64,000 nt of DNA from Amycolatopsis thermoflava N1165 (GTDB lineage: Bacteria > Actinomycetota > Actinomycetes > Mycobacteriales > Pseudonocardiaceae): positions 7,023,909 through 7,087,908 of the forward strand of contig NZ_KI421511.1 of assembly GCF_000473265.1 (NCBI RefSeq), written 5' to 3'. Under the pieces are notes generated by a model, which was given only the letters and a program-made list of their open reading frames with translations, ran no database searches and was not told the DNA's origin. Each line of letters starts with the position of its first letter. The first letter of the stretch is position 1. Below, piece after piece: positions 1-64,000 of the stretch. A program made the position numbers and the translations under genes.

Positions 1-488
1 TGCTGGAGGTCGATCGGCGCGGAGCCGCAACCCGGGGTCGGGCAGAGCTGGCCCCAGCCGAGCAGCCGCACCGACGTGCCGACCGCGACCGATGTGCCGA
101 GCCCGACCGGCGCGGCCTGCACCGGGCCGGCCAGGTGGACCAGGGCGATGTCCCCGCCCGGCCCGCTCGGGTTGTAGTTCGGGTGGGTGATGACCCGGTC
201 CGGTTTCGCGACCTCACCGCCCTGCGTGCGGTCGTTGCTGCCGATCCGGGCGGTGAAGGTGTCCGCGGGCTGGTCGTGGACGCAGTGCGCCGCCGTCAGC
301 AACCACTGCGGGGAGATCAGGGACGCGCCGCAGAAGTGCCTGCCCGCGGTGGTCTGCAGCGACGCGACGAAGGAGTAGGTCTGGTCGGCGGACACGCCGC
401 CGACCAGGTCCGGCCGGGCCGCCGCCGACTGCACCGCCCCGGTGACGGCGAGCAGGCAGGCGGCGGCGATCAGCAGGAGGCGTTTCAC
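1..488 (-). CDS. Secreted trypsin-like serine protease, N-terminal part (cut by window edge)
   Basis: The frame starts at GTG (486-488) with a basic N-terminus and a hydrophobic stretch of about 20 residues ending in Ala-rich sequence, a typical Sec signal peptide. The mature part starts near VGGVSA, resembling the IVGG start of activated chymotrypsin-fold proteases. The His motif LTAAHC and the Asp motif GDIALV of the catalytic triad are visible; the Ser motif GDSGG lies beyond the window. The start codon overlaps the glpX stop (GTGA), so the gene is probably translated after glpX although no functional link is obvious. It is likely an exported S1 peptidase; the substrate is unknown. Confidence 0.88.
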
Positions 489-1555
489 GGCAGCGGGGGC
501 ACCACATCGTCGTCGGGGGCATCGGTCAGGACACCGTCGAAGTCGACGGAGGAGTACGCGCGGAGCTTGGTCAGGCGGTGGTAGCCGTCGATCAGCCGCA
601 CCGTGCCGGACTTGGAGCGCATCACGATCGACTGGGTCGTCGCGCCGCCGGAGCGGTAGTGCACCCCGCGCAGCAGGTCGCCGTCGGTCACGCCGGTCGC
701 GCAGAAGAACACGTTGTCGCCGCGCACCAGGTCGTCGGTGGTGAGCACGCGGTCGAGGTCGTGCCCGGCGCCGATCGCCTTCTCGCGCTCGGCGTCGTCC
801 TTCGGCCACAACCGCCCCTGCAGCTCGCCGCCGAGGCACTTCATCGCGCAGGCGGTGATGATGCCCTCCGGCGTGCCGCCGATGCCGAACAGCATGTCGA
901 CACCGGTGGTCGGACGGGCGGCGGCGATCGCTCCCGCGACGTCACCGTCGGAGATGAACCGGATCCGGGCGCCCGCCTCGCGGACCTCCTTCACCAGCTG
1001 CTCGTGCCGCGGGCGGTCCAGGATGCACACCGTCACGTCGGAGACCTCGGTGTGCTTGGCCTTCGCGACGCGGCGGATGTTCTCCGCGACCGGCGCGGAC
1101 AGGTCCACCACGCCCGCGGCCTCCGGGCCGACGGCCAGCTTCTCCATGTAGAAGACCGCCGACGGGTCGAACATCGCGCCGCGCTCGGCGACCGCGAGCA
1201 CGGCCAGCGCGTTCGGCATGCCCTTGGACATCAGGGTCGTGCCGTCGATCGGGTCCACGGCGACGTCGCAGGCCGGGCCGTCCCCGTTGCCCACCTCTTC
1301 GCCGTTGTAGAGCATCGGGGCTTCGTCCTTCTCGCCCTCGCCGATGACGACGACACCGCGCATCGACACGGTCGAGATGAGCTGGCGCATCGCGTCGACG
1401 GCCGCGCCGTCGCCCGCGTTCTTGTCGCCCTTGCCGACCCAGCGGCCTGCCGCCATGGCGGCTGCCTCGGTGACGCGCACCAGTTCCATCGCGAGGTTGC
1501 GATCCGGCGCTTCCTTGCGTCTGGTCGAGCTCGGGGACTGGGTGCCGCTGGTCAT
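485..1555 (-). CDS. glpX: Class II fructose-1,6-bisphosphatase
   Basis: The 356-residue product hydrolyses fructose-1,6-bisphosphate to fructose-6-phosphate in gluconeogenesis. The metal/phosphatase signature DPIDGTT (about 101-107) and the upstream acidic motif GEGEKDEAP (72-80) identify the GlpX family of lithium-sensitive phosphatases. Length is normal. The ATG is preceded by a GGAGGG ribosome site. In mycobacteria glpX also lies close to the xseAB/ispH block (Rv1099c region), which agrees with the neighbours here. The downstream protease gene overlaps its stop codon. Confidence 0.95.
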
Positions 1556-1640
1556 TGCTGCCCTCCAGGGTCGTGCTGGCGCGGGTAACGATTCTCTCAG
1601 ACTCGCGCGGGCTCGCAGGGCAGCGTCGTGATGGCGAATG

Positions 1641-1856
1641 TCACCCTTCGTCGCCGGTTTCGTCCTCCACGGACTTCAGCGCGTCCTCGATCCGCTCGCG
1701 CGCGCCTTCCAGGTGACGCTCGCACAGCTTGGCGAGGTGCTCGCCCTTCTCCCACAGCGCCAGCGACTGCTCCAGGGACAGACCGCCCGCCTCCAGCTCG
1801 CGGACGACCTCGATCAGCTGGTCGCGGGCCTGTTCATAGCCGAGTTCTTCGGTCAC
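1641..1856 (-). CDS. xseB: Exodeoxyribonuclease VII small subunit
   Basis: This 71-residue protein is the small subunit of exonuclease VII, which degrades single-stranded DNA. It has the two-helix family pattern, including [18 protein letters not shown] and [15 protein letters not shown] chose the GTG at 1854-1856 because it overlaps the stop of the upstream gene (GTGA) and gives the usual XseB length. A longer start at 1889 would add 11 residues that overlap that gene in another frame. It is the last gene of the minus-strand xse operon. Confidence 0.93.
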
Positions 1857-2251
1857 CGGGTTGTGCTCCTCGGGGGTCGACGAGCGCACACTACCGCGCT
1901 CGCCATCGCGTGGTCGTAACCGGCGAAGGCCGTGGCGAACTCCTGGCCGTCACCCTCGGTGATCGCCAGTTCGATGGACCCCTGCGCCTGCGCGACCCGC
2001 CTGCGGTGCGGCGCGCCCTCGTTGAACCACCACTTCACGCCCACGAAGGCCGAGGTCGCCTCCGACAGCTGCCGCAGGCGCGCGTCCAGGTCCCAGCGGC
2101 CCGGCACGGCGCACCCGGCCAGCAGCGACGCCCAGCAGGCGCCGGCCGCGGCCTCGGCGGCGCCTGCCCGGTCGAGAACGGCCTGCGCCCCGGCCCGGGC
2201 CGCGGCGTCCGTGGTGAGCGGGAGGAACGTTGCCCGAGCGGAACGCAGCAC
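1853..2251 (-). CDS. Conserved-looking unknown protein between xseA and xseB
   Basis: I do not recognise this 132-residue protein. It starts with GTG four bases after the xseA stop, with a GGGGAG/AGGA ribosome site, and its TGA overlaps the xseB GTG. This exact fit at both ends argues for a real, translationally coupled gene rather than a shadow. The sequence is Ala-rich and mostly helical, with a Trp-containing segment ([10 protein letters not shown]) near the middle and no clear signal peptide or membrane span. The operon position suggests a link to exonuclease VII, but no function can be assigned. Confidence 0.7.
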
Positions 2252-2254
2252 TTC

Positions 2255-3493
2255 CTACTCCCCAGGTTCGGTGGATTTCGCGACCGCGTGCACCGCTCCG
2301 TCGACGACGCGCACGCGCAGCGGAGTTCCGTCCGCTACTTCAGAGATGTGCCGGAGCACCTGGAGGTTGCCTGCGTCGTCCCGGTATTGCACGACCGCGT
2401 ACCCGCGTTCGAGGGTCGCGGCCGGTCCGAGCGCGGTCAGCTTGCCGCGCGCGCCGGAGATGGCGGCCTGCTCGTGCGAGACCAGGTTGAGCACCGCGCG
2501 GCGGCCGCGTTCCCGGTGCAGCTCGATCTCGTCCGCGCGCCGGTTGATCGGGCCGAGCGGATCGGCCAGCACGGGGCGGCTGCGCAGCTGGTCGAGCAGG
2601 CGGCACTGGGTGTCCACCCAGCCGTGCAGCGCGCGGCGGGCCCGGTCGCGCATCTGCCGGACCCGCTCGGTCTCCTCCTTGACGTCCGGCACGACGCGCT
2701 TGCCCGCATCGGTCGGGGTGGAGCAGCGCACGTCGGCGACGTGGTCGAGCAGGGGCGTGTCCGGTTCGTGGCCGATGGCGCTGACCACCGGGGTCCGCGC
2801 GGCCGCGACGGCGCGGCACAGGGTCTCGTCGGAGAACGGCAGCAGGTCCTCGACGCTGCCGCCGCCCCGCGCGATGACGATGACCTCGACGGACGGGTCG
2901 GCGTCGAGCATCTTCAGCGCCTTGACGATCTGCGGCACCGCCTGCACGCCCTGCACGGCGGTGTTGACCACCTGGAACGGCGCGGCGGGCCACCGGGCGT
3001 GCGCGTTGACCAGCACGTCCCGCTCCGCCGCCGACGCGCGGCCGGTGATCAGGCCGATGCCCTTGGGCAGGAACGGGAGGCGGCGCTTGCGTTCCTTGGC
3101 GAACAGGCCCTCGGCGGCCAGGAGACGGCGCAGCCGTTCGATGCGGGCGAGCAGCTCACCGATGCCGACCGCGCGGATCTCGGTCGCCCGCAGCGAGATC
3201 GTGCCGCGGCCCAGGTAGAAGGTCGGTTTGGCGTAGACGACCACGCTGGCGCCGTCCCGCAGCGGCGGTTCGATGCCGCGCAGCAGGCCGGTCGGGCAGG
3301 TGACGGTCATGGAGACGTCGGCGGCCGGGTCGCGCAGGGTGAGGAACGCGGTCTGGGTGCCGGGGCGGGCGTTGATCTGGGTGACCTGGCCCTCGACCCA
3401 GACCGAGCCGAGCCGGTTGATCCACTCGGCGATCTTGCGCGCGACGGTGCGGACCGGCCACGGGTTCTCGGCGGAGGTGGGTTCGGCGCTCAC
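2255..3493 (-). CDS. xseA: Exodeoxyribonuclease VII large subunit
   Basis: This 412-residue protein is the catalytic subunit of exonuclease VII, a bidirectional single-strand-specific DNase. An N-terminal OB-fold (about 10-110, including WVEGQVTQ) precedes the nuclease core with the family segments [29 protein letters not shown] and [11 protein letters not shown]. The GTG start overlaps the stop of the upstream lipid-droplet-type gene (GTGA). It lies in one coupled operon with the unknown 132-residue gene and xseB. Mycobacteria keep the same order (Rv1109c-Rv1108c-Rv1107c). Confidence 0.96.
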
Positions 3494-4098
3494 TCCGCCT
3501 CGGTGTCCCCGGTGGCGTTGGCGCGCTGCACGTTGGTGATGCGACGGGCCAGCATGCCGACGAACTGCGCGCGGTTCTCGTGGGCGCGCTCGTACTCCAG
3601 CAGCTCTTCGAGTTCTTCGAGGGAGAAGCGGCGCAGGCGAGCGCGCAGCTGGGGCAGGGTGAGCTCGTCGTAGTTGGCCAGGTCGAGCGGGCCTTCGCCG
3701 GTGCCGGCCGGGCTGTCGAACTCGCCCTCGACGTGCTCCTCGCCCAGCGCGCGTTCCTCCTGCTCCCAGGGGCTGTCGCCGACCTCGGCGAGCACCGCGT
3801 CCGGGCGGTGGCCGTTGCGGTCCGGGCGCGGCTGTTCGGCAGGCTGGTCGGCGGGCAGGTCCTCGTCGAAGGTGGCCCAGCTCGGGGCGTCCTCGACGGG
3901 GCGCAGCGAGGCGAGGGCGTCGTCACCGCGGATGGCCAGCTCGGTGACGTGCTGCTGCATCCGCATGGAGAACTGGAGCACGCCGGAGATCACCGTGACC
4001 GGCAGGCCGAGCAGGGTTTTCGGCAGGTCGCGGGCCCGTTCGGCGGCGGTGACGGCCAGGCCCGCCGCGACGCGGAGGGGAAGCGGGAGTGGCTTCAT
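3490..4098 (-). CDS. Lipid-droplet-associated-type protein (Rv1109c-like)
   Basis: This is a 202-residue protein from the ATG at 4096-4098; a start six codons upstream is possible. The N-terminal 60 residues ([31 protein letters not shown]) form amphipathic helices like those of actinobacterial lipid-droplet-associated proteins. An acidic, disordered middle follows, then a Leu/Glu-rich helical end ([22 protein letters not shown]). The family call rests on this pattern and on the conserved position next to xseA and divergent from ispH. Its stop overlaps the xseA start. Confidence 0.75.
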
Positions 4099-4233
4099 GG
4101 GTACAGCGTGCCGCACCTTGGCGGTTCAGCCCAACCGGTGCGGCGTGGCGACGTGACGGGATGCACAGAATTCGGGCGAGGGGTGCCCGGTGGGGGCGGG
4201 GTTCGCCTGCCGGGCGGCCCGTACCCTGGACGT

Positions 4234-5187
4234 ATGACTGCTGTCTCCGAGCCCGTCAAGCGTGTGTTGCTGGCCAAGCCGCGTGGCTACTGCGCCGGCG
4301 TCGACCGCGCCGTGGTCGCCGTGGAGAAGGCCCTGGAGCTGTACGGGCCCCCTGTGTACGTGCGCAAGGAGATCGTGCACAACCGGCACGTGGTCGAGTC
4401 GCTGCGCGAGCGTGGGGTCATCTTCGTCGAGGAGACGTCCGAGGTGCCCGAGGGGGAGCTCGTCGTATTCTCGGCGCACGGGGTGTCGCCGGCCGTGCGG
4501 GCGGAGGCGGAGGAGCGCAAGCTGCGCACCATCGACGCGACGTGCCCGCTGGTGACGAAGGTGCACAAGGAGGTCAACCGGTTCGCGCGCGAGGACTACG
4601 ACATCCTGCTGATCGGCCACGAGGGCCACGAGGAGGTCGAGGGCACCGCCGGTGAGGCGCCGACGCACGTGCAGCTGGTGGACACGGCCGAGGACGCGGC
4701 GAAGGTCGAGGTGCGGGACCCGTCGAAGGTCGTGTGGCTGTCGCAGACCACGCTCAGCGTCGACGAGACGATGGAGCGCGTCGACCAGCTCAAGGGCCGC
4801 TTCCCGAACCTGGCGGACCCGCCCAGCGACGACATTTGCTACGCGACGTCCAACCGTCAGACGGCGGTGAAGGCGATGGCGCCGGAGTGCGACCTCGTGC
4901 TGGTCGTCGGGTCGAAGAACTCGTCGAACTCCCAGCGCCTCGTGGAGGTCGCCAAGCAGGCCGGCGCGAGGGACGCGCACCTGATCGACTTCGCCCGCGA
5001 GGTCGACGAGAAGTGGCTGGAGGGCGTGACGACGGTCGGCGTGACGAGCGGTGCGTCGGTGCCGGACGTGCTCGTGATGGACCTGCTGGCGTGGCTGTCC
5101 GAACGCGGCTGGGGCGAGGTGCAGGAAGTGACGACCGCGAACGAGAAGATCGCCTTCGCACTGCCCCGCGAGCTGCGAAGCGTCTGA
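4234..5187 (+). CDS. ispH: 4-hydroxy-3-methylbut-2-enyl diphosphate reductase
   Basis: IspH (LytB) carries out the last step of the MEP isoprenoid pathway, reducing HMBPP to IPP and DMAPP with a 4Fe-4S cluster. The 317-residue sequence has the three cluster cysteines at about 20 (RGYCAGV), 104 (DATCPL) and 202 (DICYAT), plus the substrate motifs SAHGVS, SQTTLS and SSNSQRL. I chose the ATG at 4234 because the family begins just before [12 protein letters not shown]; the open frame continues upstream without homology. It is divergent from the xse operon. A tandem-repeat region follows its stop. Confidence 0.97.
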
Positions 5188-5295
5188 CCGCGCGGGGTTT
5201 GGTGCCGGTCGGATTCGGCGGGGTGGTTGGCCGGTTCCGAGACGACCCCTGTCCCAGAACTGCCTCTTGCCCTGTGCCCTCAGACCTGAACCGCC

Positions 5296-5475
5296 GCGGT
5301 TGTTGAAGGCGGCTAGGACCCTGCTGCGGTTGTTGAAGGCGGCTAGGACCCTGCTGCGGTTGTTGAAGGCGGCTAGGACCCTGCCGCGGTTGTTGAAGGC
5401 GGCTAGGACCCTGCCGCGGTTGTTGAAGGCGGCTAGGACCCTGCCGCGGTTGTTGAAGGCGGCTAGGACTCTGCC
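5296..5475 (+). repeat. 30-bp tandem repeat, six copies, downstream of ispH
   Basis: Six head-to-tail copies of a 30-bp unit start at 5296, 5326, 5356, 5386, 5416 and 5446, each opening with gcggttgttgaaggcggcta. They are nearly identical, differing at a few positions (ctgct or ctgcc ends, one t for c in the last copy). There are no spacers, so this is a minisatellite and not CRISPR. The period is a multiple of three, so several frames stay open by chance. The array begins 108 bp after the ispH stop. Confidence 0.97.
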
Positions 5476-5757
5476 CAGCTCGGCGCGCTGCGTCTGGCCG
5501 AACTCTGCGCATCGGTTGCTCCGGTACTGACTTCACAGCGCTGGGGCACCGGCTCCACAGCCCCGACGCCAATCCCACTGCAGCCCGCGCTTGTCCTCGC
5601 CGCAGCCTCGGCGTCCGTCCGCTCCACGGCCCAGGCGCTCGTCCCGACCGGAGCCCGGCGCGCTCGCCTCAACGCCAGCACGCCGGCTTCGCTGGAGTCC
5701 GGCCCGCTGGGGCAGTTAGCACGTTGCGATCTCGGGCGTGGCTGTCTTGAGCCCGGC
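5476..5757. other. Non-coding stretch between two tandem-repeat arrays
   Basis: About 280 bp lie between the 30-bp and 37-bp arrays. I find no credible start with ribosome site and no homology. The open frames here have abnormal composition (Arg/Ser/Pro/Ala-rich) and look like chance frames in GC-rich DNA. No clear terminator hairpin is visible for either converging gene. Confidence 0.6.
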
Positions 5758-5905
5758 CTGCTGCCGCAGCTGGCAGATCGCCCGCTCAGGCGTCCTGCTG
5801 CCGCAGCTGGCAGATCGCCCGCTCAGGCGTCCTGCTGCCGCAGCTGGCAGACCGCCCGCTCAGGCGTCCTGGTTCCAGCGCAGGCAGACCGCACTCTCAG
5901 GCGTC
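5758..5905 (-). repeat. 37-bp tandem repeat that reiterates the 3' end of the DUF6542 gene
   Basis: Four units start at 5758, 5795, 5832 and 5869 with a 37-bp period. Each carries ctgctgccgcagctggcaga and ends in tcaggcgtc; the fourth, nearest the gene, is more diverged. Read on the minus strand, tcaggcgtc is GAC GCC TGA, the last two codons and stop of the adjacent DUF6542 gene. The array therefore looks like tandem duplication of that gene's 3' end plus 28 bp of downstream DNA. Because 37 is not divisible by three, the array itself is not a repeat-protein frame. Confidence 0.93.
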
Positions 5906-6937
5906 GTCGTCCCAGGGGCGGCGGCGTGGGGTGTTTCCGCGGCGGCCTTCGGGGGCTCGGCGCGGGTCCAGGCGTGGGTCGCCGCCTCGTGGGGGGACCC
6001 GGCGGGGGCGGTCGGCAGCCGGACCGCCGGCGCGTGGTTCACCGCCGCGGCGGTCGGCTTCCTCCGGGGGCACGCCGCGCTGCCGCGGGCGCCGTCCCGG
6101 GGGCGGCGTCTTGCCGCCGCGGGCTTCGCGCCGCGGGTCGTCCCGGAGACCCGGGTCCCGGCGTGGGTCGTCCCCAGCCGGACGCCGCGCGCCACCGTCC
6201 GCCCCGCGACGACCGCGCCGAGGCGCCTCGTCCGCGGCGCGACGCGGATCGTCGTCGACCGGGCGGCGTCCGGGACGTCGCCCCGCCGCACCACGTCCGG
6301 CAGCGACCGCACCCGCAGCAGCACCGTCACCGCCCGGACGGTCCTCCGCGCCGGCATGGTCCTCCGCCGGACGGCGCCGACGCGGCGCTTCACCCCGCGC
6401 CGCACCGCCGCGAGCCTCGCCGCCGGGACGCTTCGGGTCCGTGGGCCGCTTGCCGTCGCTGGCCTTCGCCTTCGCGTCCGGGTTGCGCTCCCGGTAGATC
6501 CGGACGATGCCCAGCACCAGGGTGCAGCCCGTCGTGATCGCCATCGTCGGGAAGCCGTTGATCAGCGGCGTGCCGACCGCCAGCACCTTCGTCAGCATGT
6601 CGCTGTTGTCCGGCAACCCGGAGACCAGCAGCACGACCCCGGGCACGGTGATCCCCAGGATCAGCGGGGGCTCCACCATCGGCCCGAACAGGCTGCGCCG
6701 CTGCACGCCGCACACCGCGCCCACGGCGCCGACGAAGTACGCGCCCTGGAACAGCCAGCCGAGCTTGTTCTGCGCCTGCATGTCGACGACCGCGCCGATC
6801 ACCGCCAGCCCGAAAGCGAGGAGCACGGCACCCCACCACGGCAGGCCCCGGCGTTCACCGACGATGGGACGCTGATCCCACGGCACGGGGATGTCGTCGG
6901 CGTCGGAATCGCTCCGGCGATCGGGAATGGCGGTCAC
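5897..6937 (-). CDS. DUF6542-type membrane protein with long Arg/Gly/Pro-rich tail
   Basis: The first 150 residues hold four probable membrane spans: WWGAVLLAFGLAVIGAVV, a segment around LFQGAYFVGAVGAVCGV, one around PPLILGITVPGVVLLVSG, and one around MAITTGCTLVLGIVRIY. The remaining half (about 165-346) is a low-complexity tail of Arg, Pro, Gly, Asp and Ala, presumably disordered and cytoplasmic, ending PWDDDA. The position between ispH and ychF matches mycobacterial Rv1111c. The start is GTG at 6935-6937. Function is unknown. Its 3' end has been duplicated into a 37-bp tandem array. Confidence 0.8.
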   Translation of the reverse strand: MTAIPDRRSDSDADDIPVPWDQRPIVGERRGLPWWGAVLLAFGLAVIGAVVDMQAQNKLGWLFQGAYFVGAVGAVCGVQRRSLFGPMVEPPLILGITVPGVVLLVSGLPDNSDMLTKVLAVGTPLINGFPTMAITTGCTLVLGIVRIYRERNPDAKAKASDGKRPTDPKRPGGEARGGAARGEAPRRRRPAEDHAGAEDRPGGDGAAAGAVAAGRGAAGRRPGRRPVDDDPRRAADEAPRRGRRGADGGARRPAGDDPRRDPGLRDDPRREARGGKTPPPGRRPRQRGVPPEEADRRGGEPRAGGPAADRPRRVPPRGGDPRLDPRRAPEGRRGNTPRRRPWDDDA

Positions 6938-7093
6938 GAGGCAACACCGTAACCTGTAGCCGACCCCACTGGCTCCCCATCCCGCCGAGGATGCGGTTCA
7001 GACCACTGGCGCGGCCCCGCGGGTCCCCGTCGTGATCAGGGGTTTCGGCTCGTCCGGCCGTGTTGGCAACGTGCCGGTAACGCGAATTTTTCG

Positions 7094-8011
7094 CTAGCTC
7101 GCGGCTATCTCGTCCCCCCTTCGGATGGGCGCCACTTCGGTCGGGCTGGCGGCCGCGTCCGACAGTGGCGCCACGGCTGCCCGGAACCCTTCGAGCGCCT
7201 CCATCTCCCGCCGTCGCGCCGACAGGAACCGCTGCAGGTGGGTGCTGCTGAGGTTGAGGGCCTCGACCGCGTTGCCGGCCGCCCGGTGTGCGGCCGCCGC
7301 GCCTGCCCGCACCCGCTCGATGTCGTCCACGACCGCCCGGTCGCTCGCGGCGAACAGCGCGGCCGACGCCACCACCGCGAACCCGGTCGGTCCGCACAGG
7401 AACACCCGCCGGTCGAGCATCCAGCGCAGCAGTTCGGGATCGGTGTCCAGCGCCGCCACCACGGCCGCGTCGGACGGCACGAACATCACCGTGCCGTAGA
7501 TCGCGTCGGCCCAGCGCTGGTACCCCTTGCCCGCGAGTTCGGCCGCCCGGGAGCGGAGGTTGCGGACGTGGACCCGCAACGCGTCCATCCGCTCGTCCGG
7601 ATCGTCGGTCTCGACCGCTTCCGCCCAGCAGGCCAGGCTCGCCTTCGCGTCGACCGGCACGGCCCGGTCGCCACCGACCCGCAGCACCATGTCCGGTTTG
7701 GCCGATCCACCACCACCCAGGTCGGTCTGCAGTGTGTAGTGCAGCCCCTCGCGCAACCCCAGCGCCCGCGCGGTCTCCGCCAGTACCTGCTCGCCCAGCT
7801 CGCCCCGGCCGGTGATCGAGGCGAAGGCCACTTCGTACCTGCGCAACGCGGCCTGCTGCTGATCCACGCGTGACCGCTCGGCTTCGACCTGCCGCGCCGC
7901 CGCGTCCGCGCGGCGCATGCTGTCGCCGTAGAGCCGCCACAGCAGGGCGACCGCCACGACCAGGACCAAAGCGATCGCGACGGCTGCCGTGCTGATCACG
8001 GTGGAGGCCAC
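7094..8011 (-). CDS. rmuC: DNA recombination protein RmuC
   Basis: The 305-residue protein has one N-terminal membrane span (about 5-25), a short coiled coil, and the RmuC nuclease-like core with KPDMVLRV, PVDAKASLACW and GYQRWADAIYGTVMFVPSDAA. RmuC is thought to limit inversion or recombination at DNA ends in other bacteria; its mechanism is not settled. The GTG start has a strong AAGGAGGG ribosome site. It is divergent from sbcD and belongs to a repair-rich stretch. The length is shorter than E. coli RmuC but usual for actinobacteria. Confidence 0.9.
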   Translation of the reverse strand: MASTVISTAAVAIALVLVVAVALLWRLYGDSMRRADAAARQVEAERSRVDQQQAALRRYEVAFASITGRGELGEQVLAETARALGLREGLHYTLQTDLGGGGSAKPDMVLRVGGDRAVPVDAKASLACWAEAVETDDPDERMDALRVHVRNLRSRAAELAGKGYQRWADAIYGTVMFVPSDAAVVAALDTDPELLRWMLDRRVFLCGPTGFAVVASAALFAASDRAVVDDIERVRAGAAAAHRAAGNAVEALNLSSTHLQRFLSARRREMEALEGFRAAVAPLSDAAASPTEVAPIRRGDEIAAS

Positions 8012-8175
8012 TGCCGCCCTCCTTTCTTGATCGTCGAGAACGTGACCGCATCATGACGGAGGGCACCGACAAAAACGGGGCCCGCCCGCGCGGATCCACT
8101 CCGAACACACGTTCGGGTGAGGGATCGCGGTGTGTCTGCGGGATTCTGTCGGACCCCCCTCCTAACTTGGGCCAC

Positions 8176-9327
8176 GTGAGACTCCTGCACACCTCCGACT
8201 GGCACGTCGGACGCACCTTCCACGGGCTGGACCTGCTCGCCGAGCAGGACGCCGTGCTCGGGCACCTCGCGGACGTGGTGGCCGCCGAGGGGGTGGACGT
8301 CGTCCTCGTGTCGGGCGACATCTACGACCGCGCCGTGCCGTCCGCCGAGGCGGTGCAGGTCGCCAACCGCGCCCTGAGCCGCCTCCGGCACGCAGGCGCG
8401 CACATCGTCCTGACCTCCGGCAACCACGACTCGGCCCCGAGGCTGGGCGCGTTCGGCGAGTTCGCCGCCGCGGGCGGTCTGCACCTGCGGACGACGATCG
8501 ACCGGATCGCCGATCCGGTCCTGCTCGACGACGACCACGGGCCGGTCGCGATATACGGCATCCCTTACCTGGAGCCGGAACCGGCGCGGCACGCCCTCGG
8601 CGTGACGGGCGCGCGCGGGCACACGGGCGTGCTCACCGAGGCGATGCGCCGCATCCGCGCCGATCTCGCGAACCGTGCGCCGGGAACCCGCTCGGTCGTC
8701 CTCGCACACGCGTTCGTGACCGGCGGCGCGCCCACCGAATCGGAGCGGTCCATCGCGATCGGCGGTGTGGAACAGGTTCCCGGCTCGGTCTTCGACGGCG
8801 CGGACTACGTCGCGTTGGGACACCTGCACGGCCCGCAGACGCTCGCCGAGCACCTGCGGTACTCGGGCAGCCCGGTCGCCTACTCGTTCTCCGAGGCGCA
8901 GCAACGGAAATCGGTGTGGATCGTGGACCTCGACGCGTCCGGCCTGACCGGCGTGCGGCGGCACGAGCTGCCGGTTCCGCGCCGGCTCGCGAAGATCACC
9001 GGCAGGCTCGCGGACCTGCTCGCCGACCCGGCACACGACGAGCTGATCGAGTGCTACCTGTCGGTCACGCTCACCGACGCCGTCCGTCCGGTGGACGCGA
9101 TGCGGTTGCTGCGGGAGCGGTTCCCCCACGCCGTGCACCTGGAGTGGCAGCCGGAGAACGGGAAGACGTCCGCGGCGTTGCGGTACGCCGCGGCGGTGCG
9201 GGGCCGGTCCGACGAGGAGATCGCGCACGGTTTCCTCGACGACTGCCGTGGCGCGCCGCCGAACGAGCGGGAGGCCGCGCTGCTGCGGACGGCCCTGGAG
9301 AAGGCGGACAGGGAGGACGCGGCATGA
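8176..9327 (+). CDS. sbcD: Exonuclease subunit SbcD (Mre11-type nuclease)
   Basis: This is the nuclease subunit of the SbcCD complex, which opens DNA hairpins and trims blocked ends. The 383-residue product shows the calcineurin-like phosphoesterase motifs SDWHVG (7-12), GDIYDR (about 47-52), SGNHDS and LGHLHG, which bind two metal ions. I use the GTG at 8176 because the family starts right at RLLHTSDWH; upstream sequence in the same frame is not conserved. Its TGA overlaps the sbcC ATG (ATGA), giving tight coupling of the two subunits. Confidence 0.96.
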   Translation: MRLLHTSDWHVGRTFHGLDLLAEQDAVLGHLADVVAAEGVDVVLVSGDIYDRAVPSAEAVQVANRALSRLRHAGAHIVLTSGNHDSAPRLGAFGEFAAAGGLHLRTTIDRIADPVLLDDDHGPVAIYGIPYLEPEPARHALGVTGARGHTGVLTEAMRRIRADLANRAPGTRSVVLAHAFVTGGAPTESERSIAIGGVEQVPGSVFDGADYVALGHLHGPQTLAEHLRYSGSPVAYSFSEAQQRKSVWIVDLDASGLTGVRRHELPVPRRLAKITGRLADLLADPAHDELIECYLSVTLTDAVRPVDAMRLLRERFPHAVHLEWQPENGKTSAALRYAAAVRGRSDEEIAHGFLDDCRGAPPNEREAALLRTALEKADREDAA

Positions 9328-12287
9328 GACTGCACCGGCTGGAGGTGGCGGCCTTCGGACCGTACCGGTCCCGCGAGGTCGTCGACTTCGACGCGCTCGG
9401 CGCCGACGGGCTCTTCCTGCTGCACGGGGACACCGGCGCGGGCAAGACGACGCTGCTGGACGCGGTGGCGTTCGCGTTGTTCGGCACGGTTCCCGGCGCG
9501 CGCGGTCAGGTCAAGCGCCTGCGCTGCGACCTGGCGGATCCGGACGAGCCGACCGAGGTCGTGCTCGAACTGACCGTGCAGGGGCAGCGGCTGCGGTTGC
9601 AACGCAGCCCCGAATACCAGCGTCCGAAACGGCGCGGCGAGGGAACGACGACGCAGCAGGCGAAGGCGGTGCTCCGGTGGGTCGGTCCGCCGCCCGCCGG
9701 CCAGCCCCCCGAGGGCCTGACGCGGATAGACGAGGTCGGCCGCGCGGTCCAGCGTCTGCTCGGGATGAGCGCCGAGCAGTTCTTCCAGGTCGTGCTGTTG
9801 CCGCAGGGCGAGTTCGCCCGGTTCCTGCGCGCGGACACCGACGAGCGCGAGAAGCTGCTGGAGAGGCTCTTCGGCACCAAGCGGTTCGCCGAGGTCGAGG
9901 GCTGGTTCCGGGAGCGGAGGGCGGACCGGCGGCGCGAACTCGACCAGCAGCGCCAGGAACTGCGCGAATGGACGGCGCGGTTCGCCCAGGTGGCCGGGGA
10001 GGACGTGCCCGAAGAGGACATCGCGGGCTGGGTCGCACGCACCGGCGAGCGGATCCGGACCAGCGTGGAGCAGGCCCGCGACGACGAGAAACGCGCGAGG
10101 GCGGCACGCGAATCGGCTGATGAGCTGCTGGCCGAGCGGCTGTCGGCGGCGGAACGCGTCCGCCGGGTCCGGGAGGCGCACCGGCGGCTCGCGGCGTTGG
10201 CCGAGCAGGAAGAGGAACGGACGCGCTGGGCTGCCGAGCTCGAGGCGGCGAGGCGGGCGGCGGCGGTGGTGGGTGTCGCGGCACAGGCGGACCGGTGCGC
10301 GGCGCAGCTGGACGAAGCCCGCGAGGCCGAGGAACGCAAGGCAGCAGCCCTCGCGGCGACCGGATTCACGGACGTGCAGGCGGACACCGCGCACTTGCGC
10401 AAGCTGTCCGGGAAGCTGCGCGAGGAGGCCGGTGCGCTCGCCGGGCTGGTGGCCGAGGCCGAGCAGCAGGTGCGCGATCAACGGGACATCGAGCGCCACG
10501 CCGAGGCAGCGAGCGAGGCCAGGGCACGCGTGCAGGTGCTCGGGGAAAAGCTGGCGGGCATCCCGGAGCGTGTGCGAGACCTGCGGGAGCGCCTCGACGT
10601 CGCGATCGACGCCGAGGCGAAGCTCGGTGAGGTCCGCAAGCGCGAGTCCGAACTGGTCGCCGCGGTCCGGGACGCGGAGCGCCTGCCCGCGGCCGAGCGC
10701 GCCGTGGCGGATGCCGGAGCGGCGGCCCGGGAGGCCATCGACCAGCACCAGGAGGCGCGTGAACGGTTCCTCGAGCTGCGGAGGTGGCGGCTCGACGGCA
10801 TGGCGGCCGAGCTGGCGTCCCGGTTGACGTCCGGCTCGCCGTGCCCGGTGTGTGGTTCCTCCGATCACCCGGCTCCGGCCATGGCCGCGCCGGAGGCCGT
10901 TTCACCGGAGCAGGAGCAGGCGGCGGAAGAGGCGGAGAGCCGGGCGGAGCGGCGCCGCAAGTCGGCGGAGGCGGCCAAGCACGACGCCGAAACGAAGCTC
11001 GCGGCGCTGCGTGAGCGTCTGCGGGGCCGGGACGGCGCGCAGCTGACCGAGGAACTTTCCTTGCTGCGCAGGGAGATCGCCGGGCTCGACGCGCTGGCAC
11101 AACAGCGGGCGCCGCTCGCGAAGCAGGTGCAGGCAGCCGAGACCGAGCAACGGGAGCTGGAAGCGAAGCGTGCGGCCGAACTGCAGGCGGCCACGGCCGC
11201 CGAGACCCAGCACCGGGCGCTGACCGAGCGCGTCGCTGAACGCGCCCGGCGCCTGGACGAAGCGCGCGGTGACCACCCCGACGTCGCCGCCCGCCGCGCG
11301 CACCTGACGGGGATCGCGCGGGCGCTGGACGCCCTGGCCGAGGCGCGGTCCGCGGCCGCTAGCGCCGCCGAACAGCTCGAGCGTCAGCGCGCCGACGTTC
11401 GGGAAGCGCTGTGGCGGGCCGGTTTCGAGACCGTGGAGGAGATGCGGGCCGCCGCGCGTGACGAGGCGACGGTCCGTGATCTGGAGAAGCGACTGGCCGA
11501 TGCCCGTGCGGCGGAGGCGGCGGCGCGCGCCACGCTGAACGAGCCCGAGCTGTTCGGGGTGGGGCCGGACGACGAGGTGGACGTCGAGTCGGCCAGGGCG
11601 AAGGCACAGGCGGCGCGGGAACGGGCCGAGGCTGCGGTCGCTGTCCTGCGGTCGGCGACGGCCCAAGCCGATGCGCTGGGCACGCTGGCCGAGCGGCTGG
11701 CGGCCGCCACCGAGCGGCTGCGGCCCCTGGAAGAGGAGTTCGCCGAGCTCGACGCGCTGACCGACGTGGTCAACGGGCGCGGGCAGAACGCGCGGAAGAT
11801 GTCGCTGCGGTCGTACGTGCTGGCGGCACGGCTGGAAGAGGTGGCCATCGCCGCGACGGCGCGGTTGCAGACGATGAGCCAGGGCCGCTACTCGTTCGTG
11901 CACTCCGATGCGGCCGGATCGCACGGCACGAGGGGTGGCCTGGGACTGGACGTGCTGGACGACTTCTCCGGCACGGTCCGTCCGGCGAAGACGCTGTCCG
12001 GCGGGGAGTCGTTCCTCGCGTCACTGTCGCTGGCCCTCGGGCTGGCCGACGTGGTCGCGGCGGAGACCGGCGGCTCGCTGCTGGACACGTTGTTCGTCGA
12101 CGAGGGCTTCGGGACGCTCGACTCCGAAACCCTCGACGTGGTGATGAACATCCTCGACGAGCTGCGGGCCGGTGGCCGGGTGGTCGGCCTGGTGTCCCAC
12201 GTGGAGGAGCTGCGGCAGCGGATCCCGACCCGGTTGCGGGTGCGCAAGTCCCGCACCGGGTCGAGTTTGGAGCTGCAGATGGCGTGA
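9324..12287 (+). CDS. sbcC: Exonuclease subunit SbcC (Rad50-type SMC ATPase)
   Basis: The 987-residue partner of SbcD has the Rad50 layout. Walker A GDTGAGKTT is near residue 35, a long Glu/Arg/Ala-rich coiled coil fills most of the protein, and a zinc hook CPVC at 507-510 sits near the middle. The second coiled arm is followed by the ABC signature LSGGESFLASLS (about 890) and Walker B LFVDEGFGTLD (about 920). The hook lets two complexes dimerise. The ATG overlaps the sbcD stop, and any longer frame upstream lies inside sbcD and is a shadow. Confidence 0.97.
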   Translation: MRLHRLEVAAFGPYRSREVVDFDALGADGLFLLHGDTGAGKTTLLDAVAFALFGTVPGARGQVKRLRCDLADPDEPTEVVLELTVQGQRLRLQRSPEYQRPKRRGEGTTTQQAKAVLRWVGPPPAGQPPEGLTRIDEVGRAVQRLLGMSAEQFFQVVLLPQGEFARFLRADTDEREKLLERLFGTKRFAEVEGWFRERRADRRRELDQQRQELREWTARFAQVAGEDVPEEDIAGWVARTGERIRTSVEQARDDEKRARAARESADELLAERLSAAERVRRVREAHRRLAALAEQEEERTRWAAELEAARRAAAVVGVAAQADRCAAQLDEAREAEERKAAALAATGFTDVQADTAHLRKLSGKLREEAGALAGLVAEAEQQVRDQRDIERHAEAASEARARVQVLGEKLAGIPERVRDLRERLDVAIDAEAKLGEVRKRESELVAAVRDAERLPAAERAVADAGAAAREAIDQHQEARERFLELRRWRLDGMAAELASRLTSGSPCPVCGSSDHPAPAMAAPEAVSPEQEQAAEEAESRAERRRKSAEAAKHDAETKLAALRERLRGRDGAQLTEELSLLRREIAGLDALAQQRAPLAKQVQAAETEQRELEAKRAAELQAATAAETQHRALTERVAERARRLDEARGDHPDVAARRAHLTGIARALDALAEARSAAASAAEQLERQRADVREALWRAGFETVEEMRAAARDEATVRDLEKRLADARAAEAAARATLNEPELFGVGPDDEVDVESARAKAQAARERAEAAVAVLRSATAQADALGTLAERLAAATERLRPLEEEFAELDALTDVVNGRGQNARKMSLRSYVLAARLEEVAIAATARLQTMSQGRYSFVHSDAAGSHGTRGGLGLDVLDDFSGTVRPAKTLSGGESFLASLSLALGLADVVAAETGGSLLDTLFVDEGFGTLDSETLDVVMNILDELRAGGRVVGLVSHVEELRQRIPTRLRVRKSRTGSSLELQMA

Positions 12288-12290
12288 ACT

Positions 12291-12800
12291 TCAGGAGCGG
12301 TACGGGGTTTCGTGGTCGAGCAGCCAGCGCTTGACGTCGACTCCCCAGCGGAAGCCGCCCAGCGCGCCACCGATGCGAAGCACCCGGTGGCAGGGCACGA
12401 ACAGCGCCGCGGCGTTGCGGGCGCAGGCCGAGGCCGCGGCGCGGACGGCGGCGGGACGGCCGGCGAGGGCGGCGTACTCGGTGTAGGTGACCGGCTTGCC
12501 GGCGGGCACCGTGCGCAGCACGTCCCACGCGTGCTGCAGGAACTCGCCGGACCGCTGGCGCACGGGAATGTCGTCGATCGCGTCCAGTTCACCGTCGTGG
12601 TAGCGGCGGACCGCGGTGCTGACCGCACCGAGGTCGCGCTTCTCACGGAGGTCGGACGGGCGCAGGGAGGGGGAGATCTGGGGAGTCAGTTCGCCGAGGT
12701 CGGCGGTCCAGCCGGAGGCCAGGACGGCGCCGTCGCTCGCGACGATGGCGGTGAACGGTCCGATCCGGGTGTCGGTCGTGGACCAGTGGGCGATGCTCAT
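12291..12800 (-). CDS. ogt: Methylated-DNA--protein-cysteine methyltransferase
   Basis: The 169-residue suicide repair enzyme moves methyl groups from O6-methylguanine to its own cysteine. The active site PCHRV has its acceptor Cys at 137, and the downstream GALGGFRWG segment is also typical. Its ATG lies 21 bp after the ada-alkA stop with an AAGGAG site, so the two alkylation-repair genes form one operon. It ends three bases from the convergent sbcC stop. The neighbouring Ada protein lacks an Ogt domain, so this protein supplies the activity the fused E. coli Ada carries itself. Confidence 0.95.
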   Translation of the reverse strand: MSIAHWSTTDTRIGPFTAIVASDGAVLASGWTADLGELTPQISPSLRPSDLREKRDLGAVSTAVRRYHDGELDAIDDIPVRQRSGEFLQHAWDVLRTVPAGKPVTYTEYAALAGRPAAVRAAASACARNAAALFVPCHRVLRIGGALGGFRWGVDVKRWLLDHETPYRS

Positions 12801-12821
12801 GTCGGTTCTCCTTGACGGGGT

Positions 12822-14324
12822 TCAGGCTTGGCTGGAGCGCCACAGGTACATGCCGGCGTAGGACCGCCAGGGCCGCCACGCCTGTGCGCGTTCGTTGAGT
12901 GCGGGGATGTCGTCGGCGATGCCGAGGGCGGCCGCGCCCTTGCGGAGGACGAGGTCGCCGGTGAGCAGCACGTCGGGAGCGCCGAGGACGCGCATTAGCA
13001 CGTAGTCGGCGGTCCAAGGGCCGATGCCGGTGAGGGCGAGGAGTTCGGCTCGCAGTTCGGCGGGATCGCGTCCGACGTGCACGTCGACGTCACCGGAGGC
13101 GAGTGCGGCGGCGGCGCCGAGGATGGCGTCGATCCGGCGCTTCGGGCCGCGCAGCACCTCGTGGCCACGCTCGGCCACCGCCTCGGCGGTGGGGAACAGC
13201 AGGAGGTCTTGCTGCCACGGGACCGGTTCGCCGAGCGCCGCGGTGAGGCGGCCGGCGGCGGTGCGCGCGGCGGCGACCGAGACCTGCTGGCCGAGCATGG
13301 CGCGCAGCACCAGCTCGAAACCGTCGGCGGCGCCGGGGACGCGGATGCCCGGGGTCGCGGCGACCGCCGGGGCCAGAGCCGGATCGCCGGCGAGCACGCG
13401 CGCGACGGCCTCGGGGTCGGCGTCCAGGTCCAGCAGGCGCCGGGCCCGGGTGACGGCCGCGCCGAGGTCGCGGACGTCGGCGAGCCGCAGGTCGCAGCGC
13501 ACGTGCCCGTCCTGTGGCGTCAGCGTCACCGTCGCGGCGCCGTGCGGGAGGCGGAGGGTGCGGGCGTAGCTGTGCTCGTCGACGGACTCCACGCCGGGCA
13601 CGGCCCGGGCGGCGAAGAAGCCGAGGAGCCCGGCGGCGTCGAACGGCGGGCGGAACGGCAGTCGCAGGGACAGCCGGGTCCCGGCCGTGCCCGCTTCGGG
13701 CTCGGCCGCACCTGCCCGGCGGCGTGCCGCGGCCGCGGCGGTGCGCAGCTGCGACGGAGTGCGGGCGAAGACCTCGCGGATGGTGTCGTTGAACTGCCGG
13801 ACGCTGGCGAAGCCGGCCGCGAACGCGACGTCGGCCAGTGGCAGCTCGGACAGCTCGATGAGCAGCCGCGCCGAATGCGCCCGGTGCGCGCGGGCCAGTG
13901 CCAGCGGTCCCGCGCCGAGCTCGGCGGTGAGGACCCGGCCGAGCTGCCGCTCGGAGTAGCCGAGGCGGCGGGCCAGGCCGGGCACGCCCTCGCGCTCGAC
14001 GACCCCGTCGGCGATCAGCCGCATGGCCCGTGCGGCGAGGTCGGCGCGCACGTTCCACTCCGGTGAGCCGGGCACGGCATCCGGCAGGCAGCGGCGGCAG
14101 GCGCGGAATCCGGCGGCTTGCGCCGCGGCGGCGGTCGGGTAGAACCGCACGTTCTCCTGCCGCGGGGTGAGCGCCGGGCAGGACGGCCGGCAGTAGATGC
14201 CGGTGGTGCGCACGGCCGTGATGAACTGGCCGTCGAAGCGGGCGTCGCGCGAGGCGACGGCGCGGTAGCACCGCTCGTTGTCGCGCCAGAGTGCCTGCTC
14301 GGCCGGTGCGGCGATGGCTGTCAT
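12822..14324 (-). CDS. Ada-type regulator fused to AlkA 3-methyladenine glycosylase
   Basis: This is a 500-residue multidomain protein. Residues about 10-85 form the Ada zinc domain with cysteines at 45, 49, 76 and 79 ([12 protein letters not shown]); Cys45 would accept methyl from DNA phosphotriesters. Residues about 95-195 are an AraC-type helix-turn-helix region ([38 protein letters not shown]). The rest is an AlkA-type glycosylase with a helix-hairpin-helix segment ([18 protein letters not shown]). Methylation of the sensor should activate the operon, including ogt downstream. This domain order is common in actinobacteria. Confidence 0.94.
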
Positions 14325-14430
14325 GGGTTCGATCCTGCCAGCAGGTCAGGCGCCTGACTGGCGGAATTCCGACATGGCCGTGAACGGGCGGCCCGGTCGG
14401 GCCGTGGGCCCGCCCCGTAGACTTCGGGCC

Positions 14431-15513
<1,083 letters not shown>

Positions 15514-15535
15514 GCCGGCCTGCGGCGCCGATGGG

Positions 15536-16155
15536 TCACGCGGGATCGCGCGTCGACATGCGGGTGGGTGCGTTGCCCAGGAGGGCAGGCATCCGGGTGT
15601 CGGCGAGTTTGAACAGCGCCGCGAACGCCAGGGCGAGCACCACGACGAGCCCCGCGTTGTGGATGGCTGCTCCAAGGCCCAGTTCGGTCACGTCCAGGAA
15701 CGGGTACGGGTACCAGTCGGTGAAGGCGCCCGCGACCGTCGACCACGAGATCCGCGCGCGGCCCGAACAGCAGCCACGCCGCGATCGTCGCCCGCGGGGA
15801 GATGTAGTGGAAGCCGATGGTCGCGGACAGGGCGGCTCCGGGTGAGGTGCACCTGGGGGGCCAGCACGATCGCGAACACCAATGAGGATCCCCAGGAGCG
15901 CGTCCAGCCGCACCACGCGCCAGACCGGGCCGTCCAAAGTGGGGCGCCACACCGGCACCGGAGCAGCGGCGAGCACGACCATGTCGCTCTCGACGGTGCA
16001 GTAGCTGAAGAGCCGCCACAGGCGGACGCCAAGGCTGAGGCTTCCCCGGTCTGGCCGGAGTTCGCGTCCGCGCGGCCGGTGAAGATCAGCGTCAGCGGGA
16101 CGGCGAGCGAGGCGGTCACGCCGAGCGCGATGAGCCCGTGCCACCCGCGGGACAC
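15536..16155 (-). pseudogene. Pr6Pr-type integral membrane protein, broken by several frameshifts
   Basis: Pieces of one membrane protein appear in order but in different frames. From the GTG near 16155 come GWHGLIALGVTASLAVPLTL and TGRADANSGQTGE. Then follow VRLWRLFSY and VWRVVRLDALLGIL in a second frame, VFAIVLAPQVHLT in the first, ALSATIGFHYISP and AAWLLFGPRA in a third, and TDWYPYPFLDVTELGLGAA to the stop at 15536. At least four single-base indels are needed, and a stretch before TDWYPYPF seems lost. This is either a decayed gene or a run of sequencing errors; the number of breaks favours decay. Confidence 0.75.
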
Positions 16156-16189
16156 GGCCCAGGACGTTCGAGGCGCGGGAACCACGTGA

Positions 16190-16584
16190 CCGAAAGTAGC
16201 CCTCGATCCACGGAGCGCGAGCTCATGGCGTGAATGGCGACTCCGGGCGCGGGAGGTGGGGTGGCACGAGGGCAGTGGGGGTTCGGGCGGCTGGTGGCCC
16301 GTTCGCTGGTCCCGGGTGCGGGGTGGTGCCCGAGCCCAGTGGTCTCGGGCGAGTGGGGATATCGGGTGCGGGTTGCGGGCACGGGGCCTTGGGTGCGGTG
16401 GCGCGGGAAGGGCGAGGCTGCCTGCCGCGGCGGTGGGGGTGCCGGGCGGGCGGGGAGCGTAGCCCGCGTGCCGCGTGCCGCATGCCGGGTGCCGGGTGCC
16501 GGGTGTTGCGCGTCGTGCAGAGGCGGCGCGGGATCTGCTCGGGGGACAGGGCAGCCGCTGGCGGCTGGGCGACATCGGGAACAC
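16190..16584. other. Gene-free GC-rich spacer
   Basis: About 400 bp of very G-rich plus strand lie between the Pr6Pr pseudogene and the hairpin after the peptidase-like gene. Open frames cross it in several phases but have no family resemblance or ribosome site and look like chance. The only internal structure seen is a short 7-bp tandem array at 16468-16509. Confidence 0.6.
16468..16509 (+). repeat. 7-bp tandem repeat, six units
   Basis: Six consecutive 7-base units follow the pattern gtgccgc, gtgccgc, atgccgg, gtgccgg, gtgccgg, gtgttgc. The array is a simple-sequence tract in non-coding DNA, and its copy number could vary between isolates. Confidence 0.85.
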
Positions 16585-16619
16585 GAGAACGCCCAGGCGG
16601 GGGAAGCCTGGGCGTTCTC
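16585..16619 (-). terminator. Perfect 14-bp stem-loop after the LAS peptidase-like gene
   Basis: gagaacgcccaggc (16585-16598) and gcctgggcgttctc (16606-16619) pair perfectly around a 7-base loop. It lies 46 bp beyond the stop of the minus-strand gene at 16665. There is no long T run, as is common for actinobacterial terminators. Confidence 0.8.
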
Positions 16620-16664
16620 CGTGAACCGACGGGGCGCACGGGCAGTGCCCGCACGCCGCGCCGA

Positions 16665-17342
16665 TCAGCAGGTCACGTTCACCGTGCCGCTCGACTCGAA
16701 CGACACGTGCACGTGGTCGTAGTGGTTGGCCGTGGCGTCGCCGCGGTCTTCCATCGTCGACCAGCCGCTGCCGTCGTTGTAGCGCTGCCTCCAGATCACG
16801 TACTTGACGTTGAACTCGGACTGGTTGGCCAGCACGTAATCCGCGATGGCGTTGCCCGTGGAGGTGTCCACCATGAAGTCCAGCGCCAGGCCGCTGGGGT
16901 GGTCGCTCGTGCCGGAGCGGCCCGCTCGGCCGCCGATCTCGTCCACGCCGAACTTCGCGGCGATGTGGTTGCCCACCTTCGCCACGTGGGGCAGCGTGCC
17001 CTCGAGCACCGACGAGCAGGCGTTCGCCGCCTTGGTCGTCGTCTTCGGGGTCGTCGTCGTGGACTTCGGCGTCGACTTCGAAGTGGTCGACGGCGGGGGC
17101 GCCACGGACGGCGTCGTCGTCGACGGCGGGGGAGGCGGCGGCGGGGTGGTCGTGCTGCTCGACGTGCTCGTCGGGGCCGAGGTCGTCGGCAGCGGTTTCA
17201 TCTGCGCCGCCATGCTGGCCGTGTCCTGCCTGCTGAAGTTACCGGTCAGCCAGACCGCGAAGCCCAGCACGAACGCCGCGGCCAGGCCGATCGCCAGGGG
17301 GACTCTCAGCGATTTCGCTTTGGATCTATGTCGACCCACCAT
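16665..17342 (-). CDS. Membrane-anchored LAS/M15-type peptidase-like protein
   Basis: From the ATG at 17342 the protein has 225 residues. A basic N-terminus is followed by one membrane span (about 14-33), a Thr/Ser/Pro-rich linker (about 50-106) and an exported domain. The domain has SDHPSGLALDF (about 146-156) and HYDHVHV (about 207-213), matching the SxHxxGxAxD and HxH zinc motifs of LAS-type peptidoglycan peptidases such as VanY and M15 enzymes. Anchor, linker and domain suggest action on cell-wall peptide stems. An ATG 15 bases upstream is an alternative start. The active-site call is from motifs only. Confidence 0.78.
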   Translation of the reverse strand: MVGRHRSKAKSLRVPLAIGLAAAFVLGFAVWLTGNFSRQDTASMAAQMKPLPTTSAPTSTSSSTTTPPPPPPPSTTTPSVAPPPSTTSKSTPKSTTTTPKTTTKAANACSSVLEGTLPHVAKVGNHIAAKFGVDEIGGRAGRSGTSDHPSGLALDFMVDTSTGNAIADYVLANQSEFNVKYVIWRQRYNDGSGWSTMEDRGDATANHYDHVHVSFESSGTVNVTC

Positions 17343-17473
17343 TCGGAAGATCACCATTTTCGGGGAGGGGACTTTTCGGCCGTTCGGGGGATGGCCGCCC
17401 GTGACATTACGAATAGGACACGGAAATGTCACCAACGAGTGGTCATGGACACAGATCAACAGCGCATGAAAAA

Positions 17474-17497
17474 GGCCCGCCGGGGCACCGGCGGGCC
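17474..17497 (-). terminator. Rho-independent terminator after a 34-residue ORF
   Basis: ggcccgccgg (17474-17483) pairs perfectly with ccggcgggcc (17488-17497) around a 4-base loop. On the minus strand the stem is followed by a run of five T, a classic intrinsic terminator placed 16 bp after the small gene's stop. Confidence 0.85.
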
Positions 17498-17513
17498 GCT
17501 GACCTGCTGGGAC

Positions 17514-17618
17514 TCAGCCCAGCGCGGCGAGCACGAGAACGGCGAGCAGGGTGATGGCGGTGGCCAGGCCGGTGACCCAGGCGCGCTGGACGGGCGACAG
17601 GGCGGGCGTGCTGTTCAT
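17514..17618 (-). CDS. 34-residue single-span membrane peptide
   Basis: A short frame from the ATG at 17616-17618 encodes 34 residues: a polar N-terminus (MNSTPALSPVQRAW) and one hydrophobic span (about 15-33, GLATAITLLAVLVLAALG) ending at the stop. A GAGG ribosome site lies 11 bases before the ATG, and an intrinsic terminator follows directly, which supports a real transcription unit. Function is unknown. It is too small for most automatic gene finders. Confidence 0.55.
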   Translation of the reverse strand: MNSTPALSPVQRAWVTGLATAITLLAVLVLAALG

Positions 17619-17740
17619 GGCGGCGAACCTCGGGGTGAGCAGGGACTTCCGCGCGTGACAGCGCCCGCGACGCCCCCGTCGTTACAACCCGGCGGCCGAC
17701 GTGACCGAAATCACTCCTGCGGTCCCCGATGTCGCGCCGT

Positions 17741-17929
17741 CTACCAGAACACGGCACCCGCCGCGGCGATCATCAACCCGAACGCCAGCGTCCCGACCAC
17801 CACCGCCCGCGTCTCGCCCGGCGGTTCGACGGCGGCGGACGTGACCGCCGAAGCGGTCCCGGCGAGCACTCCCAGCAACAAGGCGACGGCGGCTCCCACG
17901 GCGGCCAGTCGCGTGACAACCTTCCTCAT
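17741..17929 (-). CDS. Small two-span membrane or exported protein
   Basis: This 62-residue protein starts at the ATG at 17927-17929, which has a GGAGGG ribosome site eight bases upstream. The N-terminus (MRKVVTRLAAVGAAVALLLG) looks like a signal peptide or first membrane span ending near TASAVTS; a second hydrophobic span (VVVGTLAFGLMIAAAGAVFW) ends the protein. I recognise no family. It lies between the pterin dehydratase gene and the 34-residue peptide, all on the minus strand. Confidence 0.6.
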   Translation of the reverse strand: MRKVVTRLAAVGAAVALLLGVLAGTASAVTSAAVEPPGETRAVVVGTLAFGLMIAAAGAVFW

Positions 17930-17993
17930 GGTGCGTTCCCTCCACCAGGGGCAACGCACGGGACCGGCCGCGAAGTTGCCGGTCCGGCCTAGA

Positions 17994-18284
17994 TCACAGC
18001 GCGTCGATCGTGCCGTCGATCTGTTCGGCGAGCGACACGTCCTTCGCGGTGATGCCGCCCGCCGAATGGGTGCTGCACCGGAACGTCACGGTGCGCCACC
18101 GGATGTCCATGTCCGGGTGGTGGTTCACGCCCTCGGCGATCTCGGCGACGCGGTTGACCACCGCGATGGCCTGCGGAAAGTCGGCGAGTTCGGCGGTGCG
18201 CTCCAGCGCGTCGCCCGCGCGCTGCCAGTACGGCAGCTTGTTGAGGGCCTCGGAGATCTCGGTTTCGCTCAGTAGTTCCGCCAT
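17994..18284 (-). CDS. 4a-hydroxytetrahydrobiopterin dehydratase (PCD/DCoH)
   Basis: The 96-residue enzyme dehydrates 4a-hydroxytetrahydropterin so it can be recycled. The active-site motif is visible: NHHPDMDI (54-61) followed by the second catalytic His in THSAGG (about 73) and KDVSLAEQID. I chose the ATG at 18284, which has GGAG five bases upstream; longer starts have no support. It is divergent from the TPP riboswitch and thiamine importer. No aromatic amino-acid hydroxylase is in the window, so the physiological partner is unknown. Confidence 0.92.
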   Translation of the reverse strand: MAELLSETEISEALNKLPYWQRAGDALERTAELADFPQAIAVVNRVAEIAEGVNHHPDMDIRWRTVTFRCSTHSAGGITAKDVSLAEQIDGTIDAL

Positions 18285-18325
18285 GTGCTCCATGGTGGTA
18301 CGGCGGCGGGTACGCTGCACGGTTG

Positions 18326-18411
18326 CCACGGGAGTCCGGGTCCACCGGGCTGAGAGGCGGGTTCGCCCGCGACCGTTCGCACCTGATCCGGATCATGCCG
18401 GCGCAGGGAGG
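18326..18411 (+). promoter_or_regulatory. TPP (THI-box) riboswitch
   Basis: The leader of the thiamine importer contains the conserved TPP aptamer elements in order: the P2/J2-3 core gggctgagagg (ctgaga at 18350-18355) and the 3' core acctgatccggatcatgccg (18381-18400) followed by gcgcagggagg. Spacing and sequence match the family. Bound thiamine pyrophosphate should reduce expression of thiBPQ. The ribosome site GGAG (18441-18444) lies 30 bases after the aptamer, so control could act on translation; no clear terminator is seen. Confidence 0.93.
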
Positions 18412-18449
18412 GCCCCGACCTTTCTCGCCGGAACGAGCGAGGAGTGGTC

Positions 18450-19490
18450 ATGAGATTCCGCACGGGCGTCCTGGTCGGCCTTGTCGCCGCCCTGACCGCG
18501 GGCTGCACGCTGGCCGGCAACGACGCGGACAACGGCCCGGCCACGGTCACGCTCGTCACCCACGACTCGTTCGCCGCTCCGCAGCAGGTCCTCGACGCCT
18601 TCCAGCAGCAGACCGGTATCACGATCAACGTCGTGAAGAAGGGTGACGCGGGCGCGCTCACCAACACCCTGGTCCTCACGAAGGCCAACCCGATCGGCGA
18701 GGCGGCCTTCGGCGTCGACTCGACCTTCGCGTCGCGCGCGCTCACCGAAGGCGTCTTCGCGCCCTACACCAGCCCCGAGGCCGACCGCGGCCCGCAGCGC
18801 TACGCCGTGGACTCCGAGCACCGCCTGTCGGCCGTCGATGTGGGCGACGTCTGCGTCAACGTCGACAGCACCTGGTTCGCCGAGCGCGGCATCCCGGAGC
18901 CCGCGACCTACGACGACCTGGTCAAGCCGGAGTACAAGGACCTGCTGGTCGTGGAGAACCCGGCCACCAGCTCGCCCGGCCTGGCGTTCCTGCTCGGCAC
19001 CATCGCCCGCTACGGCGAGCAGAACTGGCAGGGCTACTGGACCCGGCTGAAGGACAACGGCATGCGTGCCGTCGCCGGCTGGGAGGAGGCCTACGGCCAG
19101 GACTTCTCCGGCTCCTCCGGCAAGGGGCCGCGGCCGATCGTGGTGTCCTACGCGTCCTCGCCCGCGGCGGAGATCGGCGAGGACGGCAAGCCGCGCACGA
19201 AGGCGCTGCTGGACACCTGCTTCCGTCAGGTCGAGTACGCCGGCGTGCTGGCCGGGTCGCCGAACGCGGACAAGGCCCAGAAGGTGATCGACTTCCTGCT
19301 GTCCCAGCAGTTCCAGGCGACGGTGGCGGAGAACATGTACGTCTACCCGGCGCGGGAGGGCGTGGCGTTGCCCGCCGCGTGGACGACGGCCGCCCCGCTG
19401 CCGCCGAACCCGGCGAGCCTGCCCGCCGAGACGGTGCAGGCCGGGCGTGAGCGGTGGATCGAGCAGTGGCGCTCCTTGCTCGGCCAGTGA
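18450..19490 (+). CDS. thiB: Thiamine ABC transporter substrate-binding lipoprotein
   Basis: The 346-residue exported protein has a signal peptide and lipobox LTAGC (Cys19), so it is anchored in the membrane. The body resembles iron/thiamine-type binding proteins: VTLVTHDSFAAPQQVLDAFQ near the start, GDAGALTNTLVL, and DPATYDDLVKP-type segments. Position behind a TPP riboswitch and before thiP and thiQ gives the substrate. The ATG at 18450 follows GAGGAG; a GTG two codons upstream is less likely. Its stop overlaps the thiP GTG. Confidence 0.93.
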   Translation: MRFRTGVLVGLVAALTAGCTLAGNDADNGPATVTLVTHDSFAAPQQVLDAFQQQTGITINVVKKGDAGALTNTLVLTKANPIGEAAFGVDSTFASRALTEGVFAPYTSPEADRGPQRYAVDSEHRLSAVDVGDVCVNVDSTWFAERGIPEPATYDDLVKPEYKDLLVVENPATSSPGLAFLLGTIARYGEQNWQGYWTRLKDNGMRAVAGWEEAYGQDFSGSSGKGPRPIVVSYASSPAAEIGEDGKPRTKALLDTCFRQVEYAGVLAGSPNADKAQKVIDFLLSQQFQATVAENMYVYPAREGVALPAAWTTAAPLPPNPASLPAETVQAGRERWIEQWRSLLGQ

Positions 19491-21088
19491 GCCGTGCCGG
19501 GCTCGGGCTGGCGGCACTGGCTGTGCTGCCGCTCGGGTTCCTGGTCGTCTTCTTCGCCTGGCCGGTCGTCGCGATCCTGCGGCTGGGCTTCGCCGACGGC
19601 GGGGTGCTCGCCGCGCTGGCCGAGGGCGAGACGTGGCGGCTGGCGTGGTTCACGGTCGCGCAGGCCGCCGGTTCGACCCTGATCGCGGTGGTCGCCGGGT
19701 TGCCGGTCGCGTTCCTGCTGGCGCGCGTGCGGCTGCCCGGGGTGGCGGTCGTCCGGACGCTGGTGCTCGTCCCGTTCGTGCTGCCCACCGTGGTGGTGGG
19801 CCTGGCGTTCCGGGCGCTGTGGCCGGACGGCGGCTGGCTGTCCATCGTGCTGGCCAACGCGTTCTTCAACGTCGCCGTTGTCGGCCGCACGGTCGCCGGG
19901 CTGTGGGCGTTGCTGGACTCGCGGGCCGAGGACGCCGCCCGCGCGCTGGGCGCGTCCCGCTGGCGCGCGTTCCGTTCGGTGACGCTGCCCGCGCTGATGC
20001 CGGCGATCACGTCCGCGGCTGCCGTCGTGTTCCTGTTCTGCGCCACCAGTTTCGGCGTGGTGCTGATCCTCGGCGGCGCGCGGTACCGGACGCTGGAGAC
20101 CGAGATCTACCTGCGCACCGAGAACCTGCTCGACCTGACCGGAGCGGCGGCGCTGTCGCTGGTGCAGATCGCCGCCGTCCTGGGCGCGCTGCTGCTCGGC
20201 GCGGCCGCCCGCCGCCGCCGGGAGAGCGCGCTGCGGCTGCGGTCGCGGCGGGAGACCGCGCGCCGCCCGGTCGGCGGGGAGTGGGCCGTGGTCGGCGCGG
20301 CGGTCGTCGTGCTCGGCCTGCTGCTGACCCCGATCGTCGCGTTGCTGCTGCGCTCGGTGTCCACCGTGGACGGCTGGAGCCTGGCCGGCTACCGGGCGCT
20401 GTCCAGCACCGGAAACGACGGCACGCTCCAGGTCTCCGGCTGGGACGCGGCGCTGAACTCGCTGCGCACAGCCACCGACGCGACGGTGCTGGCGATGGTC
20501 ATCGGGGTGTCGGCGTCGGTCCTGCTGGTTGCGCTGCGCCGGTCGCCGGGACGGCTCGCGCGCGGGGTCGGCGAGTCGATGGACGCCGCGCTGATGCTGC
20601 CGCTCGGCGTGTCCGCGGTGACCGTCGGGTTCGGCTACCTCATCACGCTCGACGCGCTGCCCGGCGACCTGCGCCGGTCGCCGCTGCTGGTGCCGCTCGC
20701 GCAGGCGCTGGTGGTGATCCCGCTGGTGATCCGCACGGTGCTGCCCGTGGTGCGGTCGATCGACGACCGCCTGCGCCAGGCCGCGGCCACCCTCGGCGCG
20801 AGCCCGGCGCGGGTGTGGCGCGAGATCGACGTGCCGCTGGCCTCCCGCGCCGTCGTCGCCGCGGCCGGGTTCGGCTACGTCGTCGCGCTCGGCGAGTTCG
20901 GCGCGACGAGTTTCCTGGCGCGCCCGCAGACGCCGACGCTGCCGGTCGCGATCGCGGCGCTGATCGCGCGGCCCGGCCAGCTCAACAACCAGATGGCGTA
21001 CGCGGCGTGCGCGCTGCTCATGCTGGTCACCGCGGCCGCGGTGATCGTGATCGACCGGCTCGCGTCCGGCCGGGTGGGGGAGTTCTAG
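19487..21088 (+). CDS. thiP: Thiamine ABC transporter permease
   Basis: This 533-residue protein has two permease halves, each with about six membrane spans and an EAA-type loop (EDAARALGASRWRAFRSVTLPAL-like and RQAAATLGASPARVWREIDVPL-like segments). Such fused permeases are typical of ThiP and ferric-ion importers. The GTG start overlaps the thiB stop (GTGA). The frame extends 11 codons upstream inside thiB, which I consider a shadow. It should form the channel for thiamine or its phosphates delivered by ThiB. Confidence 0.93.
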   Translation: MSRAGLGLAALAVLPLGFLVVFFAWPVVAILRLGFADGGVLAALAEGETWRLAWFTVAQAAGSTLIAVVAGLPVAFLLARVRLPGVAVVRTLVLVPFVLPTVVVGLAFRALWPDGGWLSIVLANAFFNVAVVGRTVAGLWALLDSRAEDAARALGASRWRAFRSVTLPALMPAITSAAAVVFLFCATSFGVVLILGGARYRTLETEIYLRTENLLDLTGAAALSLVQIAAVLGALLLGAAARRRRESALRLRSRRETARRPVGGEWAVVGAAVVVLGLLLTPIVALLLRSVSTVDGWSLAGYRALSSTGNDGTLQVSGWDAALNSLRTATDATVLAMVIGVSASVLLVALRRSPGRLARGVGESMDAALMLPLGVSAVTVGFGYLITLDALPGDLRRSPLLVPLAQALVVIPLVIRTVLPVVRSIDDRLRQAAATLGASPARVWREIDVPLASRAVVAAAGFGYVVALGEFGATSFLARPQTPTLPVAIAALIARPGQLNNQMAYAACALLMLVTAAAVIVIDRLASGRVGEF

Positions 21089-21090
21089 CC

Positions 21091-22098
21091 ATGGCGTTGA
21101 CCGTGTCCGGCCTGACCGTGCGGTACGGCTCGTTCATCGCCGTCTCCGGCGTGGACCTGGAGATCGCCGACGGCGAGGTGCTCGCGCTGCTCGGCCCGTC
21201 CGGCTCCGGGAAGTCGACGCTGCTGCGCGCCATCACCGGTCTGGAGCCGATCACCGCGGGCAGCGTGCGCTGGGACGGCGCCGACCTGGCGCGCGTGCCG
21301 GTGCACAAGCGCGGGTTCGGGCTGGTGTTCCAGGACGGCCAGCTGTTCCCGCACCGGGACGTGGCCGGGAACATCGCGTTCGGGCCGCGGATGCACGGGA
21401 TGTCGTCGGCCGAGCGCGCGGAACGCGTGAGCCGGCTGCTCGACCTCGTGGGCCTGACCGGCTACCAGAAGCGGCGGGTGACCGAGCTGTCCGGCGGCGA
21501 GGCGCAGCGGGTCGCGCTGGCCCGCGCGCTCGCGCCGGAGCCGCGCCTGCTGCTGCTCGACGAGCCGCTGTCCGGTTTGGACGCCGGGTTGCGTGAGCAG
21601 CTGGCCGTCGACCTGGCCGAGATGCTGCGCAGCGCGAAGATCACCGCGCTGCTCGTCACGCACGACCAGGAGGAGGCGTTCACCCTCGCCGACCGCGTCG
21701 CCGTGCTGCAGGCCGGGAAGATCCGCCAGGCCGGGGCCGTGCGCGAGGTGTGGCGGCGGCCCGCGGACGAGAACGTGGCGCGCTTCCTCGGTGTCACCAC
21801 GGTCGTCGACGGCGAGGCGGCGGACGGGATCGTGCGCTGCCCGTTCGGCGAGGTCGCCATCCCGGAGGCCGCGGACGGGCCGGTGCGGCTCGGCCTGCGT
21901 CCCGCCGGGCTGCGGCTCGCGACCGCCGGGATCACCGGCGAGGTGCTGACCAAGGTGCACCGCCGCGACAACGTCCGCCTGTCCGTGCGCACGAGCGCCG
22001 GCACGGTGGACGCGGTCGCGGCGGTGTCCGCCGACGTCAACCCGGGCGACGAGATCAGCATCGCCCCCGACCCGGACGGCGTGGCCCTGATCGGCTAA
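21091..22098 (+). CDS. thiQ: Thiamine ABC transporter ATP-binding protein
   Basis: The 335-residue ATPase has Walker A GPSGSGKST (35-43), Q-loop VFQDGQ, signature LSGGEAQRVALARAL and Walker B LLLLDEPLSGLD. A C-terminal extension of about 110 residues resembles the regulatory domain of ferric/spermidine-type ATPases. The ATG lies two bases after the thiP stop with a GGGGGAG site. It completes the thiBPQ importer. Its stop overlaps the stop of the convergent ABC permease gene. Confidence 0.93.
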   Translation: MALTVSGLTVRYGSFIAVSGVDLEIADGEVLALLGPSGSGKSTLLRAITGLEPITAGSVRWDGADLARVPVHKRGFGLVFQDGQLFPHRDVAGNIAFGPRMHGMSSAERAERVSRLLDLVGLTGYQKRRVTELSGGEAQRVALARALAPEPRLLLLDEPLSGLDAGLREQLAVDLAEMLRSAKITALLVTHDQEEAFTLADRVAVLQAGKIRQAGAVREVWRRPADENVARFLGVTTVVDGEAADGIVRCPFGEVAIPEAADGPVRLGLRPAGLRLATAGITGEVLTKVHRRDNVRLSVRTSAGTVDAVAAVSADVNPGDEISIAPDPDGVALIG

Positions 22099-22961
22099 CC
22101 GTCCTTCGTGGACAGCCGCGCGTAGGCCAGCGACAGGCCGATCACGACGTAGCACGCGGCGCGGATCGCGCCCTCGCCGAGCTGGTCGGCCGGGATCGGG
22201 TCGCGCAGGATGTCCGCGATCGCGGTCCAGGACTGCGGCAGCAGGAACGGGTGCAGCCAGTCCACCGCCGACAGCAGGAGCAGGACCGTCGACACCACGA
22301 CGCCGGCCAGCATCGACACCACCACGACCATCGGGTGCTCGGTGCACGCCGAGATCGCCAGCGCGATGGCCCCGACCGCCCACAGCTGCAGCGTCACCCA
22401 CGCCGCCGCCAGCGCGACCCGGCCCAGTGCGTCCACAAAGGACAGCGTGTTGCCGGACAGCGTGAACAGCGAGCCGGTCCCGTTGATCACCAGCCCGGTG
22501 ATCATCGCGACCACGGCCATCAGCAGCGCCGCGGCGAGCGTGAACGTCGCGACCCCGAGCGCCTTCATCAGTAGCAGCCTGCCGCGGCTCACCGGCGCGA
22601 GCAGCAGCCCGCGCAGCGTGCCCACGGCCGATTCACCGGCGAGCGCGTCGCCGGCCGACATCGCCGTGACCAGCGGCAGCATCAGGTTCAGCGTCAGCCC
22701 GAGCGTGGCCAGCGGCAGGACCAGCGCGTTCCCGGCCGCGGACGCCAGCAGCGCGTTGTCGCCGTCACCGCCGCCGGGCCCGCCGCCGCTGTCCCCCGCG
22801 ATCGTCAGCCCGATCCCGACGATCACCGGGATCAGCGCGAGCAGGCCGAGCACGATCAGCGTGCGCGGGCGGCGGAAGATCCACCGCAGCTCGGCGCGGT
22901 AGAGCCGGTGGAACGGCACACTCCACCGTTCCACCGGCGCCGCGTCCAGTGTCGCCGTCAT
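22095..22961 (-). CDS. ABC-2 type transporter permease
   Basis: The 288-residue protein has an N-terminal cytoplasmic segment, six probable membrane spans and an external Gly/Asp-rich loop after the first span (about 55-68). It resembles ABC-2 exporters (FHRLYRAELRWIFRRPRTLIVL; AGESAVGTLRGLLLAPVSRGRLLLMKA). Its start overlaps the stop of the ATP-binding gene, so the two form one exporter. The substrate cannot be read from sequence. Linked to a LolA-like exported protein and a two-component system, it may serve envelope homeostasis or peptide resistance. Confidence 0.88.
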   Translation of the reverse strand: MTATLDAAPVERWSVPFHRLYRAELRWIFRRPRTLIVLGLLALIPVIVGIGLTIAGDSGGGPGGGDGDNALLASAAGNALVLPLATLGLTLNLMLPLVTAMSAGDALAGESAVGTLRGLLLAPVSRGRLLLMKALGVATFTLAAALLMAVVAMITGLVINGTGSLFTLSGNTLSFVDALGRVALAAAWVTLQLWAVGAIALAISACTEHPMVVVVSMLAGVVVSTVLLLLSAVDWLHPFLLPQSWTAIADILRDPIPADQLGEGAIRAACYVVIGLSLAYARLSTKDG

Positions 22962-23962
22962 GACGTCCCCTCGTCCACATCCGGCAGGCCCCCGGTTTCG
23001 GAATCCCGTTGCGTCAGCCGCGCGAACAGGTCCTCCAGCCCGGTGCGGGCCCGCTTCGCCTCGTGCACGGACACCCCGGCCCGCACCAGCGTTTCGATCA
23101 CCTGCGGCGCGGTCGCCGAGGTCAGGTCCGCCCGCACGCCCTCCGGTGTGAGCCGGCCGGGGATGCGGTTGTCGCGCAGCGCGGTGAGCGCCTCGTCACC
23201 GTCCGGAGTGGACACGACCAGCGACGGCGTGCCGGACTCCAGCAGCTCGTCCAGCTCGCCCTGCGCGACCACCGTGCCGTCGTGCAGGACGGCCACGTGC
23301 GTGCAGGTCGCCTCGACCTCGGCGAGCAGGTGCGAGGACACCAGCACGGTGACGCCCTCGGCGTGCAGCTCGCCGATGATGTTGCGGATCTCCCGCGTGC
23401 CCGCCGGGTCCAGCCCGTTGGTCGGCTCGTCCAGAACGACCATCCGCCGCGGCACGAGCAGCGCCGAGGCGAGCCCCAGCCGCTGCTTCATGCCCAGCGA
23501 GTACCCCCGGTAGCGCCGGTGCGCGGCGTGCCCGAGCCCGACCCGCTCCAGCGCGTCGTCGACCGCGCGGGGGATCGCCGCCGACGACAGCCGCGGCTCG
23601 GCGGCCGCGACGCGGCGCAGGTTCTCCCGCCCGGACAGGAACGGGTGGAACCCCGGCCCCTCGACCAGCGCGCCCACCTCGGGCAGCGCCCGCGGCGCGC
23701 CGTCGGGCATCCGGTGCCCGAGCAGCTCCACCTCGCCCTCGGTCGGGCGGACCAGGCCGAGCAGCATCCGGATCGTGGTGGTCTTGCCCGAGCCGTTCGG
23801 CCCGAGCATGCCCAGCACCGCGCCTTCCGGCACGTCCAGATCGACCTGGTCCACCGCGACCGCGGTCCGGTACACCTTGCGCAACCCCCTGGTCCGCGCG
23901 GCGAGTGCCGGACCCGCGGTGGGCGCTTCGACCGAAGCGCCCACCGGCAGTGTCTCCGTCAT
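22958..23962 (-). CDS. ABC exporter ATP-binding protein
   Basis: This 334-residue ATPase starts at the ATG at 23960-23962, which overlaps the stop of the upstream LolA-like gene (ATGA). Walker A GPNGSGKTT (54-62), signature YSLGMKQRLGLASALL and Walker B MVVLDEPTNGLD are intact. The C-terminal 90 residues resemble drug or lantibiotic exporter ATPases. It pairs with the ABC-2 permease directly downstream. The much longer open frame upstream is a shadow of the next gene. Confidence 0.93.
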   Translation of the reverse strand: MTETLPVGASVEAPTAGPALAARTRGLRKVYRTAVAVDQVDLDVPEGAVLGMLGPNGSGKTTTIRMLLGLVRPTEGEVELLGHRMPDGAPRALPEVGALVEGPGFHPFLSGRENLRRVAAAEPRLSSAAIPRAVDDALERVGLGHAAHRRYRGYSLGMKQRLGLASALLVPRRMVVLDEPTNGLDPAGTREIRNIIGELHAEGVTVLVSSHLLAEVEATCTHVAVLHDGTVVAQGELDELLESGTPSLVVSTPDGDEALTALRDNRIPGRLTPEGVRADLTSATAPQVIETLVRAGVSVHEAKRARTGLEDLFARLTQRDSETGGLPDVDEGTS

Positions 23963-25017
23963 TTCGCTCCCAGAGCCTCGATCAGCACCTGCTCCGGCAC
24001 CGCGCCGACGGCGAAGCGGCCGTCGTCGGTGACCAGCGCGGTGCCGACCTTCGTGGTGATCACGTAGCCGGTGCCGAACGCGCCGCTGACCGGCTTGCCG
24101 AACTGCGCCAGCAGGGCCTTCGGGTCCACGTTTTGCCCGCGCTCGCCCTGCTGCGGCGCCAGCGCCTCGGCCGGGAACGAACCGGTCAGGACGCTGTCCC
24201 AGCCGTCGCCGCTGACCTGCACCGCGTCCTCGACGGCCCGCTGGTCCGGGTGCTCGGCCGGCGCTTGCTCCTCGGTCACCTTCGCGCCCTGCGGCGGGGT
24301 GAACTGGAATTCGCTCGCCGGCTGCGGCGCGAACGCGATGTCGCTGAACGCCACCTGGAACGCCGGGTCCGACGTGCCGTAGGTCATCACGGCCAGGCGC
24401 AGCGGCACGCGCTTCTCGGCGTCGACCGCGACGCGCACCTCGCGCAGCAGCGTGCGCTCGGTCGGCTTCGGCGTCAGCACCAGCTCGTACGCCGCGCGGC
24501 CGGCGACGCGCGCCGTGCCCTCGACCGTCACGGTGCTGCTCTCGCGGACCTTCGCGAGCACCTGCGTCGTCGCCGTCGCCGGGTCGCTGAGCTGGTACTC
24601 CTCCGGCTTCTGCAGCGCTTCCGGCGGCACGGTGACCTTCGTGGCCTCGTTCGACGCCGAGTCGTACGTCCACACGGTCGCCCCGTTGCGGACGATGGTG
24701 TGCTCGCTCGCCCCCTGCTCGATCGCGAGCTTGCTGTTGCCCGCGCCGTCGTTGTAGACGCGGGCCGCGTCGATGTCCAGGCTCGTGCCCCCCGGCAGGG
24801 TCGAGACCGGCAGGCCCAGGTTGTTGTCCACCTCGACCGTGCCCGCCAGCGCAGGCGTCTTGGTGGTGGCCACCGACTGCACCAGCTCCTCGGCGCTGAT
24901 CGCCGGCAGCTCGGGCGCCTCGCCCGCGGCCGCGGGCATCGCGAGCCAGGCGAGCCCGGCGGCGCCGAGCGCGGATCCGGTGACCGCGGCGGTGATGGCC
25001 TTCGTCTTCGGCTGCAT
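23959..25017 (-). CDS. Exported LolA/RseB-like protein of an ABC exporter operon
   Basis: The 352-residue protein begins at ATG 25015-25017 with a GGGAG site and a signal peptide (about 1-31, ending PAAAGEA). The body is beta-rich in the manner of LolA/RseB folds: LAGTVEVDNNLGLP, GASEHTIVRNGATVWTYDS, and segments like VPLRLAVMTYGTSDPAFQVAFSDIAF. It has no lipobox. It is cotranscribed with an ABC exporter and divergent from a two-component system, so it may hold a hydrophobic ligand or act as an external sensor. The family call is by pattern, not search. Confidence 0.75.
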   Translation of the reverse strand: MQPKTKAITAAVTGSALGAAGLAWLAMPAAAGEAPELPAISAEELVQSVATTKTPALAGTVEVDNNLGLPVSTLPGGTSLDIDAARVYNDGAGNSKLAIEQGASEHTIVRNGATVWTYDSASNEATKVTVPPEALQKPEEYQLSDPATATTQVLAKVRESSTVTVEGTARVAGRAAYELVLTPKPTERTLLREVRVAVDAEKRVPLRLAVMTYGTSDPAFQVAFSDIAFAPQPASEFQFTPPQGAKVTEEQAPAEHPDQRAVEDAVQVSGDGWDSVLTGSFPAEALAPQQGERGQNVDPKALLAQFGKPVSGAFGTGYVITTKVGTALVTDDGRFAVGAVPEQVLIEALGAK

Positions 25018-25161
25018 CTGTTCTCCCTGTGTCAACCGAGCACCAGTGTGCTCTTTCCCCGCCGCTGACACTCCTCGATCCGCCCTGAGATGGGCCTGAG
25101 ATGCTGAGAGACCGCTGAGAGCGCGCGCCCGAGCTGGAAAAACCGGGCATGCTAGACAACC

Positions 25162-25866
25162 GTGAACCCTCGGATCCTCGTGGTGGACGACGAGCCAGGT
25201 GTGCGCAAGGCGCTGCACCGCGGGCTGCGCGCGGAGGGCATGGACGTCGTCACCGCTCCCGACGGCCCGAGCGGCCTGCGCCTCGCGCAGACCGGGTCGT
25301 TCGACGTGCTGTTGCTGGACATCATGCTCCCCGGCCTGTCCGGGTACCGGGTGCTGCAGGCGCTGCGCGCGCAGGGCATCACCACGCCGGTGCTGATGGT
25401 GTCGGCCAAGGACGGCGAGGTCGACCAGGCCGACGGGCTCGACCTGGGCGCCGACGGCTACCTGGTCAAGCCGTTCTCGTTCGTCGTGCTGGTCGCGCAG
25501 ATCCGCGCGGTGCTGCGGCGCGCCTCGAGCGAGGGGACACGCGGGCCACTGCGCATCGGGGGTCTCGTCGTCGACCGCGCAACCCGCGAGGTGCACTGGC
25601 ACGACGACCCGGTCGCGCTGAGCCCGCGCGAGTTCAGCCTGCTGGAGGTGCTGGTCGGGCGCGCAGGGACGGTCGTCACCAAGGACGAGCTGCTGCGTGC
25701 CGTCTGGGGTGACGAGCAGGCCGCGACCCGCAACGTCGTCGAGGTCTACGTCGGGTACGTGCGCCGCAAGCTCGACGCGGTCGGGGCGGGCGCGCTGGTG
25801 CGGACCGTCCGCGGCCACGGCTACCTGGCCTCCGACGCCGCGCTGGACGAGGTCCTGCCCGGGTGA
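25162..25866 (+). CDS. OmpR/PhoB-type response regulator
   Basis: The 234-residue regulator has a receiver domain with acidic pocket VVDDE (7-11), phospho-Asp in LLLDIMLPG (Asp53), switch residues [11 protein letters not shown] and Lys in YLVKPFSF. The winged-helix DNA-binding domain (about 135-227) ends [11 protein letters not shown]. The GTG at 25162 starts the family-typical NPRILVVDD. Its stop overlaps the kinase GTG (GTGA). The divergent exporter operon begins about 145 bp away and is the most likely target. Confidence 0.94.
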
Positions 25867-27194
25867 CGTTCCTCCGCCGGTGGTGGGAACGCCGGTCCAT
25901 GCAGTTCCGGATCACGGCGCCGGCCGCCGCGGTCACGCTGGCGTTCCTGCTCGGCCTCGCCATCGTGGCGGGGCGCGGCCTCGGTCCACTGCGGGACTCC
26001 TCCGTCGACACCGAGCTGTCCGAGGCGCTCGCGCCCGCCGCCGCGGCCGTGTCCGCCGGGCAGCCGCCGGCGCCGTCGGACGGGGTCACCCTGCGCGTGC
26101 TCGACACCGCGGGCGCGCCGGTCGACGGGGGCCCGGCGGCCACGCTCGGGCCGGGTGACGTGCGTGCGCTCAAGGCGGGGCAGTCGGTGACCGTGGACCG
26201 GATGCGGTGGCTGGGCTCGGTGGTGACCGCGCCGGACGGGCAGCTGCGGCTGGTCGCGGCCGGGACCGGGCTGGTGGGCCAGCGCGCGGCCGTGCAGAAA
26301 GCGGCGACCTGGTTGCTGTGGGCGGCCGGGATCGGCGCGGCGCTCGCCGCGATCGCGACCTGGCTCGTGGTGCGGTTCGCGTTGCGGCGCGTGAGCCGCC
26401 TGCGTCGCACCGTCCGTGCGCTGCCGCCGGGGCAGCGGGTGCCGCTGCCCGAGGCCGACGACGAGCTGCGTGCGCTGGCGGCGGACTTCAACGCGTTGCT
26501 GGCGCGGCAGGAGGAGGCGGCGCAGCGGCTGCGGCGGTTCACCGGCGACGCCGCGCACGAGCTGCGCTCGCCGGTCGCGTCGATCCGCGTGCAGGCCGAG
26601 GTCGCCGTCGCGAACCCCGATCCGGAGCTGGCGCAGGAGACGCTGGCCGACGTCCTCGCCGAGGCCGAGCGGTTGTCCGCGCTGCTGGACGGGCTGCTGA
26701 CGCTGGCGCGGTCGGACGCCGGGGAGCTGCCGCCCGCCGAAGCGGTGGAACTGCTCACCGAGGCGCGCGCGGCCGCGGACCGGCTGCCGCCCGGATCGCC
26801 CGCCGTGCGCGTGACCGGGGTGGTCGGGCAGGCGTGGGCGCACGCGGCGCACTCCGAGGTGGAGCTGGTGCTGAACAACCTGCTGCGCAACGCCTGCCGG
26901 TACGCGTCCTCGCAGATCGTGGTGTCGGTGCTGCCCGGGCACTCCACGGTGCGGCTGGTCGTGGACGACGACGGGCCGGGCATCCCGCCCGGTCATCGCG
27001 ACCGCGTGTTCGACCGGTTCTACCGGGTGGGCGACGACCGGGCTCGCACCTCCGGCGGCACCGGGCTCGGGCTGGCGATGGTCGCCGAAGCGGTGCGGCG
27101 GCGCGGCGGTCGGGTGTCCGTCGGCGAGTCGCCCGAGGGCGGTGCCCGCTTCCAGATCGTCTGGCGATCGGCCGGTAACGTCTCCACCTCGTGA
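25863..27194 (+). CDS. Sensor histidine kinase paired with the adjacent regulator
   Basis: The 443-residue kinase has a first membrane span (about 17-38), an external domain of about 100 residues, a second span (about 144-165), a HAMP linker, the phospho-acceptor in [13 protein letters not shown] (His232), an N box [11 protein letters not shown], and ATP-lid motifs DDDGPGIP and GGTGLGLAM. It probably senses a signal outside the membrane and phosphorylates the overlapping upstream regulator. The short external domain carries no recognisable ligand fold. Confidence 0.94.
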
Positions 27195-27577
27195 AGGTGA
27201 TCGTGGGAGCGGCCATCGTGCGGGGCCGGTCCCTGCTCGCCCAGCAGCGCGCGTACCCGCGCGAGGTGGCCGGGCTGTGGGAACTGCCCGGCGGCCGCGT
27301 CGAACCCGGCGAGTCCGAAGTGGACGCGTTGCGGCGGGAGTGCCGCGAGGAGCTCGGGGTGGACGTCGTGGTCGGCTCGCGCGTGGGACCGGACGTGCCG
27401 CTGCGGGCCGGGCTGGTGCTGCGGGTGTTCGCCGCTTCGCTGACCGACGAGCGCGCCCGGCCCGAGGCGCTGGACCACAAGGCATTGCGCTGGCTCGACG
27501 CGGACGGCCTGGACGGCGTCGAGTGGCTGCCCGCGGACCTCGAACTGCTCCCGGACCTGCGGCGGTTGCTGGCCTGA
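27191..27577 (+). CDS. NUDIX hydrolase (MutT-like)
   Basis: The 128-residue hydrolase has a full NUDIX box at 35-57 ([17 protein letters not shown], then REELGV), matching GX5EX7REUXEEXGU. It likely cleaves oxidised or damaged nucleotide diphosphate derivatives, as MutT-type enzymes of this size do. The GTG overlaps the kinase stop, so it is translated from the same transcript as the two-component system. There is no evidence of a functional tie to that system. Confidence 0.9.
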
Positions 27578-27578
27578 G

Positions 27579-28073
27579 TCAGCGTCCCGTGGCGCCGTCG
27601 ATCAGTTCACGCAGGATGTCGGCGTGCCCGGCGTGACGCCCGGTCTCCTCGATCAAGTGAGTGAGGGTCCAGCGCAGGGACGGCGCCGGGCCACGCCGCC
27701 CGCCCGGACGCGGCCCGGGCGCGGCCAGGTCCGGGCAGGCGGCGATGACCTCGTCGCCGCGGGCCGTGGTCTCCCGGTAGGCGCGGAGGATGTCGTCGGC
27801 GGTCTCGTCCGGTTCCGGGCGGAAGGTGGCCGCCCAGTCGCCTGCCGGCTGGCCGAGGAGCCAGTGGCGTTCGACGTGGGTGAGGTGCTTGACGAGGCCG
27901 AGCAGGTTCGTCCCGGACGGCACCCCGGGGGTGCGGGCCTGCGGTTCCGGGACGCCCTGGGCCTTCGCGACCACCGCGGCGCGCAGGTAGGCGAGGAAGC
28001 CTGCCAGCACGTCCTTCTCCCCGGGGCCGGTCCTCGGCGGGCGGGTGTCACGACGGCGCGCTGTGGGAGGCAT
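27579..28073 (-). CDS. DinB-fold protein (DUF664-type), possible mycothiol-dependent enzyme
   Basis: The 164-residue protein (ATG at 28071-28073; one three codons upstream is possible) shows the DinB/MST pattern: LVKHLTHVERHWLLG with the first metal His residues near 60-66, and LTHLIEETGRHAGHADILRE near the C-terminus. The HxxEETxxHxGHxD segment is typical of actinobacterial members. Many use mycothiol or bacillithiol as cofactor. The reaction is unknown. It converges with the NUDIX gene. Confidence 0.82.
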   Translation of the reverse strand: MPPTARRRDTRPPRTGPGEKDVLAGFLAYLRAAVVAKAQGVPEPQARTPGVPSGTNLLGLVKHLTHVERHWLLGQPAGDWAATFRPEPDETADDILRAYRETTARGDEVIAACPDLAAPGPRPGGRRGPAPSLRWTLTHLIEETGRHAGHADILRELIDGATGR

Positions 28074-28138
28074 GGCCGCCACCCTGGCACGGGCTCTACC
28101 CGGTCGGCACGGAAATTTGCCGGATCAGCAAGGCCGGG

Positions 28139-29104
28139 TCACATTCCCGCGCCGATGAGCCGCATCGCCGAGGTCAGGCGGTGCTCGCCGCGTTCGGCGG
28201 CCCGGCTCGCGCCCTCCTTGCGGATCCGCGCCAGCTCCGCCGGGTCCGCCAGCAGCTCCAGCGTCCGCTCCCGGATCGGGCGTAGTGTCTCGACCACCGC
28301 CTCCGCCACGGCTTCCTTCAGCGCTCCGTAGGACGAGAACTCCGCCGCCACGTCCGCGGGCCGCTCGCCCCGGCAGCCGGCCAGGATCTCCAGCAGGTTC
28401 GCGACCCCGGGACGCTCTTCCGGCGCGTACTCGACCCCGGTGAGCCCGTCGGTGACCGCGCGCCGCACCTTGCGCCGGATCAGGTCCGGCTCGTCCAGCA
28501 CGAACACCACCCCGGCCGCGTCCCGGGCCGACTTCGACATCTTCCGCGCCGGGTCGCTCAGGTCCCGCACCCGCGCGCCCGTCGGCGGCAGCACTGGCCG
28601 CGGCACCGTGAACACCTCGCCGTAGGTGCCGTTGAACCGCCTGGCCAGCGCCCGCGCCAGCTCCACGTGCTGGTTCTGGTCCTCGCCGACCGGCACTTCC
28701 GCCGCGCCCTGCAGCAGGATGTCGGCGGCCATCAGCACCGGGTAGGTCAGCAGGCTCAGCCGCACCCCCGGCTGGCCACTGCCCTTCTCCTTGAACTGGA
28801 TCATCCGCGCGGCCTCGCCGTAGCTGCAGGTGCACTCCAGGATCCAGGTCAGCGCGCCCAGCTCGCGGGACAGGTCCGACTGCACGAAAACGCGCTCGGC
28901 GGGGATCCCGGCCGCCACCAGGATGGCCAGCATCTCGCTGGTCCGGCCGCGCAGCTTGCCCGGGTTGTGCGTGGTCGTCATGGCGTGCAGGTCGGATACG
29001 AAGTACAGGTCGTCCGGCCCGCCGTCGGTCACCCAGCGCTGGATCGCGCCCAGGTGGTTGCCGAGGTGGGTGTGGCCGGACGGGGTGATCCCGGAAATTC
29101 GCAT
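28139..29104 (-). CDS. trpS: Tryptophanyl-tRNA synthetase
   Basis: The 321-residue class I synthetase charges tRNA-Trp. The HIGH-like motif PSGHTHLGNH (8-17) and the KMSKS loop (188-192) are intact, as are AADILLQGA and VPVGEDQNQH. The ATG at 29104 has a GAGGAAG site; the longer open frame upstream runs through the attenuator and is not coding. A leader with tandem Trp codons and a terminator precedes the gene, so it should respond to tryptophan charging. Some actinomycetes carry two trpS genes with the inducible copy conferring indolmycin resistance. Confidence 0.95.
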   Translation of the reverse strand: MRISGITPSGHTHLGNHLGAIQRWVTDGGPDDLYFVSDLHAMTTTHNPGKLRGRTSEMLAILVAAGIPAERVFVQSDLSRELGALTWILECTCSYGEAARMIQFKEKGSGQPGVRLSLLTYPVLMAADILLQGAAEVPVGEDQNQHVELARALARRFNGTYGEVFTVPRPVLPPTGARVRDLSDPARKMSKSARDAAGVVFVLDEPDLIRRKVRRAVTDGLTGVEYAPEERPGVANLLEILAGCRGERPADVAAEFSSYGALKEAVAEAVVETLRPIRERTLELLADPAELARIRKEGASRAAERGEHRLTSAMRLIGAGM

Positions 29105-29150
29105 CGGTTGCTTCCTCGGGTCGGTGGCCACCCCCGCCACGGCCCCGGGA

Positions 29151-29185
29151 ACGACGAAGGCCGCCTGCGCGGGCGGCCTTGTCGT
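29151..29185 (-). terminator. Attenuator hairpin in the trpS leader
   Basis: aaggccgcc (29157-29165) pairs with ggcggcctt (29172-29180), and acgac (29151-29155) pairs with gtcgt (29181-29185) with one bulged base. The stem lies between the Trp-Trp leader peptide and the trpS ribosome site. The sequence cgcctgcgggcggcc inside the leader ORF (29211-29225) is nearly identical to part of this stem, so the two can form alternative structures, as attenuation requires. Confidence 0.82.
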
Positions 29186-29190
29186 GGGTT

Positions 29191-29250
29191 TCAGCGCACG
29201 TCGGAGGGACCGCCTGCGGGCGGCCACCAGAAGTTCACGATCGTACGCAC
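29191..29250 (-). CDS. Trp leader peptide (19 residues) of trpS
   Basis: A short frame from the GTG at 29248-29250 to the TGA at 29191-29193 encodes VRTIVNFWWPPAGGPSDVR, with two adjacent Trp codons (tgg tgg) at positions 9 and 10. An internal GTG before Asn would give a 15-residue form. Ribosome stalling at the Trp codons would free the downstream RNA for antitermination. No clear Shine-Dalgarno site is visible, so it may be leaderless. The peptide itself is likely only regulatory. Confidence 0.75.
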   Translation of the reverse strand: MRTIVNFWWPPAGGPSDVR

Positions 29251-29397
29251 GCGGACAGCGTAGCAGCGCCCGAAAGTAATATCCACATTGCCTTCCGGAA
29301 AGCAATTCTTTGGAATGTCGAACCGCTGTTGCACAGATTACTGGCAAATGGCTGAGAATTGTTTCCCGGGGGTCCTCGCCGGGGCTACCGTGAAGGC

Positions 29398-29697
29398 ATG
29401 TACATCGTGCTGATCGACTACACGGCCCCGGTGGAGGAAGTCGACTACTACCTGGCCGACCACGCGAAATGGCTGGACCGGCACTTCCGGTCGGGCGAGT
29501 TCCTGACGGCCGGCCGGCGCACGCCGCATTCCGGTTGCGTCATCATCACGCGGCCGATGCCGCGGGTGAAATTGGAGGCGATTCTGGCCTCCGACCCGTT
29601 CCACCTGCGCCGCCTCGCGCGACACGAAATCGTCGAATTCGGCGCCACCCGCACCGCGCCGGAACTCCGCTTGGTGAACGAGGCGCTGGCCGTCTAG
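29398..29697 (+). CDS. YciI-family protein
   Basis: The 99-residue protein has the ferredoxin-like YciI pattern: MYIVLIDYTAPVEEVDYYL, then DHAKWLDRHFRSGEF with the conserved His, then FLTAGRRTP and DPFHLRRLARHEIVEF. Members are small dimeric enzymes or dehydrogenase-related proteins of mostly unknown role. The ATG has only a weak AGG upstream. Its stop overlaps the stop of the convergent Lys/Cys-rich gene. Confidence 0.85.
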   Translation: MYIVLIDYTAPVEEVDYYLADHAKWLDRHFRSGEFLTAGRRTPHSGCVIITRPMPRVKLEAILASDPFHLRRLARHEIVEFGATRTAPELRLVNEALAV

Positions 29698-29858
29698 GCC
29701 GCCTTCTTGATGTCCGCCTTCGCTCGCTGGAGTGCGAGGACCGGGCACTTCTTGCAGCGGGGCTTCGAGCGGCAGCACTTCTTCTTGACCTTGCCCGCCT
29801 TCATGAGCTTGCGGACGACCTTGCGCGGGTCCGCGTCCTTCTTGCCCAAAACCACCAC
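29694..29858 (-). CDS. Tiny Lys/Cys-rich protein next to an iron box
   Basis: This is a 54-residue, very basic protein with four cysteines in CCRSKPRCKKCP, where the last Cys is followed by Pro, near the middle. The spacing resembles small zinc or Fe-S binding modules. The start is uncertain: two GTG codons lie at 29858 and 29855, and a TTG at 29849 is best placed behind GGAG. An IdeR/DmdR-type iron box lies 25-45 bp upstream of the start. The protein is short, soluble and unknown; a link to metal homeostasis is inference. Confidence 0.7.
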   Translation of the reverse strand: MVVLGKKDADPRKVVRKLMKAGKVKKKCCRSKPRCKKCPVLALQRAKADIKKAA

Positions 29859-29883
29859 TCCACGACTCGGGGGTGCCCTCAGG

Positions 29884-29902
29884 TTAGGTGAGCCTAAGTG
29901 AT
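29884..29902. promoter_or_regulatory. Iron box (IdeR/DmdR-type operator)
   Basis: The 19 bases ttaggtgagcctaagtgat match the reverse complement of the actinobacterial iron box TTAGGTTAGGCTCACCTAA at 15 of 19 positions; the first 14 match exactly. The site lies just upstream of the Lys/Cys-rich mini-protein on the minus strand and about 110 bp before the typA start. It is better placed to control the mini-protein. Confidence 0.72.
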
Positions 29903-30010
29903 CATCCACCGTGGCACTGGTCACAATGTGGTACCGGGTATCCTGAACGGGATCGCGTATGCCAAAGCGGGCCCGCGATTCATCCCTTCGAAATGTTCAG
30001 GAGCCCTCGC

Positions 30011-31906
<1,896 letters not shown>

Positions 31907-31918
31907 GTTCGCCGGGCC

Positions 31919-31948
31919 GGGGGACGTCCATCGCGGTGGGCGTCCCCC
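31919..31948 (+). terminator. Intrinsic terminator of typA
   Basis: gggggacgtcca (31919-31930) pairs with tgggcgtccccc (31937-31948), with one wobble pair, around a 6-base loop. It is followed by gtctcgtttt. It sits 13 bp after the typA stop. Confidence 0.82.
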
Positions 31949-32101
31949 GTCTCGTTTTCCGGGGGAACCACGACACGCTCAGCAACGTCCACCTTTCGGC
32001 GGTACCTGATCCGGTGACAGCGAGTCCCGGCCGGTCTGGCAATCTCGGTACCGCGGCTACAGGCCTTGTGACACCATCATGGGCTCATCAGGGGAGGCAG
32101 C

Positions 32102-33829
32102 GTGCGGGGAAGCGGTAAAGCGGCGGCACTGGTCACGGTGCTGCTGACCGCGTTGGCCGCCTGCACCAGCACCCCGCCACCGCCGGTCGTGACGTCGCCG
32201 GTGGCCCAGTCGTCGAGCCCGGCGGCGCCGACGGCATCGCAGATCGTGATCGGCGTCGACGACATCGCGGGCGGTTACAACCCGCACAACCTGGCCGACC
32301 AGTCCACGATCACCACGGCGCTGTCGCAGATGCTGCTGCCGTCGGTGTTCCGGCCCGACGCCAACGGCGAGAACCAGCTCGACACGACGCTGATGCGCTC
32401 GGCCGAGGTCACCTCGACCGACCCGTTCACGGTCACCTACCTGATCCGGCAGGACGCCTCGTGGTCCGACGGCGCGCCGATCGCGGTGGAGGACTTCGTC
32501 TACCTCGCCGAGGCCATGCGCGACCAGCCCGGTGTCGTGCAGCCCGCCGGGTACCGGCTGATCAGCAACATCCAGCCCAGCGAGGGCGGCAAGGGCGTCC
32601 AGGTGACGTTCTCCGAGCCGTACCCGGGCTGGCAGACGCTGTTCTCGAACCTGCTGCCGCAGCACCTGCTCAAGGACGCGCCGGGCGGCTGGCAGGGCGC
32701 GCTGCAGGACAGCTTCCCGGCCTACGGCGGGCCGTTCTCGATCAAGACGCGGGACAACGCGCGCGGTGAGATCATCCTGGAGCGCAACGAGCGCTACTGG
32801 GACAAGCCGGCCGCGGTAGATCAGATCGTGCTGCGCCGGTCCGACGCCACCGGCCTGGCGGGCGCCCTGCGCAGCGGCAACGACCAGTTCGTCATGTCCC
32901 GCACCGACAGCGCCGGCCTGAACCAGTTCCAGGTGCTCGGGCCGAGTGTCCAGCTGAGCACGGTGGCCAGCCCGCGGGTGGCCGAGGTGCTGCTGCGCCC
33001 GGCGAACGGCCCGCTCGTGGACGACCAGGTGCGCGAGGCCGTGTCGGCGATCATCGACCGGAACAAGCTGATCGACGAGGGCACCGGGGGCGGCCCGTCG
33101 GCCGGGCTGCGGGCCGACGCGCAGGTGCGGTGGCCCTCGCAGGCCGGCTACGCGCCGACGATCCCCGCCGGTTACGGCGTGCCGGACCCGGCGAAGGCGG
33201 AGTCGCTGCTGACCGCGGCGGGCTACGTCAAGGAAGCCGGCATCTGGCGCAAGGACGGCAGGGCGCTCACGCTGGTCGTCGCGTCGCCGGGGCAGCAGGA
33301 GCCGTACGCGAGCATGGCGAAGGAGCTGAGCAACCAGCTCATCGCGGCCGGTATCCAGGTGAACACGCTGAACGCCCAGCCGCGCGACCTGTTCGCCAAC
33401 CTGCTGGCGTTGCCGGTGAGCCAGGGCTCGACCGCCCCCACGGGCAACACGAACGCCGTGGGCGTCGACATCGCGGTGGTGCCGCTCCCGGTGGGTGGCG
33501 ACGCGGCAACGGTGCTGGCCTCGACGTTCGGTTGCCGTCCCGGACAGTCCACGCCGTCGGCGAACGTGGCCGTGATCCCGGCGAACCCGGCCGCCGTCTG
33601 CGACGAAAACCTGCAGACGACGATCGAAGAGGCGCTGACCGGGGAGAAGCCACTAACCGACGCGCTGGCCGAGCTGGAGCCGAAGCTGTGGGCGCAGCAC
33701 ACGGTGCTGCCGTTGTTCCAGCTGGCCGACACACTCGCCACCGGGCAGGGCATCTCCGGGATGACCGCGGGCCCGCCGCTGCTCGGCCCGTTCAGCGAAG
33801 CCGTGAACTGGACCCGCAGCCCCCGCTGA
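32102..33829 (+). CDS. lpqW: LpqW-like lipoprotein with peptide-binding-protein fold
   Basis: The 575-residue exported lipoprotein has signal peptide and lipobox LAAC (about Cys21) followed by a Pro/Ser/Thr linker. The body follows the cluster C substrate-binding fold: GGYNPHNLADQ, DASWSDGAPIAVEDFVY, GPFSIKTRDNARGEIILERNERYW. Location right after typA equals that of mycobacterial lpqW, which controls phosphatidylinositol mannoside/LAM synthesis rather than peptide uptake. The complete dpp operon next door has its own dppA, which also fits an orphan regulatory role. The ortholog call rests on position plus fold. Confidence 0.72.
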   Translation: MRGSGKAAALVTVLLTALAACTSTPPPPVVTSPVAQSSSPAAPTASQIVIGVDDIAGGYNPHNLADQSTITTALSQMLLPSVFRPDANGENQLDTTLMRSAEVTSTDPFTVTYLIRQDASWSDGAPIAVEDFVYLAEAMRDQPGVVQPAGYRLISNIQPSEGGKGVQVTFSEPYPGWQTLFSNLLPQHLLKDAPGGWQGALQDSFPAYGGPFSIKTRDNARGEIILERNERYWDKPAAVDQIVLRRSDATGLAGALRSGNDQFVMSRTDSAGLNQFQVLGPSVQLSTVASPRVAEVLLRPANGPLVDDQVREAVSAIIDRNKLIDEGTGGGPSAGLRADAQVRWPSQAGYAPTIPAGYGVPDPAKAESLLTAAGYVKEAGIWRKDGRALTLVVASPGQQEPYASMAKELSNQLIAAGIQVNTLNAQPRDLFANLLALPVSQGSTAPTGNTNAVGVDIAVVPLPVGGDAATVLASTFGCRPGQSTPSANVAVIPANPAAVCDENLQTTIEEALTGEKPLTDALAELEPKLWAQHTVLPLFQLADTLATGQGISGMTAGPPLLGPFSEAVNWTRSPR

Positions 33830-33842
33830 CCCCGCAACGACG

Positions 33843-33869
33843 AAGGCCCCCGGCGGAACCGGGGGCCTT
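33843..33869. terminator. Terminator after the lpqW-like gene
   Basis: aaggcccccgg (33843-33853) and ccgggggcctt (33859-33869) pair perfectly around five bases, 13 bp after the stop and followed by cttctcgc. A strong stem with a modest pyrimidine tail. Confidence 0.82.
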
Positions 33870-33964
33870 CTTCTCGCACAAAACAGAACACAACCGCGAC
33901 CCGGCAACGAAACACACCAACCGCCCGAGCCACCCCTCTCCCGCAACCCGATCCCCAGCCAAAT

Positions 33965-34026
33965 CGGTTGCCGAGCCACCGGGTCAAGGCACGCTTTCCC
34001 GCCTTGACGCGGTGTCTCGGCAACCG
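33965..34026. repeat. Long imperfect inverted repeat between convergent genes
   Basis: Arms of 26 bases (33965-33990 and 34001-34026, beginning cggttgccgagccaccgg) pair with only two mismatches around a 10-base loop. The DNA lies between the lpqW-like gene and the converging dppF. It may end transcripts from dppF or be a mobile or REP-like palindrome. No gene is seen in 33870-34113. Confidence 0.8.
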
Positions 34027-34113
34027 AACACTGAAAGATCGGGTTCGGGAGGACTCTCTCGATCGGGGCGTAGCGAAGCGAAGCCGGCGATCGAGCCACC
34101 CGCGTAGCGGAGA

Positions 34114-35166
34114 TCAGATCAACTGCCGCGCCTGCGCATAATGGCAAGCCGCCGGGTGACCCTGCCCGCGGTCGACGAGCAACGGCTCCTCGTCGATGCA
34201 CTTCGAGCGCTCCGCGTCGCTCAACTCGTTCGCGAACTTCGGGCACCGCGTCCGGAACCGGCAGCCGCTCGGCGGGTTCGCCGGGCTCGGCACGTCACCG
34301 GTGATCACGATGCGCTCCCGCGAGCGTTCCTTGCGCGGGTCGGGCACCGGGATCGCCGAAATCAGCGCCTGCGTGTACGGGTGCGCCGGGTTCTCGAACA
34401 GCTCCTCCGACGGCGCCGTCTCGACGATCTTGCCCAGGTACATCACCGCGATGCGGTTGGCGATGTGCCGGACCACGGACAGGTCGTGCGACACGAACAG
34501 GTACGACAGCCCGAACTCCGACTGCAGGTCCTGCAGCAGGTTCAGCACACCGGCCTGGATGGACACGTCCAGCGCCGACACCGGCTCGTCCAGCACCAGC
34601 AGCTTCGGCTGCAGAGCGAGCGCCCGCGCGATGCCGATGCGCTGCCGCTGGCCGCCGGAGAACTCGTGCGGGTACCGGTTGCCGTGCTCGGGCCGCAGGC
34701 CGACCGTGGCGAGCAGCTCGCGCACCCGCTCCCGGCCGCCCTTTTCGTACAGGTTGTGGATCCGCAGCGGCTCCGCGATGATCTCGTTGACCGGCATGCG
34801 CGGGTCCACCGAGGCGTACGGGTCCTGGAACACGATCTGCATCTGCCTGCGCAGGCGCTGCATGTCCTTGCGGTTCAGCTTGTGCAGCTCGGTGCCTTCG
34901 AAGCGCACCTCGCCCGCGGTGGCCGGCTGCAAGTTCAGCACCACCCGCGCGGTGGTCGACTTCCCGCACCCCGACTCGCCGACGAGCGCGAGGGTCTCCC
35001 GCTCGTAGATGTCGAACGACACCCCGGACACGGCCTGGACCTCGCCGATCTGGCGCCGGATCAGCCCGCCGCTGCGTACCGGGAAGTGCTTGACGACGTC
35101 GCGGGCCGACAGCACCGGGGTCCGCTGGTCCTGCTCGGGCAGCACGCCGGCTGCGCTCTCGCTCAT
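34114..35166 (-). CDS. dppF: Di/oligopeptide ABC transporter ATP-binding protein
   Basis: The 350-residue ATPase has Walker [11 protein letters not shown]-loop [10 protein letters not shown], signature [15 protein letters not shown] and Walker [13 protein letters not shown]. The C-terminal oligopeptide extension has the Cys-containing segment [13 protein letters not shown] and ends in a Cys/His tail, which in this family can hold an Fe-S cluster. It is the last gene of the dpp operon, and its ATG overlaps the dppD stop. With DppD it powers peptide import. Confidence 0.93.
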
Positions 35167-36248
35167 TCGGTCTTCTCCCCGGGGGTCACCGCGGCCACCG
35201 CGTCGACGTCGTCGACCGAGGTGGGGTTGAACAGATCAGTGGCTTCGCGGCCGGCCAGCTGGTCGCTGAAGTGGCAGGCCGCCTTGTGCAGACCGTCGGT
35301 GGTCGGCGCGAGCACCGGCTCCTCCCGGTCGCAGATGTCCTGCGCCATCGGGCAGCGCGGGCTGAACGGGCAGCCCGGCGGCATGTTGACCACCGAGGGC
35401 GGCGAACCCGCGATCGGGGTGAGCCGGTCGGTCTTGATGTCCAGCCGCGGCAGGCTGCCGAGCAGGCCCAGCGTGTAGGGCATGCGCGGGGTGTAGAAGA
35501 TGTCGTCGACCGTGCCTGCCTCGACCACCTTGCCCGCGTACATGACCTGCACCCGGTCGGCCTGCCCGGCGATGACGCCGAGGTCGTGGGTGATCAGCAC
35601 CATCGCGGCGCCGGTCTCCTGCTTCGCCGCCTGCAGCGCGTCCAGCACCTGCGCCTGCACGGTCACGTCCAGCGCGGTCGTCGGCTCGTCGGCGATGATC
35701 ACCTCGGGCCGGTTGGCGATCGCGATCGCGATCACCACGCGCTGCCGCATACCGCCGGAGAGCTGGTGCGGGTACTCGGTGGCCCGCTGCTGCGGGTTCG
35801 GGATGCGCACCAGGTCCAGCAGCTCCACGGCCTGCTTGCGGGCCACGTCCCTGCGCACGTCGTGGTGCGCGGTGATGGCCTCGGCGATCTGGTCGCCCAC
35901 CGGGTAGACCGGGTTCAACGACGTCATCGGGTCCTGGAAGACCATCGCGATGCCGCTGCCGCGGACCCGCGTCATCTGCTTCTCGGACAGCTCCAGCAGG
36001 TTGCGGCCCTTGAAGTTGATCGTGCCCTTGACGCGCGCCGAACGGGGCAGCAGGCCCATGATCGCCAGCGAGGTCACCGACTTGCCGGAGCCGGATTCAC
36101 CGACGACGCCCAGCACCTCACCGCGGCCGAGCTGGTAGCTCACACCGCGCACGGCCTGCACCAGGCCGTCGTCGCTGGGGAACTGGACGGTGAGGTCCTC
36201 CACCGAGAGGACGGGGTCGGCCGTCGTCTGGGAGTCGAACGAGGTCAT
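35163..36248 (-). CDS. dppD: Di/oligopeptide ABC transporter ATP-binding protein
   Basis: The 361-residue partner ATPase has Walker [36 protein letters not shown] and Walker [13 protein letters not shown], and a C-terminal Cys-rich segment ([18 protein letters not shown]). The ATG at 36246-36248 overlaps the dppC stop; the open frame continues upstream but only as a shadow. It belongs to one tightly coupled dppBCDF unit. Confidence 0.93.
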
Positions 36249-37183
36249 GCGCGCACCTTCGTCTGCTGGGGGTCGAACGCGTCGCGGAGCCCGTCCCCGA
36301 TGAAGTTGATCGTCAGCGCGATCAGGATGATGAACAGGCCCGGGAAGTAGAACAGCCACGGGCGGGTGTCGACCGCCGTCTGCGCGCTGCTCACCAGCAG
36401 GCCGAGCGAGGTGTCCGGCGGCCGCACACCGAAGCCGAGGAACGACAGCGCGGTCTCCAGCAGGATGCCGATGGACACCAGGATCGTCGCGTTCACGATC
36501 ACCGAGCCGAGCGCGTTGGGCACCAGGTGCCGGAAGATGATCCGCCCGTCACCCGCGCCGAGCGCGCGGGCCGCCTCGATGAACTCCTTCTCCCGCAGCG
36601 ACAGCACCACACCGCGCGCGACCCGGGACACGTAGGCCCAGTACAGGCCGGCGATGACGACCGCGATGAGCCACCAGCTGCCGCCCGCGTTGTGGCCGAG
36701 CACGGCCGCGACGGCCAGCAGCGGCAGGGTCAGCACCAGGTCGGCGATGCGCATCAGCACCGTGTCGATCCAGCCGCGGTAGTAGCCGGCGACCGCGCCC
36801 CAGATCGTGCCGACGACCGTGGAGAAGATCGCGACCAGCACGGAGATCTGCAGCGAGATCTGGGTGCCGCGGAGCACCTGGGCCAGCATGTCCTTGCCGA
36901 CCGCGTCGGTGCCGAACGGGTGCGCCAGCGACGGCGCCTCGGAGTTGTCCGGCGTGATGTCCTCGGGCCCGTACTTCCAGAGCCAGCCGCCGACGTAGGC
37001 CAGCAGCACGATCACGATCAGCAGGATCAGGCTCGCCACGGCCAGCCGGTGCTGCAGGAACCGGCGCAGCACCAGCTGGAACTGGCCGCGCTCCTGGACG
37101 GTGAACTCGCGCTCGACGGTGCCCTTGGGGCTGTCCTGCAGCTGGGCCGTCGCGGTGGTTTCGGTGGTCGAAGGCTCAGGCAT
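36245..37183 (-). CDS. dppC: Di/oligopeptide ABC transporter permease
   Basis: The 312-residue permease has a long cytoplasmic N-terminus (about 1-48), six membrane spans, the external HPFGTDAVGKDMLAQVL segment typical of DppC, and the EAA loop EFIEAARALGAGDGRIIFRHLVPN. The start ATG at 37181-37183 lies inside the end of dppB (8-bp overlap), so the two are co-translated. Confidence 0.94.
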   Translation of the reverse strand: MPEPSTTETTATAQLQDSPKGTVEREFTVQERGQFQLVLRRFLQHRLAVASLILLIVIVLLAYVGGWLWKYGPEDITPDNSEAPSLAHPFGTDAVGKDMLAQVLRGTQISLQISVLVAIFSTVVGTIWGAVAGYYRGWIDTVLMRIADLVLTLPLLAVAAVLGHNAGGSWWLIAVVIAGLYWAYVSRVARGVVLSLREKEFIEAARALGAGDGRIIFRHLVPNALGSVIVNATILVSIGILLETALSFLGFGVRPPDTSLGLLVSSAQTAVDTRPWLFYFPGLFIILIALTINFIGDGLRDAFDPQQTKVRA

Positions 37184-38156
37184 GGCGGATCCTCGGGTCG
37201 AGCACGCCGTACAGCAGGTCGGCGACAAGGTTGAACAGGATGACGAAGGTCGCCGAGATCAGCAGCCAGGCCTCGACGGCGTACACGTCGCTCTGCGCGA
37301 TGGCGTCGAGCAGGAAGGTACCCGCGCCCTGCCACTGGAACACCTTCTCGGTCACCACGGCGCCGGAGATGATGGACGCCAGGTCCAGCGCGGTGACGGT
37401 GGTGAGCGGGATGAGGGCGTTGCGCAGCGCGTGCCGCCGCATCACGACGCCGCGGGACAGGCCCTTGGCGCGGGCGAGCCGCACGTAGTCGCTGTTGAGC
37501 ACCTCGAGCATCGACCCGCGCTGGAAGCGGCTCCAGGAGGCGTAGGAGATCAGCGCCAGCGAGATGGTCGGCAGGATCATGTGCCCCAGCACGTCGCCGA
37601 GGTGCGCCCAGAAGCCGCCCTGCACGTAGATCGAACTCGCGCCGATCGTGTAGAAGACCTGGTCGCCGACGGTGTTGTTGATGTTGATGCCGGCCTGCTT
37701 CAGGAGCACCGCGAGCCAGAACGCGGGCATCGACAGGAAGAGGAAGCCGAAGAAGGTCGCCGTGTAGTCCAGCTTGGAGTACTGCTTCACGGCGCTGACG
37801 GCGCCGACGACGATCGCCAGGATCAGCGCGATGACCATCGCGAGGAAGATCAGGCGGAACGTGACGCCGAAGCGGGAGATGACCTCCGACCCGATGTCCA
37901 TCGTCGAGTTGACGGACGGGCCGAAGTCGCCGCGGAAGATGCCGGTGATCCAGTTCCAGTATCGCTCCATCAGCGGCTGGTCCAGGTGCAGCCGGTGGGT
38001 CTCGGCGGCGATGGTCTGCGGTGGCGGTGGCGGATTTCGGGTGATGAGGTTGCTGAGCGGGTTGGCCGACAGCGACACCATCACGAAGACGACGAACGTC
38101 GACAAGATGAGGATCGGCACCGACACGAGCAGCCGGCGCAATGCGAAGGCGAGCAT
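37176..38156 (-). CDS. dppB: Di/oligopeptide ABC transporter permease
   Basis: This 326-residue permease has the first span LRRLLVSVPILILSTFVVF, a large external segment (HLDQPLMERYWNWITGIFRGDFG), and the EAA loop SDYVRLARAKGLSRGVVMRRHALRN. A Pro run (NPPPPPQ) in the external region is unusual but lies in a variable loop. It lies 168 bp downstream of dppA, separated by a strong hairpin. Confidence 0.94.
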   Translation of the reverse strand: MLAFALRRLLVSVPILILSTFVVFVMVSLSANPLSNLITRNPPPPPQTIAAETHRLHLDQPLMERYWNWITGIFRGDFGPSVNSTMDIGSEVISRFGVTFRLIFLAMVIALILAIVVGAVSAVKQYSKLDYTATFFGFLFLSMPAFWLAVLLKQAGININNTVGDQVFYTIGASSIYVQGGFWAHLGDVLGHMILPTISLALISYASWSRFQRGSMLEVLNSDYVRLARAKGLSRGVVMRRHALRNALIPLTTVTALDLASIISGAVVTEKVFQWQGAGTFLLDAIAQSDVYAVEAWLLISATFVILFNLVADLLYGVLDPRIRHA

Positions 38157-38253
38157 GGAGGTCTTCCTGCTGAAGTTCGACCAGCACGCCGCTCGTGACG
38201 GCGGAACCGGGCGGCGCGACCTGTCTAGTTGTGGTGGTTTCGTGCGGTTAGGG

Positions 38254-38288
38254 GGTGGGGGAGACCGGCGTCGCCGGCCTCCCCCACC
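38254..38288 (-). terminator. Strong hairpin between dppA and dppB
   Basis: ggtgggggag (38254-38263) pairs with ctcccccacc (38279-38288) and ccggc pairs with gccgg inside, after one mismatch, giving a near-continuous stem of about 15 bp. On the minus strand it follows dppA and precedes dppB. No T run follows, so partial termination or 3' end protection of the dppA transcript is likely, keeping binding protein in excess. Confidence 0.75.
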
Positions 38289-38324
38289 GAATTACTTCTC
38301 AGTAATGTACTCCGGCTCGGCTGG

Positions 38325-40076
38325 TCAGCCCTTCCGGATGCCCCATTCCTGCATGTTGTAGACCGGCCCGTCGAGGGTCGAGTTGTTGCGGATGTTGGCG
38401 ATGTTGTCGTACGACGCGATGAAGGTCGGCTTCTGGTACAGCGGAAGCACGTACGCGTCGTCGGCCATGATCTGGTCGGCCTGGTTGAGCAGTTCCGACG
38501 CCTTCGCCTGGTCGGTCTCGGCGTTGGCCTGCGCGATCAGGTTGTCGACCTGGGTGTTGCTGTACTCGCCGTAGTTGCTCTCCGAACCGGTGGTCCAGTT
38601 CTGCTGCGCACCGGAGAACGGGAACGGCGAGGCGACCCACGCGAACACGATCACGTCGAAGTCGCCGTTGCTGGTGGTGTCACCGAGGTCGTCGGTGGGG
38701 ATGATGTCCACCTTGACGCCCAGCTGGCTCGCGGCCTGCTGGAACAGCTCGCACTCGTTCTGGCGGATCTGGTTGCCCACGGTGTAGCGCATCCGCAGGG
38801 CGGGCACCGGCGCGCCGCTCGGGTCGATCAGCTGGTCGCCCTGCAGCTTGTAGCCGGCCTCGGTGAGGATCTGCTTCGCCTTGTTGATGTCACCCGTGCC
38901 CTGGCCGGTGGACGAGATGACGTCCTTGTAGCCCTCCTGGCCCGGCATGAAGTTGTGGTTCTGCAGCGGCTTCACCTTGTCGGTGAACTGGCCGACGGTC
39001 TTGTCGATGATGCCCTGGACGTCGACCGCGGTGTACAGCGCCTGACGCAGCGCCTTGTTGGCCAGCGCCGGGTTCTTCAGGTTGAAGTCGAAGTGCTCCC
39101 AGGTCAGGCCGAGGCCGATGTAGGAGGACACGTTCGGGATGTTGCGCACCTGGTTGACCAGGTCGACCTGCGGCTGCGGGTAGATGACCTGGACCTCGTT
39201 GTTCTGCAGGGCCGTCGGCTCCTGCGAGGCGTCGGTGATGATCCGGAAGATCACGCGCGACAGCTTCGGCTTGGCGCCCCACCACGCGGGGTTCGGCACC
39301 ATGGTGATCGACACGTTGTTCTGGAAGTTGTCGATCTTCCACGGGCCGCCGGACCAGGTCGGAACCGTCTCGCCGAACCACTTGTACGACTCGGCCAGGC
39401 CGGCCGGGGTGTTCAGGTCACCGTGCTGGGCGGCCAGGTGCGCGGGGTACATCGCACCGGTCGAGCTCCACAGGACCTTCCAGTCGGTGAACGGGTTGGT
39501 GAAGGTCACGGTGACCGTCTTGCCGTTGTCCGAGCCCACGACCGAGGCGATCCGGTCGTAACCGGAGGTGCTGGCGGGGGCGCAGTCCGGGCAGTCCTTG
39601 CCGTTCTGGACCTTCCAGTTGTAGATGAAGTCGTCCGCCGTGATCGGCGTGCCGTCGGACCACACGGCCTTCGGGTTGATCTTGTAGACCACCGTCTGCG
39701 GGTTCGTGCTGGTGATGTCGGCCGAGGTCACGAAGTCCGTCGCCAGCGTCGGCTTGAGGTCCGGCGTCGTGTAGAAGGTGTAGGGCAAGATGCCCTTGGT
39801 CACCATGCCGGTCTCGAAGACGTTGCCCTCACCGGACGTGACGTTCCAGTTCGGGATGTTCTTCTCGATCGCGAAGGTGACGTCACCGCCGTCCTGCAGC
39901 TGGTCAGCGGCGGCCGAGTTGCACGCGTTGGCGTTGGCGTCGCACTCGGCGAAGGCCTGTCCGGTCTGCACACCGCTGTTGTCACCACCGCCGCCGCCAC
40001 ACGCGGCGAGGACCAGCGCGGCGGTCGCGGCGAGCGCGCCGATTCTGGCGGCACGTGACTTGGTCTTCCCTAACAT
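38325..40076 (-). CDS. dppA: Di/oligopeptide ABC transporter substrate-binding lipoprotein
   Basis: The 583-residue lipoprotein has signal peptide and lipobox LAAC (Cys about 26) followed by a Gly run. The family motifs are PYTFYTTPDLKPTLATDF, AVWSDGTPITADDFIYNWK, GPWKIDNFQNN and LRQALYTAVD. It delivers peptides to DppBC. The ATG has an AAGGAG site. A Cys pair (KDCPDCAP) near residue 160 could form a disulfide. Expression upstream starts in a 384-bp divergent gap shared with mshB. Confidence 0.94.
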   Translation of the reverse strand: MLGKTKSRAARIGALAATAALVLAACGGGGGDNSGVQTGQAFAECDANANACNSAAADQLQDGGDVTFAIEKNIPNWNVTSGEGNVFETGMVTKGILPYTFYTTPDLKPTLATDFVTSADITSTNPQTVVYKINPKAVWSDGTPITADDFIYNWKVQNGKDCPDCAPASTSGYDRIASVVGSDNGKTVTVTFTNPFTDWKVLWSSTGAMYPAHLAAQHGDLNTPAGLAESYKWFGETVPTWSGGPWKIDNFQNNVSITMVPNPAWWGAKPKLSRVIFRIITDASQEPTALQNNEVQVIYPQPQVDLVNQVRNIPNVSSYIGLGLTWEHFDFNLKNPALANKALRQALYTAVDVQGIIDKTVGQFTDKVKPLQNHNFMPGQEGYKDVISSTGQGTGDINKAKQILTEAGYKLQGDQLIDPSGAPVPALRMRYTVGNQIRQNECELFQQAASQLGVKVDIIPTDDLGDTTSNGDFDVIVFAWVASPFPFSGAQQNWTTGSESNYGEYSNTQVDNLIAQANAETDQAKASELLNQADQIMADDAYVLPLYQKPTFIASYDNIANIRNNSTLDGPVYNMQEWGIRKG

Positions 40077-40460
40077 TCATTCTCCTTGCTCGACGCCGTC
40101 GTGGGTAGCGAGGCGGCCTCGTCCTGTGGCGGCGAACTGTCGAGGTGATCGAGTTTGCCCACCGTAATCGTGCAACCTAGGCAGCGGAACAGCCGAGACG
40201 GCCACTCAGCGTGAGATTGTGATGGAACAGTGACGCGCGGTCCCTAACTCGAACGGGTGACGAGAGTCGCCGTTCGTGGCCGCAGGTCCTGCCCACCGGA
40301 TCTCGGTGCACGGGCACCCCTTCTTGGATTTCCCCTGCTACGGCGCGGTGCGTAGCTCGGGGGAGAATAACCGACGCGTCCCACTTTGTGGACCCCACGA
40401 AAGGACTAGTCATACGCCTGTGACAGGAACGCCACACAATCTTCTAATTAACCTGAAGTC
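40077..40460. other. Divergent intergenic region between dppA and mshB
   Basis: This 384-bp region carries the dppA ribosome site at its left edge and presumably both promoters. It is less GC-rich at its right end (cttctaattaacctgaagtc just before the mshB GTG). I find no convincing operator palindrome, small gene or RNA. Confidence 0.6.
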
Positions 40461-41291
40461 GTGACCGCTACCTCCGCACGCAGGCTCCTGCTCGTCCACG
40501 CCCACCCGGACGACGAGAGCATCACCACCGGCGGGACCATCGCCCGCTACGCCGCCGAAGGGGTCGAGACGACCCTCGTGACCTGCACACTCGGTGAGGA
40601 GGGGGAGATCATCCCGAAGCGGCTCGACCAGCTCGGGGCGTGGGCGGGGGACCAGCTCGGGGGCTACCGAGCGGGGGAACTGGCCTCCGCCGTCCGGGCG
40701 CTCGGGTTGACCCGGCAGTGTTATCTGGGGGGTATCGGGCGCTGGCGCGATTCGGGCATGGCCGGCACGCCGTCGGCCGACCACCCGCGGGCGTTTTCCG
40801 GAGGAGATCCACGTGAGCAGGCCGCCCAGCTGCGGGCCGTTCTCGACGAGACGCGGCCCCATGTGGTGGTGACCTACAACGACTTCGGAGGGTATGGGCA
40901 CCCGGACCACATCCGGGCACACGCAGTAACCATGCTCGCCGTCGAGGACGCCCCCTACGTGCGGCGGGTCTTCCACATCGCCGCCTCGCGCGACGCGCTC
41001 GCCCGCGGGGTCGCGCGCCTGCGTGCGGAGCCCGGGCTGCCGTGGCGGCTGCCCGCCGACGGCGAGCTCCCGGTCACCCCGGACGAGGAGATCACCACCG
41101 CCATCGACGTGCGCGACCACCTCGACGCCAAGATCGCGGCGCTGGCCGCCCACGAGACGCAGATCAGCGTGCGGCCGCCGGCGTTCGCGTTGTCCAACGG
41201 CATCGCGCAGCCCATCGACGAGGTCGAGCACTATGTGCTTGTGCGCGGCCCGGCGGAGGGCGCGGAGCGCGACCTGTTCGGAGGGCTGTAG
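40461..41291 (+). CDS. mshB: Mycothiol biosynthesis deacetylase MshB
   Basis: The 276-residue zinc enzyme removes the acetyl group from GlcNAc-Ins in mycothiol synthesis. It belongs to the LmbE/PIG-L fold with AHPDDE (14-19), HPDH (about 147-150) and the actinobacterial segments GGTIARYAAEGVETTLVTCT and FSGGDPREQAAQLRAVL. The GTG at 40461 starts the family sequence. Placement followed by a small membrane protein agrees with Rv1170-Rv1171. Mycothiol S-conjugate amidase Mca is a homologue, but length and neighbours favour MshB. Confidence 0.93.
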   Translation: MTATSARRLLLVHAHPDDESITTGGTIARYAAEGVETTLVTCTLGEEGEIIPKRLDQLGAWAGDQLGGYRAGELASAVRALGLTRQCYLGGIGRWRDSGMAGTPSADHPRAFSGGDPREQAAQLRAVLDETRPHVVVTYNDFGGYGHPDHIRAHAVTMLAVEDAPYVRRVFHIAASRDALARGVARLRAEPGLPWRLPADGELPVTPDEEITTAIDVRDHLDAKIAALAAHETQISVRPPAFALSNGIAQPIDEVEHYVLVRGPAEGAERDLFGGL

Positions 41292-41663
41292 GTGTCCAGG
41301 CTGCTGCTGGTGCTGCTGGTGCTCGACGCGGCCCTGCTGGCCGTGCTCGAACTGTTCTTCCTGCCGCTGTACGTGGGCGGGACCATCCCGTTCCCGGTGA
41401 CCGTGCTCGTCGCGGCCCTCACCACCCCGCTGCTCGTGCGGCTGGCCGGGCGGCTGGTGGCGCCGCGCGCGGCGTTTGCGCCGCTCGTCGCGTGGGTACT
41501 GGTGATAGTGATCGTCGGGCTGTTCGGGCCCGGCGGGGATCTCGTGTTGCTGCAGGACTGGCGAGCGTTGCTGCTCATCGCCGGCGGGGCACTGCCGGCG
41601 GCCATGAGCCTCGGCGGCGCGCTCGCCGTACCGCCGAAGAAGGGTGCTGCCAGCCGTGGGTGA
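41292..41663 (+). CDS. DUF6113-like membrane protein after mshB
   Basis: The GTG follows the mshB stop without a gap. The 123-residue protein has four hydrophobic spans (LLLVLLVLDAALLAVLELFF; VTVLVAALTTPLLV; FAPLVAWVLVIVIVGLF; ALLLIAGGALPAAMSL) and a short basic tail. A membrane protein at this place is conserved in mycobacteria (Rv1171). Its function is unknown; coupling to mshB suggests co-expression only. Confidence 0.75.
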   Translation: MSRLLLVLLVLDAALLAVLELFFLPLYVGGTIPFPVTVLVAALTTPLLVRLAGRLVAPRAAFAPLVAWVLVIVIVGLFGPGGDLVLLQDWRALLLIAGGALPAAMSLGGALAVPPKKGAASRG

Positions 41664-42366
41664 AGCGATTTCCGATCGTCAGGTCGTCGGCGTGCTGCGC
41701 CCGGTCGTGCGCGCGTCCGGCCCGGTGCTGCTCGCGCTGCGCACGCCGGGCCGCCTGGAGGGCCTGGCTTCGGTGCGGGTGCCGGGATCGGCCGCGTGGG
41801 AGGCGACCGACCGCGACGGCCACATCGACTGGTGGGTCAACCGCCTCGGCAGGCTGACGTCGCTGGTCACCTCGATCCCCGGGCTGGGCGGCGCGCTCGC
41901 CGACCGGCTGCCGGTGCAGGACGCGCTCGGCACGGCCACGCAGGCCCTGCTGCTGACCGCCATCGCGGAGGAGTACGGCATCCGCGACGTCGGCGAGAAG
42001 GTCCGGCTGGCCGCCTGGGTGCTCTTCCAGCGCGACATCGACCCGGCGCTCGCCGCGGGCAAGAACGAGGACTTCGACGCCGCCGACGAGGACGCCGAGA
42101 CCGCCAAGCTGGCGGGCGAGTTCTCCCAGGTGGAGCAGCGACCGCGCCGGATCACGCTGAAGTCGGCAGGCAAGACGCTGTGGCGCATGGGCCGCTCGCT
42201 CCTGGCCATCACCGACGAGCTGGAGAAGCGGCCGCACGGCCGGTTCTACCACCGGGCCGTCGGGATGCTGCCGGTGGTCGGCATGGTCGGCGACTACCTC
42301 GGCGAGCGCAGCGGGCTGAAGCGGGTCGTGCGCCGCGCGGACGAGTGGCTCGCCCGCGCGGCCTGA
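41656..42366 (+). CDS. Unknown conserved-looking protein, third gene of the mshB operon
   Basis: The 236-residue product starts at GTG 41656 (another GTG lies four codons upstream) and overlaps the end of the previous gene. I recognise no domain. It contains two weakly hydrophobic helices (ITSIPGLGGAL-like near 75 and GMLPVVGMVGDYLGE near 205), an acidic middle (NEDFDAADEDAETAK) and basic ends. The repeated GMLPVVGMVG and SLVTSIPGLGGAL patterns hint at membrane association. Its function is unknown. Confidence 0.65.
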   Translation: MGEAISDRQVVGVLRPVVRASGPVLLALRTPGRLEGLASVRVPGSAAWEATDRDGHIDWWVNRLGRLTSLVTSIPGLGGALADRLPVQDALGTATQALLLTAIAEEYGIRDVGEKVRLAAWVLFQRDIDPALAAGKNEDFDAADEDAETAKLAGEFSQVEQRPRRITLKSAGKTLWRMGRSLLAITDELEKRPHGRFYHRAVGMLPVVGMVGDYLGERSGLKRVVRRADEWLARAA

Positions 42367-42369
42367 ACC

Positions 42370-43149
42370 TCAGTGGCGCCAGAACAGGAAGGTGTACTGG
42401 CCGACCGCCGCCGCGATGTCGTCGCCGCCGACCGCTCCGTAGATGAACGTGACCAGGTCCCAGAACGCGTCGCCCACCGCGGGAACCGCGAACAGCAGTG
42501 CGAACAGGACCAGCGGCGCCCACGGCCGCGCCTTCGCGCCGAACTCGCGCGCGTCCGGTGACAGGTACGGCTCGATGGCGCCGTAGCCGTCGAGCCCGGG
42601 CACCGGCAGGATGTTCAGCACGAACGTCGCGATCTGCAGCAGCGCCAGGAACGACAGGCCGACCAGCAGGCCGGCCGGCATCGGCACCAGCATCACGACC
42701 ACGGTCAGCACGATGCCGATCAGCAGGTTGGACAGCGGCCCGGCGAGCGACACCCAGGACGCGACCCCGCGGGTGCGCAGCGCCCAGCGGTTGATCCACA
42801 CCGCGCCACCGGGCAGCGGGATGCCGCCGATGAGCAGGAAGACGAGCGGCAGCACGATCGACAGCACCGGATCGGTGTAGTGCCGGACGTCCATCGACAG
42901 GTAGCCCTTCGAGGCCACCTCGTAGTCGCCGCCCTTGAAGGCGACGAAGGCGTGCCCGAACTCGTGCAGCGTGAGTGAGAGCACCCAGCCGGCGATCACG
43001 AGGATGAAGACGCCGGCTACCACCATCGGGTCTTGGTCGGAAGTGAGCAGTGTGCTCGCGTCACCGAACGCGGCCAGTAGGCCACCCACTACGGTGAGTG
43101 CGAGAATGCCGAAGAAGACAGGACTTGGTCGGACCGCGGATCGTTGCAC
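42370..43149 (-). CDS. Site-2-type intramembrane metalloprotease (M50 family)
   Basis: The 259-residue membrane protein has six probable spans, the zinc motif HEFGH (62-66) in the second span, and the third ligand in ILPVPGLDGYG (about 185-196). This is the compact S2P/FtsRPE2-like subgroup without a PDZ domain. Such enzymes cleave membrane proteins within the bilayer, often anti-sigma factors or signal remnants. It converges on the mshB operon and diverges from whiB2. No substrate can be named. Confidence 0.92.
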   Translation of the reverse strand: MQRSAVRPSPVFFGILALTVVGGLLAAFGDASTLLTSDQDPMVVAGVFILVIAGWVLSLTLHEFGHAFVAFKGGDYEVASKGYLSMDVRHYTDPVLSIVLPLVFLLIGGIPLPGGAVWINRWALRTRGVASWVSLAGPLSNLLIGIVLTVVVMLVPMPAGLLVGLSFLALLQIATFVLNILPVPGLDGYGAIEPYLSPDAREFGAKARPWAPLVLFALLFAVPAVGDAFWDLVTFIYGAVGGDDIAAAVGQYTFLFWRH

Positions 43150-43240
43150 GGGGTCCAGTCTGTCGCATCCTGGCGAGTTGATGTTCGGCGTGTCCGCTTG
43201 CGCGACGGGGCAGAAGCATCCCCCAACCTCGCTACTCCGC

Positions 43241-43269
43241 TTGACCTAGCCTCATTACACAGGTGTAAT
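43241..43269 (+). promoter_or_regulatory. Probable whiB2 promoter with overlapping palindrome
   Basis: A sigma-70-like promoter is visible: -35 ttgacc (43241-43246), a 17-base spacer, and -10 tgtaat (43264-43269). The -10 lies in the perfect palindrome attacac-ag-gtgtaat (43254-43269, 7-bp arms). A protein bound there would block RNA polymerase. The whiB2 start is 37 bases downstream. Confidence 0.6.
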
Positions 43270-43305
43270 CACAGTGCTGTTATTCGTTGCTGCAAGGGGG
43301 CGACG

Positions 43306-43686
43306 GTGACGGCGATGCAAGACCGCCAGCCTGGGGAGTGCGTGGAAGCAGAGGAGGCGGACGTGCGGTTGGAATCCGACGGAAGGGATTGGGGGAACGT
43401 CGTGGAGTGGCGAGAAGGCCCGGAGGTGGAGCTGGGCGAGCTCGTCGACCTCTTCGACAACGACGAGCCCCCCGAGTGGCAGGACCGCGCACTGTGCGCG
43501 CAGACCGATCCAGAGGCGTTCTTCCCGGAGAAGGGCGGCTCGACCCGTGAGGCGAAGCGGATTTGCCAGGGCTGCGAAGTGAAGGGCGAATGCCTGGAGT
43601 ACGCGCTGGCCCACGACGAGCGCTTCGGCATCTGGGGTGGTCTGTCCGAACGGGAGCGTCGGAAGCTCAAAAAGCGGGCTGTGTAA
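43306..43686 (+). CDS. whiB2: WhiB-family Fe-S regulator (WhiB2/WhmD type)
   Basis: The 126-residue regulator has four cluster cysteines at 64, 87, 90 and 96 (ALCAQTD; RICQGCEVKGEC), the turn motif GIWGG (108-112) and a basic tail (SERERRKLKKR). The long acidic N-terminus and TDPEAFFPEKGGSTREAKRIC are typical of WhiB2/WhmD, needed for septation. The GTG at 43306 follows AGGGGG by seven bases; the frame upstream is open by chance. The gene starts a conserved block that continues to DUF3499, manB and manA. Confidence 0.93.
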   Translation: MTAMQDRQPGECVEAEEADVRLESDGRDWGNVVEWREGPEVELGELVDLFDNDEPPEWQDRALCAQTDPEAFFPEKGGSTREAKRICQGCEVKGECLEYALAHDERFGIWGGLSERERRKLKKRAV

Positions 43687-43820
43687 GGGAATTTAACGCC
43701 TGCTTCACAACGAGGTGACAGGTCTCCGCGTGCTCGTGCGGGTGCGTGGAGTCACGGTCGGCTCAGCTAGGCTGGCGCGGCAAAGATCCTCACCGATCGC
43801 CGCCGCCCACTGGAGAAGCC

Positions 43821-45758
43821 TTGCCCGACAACGTGAACGTCCCGGACAGGACCTCGAAGGTGGCCAGGATCGCCCCGGTGGCGGGCGTTTTCGTGGTGCT
43901 CGCCGCGCTGGGGCTGTCGGTGAACGCGGGACGATTGGGGTTCGACCTCGCAGGCGGACGGCTCCTCGAAGCCGGTTCGCTGAGCGAGGTCTGGTCGGCT
44001 TACCTCGCGGGCTGGCACGCCGTGGACGGCGGCACCGCGAGCGCCGCGCCGGCCGCGCTGGCCGTGCTCGGCACCTTCGGTGCGGTGTTCACGCCGCACG
44101 GGTTCGTGTCGTTGTTGATGATCGCCGACGCTCCGCTCGCCGGGGTGTCGGCGTTCTTCGCTACGCGGCGGTTGCCGGTCCAGCCGTGGGTGCGGGCGGT
44201 GATCGCCGCCGCCTACGGGCTGCTGCCCGCCGCGACCGCGGCGGTGTCGCAGGGCCGGCTCGACGTCGTGGCCGCCCACATCCTGCTGCCGCCGGTGATC
44301 GCCGGCATCGCGGGCGTGCTCGCCGATCCGGGGCAGCGGTGGCTGCACTCGTCGTCGCTGTGCGCGCTCGGCCTGGCGTTGCTCGGCGCGTTCTCCCCGC
44401 TGGCGCACCTGCTCGCGCTGGCCGGGCTGGTCGTCGGGTTCGTCGTGCTGCCCTCGCCGGCGCCGCTGCTCAAGCGCGCCGCGTCGGTGGTCATCGTCGT
44501 GCTGGTGCCGTTGGCGTTGCTGATGCCGTGGCCGACCGTGCTGGTCAACCACCCGGCGCTGGTGCTGCACGGGCTGAGCGGGCCGGGCGATCCGGTGACC
44601 GCGGTCGACCTGGCCGGGCTGGACCCGGGCGGCGCCGGGGCGTGGCCTGCCGGGCTCGCGTTGCTGTTGGCGGCCGTGATCGCGTTCGCGGTGCGCCCGA
44701 GCCGGGCTGCCGGGGCCGGGCTCGCCGTGGTGGTGCTCGGCGTCGCCGGGCTGCTGGTCGTGCGGCTCGTGGAAGTGGCGCCGTTGCAGGGCGGGCCGGT
44801 GTCGCCGGGCTTCGCCGGGGTGCCGCTCATGGTCATCGGCGCCGGGCTGTTGTGGATCGTGCTGTCCGCGTGCCGCGGCCCGGTCGGAAAGCCCTTTCTC
44901 GCCGGTGGCGCGGTGCTGCTGGTGGCGCTGGCCGTCGGGGTCGTCGTGGCGGGCAGCGGCGGGCCGCTGCACTCCGGCGGCGGGCCGGCGCTGGCGCAGG
45001 ACCAGGCCGACGAGCTGGCCCGCACCGGGCGGTCGGTGCTGGTGCTGGACGCCGGGGACGCGCCCGCGCTTCAGACGGGCGGCCGGATGCCGCGGTTCGG
45101 GGACGAGCAGCTGGCGGTGAGCGCGGCGACGCCCGCCCGGCTGGCCGGGTGGCAGGACGCGCTGACCGACCCCGAGCCGGGCCGGACCAGGGCCGCGCTG
45201 TCCGGCGCCGCGGCGTCCGGGGCGTTGTTCGTGGTGCTTCCGGCGGGCGCCGATCCGCGGCCCATCATCACGATGGCAGGCGACCTGGCGTCGTCGGTCG
45301 CGCCGACCTCCGACGGGCGGCCGGTGCTGCGGCTGCTGGAGCCGGGCGGGCAGGTCGTGCTGGTCCCGCCCGGGGTGGCGCGCCAGGCGGTGACCGCGCA
45401 GGCGCCGACGAGCACCCTCGGGGTGACGCCGGTGGACGCGCAGCTGCCGGACGTGCGGGTGCGGGTGTCGGAGGGCGTGCCGGGGCGGCTGCTGGTGCTG
45501 GCCGCCGAGCAGGAGGACGGTTGGCGGGCGCAGGTGGACGGCAAGCCGGTGCCGATCGTGCCGGCGTGGGGGCACCAGGTGGCGGTCGCGGTGCCGACCA
45601 CCCAGGCCGAGGTGACGCTCGAGCACCCGTCGACCCTGCGGGACGTGCTGTTGCTGGTCCAGATCGCGGCCGCGCTGTTCACCCTGCTGACCGCGGTGCC
45701 GACCCGGCTGCGCGAACCACGCCCGCTGGAGCCGACGGCGGAGCCGGCGCACTCCTGA
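43821..45758 (+). CDS. Large membrane protein resembling a glycosyltransferase without its GT2 domain
   Basis: From the TTG at 43821 (GGAGAAG just upstream) the protein has 645 residues: a short polar start, about twelve hydrophobic spans to about residue 375, a C-terminal external domain (about 380-595) and a last span. Segments such as SEVWSAYLAGWHAVDGGTA and VFTPHGFVSLLMIADAPLAG match the membrane half of a large actinobacterial glycosyltransferase encoded beside whiB2. Those proteins, as I recall them, carry an N-terminal GT2 domain, and none is present here in any frame after whiB2. The GT may be split, lost or never fused. Confidence 0.65.
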   Translation: MPDNVNVPDRTSKVARIAPVAGVFVVLAALGLSVNAGRLGFDLAGGRLLEAGSLSEVWSAYLAGWHAVDGGTASAAPAALAVLGTFGAVFTPHGFVSLLMIADAPLAGVSAFFATRRLPVQPWVRAVIAAAYGLLPAATAAVSQGRLDVVAAHILLPPVIAGIAGVLADPGQRWLHSSSLCALGLALLGAFSPLAHLLALAGLVVGFVVLPSPAPLLKRAASVVIVVLVPLALLMPWPTVLVNHPALVLHGLSGPGDPVTAVDLAGLDPGGAGAWPAGLALLLAAVIAFAVRPSRAAGAGLAVVVLGVAGLLVVRLVEVAPLQGGPVSPGFAGVPLMVIGAGLLWIVLSACRGPVGKPFLAGGAVLLVALAVGVVVAGSGGPLHSGGGPALAQDQADELARTGRSVLVLDAGDAPALQTGGRMPRFGDEQLAVSAATPARLAGWQDALTDPEPGRTRAALSGAAASGALFVVLPAGADPRPIITMAGDLASSVAPTSDGRPVLRLLEPGGQVVLVPPGVARQAVTAQAPTSTLGVTPVDAQLPDVRVRVSEGVPGRLLVLAAEQEDGWRAQVDGKPVPIVPAWGHQVAVAVPTTQAEVTLEHPSTLRDVLLLVQIAAALFTLLTAVPTRLREPRPLEPTAEPAHS

Positions 45759-45842
45759 GCGATCCAGCGGGCCGGCGAGCTGCTGCGCCCACTCGAGAAC
45801 CAACGGTCCGGAAACCACTCGTTCCGGGCACCGCCCCGGGAA

Positions 45843-46304
45843 CTACTCGCCGCCCTCGATGATGTCCGGTTCGACGCCCAGGTAGCCCGCCACCTGCTCG
45901 ACCAGCACGTCGTGCACGAGTTCGGCCAGTTCGCCGGGGTCCTTGGCCCGCGCCTCCAGCGGCCGCCGGTACAGCACGATCCGGGCGCGCGTCGGCAGGC
46001 CGGTGCGGTCCACACCCGCCGGGACCAGGCGGGACAGCGGCACCGCCCCGTCGTGGAGCACCCCGTCGTCCACCGGGCCCCCGGCGCCGCGGATCTCGGG
46101 CACGTCGTCAACCGCCACGTCGAGCTTGGTCAGCTGGTCCCGCCATCTGGCCTCGATCGGCTCGAGCGCGTCGAGCACGAGCTGGTCGAACTTCTCCGCG
46201 CGGCTGGCCGCGGCAGGCAGGGTCGCCGGGTACAGCGGCCCGCGCAGCCCGCGGCCATGCCGGTCCCGGCGGACACGCCGCCGATGCCGGGAACTTCGAG
46301 CCAT
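45843..46304 (-). CDS. Zincin-fold (DUF1025-type) protein lacking HExxH
   Basis: The 153-residue protein starts at ATG 46302-46304. After a basic N-terminus come FDQLVLDALEPIEARW and VPLSRLVPAGVDRTGLPTRA, RIVLYRRPLEARA and LAELVHDVLVEQVAGYLGV, the pattern of the small metallopeptidase family PF06262. At the usual HExxH helix it reads VEQVA, so the zinc-binding His residues are missing and the protein is probably not an active protease. It is divergent from the DUF3499 gene, as in mycobacteria (Rv3259 region). Confidence 0.78.
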   Translation of the reverse strand: MARSSRHRRRVRRDRHGRGLRGPLYPATLPAAASRAEKFDQLVLDALEPIEARWRDQLTKLDVAVDDVPEIRGAGGPVDDGVLHDGAVPLSRLVPAGVDRTGLPTRARIVLYRRPLEARAKDPGELAELVHDVLVEQVAGYLGVEPDIIEGGE

Positions 46305-46400
46305 AGACACATCCGGAAGGTTACGCGTTGGCCTCGGTCGGTGGCCCGCACCGGTGCGCCTGCGCGCACTTGTCAGGGGGAAGCGCTATCGTCCCTGATC

Positions 46401-46757
46401 GTGTCGAGCGTACGAAAGTGTTCGCGAACGGGGTGCCTGAACCCGGCCGTCGCCACGCTTACCTACGCCTACAGCGATTCGACCGCGGTGGTCGGTCCCC
46501 TCGCGACGGCGTCCGAGCCGCATTCCTACGACCTGTGCGAGGCGCACGCGCTCCGCCTGACCGCGCCCCGGGGGTGGGAGGTCGTCCGGCACGAGGGCGA
46601 GTTCGCCGCCCCGGACCGGTCCGACGACGAGCTCACGGCGCTCGCCGAGGCCGTCCGGGAGGCGGGCCGGTCCGACAGGCCCGCCCCGCCGCCGGAACCG
46701 GAGGGCCCCTCCGGCCGTCGCGGCCACCTGCGGGTGCTGCCCGACCCGATCTCGTAG
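46401..46757 (+). CDS. DUF3499 protein
   Basis: The 118-residue protein begins at GTG 46401 with SSVRKCSRTGCLNPAVATLTYAY. It has Cys pairs (KCSRTGC and DLCEAH, the latter with His) that likely bind zinc, and a flexible, charged C-terminal half rich in Pro, Glu and Arg. The family is confined to actinobacteria, and its function is unknown. It precedes manB as in mycobacteria (Rv3258c-Rv3257c). Confidence 0.85.
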   Translation: MSSVRKCSRTGCLNPAVATLTYAYSDSTAVVGPLATASEPHSYDLCEAHALRLTAPRGWEVVRHEGEFAAPDRSDDELTALAEAVREAGRSDRPAPPPEPEGPSGRRGHLRVLPDPIS

Positions 46758-46836
46758 GTCACGCCACATCCGCCCGGCGTTCCCCCGGTAGGCTCTCGGG
46801 TATCCGCAGCCCATGGACAACTCTCGGGGAGAGCGC

Positions 46837-48192
46837 GTGTCAGACCTGTCGGCCATCGTCAAGGCCTACGACATCCGGGGCGTCGTCGGCGAGCAGCTGG
46901 ACGCCGGCCTCGTACGGGACTTCGGCGCCGCCTTCGCGCTGCTGATCAAGCCGGAATCGCCGTCGGTCGTGATCGGCCACGACATGCGCGAGTCGTCGCC
47001 CGGCCTGGCCGCCGCGTTCGCCGAGGGTGTCACCTCGCAGGGCCTGGACGTCGTGTCGATCGGCCTGTGCAGCACCGACCAGCTCTACTTCGCCTCCGGG
47101 TCGCTCAACATGCCGGGCGCTATGTTCACCGCGAGCCACAACCCGGCCAAGTACAACGGCATCAAGCTCTGCCGCGCGGGCGCCGCCCCGGTGGGGCAGG
47201 AGTCCGGGCTCGCCGAGATCCGCGACACCGTCGAGCAGGGCGTGCCGGAGTTCGCCGGCCAGCCCGGCAGCGTCACCGAGCGGGACGTCCTCCCCGACTA
47301 CGCCGCGTACCTGCGCAAGCTGGTCGACCTGTCCGGCAGCCGCCCGCTGAAGATCGCTGTCGACGCGGGCAACGGCATGGGCGGCCACACCGTCCCGACG
47401 GTCTTCGAGGGCCTGCCTATCGAGATCGTGCCGATGTACTTCGAGCTCGACGGCAGCTTCCCCAACCACGAGGCCAACCCGCTCGACCCGAAGAACCTGG
47501 TTGACCTGCAGGCCAAGGTCCGCGAGGTCGGCGCCGACGCGGGCCTGGCCTTCGACGGCGACGCCGACCGCTGCTTCGTGGTCGACGAGAACGGTGACCC
47601 GGTGTCGCCGAGCGCGATCACCGCGCTGGTCGCCGTGCGCGAGCTGGCCAAGGACCCGGGCGGCACGATCATCCACAACCTGATCACGTCGCAGGCCGTG
47701 CCGGAGATCGTCGCCGAGCACGGCGGCAAGCCGGTGCGCACCCGGGTCGGGCACTCGTTCATCAAGCAGGAGATGGCCGCCACCGGCGCGATCTTCGGCG
47801 GCGAGCACTCCGCGCACTACTACTTCCGCGACTTCTGGCGCGCCGACACCGGCATGCTGGCCGCGCTGCACGTGCTGGCCGCGCTCGGCGAGCAGGACCG
47901 GCCGCTGTCCGAGCTGACCGCCGCGTACTCGCGCTACGCGGCGTCCGGCGAGATCAACTCGACGGTCGACGACCAGGTCGCGAAGCAGCTCGCGGTCAAG
48001 GACGCGTTCGCGAGCCGTCCCGGTGTCGAGATCGACGAGATGGACGGCCTGACGGTGAAGCTGCCGGGCAAGGCGTGGTTCAATCTGCGCCCGTCCAACA
48101 CCGAGCCGCTGCTGCGGCTCAACGTCGAGGCCGCCGACGAGGACGCGGTCCGCGCGCTGACCGACGAAGTCCTCGCGATCGTTCGCAGCTAG
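46837..48192 (+). CDS. manB: Phosphomannomutase/phosphoglucomutase
   Basis: The 451-residue alpha-D-phosphohexomutase interconverts mannose-6-phosphate and mannose-1-phosphate. It has the start segment IVKAYDIRG, catalytic phospho-Ser loop TASHNP (98-103), metal loop FDGDADR (239-245), sugar-binding GGEHSAHY and phosphate-binding RPSNTEPLLR. The GTG at 46837 has a GGGGAG site and is preferred over an ATG eight codons upstream. With manA downstream it supplies GDP-mannose precursors for mannolipids and glycans. Confidence 0.95.
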   Translation: MSDLSAIVKAYDIRGVVGEQLDAGLVRDFGAAFALLIKPESPSVVIGHDMRESSPGLAAAFAEGVTSQGLDVVSIGLCSTDQLYFASGSLNMPGAMFTASHNPAKYNGIKLCRAGAAPVGQESGLAEIRDTVEQGVPEFAGQPGSVTERDVLPDYAAYLRKLVDLSGSRPLKIAVDAGNGMGGHTVPTVFEGLPIEIVPMYFELDGSFPNHEANPLDPKNLVDLQAKVREVGADAGLAFDGDADRCFVVDENGDPVSPSAITALVAVRELAKDPGGTIIHNLITSQAVPEIVAEHGGKPVRTRVGHSFIKQEMAATGAIFGGEHSAHYYFRDFWRADTGMLAALHVLAALGEQDRPLSELTAAYSRYAASGEINSTVDDQVAKQLAVKDAFASRPGVEIDEMDGLTVKLPGKAWFNLRPSNTEPLLRLNVEAADEDAVRALTDEVLAIVRS

Positions 48193-48201
48193 GGAGGTTC
48201 C

Positions 48202-48414
48202 ATGGCAGTCACGCTCGATGCCCAGTTGCTGGAGATCCTGGCGTGCCCGTCCGACGACCACGCGCCGCTCCGCCCCGGAACGGCGAGCGATCCGGAGGCC
48301 GACGCGTTGACGTGCACGTCCTGTGGTCGCGAGTACCCGGTCCGGGACGGCATCCCGGTGCTGTTGCTCGACGAGGCCACGATCCCGGGTGAGTCCCGTG
48401 CCGACGGTGCTTGA
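48202..48414 (+). CDS. Trm112-family small zinc protein
   Basis: The 70-residue protein has the Trm112 pattern: LLEILACPSDDHAPL, then LTCTSCGREYPVRDGIPVLL. Cysteines at about 15, 38 and 41 could hold zinc; the first site has a single Cys rather than CxxC. In eukaryotes Trm112 activates methyltransferases; in actinobacteria its partner is unknown. The ATG lies ten bases after manB, and its end overlaps the SIS-domain gene. Confidence 0.88.
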   Translation: MAVTLDAQLLEILACPSDDHAPLRPGTASDPEADALTCTSCGREYPVRDGIPVLLLDEATIPGESRADGA

Positions 48415-49492
48415 CGACACCCTCCTGGACGACCCCGCACGCCTGGCGGAGGCCGACACCGCAGGACTGCTGAGGGCGGCGGCGATGGCCGGTGCCCAGG
48501 TGCGCTCCACCGCCGAGGTCGCCGCGGACGCCGAGCTGGCCGACCGGCTCGACCTCGGCCGTCCGCGGGCGCTCGTGCTCATCGTCCGTCCCGGGGTGAG
48601 CCGGAGCGTCGCGCGTCTGCTGTACGCGCTGCTGGCGCCGGCCTGCCCGGCGCCGGTCGTGGTCAGCGAGGCGGTGCCGCCGTGGATCGGGGCGCTCGAC
48701 GTCGTCTTCGCGCACACCGACGACCCGTTCGACCGCGAGCTGGCCGCAGGCGTGGAGCGGGCCGCGCGGTACGGGGCGACGGTGGTGCTGTCCGCTCCGA
48801 ACGAGGGCCCGGTCGCGGCGTCGCTGGCGGGCAAGGGCGTCCAGCTCGTCCCGCGGGTCCCGGTGCCGCCCGAGCTGACCTTCGCCCGCGGCCTCGCCGC
48901 CGGGCTGCTCACCGCCAACGCGCTCGGCCTGCTGGTCGCCGACGTGCAGTTGCTGGCCGACCAGCTCGACTCCGAGGCCGAGCGCGGCCACCTCGGCCGC
49001 GACTCCTTCGCCAACCCCGCCAAGGCGCTCGCCTTGCGCCTCGCCGACCGGATCCCGCTGCTGTGGGGGCTGGACCCGATCGCGGTCGCGGTCGCCCAGC
49101 ACGCCGGCTACGCGCTGGGCTCGTTCGCCGGGGTCGTCGCCGACATCGCCGACTACCGGCAGGCGATGACCCGTCGCGCTCTGCGTCAGGCCGCGGCGAG
49201 CAGCTCCGGCGAGCGGGACATCTTCGCCGACCCCGATTTCGACACCGACCTGCCGAACTACCGGGTGCTGCTGCTCGCGGTGCACAGCGGCCCGGCGGCC
49301 GACGCGGCGCGCCACGACGCTTCGCATACGCTTCCCGGGGCCGGAGTGGTCGCCCCAGCGGACGAGATCGTCGGTGACGAGCCCGTGCGCGCCGGGGTCC
49401 TCGCGCTACGGTTCGAGCTGGCCGCGGTCTACCTCGGGCTGGCGACCGCCACCACGGGTGGTGGCGGGCACTACGAGCCCGCGTCCGCGTGA
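48407..49492 (+). CDS. SIS-domain (phosphosugar isomerase-like) protein
   Basis: The 361-residue protein from GTG 48407 (starts at 48398 and 48389 are possible) has two SIS-like halves: LIVRPGVSRSVARLLYALL and VVLSAPNEGPVAASLAG near 50-140, and a C-terminal half with GLDPIAVAVAQHAGYALGSFAG. It resembles bacterial bifunctional PGI/PMI-type isomerases and the Rv3256c family, found between manB and manA. It may act on a phosphohexose, though classic PGI catalytic motifs are not clear. It overlaps the Trm112 gene. Confidence 0.82.
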   Translation: MLDDTLLDDPARLAEADTAGLLRAAAMAGAQVRSTAEVAADAELADRLDLGRPRALVLIVRPGVSRSVARLLYALLAPACPAPVVVSEAVPPWIGALDVVFAHTDDPFDRELAAGVERAARYGATVVLSAPNEGPVAASLAGKGVQLVPRVPVPPELTFARGLAAGLLTANALGLLVADVQLLADQLDSEAERGHLGRDSFANPAKALALRLADRIPLLWGLDPIAVAVAQHAGYALGSFAGVVADIADYRQAMTRRALRQAAASSSGERDIFADPDFDTDLPNYRVLLLAVHSGPAADAARHDASHTLPGAGVVAPADEIVGDEPVRAGVLALRFELAAVYLGLATATTGGGGHYEPASA

Positions 49493-49504
49493 CGCCGGTT
49501 TCGG

Positions 49505-49527
49505 GCCCGATCCCGCGGGAATCGGGC
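49505..49527. other. Stem-loop between the SIS-domain gene and manA
   Basis: gcccgat (49505-49511) pairs with atcgggc (49521-49527) around cccgcggga. It lies 35 bp before the manA GTG and could moderate read-through or protect the upstream transcript. The role is uncertain. Confidence 0.5.
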
Positions 49528-49561
49528 GAGGGGTTGGAAGAGCCAAGGAGTTGAGAAGACA

Positions 49562-50785
49562 GTGGAGCTGCTGCGCAATGCGGTGCGGCCCTACGCCTGG
49601 GGGTCCCGGACGACCATCCCCGAGCTGCTGGGACGCGAGGTGCCCGCGCCGCACCCGGAGGCGGAGCTGTGGATGGGCGCCCACCCCGGCGACCCGTCGC
49701 GCATCGTCGGCCCGGACGGCGACGAGCGCAGCCTGCTGGAACTCGTCGAGGCCGACCCGCTCGGCCAGCTGGGCCGGGAGTGCGCCGAGCACTGGGGCAA
49801 CCGGCTGCCGTTCCTGCTGAAGATCCTCGCCGTCGAGGAGCCGCTGTCGATGCAGGCGCACCCGTCGGCCGAGCAGTCGGCCGAGGGCTACGCCCGCGAG
49901 GAGGCCGCCGGCATCCCGCGGGACGCGCCGAACCGGAACTACCCGGACCCGACCGCGAAGCCGGAACTGGTGTGCGCGCTGACCGAGTTCCACGCGCTGG
50001 CGGGCTTCCGCAAGCCGGAGCGCACGGTGGAGCTGCTGCGCGCCATCGAGACCCCCGGTCTGGCGAAGTACACCGAGCTGCTGGCCGCCCAGCCGGATTC
50101 CGACGGCCTGCGCGCGTTGTTCACCACGTGGATCACGCTGCCGCAGCCGGTGCTGGACGAGCTGCTGCCCGAGGTGCTCGACGCGTGCGTGCTGCACGTG
50201 AAGGACCACGGCGAGTTCGACGTCGAGTGCCGCACGATCCTCGAGCTGGGCGAGGCGCACCCGCGGGACGCCGGTGTGCTGGCCGCGCTGCTGCTGAACC
50301 GGCTGACGCTGAGCGCGGGCGAGGCGATCTACCTGCCTGCCGGGAACCTGCACCTGTACCTGCACGGCACGGCCGTGGAGATCCTGGCGAACTCGGACAA
50401 CATCCTGCGCTGCGGGCTCACGCCGAAGCACGTGGACGTGCCCGAGCTGCTCCGCGTCGTCGACTTCACCTGCGCGGACATGCCGATCCTGCGTGGTGAG
50501 CCGTCCGCCTGCGGCGAGGTGTACACGACCGACGCGCCGGAGTTCGAGCTGTCGCGGTGCGAGTGGGACGCCGGCGAGACCGGTTCGCTGCGCGTCGACA
50601 ACGGCAAGCCGCAGATCCTGCTGTGCACGCAGGGTTCGGTGCGGATCAAGGCGGAGAGCGGCCAGGAGATCGAGCTGCGCCGCGGGCAGTCGGTGTGGGT
50701 GCCGGCTTCGGACCCGGCGGTCGCCGTGCACCCCGCGGAGAGCGGCCGGACGCAGTTGTTCCGCGCCACCTCGGGCTGCCTGTAG
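49562..50785 (+). CDS. manA: Mannose-6-phosphate isomerase, class I
   Basis: The 407-residue cupin enzyme interconverts fructose-6-phosphate and mannose-6-phosphate. Zinc-binding motifs are visible: SMQAHPS (about 97-102), KPELVCALTEFHAL, and the second cupin with YLPAGNLHLYLHG. The start is GTG 49562 (VELLRNAVRPYAWGS). With manB it links glycolysis to GDP-mannose synthesis, needed for PIMs and glycoproteins in this order. Confidence 0.96.
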   Translation: MELLRNAVRPYAWGSRTTIPELLGREVPAPHPEAELWMGAHPGDPSRIVGPDGDERSLLELVEADPLGQLGRECAEHWGNRLPFLLKILAVEEPLSMQAHPSAEQSAEGYAREEAAGIPRDAPNRNYPDPTAKPELVCALTEFHALAGFRKPERTVELLRAIETPGLAKYTELLAAQPDSDGLRALFTTWITLPQPVLDELLPEVLDACVLHVKDHGEFDVECRTILELGEAHPRDAGVLAALLLNRLTLSAGEAIYLPAGNLHLYLHGTAVEILANSDNILRCGLTPKHVDVPELLRVVDFTCADMPILRGEPSACGEVYTTDAPEFELSRCEWDAGETGSLRVDNGKPQILLCTQGSVRIKAESGQEIELRRGQSVWVPASDPAVAVHPAESGRTQLFRATSGCL

Positions 50786-50821
50786 CGATGATTCCGGCGC
50801 GCCGGAGCGGTCGTATGCGGC

Positions 50822-51442
50822 ATGACCGGAAACTTGTGGCCACTGGTGCACGCCGAGCGGGCGGCACTCGCGGATGACCTCGCCGACCTGACCGATGGGC
50901 AGTGGGCGACGCCGTCGCTGTGCGCCGGCCTGTCGGTGCGCGAGGTGCTCGCCCACCTCACCGCGTCGGCGAGCCTGACGCCCGTGCGGTGGCTGGCGGG
51001 GGTGATCCGCTGCCGTTTCGACTTCGACCAGCAGGTGGCGGTGCGGCTGGCCGAGCACCTCGGCGACGCGCCGGCCGACACGCTCGCGCGCTTCCGCCGG
51101 GTCGTCGGCAGCACGACCAAGCCGCCGCTGCCGGTGATCGCCCTGCTCGGTGAAGCGGTGGTGCACGGCGAGGACATCCGGCGGCCGCTCGGACTGCGGC
51201 GGGATCACCCGGAACCGGTGCTGACCCGGCTGGCCGAGTACTACGCGGGCTCCGACCTCGTCGTCGTCGCGAAGAGCCGCGCGAGCGGGTTGCGGCTGGC
51301 GGCCACCGACGGACCGTTCGCGACCGGCTCCGGTCCGCTGGTCACCGGACCCACCCTGTCGCTGATCATGGCGATGACCGGTCGCACGGCGTACTGCGAC
51401 GAGCTCGACGGCGACGGGGTGGCTCTGCTCCGCGACCGCTAG
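50822..51442 (+). CDS. Mycothiol-dependent maleylpyruvate isomerase-like protein (DinB fold)
   Basis: This 206-residue protein has the TIGR03083-type pattern: an N-terminal helix with LVHAERAALADDLADLTDGQWATPSLCAGLSVREVLAHLTAS, where the His in HLTAS is a metal ligand, then EAVVHGEDIRRPLG with the second His pair. Members use mycothiol as cofactor. The substrate is unknown; the final domain is short. A second DinB-fold gene lies at 27579. It converges with an Lrp gene, overlapping by 4 bp. Confidence 0.84.
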   Translation: MTGNLWPLVHAERAALADDLADLTDGQWATPSLCAGLSVREVLAHLTASASLTPVRWLAGVIRCRFDFDQQVAVRLAEHLGDAPADTLARFRRVVGSTTKPPLPVIALLGEAVVHGEDIRRPLGLRRDHPEPVLTRLAEYYAGSDLVVVAKSRASGLRLAATDGPFATGSGPLVTGPTLSLIMAMTGRTAYCDELDGDGVALLRDR

Positions 51443-51900
51443 GCCGGGTCGATCACACGGCTGCGGATGTGCTCGTAGACGACACTGGTCCGCACGTCGG
51501 CCACTTCCTTGCGCTGCGTGAGGCGGTCGATGACGAACGCGTACAGGGCGTCGTTGTCCGGCACCGCCACGTGCACGAGGAAGTCCTCGCCGCCGGAGAC
51601 CACGAACACGCCCAGCGTCTCGGGCAGCAGGGTCACCCATTCCCGGAAGGCATCGATGACCGGCCGGGACGGCGGGCGCACCCGGACGGCGATGAGCGCC
51701 TGCACCGGGCGGCCGATCTCGGCCAGGTCGAGGTCGACGTTGTAGCCGCGGATCACGCCGCGTTCCCGCAAGGCCCGGACGCGCTCCAGCGACGTGGATG
51801 GCGAAACCCCGGTCGCGGCGGCCAGCTCGCGGTTGGTGCGCCGTCCGTCGCGCTGCAGTTCCCGCAGCAACGCCTGATCAAGTTCGTCCAATCGCGCCAA
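51439..51900 (-). CDS. Lrp/AsnC-family transcription regulator
   Basis: The 153-residue regulator has an N-terminal winged HTH (LDQALLRELQRDGRRTNRELAAATGVSPSTSLERVRALRERGVI) and a C-terminal RAM domain (VQALIAVRVRPPSR; VSGGEDFLVHVAVPD) for amino-acid sensing and oligomerisation. It is divergent from a DUF2000 gene across 71 bp, the most likely target besides itself. Confidence 0.93.
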   Translation of the reverse strand: MARLDELDQALLRELQRDGRRTNRELAAATGVSPSTSLERVRALRERGVIRGYNVDLDLAEIGRPVQALIAVRVRPPSRPVIDAFREWVTLLPETLGVFVVSGGEDFLVHVAVPDNDALYAFVIDRLTQRKEVADVRTSVVYEHIRSRVIDPA

Positions 51901-51971
51901 AACGGGCCTCCCGTCGAATTAAGTTCGGACTTGCTGGCTGACTCGCACATCTTTGCCTAGCTTGTGCGCTC

Positions 51972-52430
51972 GTGACCACAGATCCTCAGGTTGAAGTCCA
52001 GCTCGACGCCACCACTCGCACCGCGAAGGTCAAGTGGGTGATCGTCGCCGACCCGTCGCTCGGGCCGGGTCTCGTCGCGAACGCGACCGCGTGCCTCGGC
52101 GCCGCGGTCGGCAAAGTCCTGCCCGCCCTGGTCGGCCCGCAGGTCGAGGACGCCTCCGCCCGCCCGCACGCGGGGCTGCCGTGGACCGGCTGCTCGATCC
52201 TGGCCGCCGACGCCGCGAAGCTGCTGCAGATCCGCACGAAGGCCGCCAACCGCGAGGGGATCTTCGTCGCCGACATGTCCAAGCACGCGCAGGCCAGCCG
52301 GTCCTACGTGGAGTACACCGAGGCCATGGCGGGTACCGACGAGGAGGCCTTCGAGTACTACGCCGTGAGCCTGGTGGGGCCGCGGAACAAGATCGACAAA
52401 CTGGTCGGCGGGCTCCCTCTGCTGCGGTGA
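51972..52430 (+). CDS. DUF2000 protein
   Basis: The 152-residue protein starts at GTG 51972 and has the DUF2000 pattern: TAKVKWVIVADPSLGPGLVANATACLGAAVGK, followed by GLPWTGCSIL and EYYAVSLVGPRNKIDKLVGGLPLL. The family resembles peptidyl-tRNA hydrolase folds but its function is unknown. Control by the divergent Lrp regulator is likely from position. Confidence 0.85.
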   Translation: MTTDPQVEVQLDATTRTAKVKWVIVADPSLGPGLVANATACLGAAVGKVLPALVGPQVEDASARPHAGLPWTGCSILAADAAKLLQIRTKAANREGIFVADMSKHAQASRSYVEYTEAMAGTDEEAFEYYAVSLVGPRNKIDKLVGGLPLLR

Positions 52431-52486
52431 ACCCGTTGGCCTTAGGCTCATCGCGACAAAACGGGTAAGACTCACAGGGGGTCAGC

Positions 52487-53401
52487 GTGTCGGCAAGTGG
52501 CGGAACGAAGGCGATCCTCGCGGCACTCGGCGCCAACGCCGGGATCGCGGTGGCGAAGTTCGTCGGGTTCCTGATCACGGGGTCGTCGTCGATGCTCGCC
52601 GAGTCCGTGCACTCGGTCGCCGACACGTCGAACCAGGGCCTGCTTCTGCTCGGCCAGCGCCAGGCGCGGCGGCGGGCCACCCGGGAGCACCCGTTCGGCT
52701 TCGGCCGGGAGCGGTACTTCTGGTCGTTCGTGGTCGCGCTGATGCTGTTCACGCTCGGCTCGGCGTTCGCGCTCTACGAGGGCATCCACAAGATCGAGCA
52801 CCCGGAGCCGCTGACCAGCCCGCTGGTCGCGGTCGGCATCCTGGTCGTCGCGATCGGCCTGGAGACCTACTCGTTCGTCACGGCCATCGGGGAGTCGCGC
52901 AAGATCAAGGGCGACGCGACGTGGTGGCAGTTCATCCGCCAGTCGCGCACGCCGGAGCTGCCGGTCGTGCTGCTGGAGGACACCGGCGCGCTGCTCGGCC
53001 TGGTCTTCGCGCTGATCGGCGTCGGGCTGTCCGAGGTGACCGGCGAGCCGGTGTGGGACGGCATCGGCACCGTGATGATCGGTGTCCTGCTCGGCATCAT
53101 CGCGATCATCCTGATCGTCGAGATGAAGAGCCTGCTGATCGGCGAGGGCGCCACCGACCGCGAGCTGGACAGCATCTGCGAGGCCCTGACCGGCGGCCGC
53201 GTCGACCGCGTCATCCACATCCGCACCCAGTACCTCGGCCCGGACGAGCTGCTGGTCGCCGCGAAGCTCGCGCTCGCCCCGCGCCTGGAGCTCTCCGAAG
53301 TGGCGGGCGAGATCGACGCCGCCGAGGCCAGGGTGCGCGAGCGGGTGCCGTCCGCGCGGCTGATCTACCTGGAGCCGGACCTGGACCGTCAGCTCGTCTG
53401 A
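52487..53401 (+). CDS. Cation diffusion facilitator (CDF) family transporter
   Basis: The 304-residue protein has about five to six spans: TKAILAALGANAGIAVAKFVGFLITG, the metal-site motif SMLAESVHSVADTSNQ, several spans between 85 and 215, and a cytoplasmic ferredoxin-like end (about 220-304, ending PDLDRQLV). CDF proteins export divalent metals such as zinc in exchange for protons. The sequence has HSVAD instead of the HSxxD/DD of classic zinc pumps, so the metal is open. Confidence 0.9.
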   Translation: MSASGGTKAILAALGANAGIAVAKFVGFLITGSSSMLAESVHSVADTSNQGLLLLGQRQARRRATREHPFGFGRERYFWSFVVALMLFTLGSAFALYEGIHKIEHPEPLTSPLVAVGILVVAIGLETYSFVTAIGESRKIKGDATWWQFIRQSRTPELPVVLLEDTGALLGLVFALIGVGLSEVTGEPVWDGIGTVMIGVLLGIIAIILIVEMKSLLIGEGATDRELDSICEALTGGRVDRVIHIRTQYLGPDELLVAAKLALAPRLELSEVAGEIDAAEARVRERVPSARLIYLEPDLDRQLV

Positions 53402-53481
53402 CCTCCGATTCGCTCGCCTCACCCGTTCGCGTTAGGGTGGCCAACCGGACCTGAGACCCAGGACACCGGGAGGAGACACCC

Positions 53482-55017
53482 TTGCCAGGTAACGGGCTGT
53501 GGCGCACGAAGTCGATCGAGCAGTCCATTAAGGACACCGACGAGCCGGACACCAGGTTGCGGCGCAACCTGTCGGCGTGGGACCTGACGGTGTTCGGGGT
53601 CGCGGTCGTGATCGGCGCTGGTATCTTCACGCTGACCGCGCGCACGGCGGGCGACTACGCCGGACCGTCGGTGTCGCTGGCCTTCGTGTTCGCCGCGATC
53701 GCGTGTGGTCTCGCCGCGCTGTGCTACGCCGAGTTCGCCTCGACGGTGCCGGTCGCCGGGAGCGCGTACACGTTCTCGTACGCGACGTTCGGCGAGTTCA
53801 TGGCCTGGATCATCGGCTGGGACCTGGTGCTGGAGCTCGCCGTCGGCGCGGCCGCGGTGTCCAAGGGCTGGTCGGTGTACCTGGAGACGGTGCTGGGCTA
53901 CATCTTCGGCGACGGCGCGAAGACGACGTTCGACATCGGCGGCGTCACCGTCGACTGGGGCGCGTTGATCCTGGTGCTCGCGCTGGCACTGGTGCTGACG
54001 ATCGGCACCAAGCTGTCGTCCCGGGTGTCCATGGTGATCACCGCGATCAAGGTCGGCATCGTGCTGTTCGTGATCGTGCTCGGCCTGTTCTACGTCAAGG
54101 GCGCCAACTACTCGCCCTACATCCCGCCGGGTGCGCCTGCGGCCAGCGGTGAGTCGGGCGTCGACCAGTCGCTGTTCTCGGTCATCGCGGGCGGGGCGAG
54201 CAGCTCGTTCGGCCTGTTCGGTCTGCTGGCAGGCGCCTCGCTGGTGTTCTTCGCGTTCATCGGCTTCGACATCGTGGCCACCACGGCGGAGGAGACGAAG
54301 AACCCGCAGCGCTCGGTGCCGCGCGGCATCTTCGGTTCGCTGGCGATCGTCACCGTGCTGTACGTGGCCGTGTCGCTCGTGGTCGTCGGCATGGTGCCCT
54401 ACACCGACCTGGCCACCGACGCGGGCGACGGCAGCCACAAGACCCTGGCGACCGCGTTCGCCGCGAACGGCGTCAACTGGGCGGCGAACGTCATCTCGAT
54501 CGGCGCGCTGGCCGGCCTGACCACCGTGGTGATGGTGCTGATGCTCGGCCAGGTCCGGGTGCTGTACGCGATGTCGCGCGACGGTCTGCTGCCGCGCTCG
54601 CTGGCCCGCACGAGCGAGCGGGGCACCCCGGCGCGCGCGACCATGCTGGTCGGCCTGCTGGTCGCGGTGGCGGCCACGTTCTTCCCGGCGGACAAGCTGG
54701 AGGAGATGGTCAACGTCGGCACGCTGTTCGCGTTCGTGCTGGTGTCGGCGGGCGTGCTGGTGCTGCGCCGGACGCGGCCGGACCTGCCGCGCGCGTTCCG
54801 GGTGCCGTGGGTGCCGGTGGTGCCGATCCTCGCGATCCTGGCGTGCCTGTGGCTGATGCTGAACCTGACGGTGCTGACCTGGCTGCGGTTCCTGGCCTGG
54901 ATGGTGCTCGGCGTGGTCATCTACTTCGCCTACAGCCGCCGCCACTCCCTGCTCGGCAAGCGCGGCGCGACCGAGTCGCCGATGCCGGTGGAAGGCGCCG
55001 ACCCGACGAAGCCTTAG
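53482..55017 (+). CDS. APC-superfamily amino-acid permease
   Basis: The 511-residue permease has about twelve to thirteen spans, with the helix-1 substrate motif VVIGAGIFTLTARTAG and the family segments YTFSYATFGEFMAWIIGWDLVLE and FFAFIGFDIVATTAEETKNPQR. It resembles cationic amino-acid transporters of the CAT type, and in mycobacteria a similar gene (Rv3253c) lies near manA. The TTG start has a GGGAGGAG site. A perfect terminator follows. Confidence 0.92.
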   Translation: MPGNGLWRTKSIEQSIKDTDEPDTRLRRNLSAWDLTVFGVAVVIGAGIFTLTARTAGDYAGPSVSLAFVFAAIACGLAALCYAEFASTVPVAGSAYTFSYATFGEFMAWIIGWDLVLELAVGAAAVSKGWSVYLETVLGYIFGDGAKTTFDIGGVTVDWGALILVLALALVLTIGTKLSSRVSMVITAIKVGIVLFVIVLGLFYVKGANYSPYIPPGAPAASGESGVDQSLFSVIAGGASSSFGLFGLLAGASLVFFAFIGFDIVATTAEETKNPQRSVPRGIFGSLAIVTVLYVAVSLVVVGMVPYTDLATDAGDGSHKTLATAFAANGVNWAANVISIGALAGLTTVVMVLMLGQVRVLYAMSRDGLLPRSLARTSERGTPARATMLVGLLVAVAATFFPADKLEEMVNVGTLFAFVLVSAGVLVLRRTRPDLPRAFRVPWVPVVPILAILACLWLMLNLTVLTWLRFLAWMVLGVVIYFAYSRRHSLLGKRGATESPMPVEGADPTKP

Positions 55018-55020
55018 ACC

Positions 55021-55064
55021 GCGACGAAAAGGCCCCCTCCGCGCGGAGGGGGCCTTTTCGTCGC
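55021..55064. terminator. Perfect bidirectional terminator
   Basis: The arms gcgacgaaaaggccccctcc and its complement form a palindrome of 44 bases with a small loop, pairing an A run on one side with a T run on the other. It lies between the converging permease and hydrolase-like genes and can end transcripts from both sides. Confidence 0.95.
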
Positions 55065-55066
55065 GG

Positions 55067-57367
55067 TCAGCGAGCCAGGTTCAGGTGGAACCGGGGTAGG
55101 TCGGGGAACAGGGGAACCTGCTCGGCCTCCCCGCGCGCCGGTTTGCCCGGTGTCTCCAGGCCGGCCGCGATCGCCACCGCCTGGTCCCATTCCGGGTCCA
55201 CCAGGTAGTCCGCGTGCCCGAGCACCCCGGCCGCCCAGCGGCGCGCGCCGGAGGGCGGATGTACCGGATCGGGCAGCCAGTGGTCCCCGCCAAGGACGAG
55301 CACGCCGGTCGCGCCCGCCGCGGCCGGCGGCAGCGCGCCCCAGCCGCCGTCCGGCAGGTAGCCCTCGCCGGTCAGCTTGTCGCCGTCGACCTGGTGCCGC
55401 CAGGTGGTCACGCCGCCGCCGAAGATGTCCGTGCCGCGCGCCAGCCCGCGCCACCGCCCGTCCAGCGATCCGTACAGCGTGGCGAGCGCGGCGTGCGGCA
55501 GCACCGCCGGGAACGCCCGCTGGTACCCCCACTGCAGCGGTGACCCGGCGCTGAGCAGGCCCACCCGTTCCCGGTCCGCCGGGGACACCGTGTGCACGAG
55601 CCGTGCGGCCGCGATCACTGCCAGCACGCTGCCCAGCTTCTCCCCGCCCAGCACGACGCGTGTGTTCGGCTCGGCCAGGTGTTCCTTCGCGCGGGCCGCG
55701 AGGTCCGGCACCACCTTCAGCGCGTAGCACGGCGGGATCGCCGGGTGCGCCGCCCGCGGCCAGAAGCACACGAGGTCGGCCAGCGCGCCCAGGTGCCGGT
55801 TGCGTCCTGGCTTCGTGGCCGCGGTGTAGACTACCCGCAGCAACCCGACGGCCAGCACGCCCAGCCCGAACACCCCGGCCGCGGACAGCGGGTCGAGCCA
55901 GCCGGGGAACGTGCCGAAGCCGTACCAGGCGACCAACAGTGCGGCCGCGCCGAGCGACAGTCCCGCGATCACGCCGAGCGCGAGGTGGTGCAGGTGCCGC
56001 CGTTCCCAGGCCGACCGGGCCCACGCGGCAGCGGCGGCCTGCTGGTCCGCCGGAGATTGCAGCATCCGCACGACTCCGGGAATCCCGCGCGACCGCCGCC
56101 GCAGTGGCACGGCCACCGCGAACCCGAGCACGCCCAGCACGATCGCCAGCACCAGGCCGCCGCCCCACAGCGCGGTCACCAGCCGGTAGCTGTCCGGCAG
56201 CCGCAGGTCGCTCGCGCCGGCCAGCCGCCGCAGACCAGTCGCCAGGCCCGCGCCGAACCCGCCGCCGAGCAGCGCCGCGAGCGCCAGCGCCGGCGCGGCC
56301 GCCCAGCCACCCGCCCACGGCCGCAGCCGCTTCGGCAGCTCGCGCCAGGTCCTGCGGGCCAGCAGCGCCGCCGGGACCAGCAGCAACGCGAACACCAGCC
56401 ACGCGCCGAGCAGCGCCGCGCCGACGCCTTCCACGGTCGCGTCCGACCCGGTGGGCACAGCGCCGCGCACCCCGACCGCGACCAGCAGCGCGACCGCCAC
56501 CCACAGCAGCCCGCCGCGCGCCCACCGCGGCAGGTCCCGCACCCCGGACGCCGACGTGACCAGCGCGACCCCGGCGAGCACCAGGGACGCGGCCCACAGC
56601 AGCCGCCCGAAGACGTCGCCGGGCACCTGCAGCGGCCCGCCGACGGCGAGCAGCGCGACGGTGCTCAGCGCCGCCAGGGTGTGCACGCAGCGCAGCACGG
56701 GCGAGTCGGTGTCGCCGCGCAGCGCGTCACCGGGCAGCGTGTCCCCGGGCGGCGGCGGGGTGTGCGCCCGGACGGTCCAGTTCGTGCCGGACACCCGGAA
56801 CAACACGAGGACCACGAGCGCGGCAGGCAGCAGCCCCGCGGTCAGGCGGACCTGCTCGACGTCGCGCAGCCATTCCGGCAGCCACGTCAGGCAGCGGCGG
56901 CCGGGCGCCAGGCACTGCGCGGCGAACAGGTCCAGCGTGATGACCGCGACCTGCGCGACGAGCAGCATCGTCAGCAGCAGCGCGGCGATCCGCAGCACAC
57001 CCCGGCACAGCCCGCCCAGCGCGGCCGCCGCGCGGCTGCCGTCCGGCACCGGCGGCAGCATCCAGTGCGCCACGTTGGCCAGCGAGAACGGGAACAGCAG
57101 CGCCCACGCCGCCTTCGTGGCGCCCCCGGAGGTCATGCCGCTCCACAGGTAACCCTCGAGGGTGCGGGGGACCGAGCGGCCGAGCGCCTGCAGCACCGGA
57201 CCGGGCGCCGGGCGCCGCAGCCGGTCCGACGGGCGGATCACCCGGCCCACACCGTCCCCGGCGACTTCCACCGTGCCGGCCGCGTCCAGCAGCTCTTCGC
57301 CGCTGGTGCCGGACAGGCCCGGCACGCGTAGTTCGACCACTCGGGTGTCGGGACCAGGAAGCGGCAC
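55067..57367 (-). CDS. Large membrane protein with alpha/beta-hydrolase-like end lacking the nucleophile Ser
   Basis: The 766-residue protein has an N-terminal soluble part (about 1-85), many hydrophobic spans (about 85-520), and a C-terminal alpha/beta-hydrolase-like domain (about 530-700). Typical elements are VGLLSAGSPLQWGYQRAFPAVLP, TRWRGLARGTDIFGGGV-like sequence and HADYLVDPEWDQAV. Where related proteins have the nucleophile elbow GHSQGS, this one reads LGGEKLGS, with no catalytic Ser. It may be a pseudo-hydrolase or use another residue. No signal peptide is seen. It is divergent from ahcY. Confidence 0.75.
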   Translation of the reverse strand: MPLPGPDTRVVELRVPGLSGTSGEELLDAAGTVEVAGDGVGRVIRPSDRLRRPAPGPVLQALGRSVPRTLEGYLWSGMTSGGATKAAWALLFPFSLANVAHWMLPPVPDGSRAAAALGGLCRGVLRIAALLLTMLLVAQVAVITLDLFAAQCLAPGRRCLTWLPEWLRDVEQVRLTAGLLPAALVVLVLFRVSGTNWTVRAHTPPPPGDTLPGDALRGDTDSPVLRCVHTLAALSTVALLAVGGPLQVPGDVFGRLLWAASLVLAGVALVTSASGVRDLPRWARGGLLWVAVALLVAVGVRGAVPTGSDATVEGVGAALLGAWLVFALLLVPAALLARRTWRELPKRLRPWAGGWAAAPALALAALLGGGFGAGLATGLRRLAGASDLRLPDSYRLVTALWGGGLVLAIVLGVLGFAVAVPLRRRSRGIPGVVRMLQSPADQQAAAAAWARSAWERRHLHHLALGVIAGLSLGAAALLVAWYGFGTFPGWLDPLSAAGVFGLGVLAVGLLRVVYTAATKPGRNRHLGALADLVCFWPRAAHPAIPPCYALKVVPDLAARAKEHLAEPNTRVVLGGEKLGSVLAVIAAARLVHTVSPADRERVGLLSAGSPLQWGYQRAFPAVLPHAALATLYGSLDGRWRGLARGTDIFGGGVTTWRHQVDGDKLTGEGYLPDGGWGALPPAAAGATGVLVLGGDHWLPDPVHPPSGARRWAAGVLGHADYLVDPEWDQAVAIAAGLETPGKPARGEAEQVPLFPDLPRFHLNLAR

Positions 57368-57453
57368 GTCGGCTGTCTCCTTTTCCGGGTGTTCCGCGAT
57401 GAACGGACAACGGTACTGTTCAGGTGGAGTCGATCGTTGGAGGAAATGCCGCT

Positions 57454-58926
<1,473 letters not shown>

Positions 58927-58947
58927 CCGCACCCTGCCGCACTGGGG

Positions 58948-58977
58948 TGCTATCACAGTTTGCAGCCTGTGATAGCA
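58948..58977. promoter_or_regulatory. Palindromic operator of the toxin-antitoxin pair
   Basis: tgctatcacag (58948-58958) and ctgtgatagca (58967-58977) are a perfect 11-bp inverted repeat around 8 bases. The right arm ends seven bases before the antitoxin ATG. A possible -10 (tagcat, 58973-58978) overlaps it, so transcription may start at the ATG (leaderless) and be blocked by bound antitoxin. Confidence 0.8.
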
Positions 58978-58984
58978 TCTCAGT

Positions 58985-59272
58985 ATGCGGCAGATGATCA
59001 CGCGTCTTGACGACGACTTGCACGCCAGGGTGAAGGCGAAAGCCGAGGCCGAGGGGCGCAGCGTCAACGAGTTCGTGACCGAAATCCTGAAGGCCGCGGT
59101 CGACCGGCCGGAGTCCCGCCGGGAACGCAAGCAGCGCCTGCTCGCCGACGGCAAGCTCGTCGCGTTCGCGCCCGACGGCCCGGTGCCCACCCGCGCGCAA
59201 CTGGACGAGGCTCTCAGGGGTAGCGGGACCTCCGTCAGCGAGGCTCTCGACTGGACGCGGGGCGAGTGGTGA
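58985..59272 (+). CDS. VapB-type antitoxin (ribbon-helix-helix)
   Basis: The 95-residue protein starts with MRQMITRLDDDLHARVKAKA and continues with a helix AEGRSVNEFVTEILKAAV, typical of FitA/Arc-like ribbon-helix-helix antitoxins. The C-terminal 45 residues (from RRERKQRLLADG) would bind and block the toxin. Its stop overlaps the toxin start. It likely represses its own operon at the palindrome directly upstream. Confidence 0.88.
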   Translation: MRQMITRLDDDLHARVKAKAEAEGRSVNEFVTEILKAAVDRPESRRERKQRLLADGKLVAFAPDGPVPTRAQLDEALRGSGTSVSEALDWTRGEW

Positions 59273-59715
59273 CGGTCCTCTACGCCGACACGAGCGCGGT
59301 GGTCCGGGCGTTCCTCCCCGACGAGCCGGAGCACGAGCAGATGATCGACTTGCTCCTCGACAACGAAGACCTGGTGCTCACGAGCGAGCTGACCAGGGTC
59401 GAGTTCGCCAGTGCGATGGCGACCGCGTGGAACAACGGCCGGATCCGCGACGCCAAGCTCGCGCTTTCGCGCTTCGACGCCGAAGCCGGTGGTGACGGCG
59501 CGTTGAGCCTCGTGCCGCTCGTGCCCCAGGTGATCATGCCGGCGGCGTACCGGCTGGTGTCCGACCACCACTCGCTCCGCACGCTCGACGCGATCCACCT
59601 GGCCGTCGCGCTGCACGACACGGCTGGCCTGGCCGATGGGGAACCGGTCGTGATGGTCACCCGCGACCAGCGGCAGGCCGACGCCGCCAAGGCACACGGC
59701 CTCGAAGTGCGCTGA
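59269..59715 (+). CDS. VapC-type PIN-domain toxin
   Basis: The 148-residue PIN-domain RNase from GTG 59269 (another GTG lies one codon upstream) has acidic catalytic residues: Asp in LYADTSAVVRAF, Glu in TSELTRVEFASA, Asp in SLRTLDAIHLAVAL and Asp in VMVTRDQRQADA. Such toxins cleave tRNA or rRNA and are held by the adjacent antitoxin. All motifs are intact, so the toxin should be functional. It lies in a block where mycobacteria have none. Confidence 0.9.
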   Translation: MTVLYADTSAVVRAFLPDEPEHEQMIDLLLDNEDLVLTSELTRVEFASAMATAWNNGRIRDAKLALSRFDAEAGGDGALSLVPLVPQVIMPAAYRLVSDHHSLRTLDAIHLAVALHDTAGLADGEPVVMVTRDQRQADAAKAHGLEVR

Positions 59716-59739
59716 CCACCGCCGGATAGCCTGAGCCCC

Positions 59740-60387
59740 GTGGGAAAGCTGGTGGTCATCGAGGGGCTCGACGGTGCGGGCAAGCGCACCCTGACCGACG
59801 GTCTCACCAAGGCGCTGCACGACCAGGGTCGCACGGTCACCACGCTCGCCTTCCCCCGCTACGGCCGCAGCGTGCACGCCGACCTCATCCACGAGGGCCT
59901 GCACCGCCGCCACGGCGACCTCACCGACTCCGTCTACGGCATGGGCCTGCTCTACGCCCTCGACCGCCGCGAAGCCGCGCCCGAGATCCGCGCCGGTCTC
60001 GACACCCACGACGTCGTTCTGCTCGACCGGTACGTCGCCTCCAACGCCGCCTACGGCGCGGCCCGCCTGCGGCAGCACGCCGACGGCGAGTTCGTCCGCT
60101 GGGTCCGCGAGATCGAGATCGACCGCTTCGGCCTGCCGCTGCCGGACGCGCAGATCCTGCTGCGCGTCCCGCCCGCCGTCGCCGCCCAGCGGGCCGAGCA
60201 ACGCGCCTCGACCGACGCCGCCCGGGCCAAGGACGCGTTCGAGTCCGACGACGACCTCCAGTCCCGCTGCGCGGCCGTCTACGACGAGCTCGCCGCCGCG
60301 TCCTGGTTGTCCGGATGGCACGTCGTGGACGGCGCGGCGGGGGTCGACCACGCCGCCCTCGTCACCCGGCTGGTCCATCCGGGCTAA
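59740..60387 (+). CDS. tmk: Thymidylate kinase
   Basis: The 215-residue dTMP kinase, needed for dTTP synthesis, has P-loop GLDGAGKRT (9-17), the DR motif LLDRYVASNAAYGAAR, and a lid region (AEQRASTDAARAKDAFE). The P-loop ends in Arg-Thr instead of the usual Ser/Thr pair, as in other actinobacterial Tmk. It starts with GTG, 24 bp after the toxin stop. mtrA follows after 74 bp. Confidence 0.94.
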   Translation: MGKLVVIEGLDGAGKRTLTDGLTKALHDQGRTVTTLAFPRYGRSVHADLIHEGLHRRHGDLTDSVYGMGLLYALDRREAAPEIRAGLDTHDVVLLDRYVASNAAYGAARLRQHADGEFVRWVREIEIDRFGLPLPDAQILLRVPPAVAAQRAEQRASTDAARAKDAFESDDDLQSRCAAVYDELAAASWLSGWHVVDGAAGVDHAALVTRLVHPG

Positions 60388-60461
60388 CCGGTGTGCTCAG
60401 TTCGTGACGTCTTCGCAGGGTCGGACGTCACGAACGGTCTCCGTAGTGCGAATATGTGGTC

Positions 60462-61139
60462 ATGAAGGCACGTGTGTTGGTCGTCGACGACGACCCCGCT
60501 CTCGCGGAGATGCTCACCATCGTGCTGCGCGGCGAGGGGTTCGACACCGCGGTGGTGGCGGACGGCTCCCGGGCGCTGCCCGCCCTGCGGGAGCTGAAGC
60601 CCGATCTCGTGCTGCTCGACCTGATGCTCCCCGGCATGAACGGCATCGACGTCTGCAAGGCGATCCGGGCCGAGTCGGGCGTGCCGATCGTCATGCTCAC
60701 CGCGAAGAGCGACACGGTCGACATCGTGCTGGGCCTGGAGTCCGGCGCCGACGACTACGTGGTCAAGCCGTTCAAGCCGAAGGAGCTGGTCGCCCGCGTG
60801 CGCGCCCGGCTGCGGCGCACGGAGGCCGAGCCCGCCGAGACGCTCACGATCGGTGACCTGACCATCGACGTGCCAGGTCACGAGGTGACCCGGGAGGGCA
60901 AGGCCATCCCGCTCACCCCGCTGGAGTTCGACCTGCTGGTCGCCCTGGCCCGCAAGCCCCGCCAGGTGTTCACCCGCGAGGTCCTGCTCGAGCAGGTCTG
61001 GGGCTACCGGCACGCGGCCGACACCCGCCTGGTCAACGTGCACGTGCAGCGGCTGCGCTCGAAGGTCGAGAAGGACCCCGAGCACCCCGAGGTCGTCCTG
61101 ACCGTGCGCGGCGTCGGGTACAAGGCGGGCCCGCCGTAA
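60462..61139 (+). CDS. mtrA: Response regulator MtrA
   Basis: The 225-residue OmpR-type regulator has receiver residues VVDDDP, phospho-Asp53 in LLDLMLPGMNG, Lys in YVVKPFKPKEL, and a winged-helix domain ending VRGVGYKAG. It closely follows mycobacterial MtrA, an essential regulator of cell division, cell-wall turnover and osmoprotection. The ATG at 60462 is preferred; a GTG two codons upstream is possible. mtrB starts seven bases after its stop. Confidence 0.97.
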   Translation: MKARVLVVDDDPALAEMLTIVLRGEGFDTAVVADGSRALPALRELKPDLVLLDLMLPGMNGIDVCKAIRAESGVPIVMLTAKSDTVDIVLGLESGADDYVVKPFKPKELVARVRARLRRTEAEPAETLTIGDLTIDVPGHEVTREGKAIPLTPLEFDLLVALARKPRQVFTREVLLEQVWGYRHAADTRLVNVHVQRLRSKVEKDPEHPEVVLTVRGVGYKAGPP

Positions 61140-61146
61140 CAGACAC

Positions 61147-62841
61147 ATGAAGCGAAGAGTCCTGGCCTTCGTCCGCGCGGTGCTGCGACTGGCCCCCCGC
61201 GCGGGCGCCTACGCCCGTGGCCGCGCGGTCGCGTTCGGCGTGCTGTGGCGGCGGTCGCTGCAGTTCAAGGTGACCGTGTCGACGCTCGCCCTGTCGTCGG
61301 CGGTCGGTCTCGTGCTGGGCATGGTGCTGCAGAACCAGATCACCCAGCGCCTCACCGACACCAAGCGGCAGGCCGCCGTCGCGCAGACCCTGCAGGTCGT
61401 GCGCACGGCGGAGAACGAGCTGGTCGGCATCAGCGACCAGGACGCGCTGGCCGACCGGCTGCAGAACGCGCTGAAGAAGATCACCAGCAGCTCGTCGGAG
61501 GACCAGGGCACCGCGGCGTCGGCGGCGGGCGCGTTCGAGCCGGTGCTGACCGCGGGCGGGGAGGACTCGACCGACTCGGCCGGGCCGATCACCAAGGTGC
61601 CGGACGGCCTGCAGCGGTTCGTCGAGAACAACCAGGTCGCCTGGCAGATCAACACCGACACCGACGCGGACGGCACCCGCACGACGCACCTGATCGTCGG
61701 CGCGCCGGTCACCAGCACCGGCCGCCCGATCCAGCTGTACCTGCTGTTCCCGATGACCGCGGAGCAGAACACCGTCCAGACGGTGCAGAACACGCTGCTG
61801 GTCGGTGGTCTCGTGCTGCTGGTCCTGCTGGCCGGCATCGCGAACCTGGTTACCCGGCAGGTCGTGCGCCCGGTCCGGCAGGCCGCGGCGGCCGCCGCCC
61901 GGTTCGCGGGTGGTGAGCTGGACGAACGTCTGCCGGTGACGGGTGAGGACGACCTGTCGAAGCTCGCCGTGTCCTACAACGAGATGGCGGCGAGCATCCA
62001 GCACCAGATCCGGCAGCTGGAGGAGTTCGGCACGCTGCAGCGCCGGTTCACCTCGGACGTGTCGCACGAGCTGCGGACCCCGTTGACGACGGTGCGGATG
62101 GCGGCGGACGTGCTGCACGCGTCGCGTGAGCAGTTCCCCGCCGGGCTGGCTCGGTCCACCGAGTTGCTGGTCGACGAGCTGGACCGGTTCGAGGCGCTTC
62201 TCGGCGACCTGCTGGAGATCAGCAGGCTGGACGCCGGTGTCGAGGAGCTGGCCGCGGAGTTCATCGACGTGTCGTCGATCGCGCGGCGCGCGGTGGAGCA
62301 GGTGCGGGTGATCGCGGGCAACGCGGAAACCGAGATCGAGCTGGAGCTGCCCGAGGAGGAGACGCTCGCCGAGATCGACGCCCGCCGCGTCGAGCGGATC
62401 CTGCGCAACCTGCTGGCCAACGCGGTCGACCACAGCGAGGGCAACCCGGTGCGGCTCACGCTGGCGGCGAACGAGCACGCGGTCGCGATCACAGTCCGGG
62501 ACCACGGTGTCGGCCTGCGGCCAGGGGAGGCCGACCTGGTGTTCAACCGGTTCTGGCGCGCGGACCCGTCGCGCAACCGCCGCACCGGCGGCACCGGACT
62601 GGGGCTGGCGATCAGCCACGAGGACGCCCGCCTGCACGGCGGCCAGCTGGAGGCGTGGGGCGCGCCAGGGCACGGCGCGTGCTTCCGGCTGACGCTGCCG
62701 CGCAAGCAGGACGAGCCCTTCGAGGAGAGCCCGCTGCCCCTGGTCCCGGACGACGCTCCGGCGACCAACGGGCACCTGCAGATCGGCCTGCCGACCGAGT
62801 ACACGATCACGATCGGCGAGATGCGCAAGGAGGACGCATGA
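61147..62841 (+). CDS. mtrB: Sensor histidine kinase MtrB
   Basis: This 564-residue kinase has a basic N-terminus, membrane spans at about 38-60 and 215-240 around an external domain, a HAMP domain, phospho-His in SDVSHELRTPL (His307), an N box NLLANAVDHSEG, and [10 protein letters not shown] Ser/Thr/Glu-rich cytoplasmic tail ends in KEDA. It phosphorylates MtrA; LpqB is its accessory lipoprotein. Its stop overlaps the ATG of the repeat ORF (ATGA). Confidence 0.96.
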   Translation: MKRRVLAFVRAVLRLAPRAGAYARGRAVAFGVLWRRSLQFKVTVSTLALSSAVGLVLGMVLQNQITQRLTDTKRQAAVAQTLQVVRTAENELVGISDQDALADRLQNALKKITSSSSEDQGTAASAAGAFEPVLTAGGEDSTDSAGPITKVPDGLQRFVENNQVAWQINTDTDADGTRTTHLIVGAPVTSTGRPIQLYLLFPMTAEQNTVQTVQNTLLVGGLVLLVLLAGIANLVTRQVVRPVRQAAAAAARFAGGELDERLPVTGEDDLSKLAVSYNEMAASIQHQIRQLEEFGTLQRRFTSDVSHELRTPLTTVRMAADVLHASREQFPAGLARSTELLVDELDRFEALLGDLLEISRLDAGVEELAAEFIDVSSIARRAVEQVRVIAGNAETEIELELPEEETLAEIDARRVERILRNLLANAVDHSEGNPVRLTLAANEHAVAITVRDHGVGLRPGEADLVFNRFWRADPSRNRRTGGTGLGLAISHEDARLHGGQLEAWGAPGHGACFRLTLPRKQDEPFEESPLPLVPDDAPATNGHLQIGLPTEYTITIGEMRKEDA

Positions 62842-63620
62842 GTGAGCTGCCCGCGACGCCGCTCAAGCGCCCCAGCCCGCGGTTCCGTGTGGTGCGCGGC
62901 GCCGGCCCCGTGAGCGCTGCTGTTCCGCTGCGTTTCGACCGGGCACGCGGCGGCCACTCTTCGGGCGCGGCCCGGCCCGGGGTGGGGCGGTCATTCGGCG
63001 CGGCCTTGCCTGGGGTGGGGCGGTCTGTGGGTGTGGCCCTGCCTGGGGTGGGGCGGTCTGTGGGCGTGGCTCTGCCTGGGGCGGGGTGGTCTGTGGGCGT
63101 GGCTCTGCCCGGGGTGGGGCGGTCATTCGGCGCGGCCCGGCCTGAGGTGGGGCGGTCTGTGGGTGCGGCCGTGCCTGGGGTGGGGCGGTCTGTGGGTGTG
63201 GCCCGGCCCGGGGCACTTCGCTCCGTAGGCGCAGTTCTTCCCGGGGCGGCGGCTTCCTCCTGGAGTGCAGCTGGTCTTGAGGCGGGTCGGTCTTTGGGTG
63301 CAGCTGTTCCCGGGCGGCGCCGCTTCTCGAGCTCGGCTGCTCCCGGGACACGTCGCACCTTGAGCGCAATCCTTCCCGAAGTGGGCCGCCTCTCTGCTGT
63401 TGCCGGGGCGGGTCGCTGCTTGAGCGCAGTCCTTCCCGAGGTGGGCCGTCTCTCTGCTGTTGCCGGGGCGGGTCGCTCCTTGAGCGCAGCCGTTCCCGGG
63501 GTGTGCCCCTCCTTCGGCGGAGCTGTTCTCGGGGCCGCTCGCTCGTTGAGCGCGGCCCTGCCCGAAGCGCGGCTCCCGCTGGCCGGCCGGGCGCGGCTGT
63601 CCACCCGGGAGGGCATGTGA
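62838..63620 (+). CDS. 260-residue repeat ORF between mtrB and lpqB
   Basis: The frame starts at an ATG overlapping the mtrB stop (ATGA) and ends at a TGA that overlaps the lpqB GTG (GTGA). It is thus open across the entire gap of an operon in which mtrB and lpqB are normally adjacent. The centre is eight to nine 11-residue repeats of the type VGRSVGVALPG, and the second half contains repeats of the type LSAVLPEVGRLSAVAGAGRS. Composition is Gly/Ala/Val/Arg/Pro/Ser, without signal peptide or known domain. It may be a real coupled protein or expanded DNA that kept a frame; the minus strand is also open. Confidence 0.5.
   Translation: MSELPATPLKRPSPRFRVVRGAGPVSAAVPLRFDRARGGHSSGAARPGVGRSFGAALPGVGRSVGVALPGVGRSVGVALPGAGWSVGVALPGVGRSFGAARPEVGRSVGAAVPGVGRSVGVARPGALRSVGAVLPGAAASSWSAAGLEAGRSLGAAVPGRRRFSSSAAPGTRRTLSAILPEVGRLSAVAGAGRCLSAVLPEVGRLSAVAGAGRSLSAAVPGVCPSFGGAVLGAARSLSAALPEARLPLAGRARLSTREGM
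62949..63245 (+). repeat. 33-bp tandem repeat inside the mtrB-lpqB gap
   Basis: A 33-bp period is clear from the gtggggcggtc units at 62982, 63015, 63048, 63081 (variant), 63114, 63147 and 63180, with decayed copies on both sides. Because 33 is divisible by three, the units read as 11-residue repeats in the plus frame. Copies differ at several bases, so the array is not brand new. Confidence 0.93.
63361..63500 (+). repeat. 60-bp tandem repeat, two full copies plus a part
   Basis: Units start at 63361 and 63421 and a third begins at 63481; each opens tgagcgca and contains ctctctgctgttgccggggc. The first two are about 90% identical. A related fragment (tgagcgcggccctgcccgaag) recurs near 63546. 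In the plus frame the unit reads as a 20-residue repeat. Confidence 0.9.
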
Positions 63621-64000
63621 GGGTCCTGCCGCGCCTGTTCGCCTTGTTCGCCTGCCTTGTGCTCGCCGCGGGGTGTGCGAACGTGCCCGAGGAATCGCAG
63701 CCCGTCGCCGTTCCGCAGCAGGAGCTTGGGCAGCCGGTCAACCCGGACGTGCCGCAGCCGGCGAAGGACCTGGACGCGCTGACCGTCGTCCGCGACTTCG
63801 TCCGCGCGAGCGCCCAGCCGATCAGCAACAACGCCGCCGCGCGCATGTACCTCGACGAGGGAGCGGGCAAGGCGTGGACGCCCGGCAAGGTCATCACGAT
63901 CATCGACGACGTATTCGCCACCGTCCCGGCCACCGGCGCGGACACGACGGCGAACCCGAACGAGGTCAACGTCGTGCTGCGCGGCACCGGCCTGGGCACG
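63617..64000 (+). CDS. lpqB: Lipoprotein LpqB, N-terminal part (cut by window edge)
   Basis: From the GTG at 63617 the frame runs to the window end (128 codons). It has a signal peptide with lipobox LAAGC, followed by ANVPEESQPV and an exported domain (PAKDLDALTVVRDFVRASAQ; ARMYLDEGAGKAW). This is the start of LpqB, the MtrB-associated lipoprotein with GerMN and beta-propeller domains. The start overlaps the stop of the repeat ORF. Confidence 0.93.
   Translation, partial: MRVLPRLFALFACLVLAAGCANVPEESQPVAVPQQELGQPVNPDVPQPAKDLDALTVVRDFVRASAQPISNNAAARMYLDEGAGKAWTPGKVITIIDDVFATVPATGADTTANPNEVNVVLRGTGLGT

Follow-up and report, generated by a model that had tools for sequence, protein, structure and literature searches.

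We describe an open reading frame between mtrB and lpqB of Amycolatopsis thermoflava N1165 (positions 62838-63620 of the window, that is, of the whole 64,000-nucleotide stretch of DNA that was analysed), which is probably a bridge cistron: a minisatellite-grown insert that preserves the translational coupling of mtrB and lpqB, its translation and the dependence of LpqB on it being inferred. The insert has a precise position and needs a single change on the tree of its flanks, and it keeps both overlaps, its Shine-Dalgarno motifs and its frame while the sequence between them turns over rapidly. The frame is probably retained so that ribosomes can pass to lpqB, and not for a function of the encoded protein.

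The open frame (Table 1) runs for 783 bp from an ATG on the plus strand. It starts within the ATGA that contains the end of mtrB at 62841, and it stops within the GTGA at 63617-63620, in which 63617-63619 is the GTG start of lpqB. Both overlaps described in the earlier note are thus present in the sequence, and the 11- and 20-residue repeats that it pointed out are recovered by Tandem Repeats Finder as arrays of 33 and 60 bp; the repeats of this segment clearly exceed chance. A response-regulator-like frame upstream of mtrB (60456-61139) is presumably mtrA, judging from its position. A consensus scan found no internal promoter or terminator in the insert, and such a consensus may miss some actinobacterial promoters.

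Table 1. Features of the mtrB-lpqB junction, in window positions.
Feature	Positions	Strand	Evidence
mtrB, MtrAB system histidine kinase	61147..62841	+	NCBIfam NF040691 MtrAB_MtrB E 9.5e-194; Pfam HAMP, HisKA, HATPase_c
AGGAGG Shine-Dalgarno, within mtrB 3' end, 4 nt ahead of ORF start	62828..62833	+	9/9 near-clade genomes
ATGA, mtrB stop / bridge ORF start	62838..62841	+	sequence; identical in 3/3 carriers
Bridge ORF, 260 aa, Arg/Ala/Gly/Ser/Val/Pro-rich, pI ~12, without predicted fold	62838..63620	+	
ORF 5' end, 16 codons; window vs G009, one silent difference	62838..62885	+	
33-bp (11-residue) tandem array, 7.6 copies	62963..63213	+	Tandem Repeats Finder score 320; units in phase
60-bp (20-residue) tandem array, 2.5 copies	63352..63498	+	Tandem Repeats Finder score 245
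ORF 3' end common to all carriers, 11 codons + stop; bears new lpqB Shine-Dalgarno and start	63585..63620	+	
GGAGG, lpqB Shine-Dalgarno inside ORF, 4 nt ahead of GTG	63608..63612	+	3/3 carriers
lpqB, MtrAB-system lipoprotein, 5' part, continues past window end	63617..64000	+	NCBIfam NF010141 LpqB E 2.5e-20, first 127 aa

The junction was read in 19 Amycolatopsis genomes, of which G000 is the genome of the window. The insert is present in three of them: G000 (783 bp, 260 aa), G017 (516 bp, 171 aa) and G009 (240 bp, 79 aa). The remaining 16 genomes lack the insert, in line with the earlier note's statement that mtrB and lpqB are normally adjacent, and in them the lpqB match starts at most 48 nt from the mtrB stop, a figure to be read with the possibility that the match starts a few codons inside lpqB. 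In a second collection of 80 mtrB loci, which overlaps the 19 genomes partly in species, a large mtrB-lpqB gap occurs only in L007 (511 nt; the next largest is 158), and this locus and G017 are one and the same A. tucumanensis contig; within the collection, L069 lacks an lpqB within reach, and the lpqB match is not the next gene downstream in L052 or L060. The flank tree places the three carriers in one clade (support 100/100), so that one change suffices, with two empty-site species as sister, G006 and G015, whose coordinates and sequence agree with those of the loci L008 (A. deserti) and L009 (A. thermalba). The insert looks like a single recent gain.

The insert appears confined to this site. 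Among 33-40 candidates scored per genome, the 19 genus genomes held no further copy, and copies elsewhere in the genome, which would mark a dispersed satellite family, were not found. A 19-base motif, with at most two mismatches, gave 30-44 matches per carrier, 19-34 per empty-site genome and 11-21 in controls, among the matches listed. A search of 390 genomes of the family (six candidates scored in each) returned one weak match in a non-carrier, antisense to what we take to be a pentapeptide-repeat protein, and this candidate was rejected. Twelve comparisons of the insert with the mtrB and lpqB flanks, as possible sources of its sequence, gave none above shuffles (P 0.09-0.89). Near mtrB in other Amycolatopsis, we also observed ORFs of 51 and 76 aa (L018:3831-3986 and L019:3080-3310, respectively), whose codons are unlike those of the host and which have overlaps on either side.

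What the three inserts share lies at their borders. The ATGA start, the GTGA stop overlap and the open frame are the same in all carriers at 79, 171 and 260 aa, and the 3' ends read CGGGAGGGCATGTGA or CGGGAGGGCGTGTGA. The AGGAGG motif within the end of mtrB precedes the presumed lpqB start in the near-clade genomes without the insert and the ORF start in the carriers, each of which has a GGAGG of its own ahead of the lpqB GTG. Stops, frameshifts and changes other than multiples of three, which the earlier note had named as signs of a non-coding frame, are absent from the two other carriers, and the lengths are multiples of three. Between the borders, the alignable parts of the insert ends diverge by 15.4% and 10.4% between the window and G017, whose flanks are 97.7% identical, and the middle consists of repeat turnover, G017 holding a 51-bp array of 4.1 copies. 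Insert length thus varies more than threefold among the carriers, and tandem units within 10-100 bp combined with copy number that differs between relatives (240, 516 and 783 bp) are the marks of a minisatellite. A motif model of the 33-bp unit matched the three inserts 27 times, always in phase 0 and at spacings of 33, 36, 51, 60 and 102, with the reservation that 20 of the 27 had trained the model, the threshold was lenient and some of the remaining matches are weak. The open frame alone is not surprising, because at 75% GC the probability of an open frame in dinucleotide shuffles is about 0.20 for the window insert (0.2-0.34 for the mtrB-lpqB inserts). The retention of the same frame and both overlaps in all three inserts, despite their unequal length, exceeds chance.

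By codon use and positional GC, the ORF does not resemble an established host gene. The window ORF has GC fractions of 0.79/0.72/0.74 at the three codon positions; the corresponding values are 0.73/0.46/0.96 for mtrB and 0.72/0.50/0.94 for a training set of 588 host ORFs, picked for high GC3, a choice that favours a host-unlike result for the insert. Codon scores in frame 0 are -0.55 (G000), -0.31 (G009) and -0.44 (G017), compared with a median of about +0.55 for host pieces and, under the same model, +0.70 for mtrB and +0.54 for the start of lpqB. With 1% quantiles of -0.11, -0.50 and -0.25 for host pieces of 260, 79 and 171 codons, G000 and G017 fall below the 1% quantile, and the score of G009 is above its 1% but below its 5% quantile. 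In none of the three inserts is frame 0 the top-scoring frame, and frame +1 exceeds it in the window and in G017. The codon-bias comparison proposed in the earlier note therefore went against a coding gene of the usual kind, with the window ORF below the 1% quantile and its positional GC flat.

Constraint on the amino acid sequence is weak at most. The pN/pS ratio is 0.71 and 0.51 at the insert ends and 0.60 between 22 repeat units; for the units, the other frames give 1.5 and 1.1 on the plus strand and 1.5, 1.1 and 0.62 on the minus strand. Third codon positions of the units vary more (column permutation P 0.0015), which is the best sign of selection on the peptide and hints at it, and one minus frame shares this sign. 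Nonsynonymous differences per site between the window and G017 reach 0.14 and 0.08 at the insert ends, against a dN close to 0.002 for the end of mtrB and 0.02 for lpqB (an lpqB comparison between G000 and G006, being out of register, was left out). The ORF has no match in Pfam, NCBIfam, PHROG or PDB, nor in the phage, plasmid or viral-contig collections, and the insert has none in Rfam; the searches made returned no homologue outside the mtrB-lpqB site. An AlphaFold model, based on an alignment of two sequences, predicted no fold (pLDDT 33).

A second bridge ORF, of 136 aa, occurs in the same genome between two permease genes that we take to be FecCD-like (L174:10068-10478, minus strand; G000:C1:7010068-7010478). 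It starts at a TGATG and stops at an ATGA and, in our reading, contains an altered copy of the last part of the gene upstream, in another frame, which suggests growth by local duplication. Nine near genomes were searched and eight were readable; the bridge is present in six (62-184 aa), all open with identical overlaps and frame, and in the two genomes that lack it the downstream frame begins at that TGATG. Four pairs gave pN/pS of 0.58-0.96. When the inserts of both junctions are pooled, all nine are open in frame +0, and the remaining five frames are open in 2, 0, 4, 4 and 1 of them. Multiplied over the inserts, the shuffle probabilities of an open frame give 10^-3.6, which is overstated because the carriers are related and because the permease junction was found through its open frame in G000. 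Since the individual probabilities are 0.21-0.73 and the nine inserts share ancestry, the evidence from the frame is moderate.

Scans for ORFs that bridge co-directional gaps placed these cases in the wider genome. The first covered 719 pairs with 121 gaps of at least 150 nt, three of them bridged, and the bridged gap at L159 was dropped for want of overlaps. A wider scan of 2.464 Mb, with 1,471 co-directional pairs and 329 gaps of at least 120 nt, yielded seven coupled-type bridges, and -4/+4 was the commonest offset pair (6 of 55). Codons are clearly non-host in three of the seven (mtrB-lpqB, the permease junction and a 52-aa ORF at G000:C1:7462183-7462341); the other four were dropped, as their codon scores are near or above zero and they look like ordinary or mobile genes. 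The 52-aa ORF, at a third junction (L265) whose neighbours are presumably metallo-hydrolase-like and DedA-like genes, has overlaps at both ends. This junction was searched in nine genomes and read in seven: four are bridged (52, 41, 20 and 20 aa), and the other three, which include inserts of 297 and 336 nt, are unbridged. Bridging is therefore not universal and may hold where coupling matters. A frame kept as the sequence changes, the mark of a translational-coupling ORF, is found in 3 of 3 mtrB-lpqB and 6 of 6 permease inserts, but in only 4 of 7 cases at the third junction.

Minisatellites are frequent in the host genome, with 45 arrays in 1.264 Mb (score at least 140, span at least 80), most of them intergenic, and 86 arrays in 2.464 Mb (34.9 per Mb; L159-L218, L231-L290 and the window). 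The idea of an unusually minisatellite-rich genome was rejected, as the 18.6 per Mb in the 80 mtrB loci comes from many species and one kind of genomic place only, and the samples are too unlike. Under gene calls from a simple codon model, which are approximate, triplet periods are found in 8 of 8 arrays inside called genes, 4 of 15 in convergent gaps, 9 of 16 in co-directional gaps and 4 of 5 in divergent gaps, with one array at an edge. The contrast between genes and convergent gaps suggests that arrays arise freely and that coding context filters them. Two minisatellites were observed in a convergent gap of the window, behind a gene that we take to be IspH: 5293-5475 (30 bp x 6.1, 98% match) and 5757-5905 (37 bp x 4.0), the latter with a non-triplet period and thus a natural non-coding contrast. 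G-quadruplex motifs, considered as a motor of expansion, occur on neither strand of the three mtrB-lpqB inserts; one or two are present in five of the six permease-junction inserts.

Against this background, the insert might be a neutral minisatellite within the operon, stop-free by chance, with lpqB translated from its own Shine-Dalgarno sequence. We consider this unlikely, although several observations fit it: the abundance of arrays in the host, the open frames that are not rare at this GC content, the non-coding-like codons with frame +1 ahead of frame 0 in the window and G017, and the unbridged inserts of the third junction. Chance accounts less readily for overlaps and frame that are kept in every mtrB-lpqB and permease insert at very unequal lengths; that -4/+4 is the commonest offset pair also speaks against a neutral insert, although four of the seven coupled-type matches look ordinary or mobile.

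A new functional protein, arginine-rich, basic and made together with MtrB and LpqB to bind, for example, envelope polymers or nucleic acid, is less likely than a bridge and in our judgement improbable. The regular 11-residue unit in two species, the third-position excess in the units and the 16 initial codons with their one silent change would be expected of such a protein; its codons are nevertheless host-unlike, its amino acids change far faster than those of its neighbours, its length varies more than threefold, and neither a family, a PDB match nor a fold was found. The earlier note described the locus correctly, but the new repeat protein that it offered as one of two options has weak support; its other suggestion, that the insertion matters for the supply of LpqB, fits better, in the form of a translatable bridge that preserves coupling, which is not the form that it had in mind. 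A gene on the minus strand is scarcely credible: a 269-aa frame (62807-63616) is open there in the window, and one minus frame shows the unit pN/pS of 0.62, yet none of the minus frames is open in every carrier, which largely refutes it, no overlap or ribosome-site logic was seen, and such a gene would run antisense to the operon.

The bridge cistron that we favour could have arisen as follows. DNA would have entered exactly at the short mtrB/lpqB overlap in the common ancestor of the three Amycolatopsis species, taking over the ribosome site and start position of the ancestral lpqB for its own start, while its 3' end supplied a new ribosome site and GTGA overlap for lpqB. It would then have grown as a minisatellite with units of 33, 51 and 60 bp, new copies from slippage or unequal crossing-over persisting if they were multiples of three. 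Ribosomes finishing MtrB would restart at once on the bridge, traverse it and restart on lpqB by termination-reinitiation. Selection would keep the frame open from end to end, with little selection on the peptide, because a stop or a frameshift would break the link to LpqB or leave mRNA untranslated and exposed. Coupling may nonetheless be dispensable, as lpqB keeps its own Shine-Dalgarno sequence.

Published work bears on several of these steps. The mtrAB-lpqB genes of Streptomyces overlap and form a single operon; in M. smegmatis, LpqB modulates MtrB (PMC13189361). Reinitiation is nearly abolished in native gene pairs of E. coli and Haloferax when stop and start lie about 20-38 nt apart (PMC10666635). 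This distance dependence is disputed: reporter work cited in the same paper has coupling over 150-850 nt, and a study cited in the review PMC12548453 saw no effect up to +25 nt. In Pseudomonas putida, cbrA requires translation of the preceding ORF, cbrX, for which a shifted peptide of the same length is nearly as good; the same study ascribes a 1.7-fold effect of one mutation to the altered peptide (PMC6591292). The published support for a need of overlap and the cbrA case lead us to interpret the insert as a bridge that is translated and thereby maintains the coupling of LpqB to MtrB.

More tentatively, and with some doubt on our part, bridge cistrons could constitute a distinct class: genes free of any sequence requirement and selected solely for end-to-end translatability, which let minisatellites invade coupled junctions without uncoupling them, have near-random peptides translated and offer a cradle for new genes. 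If so, stop-start overlap junctions would limit what DNA can insert there, the trace of this constraint would be an ORF without a conserved protein, and new peptides would gain a route to translation without a new promoter. Gene finders would miss such ORFs or label them hypothetical proteins. Bridge ORFs, for which empty-site relatives exist as controls, would then let one test in nature whether stop-start overlap is really required for operon coupling on an evolutionary time scale.

Among the matches listed in literature searches on coupling with minisatellites or new genes and on Amycolatopsis repeats, no equivalent was apparent from titles and the beginnings of abstracts. Of the known systems compared here, the closest is cbrX of P. 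putida, a conserved ORF at the head of its operon with a 17-nt overlap with cbrA (PMC6591292). Stop/start overlap and a Shine-Dalgarno sequence at coupling distance, the marks of a cbrX-like coupling ORF, are found at both ends of the insert in all three carriers; unlike cbrX, the bridge ORF is young, hypervariable and repeat-built, and the genes on its two sides adjoin each other directly in relatives. The ATGA and TGATG pairs of termination-reinitiation studies (PMC6728339, PMC10666635), with overlaps of -4 and -1, imply a mechanism like that proposed here, but these studies treat annotated gene pairs, whereas the bridge is a filler-like middle cistron that keeps overlaps on both sides. Bacterial minisatellites and satellites (PMC6749651) resemble the insert in its 33-60 bp tandem units at a single locus; the insert differs in lying outside an established gene without being plainly non-coding, the array itself being the cistron. 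Finally, the bridge is, like bacterial proto-genes and de novo genes (PMC11101190), a lineage-restricted ORF for which no homologues were found, but its translation would arise through operon coupling and not from a recruited promoter.
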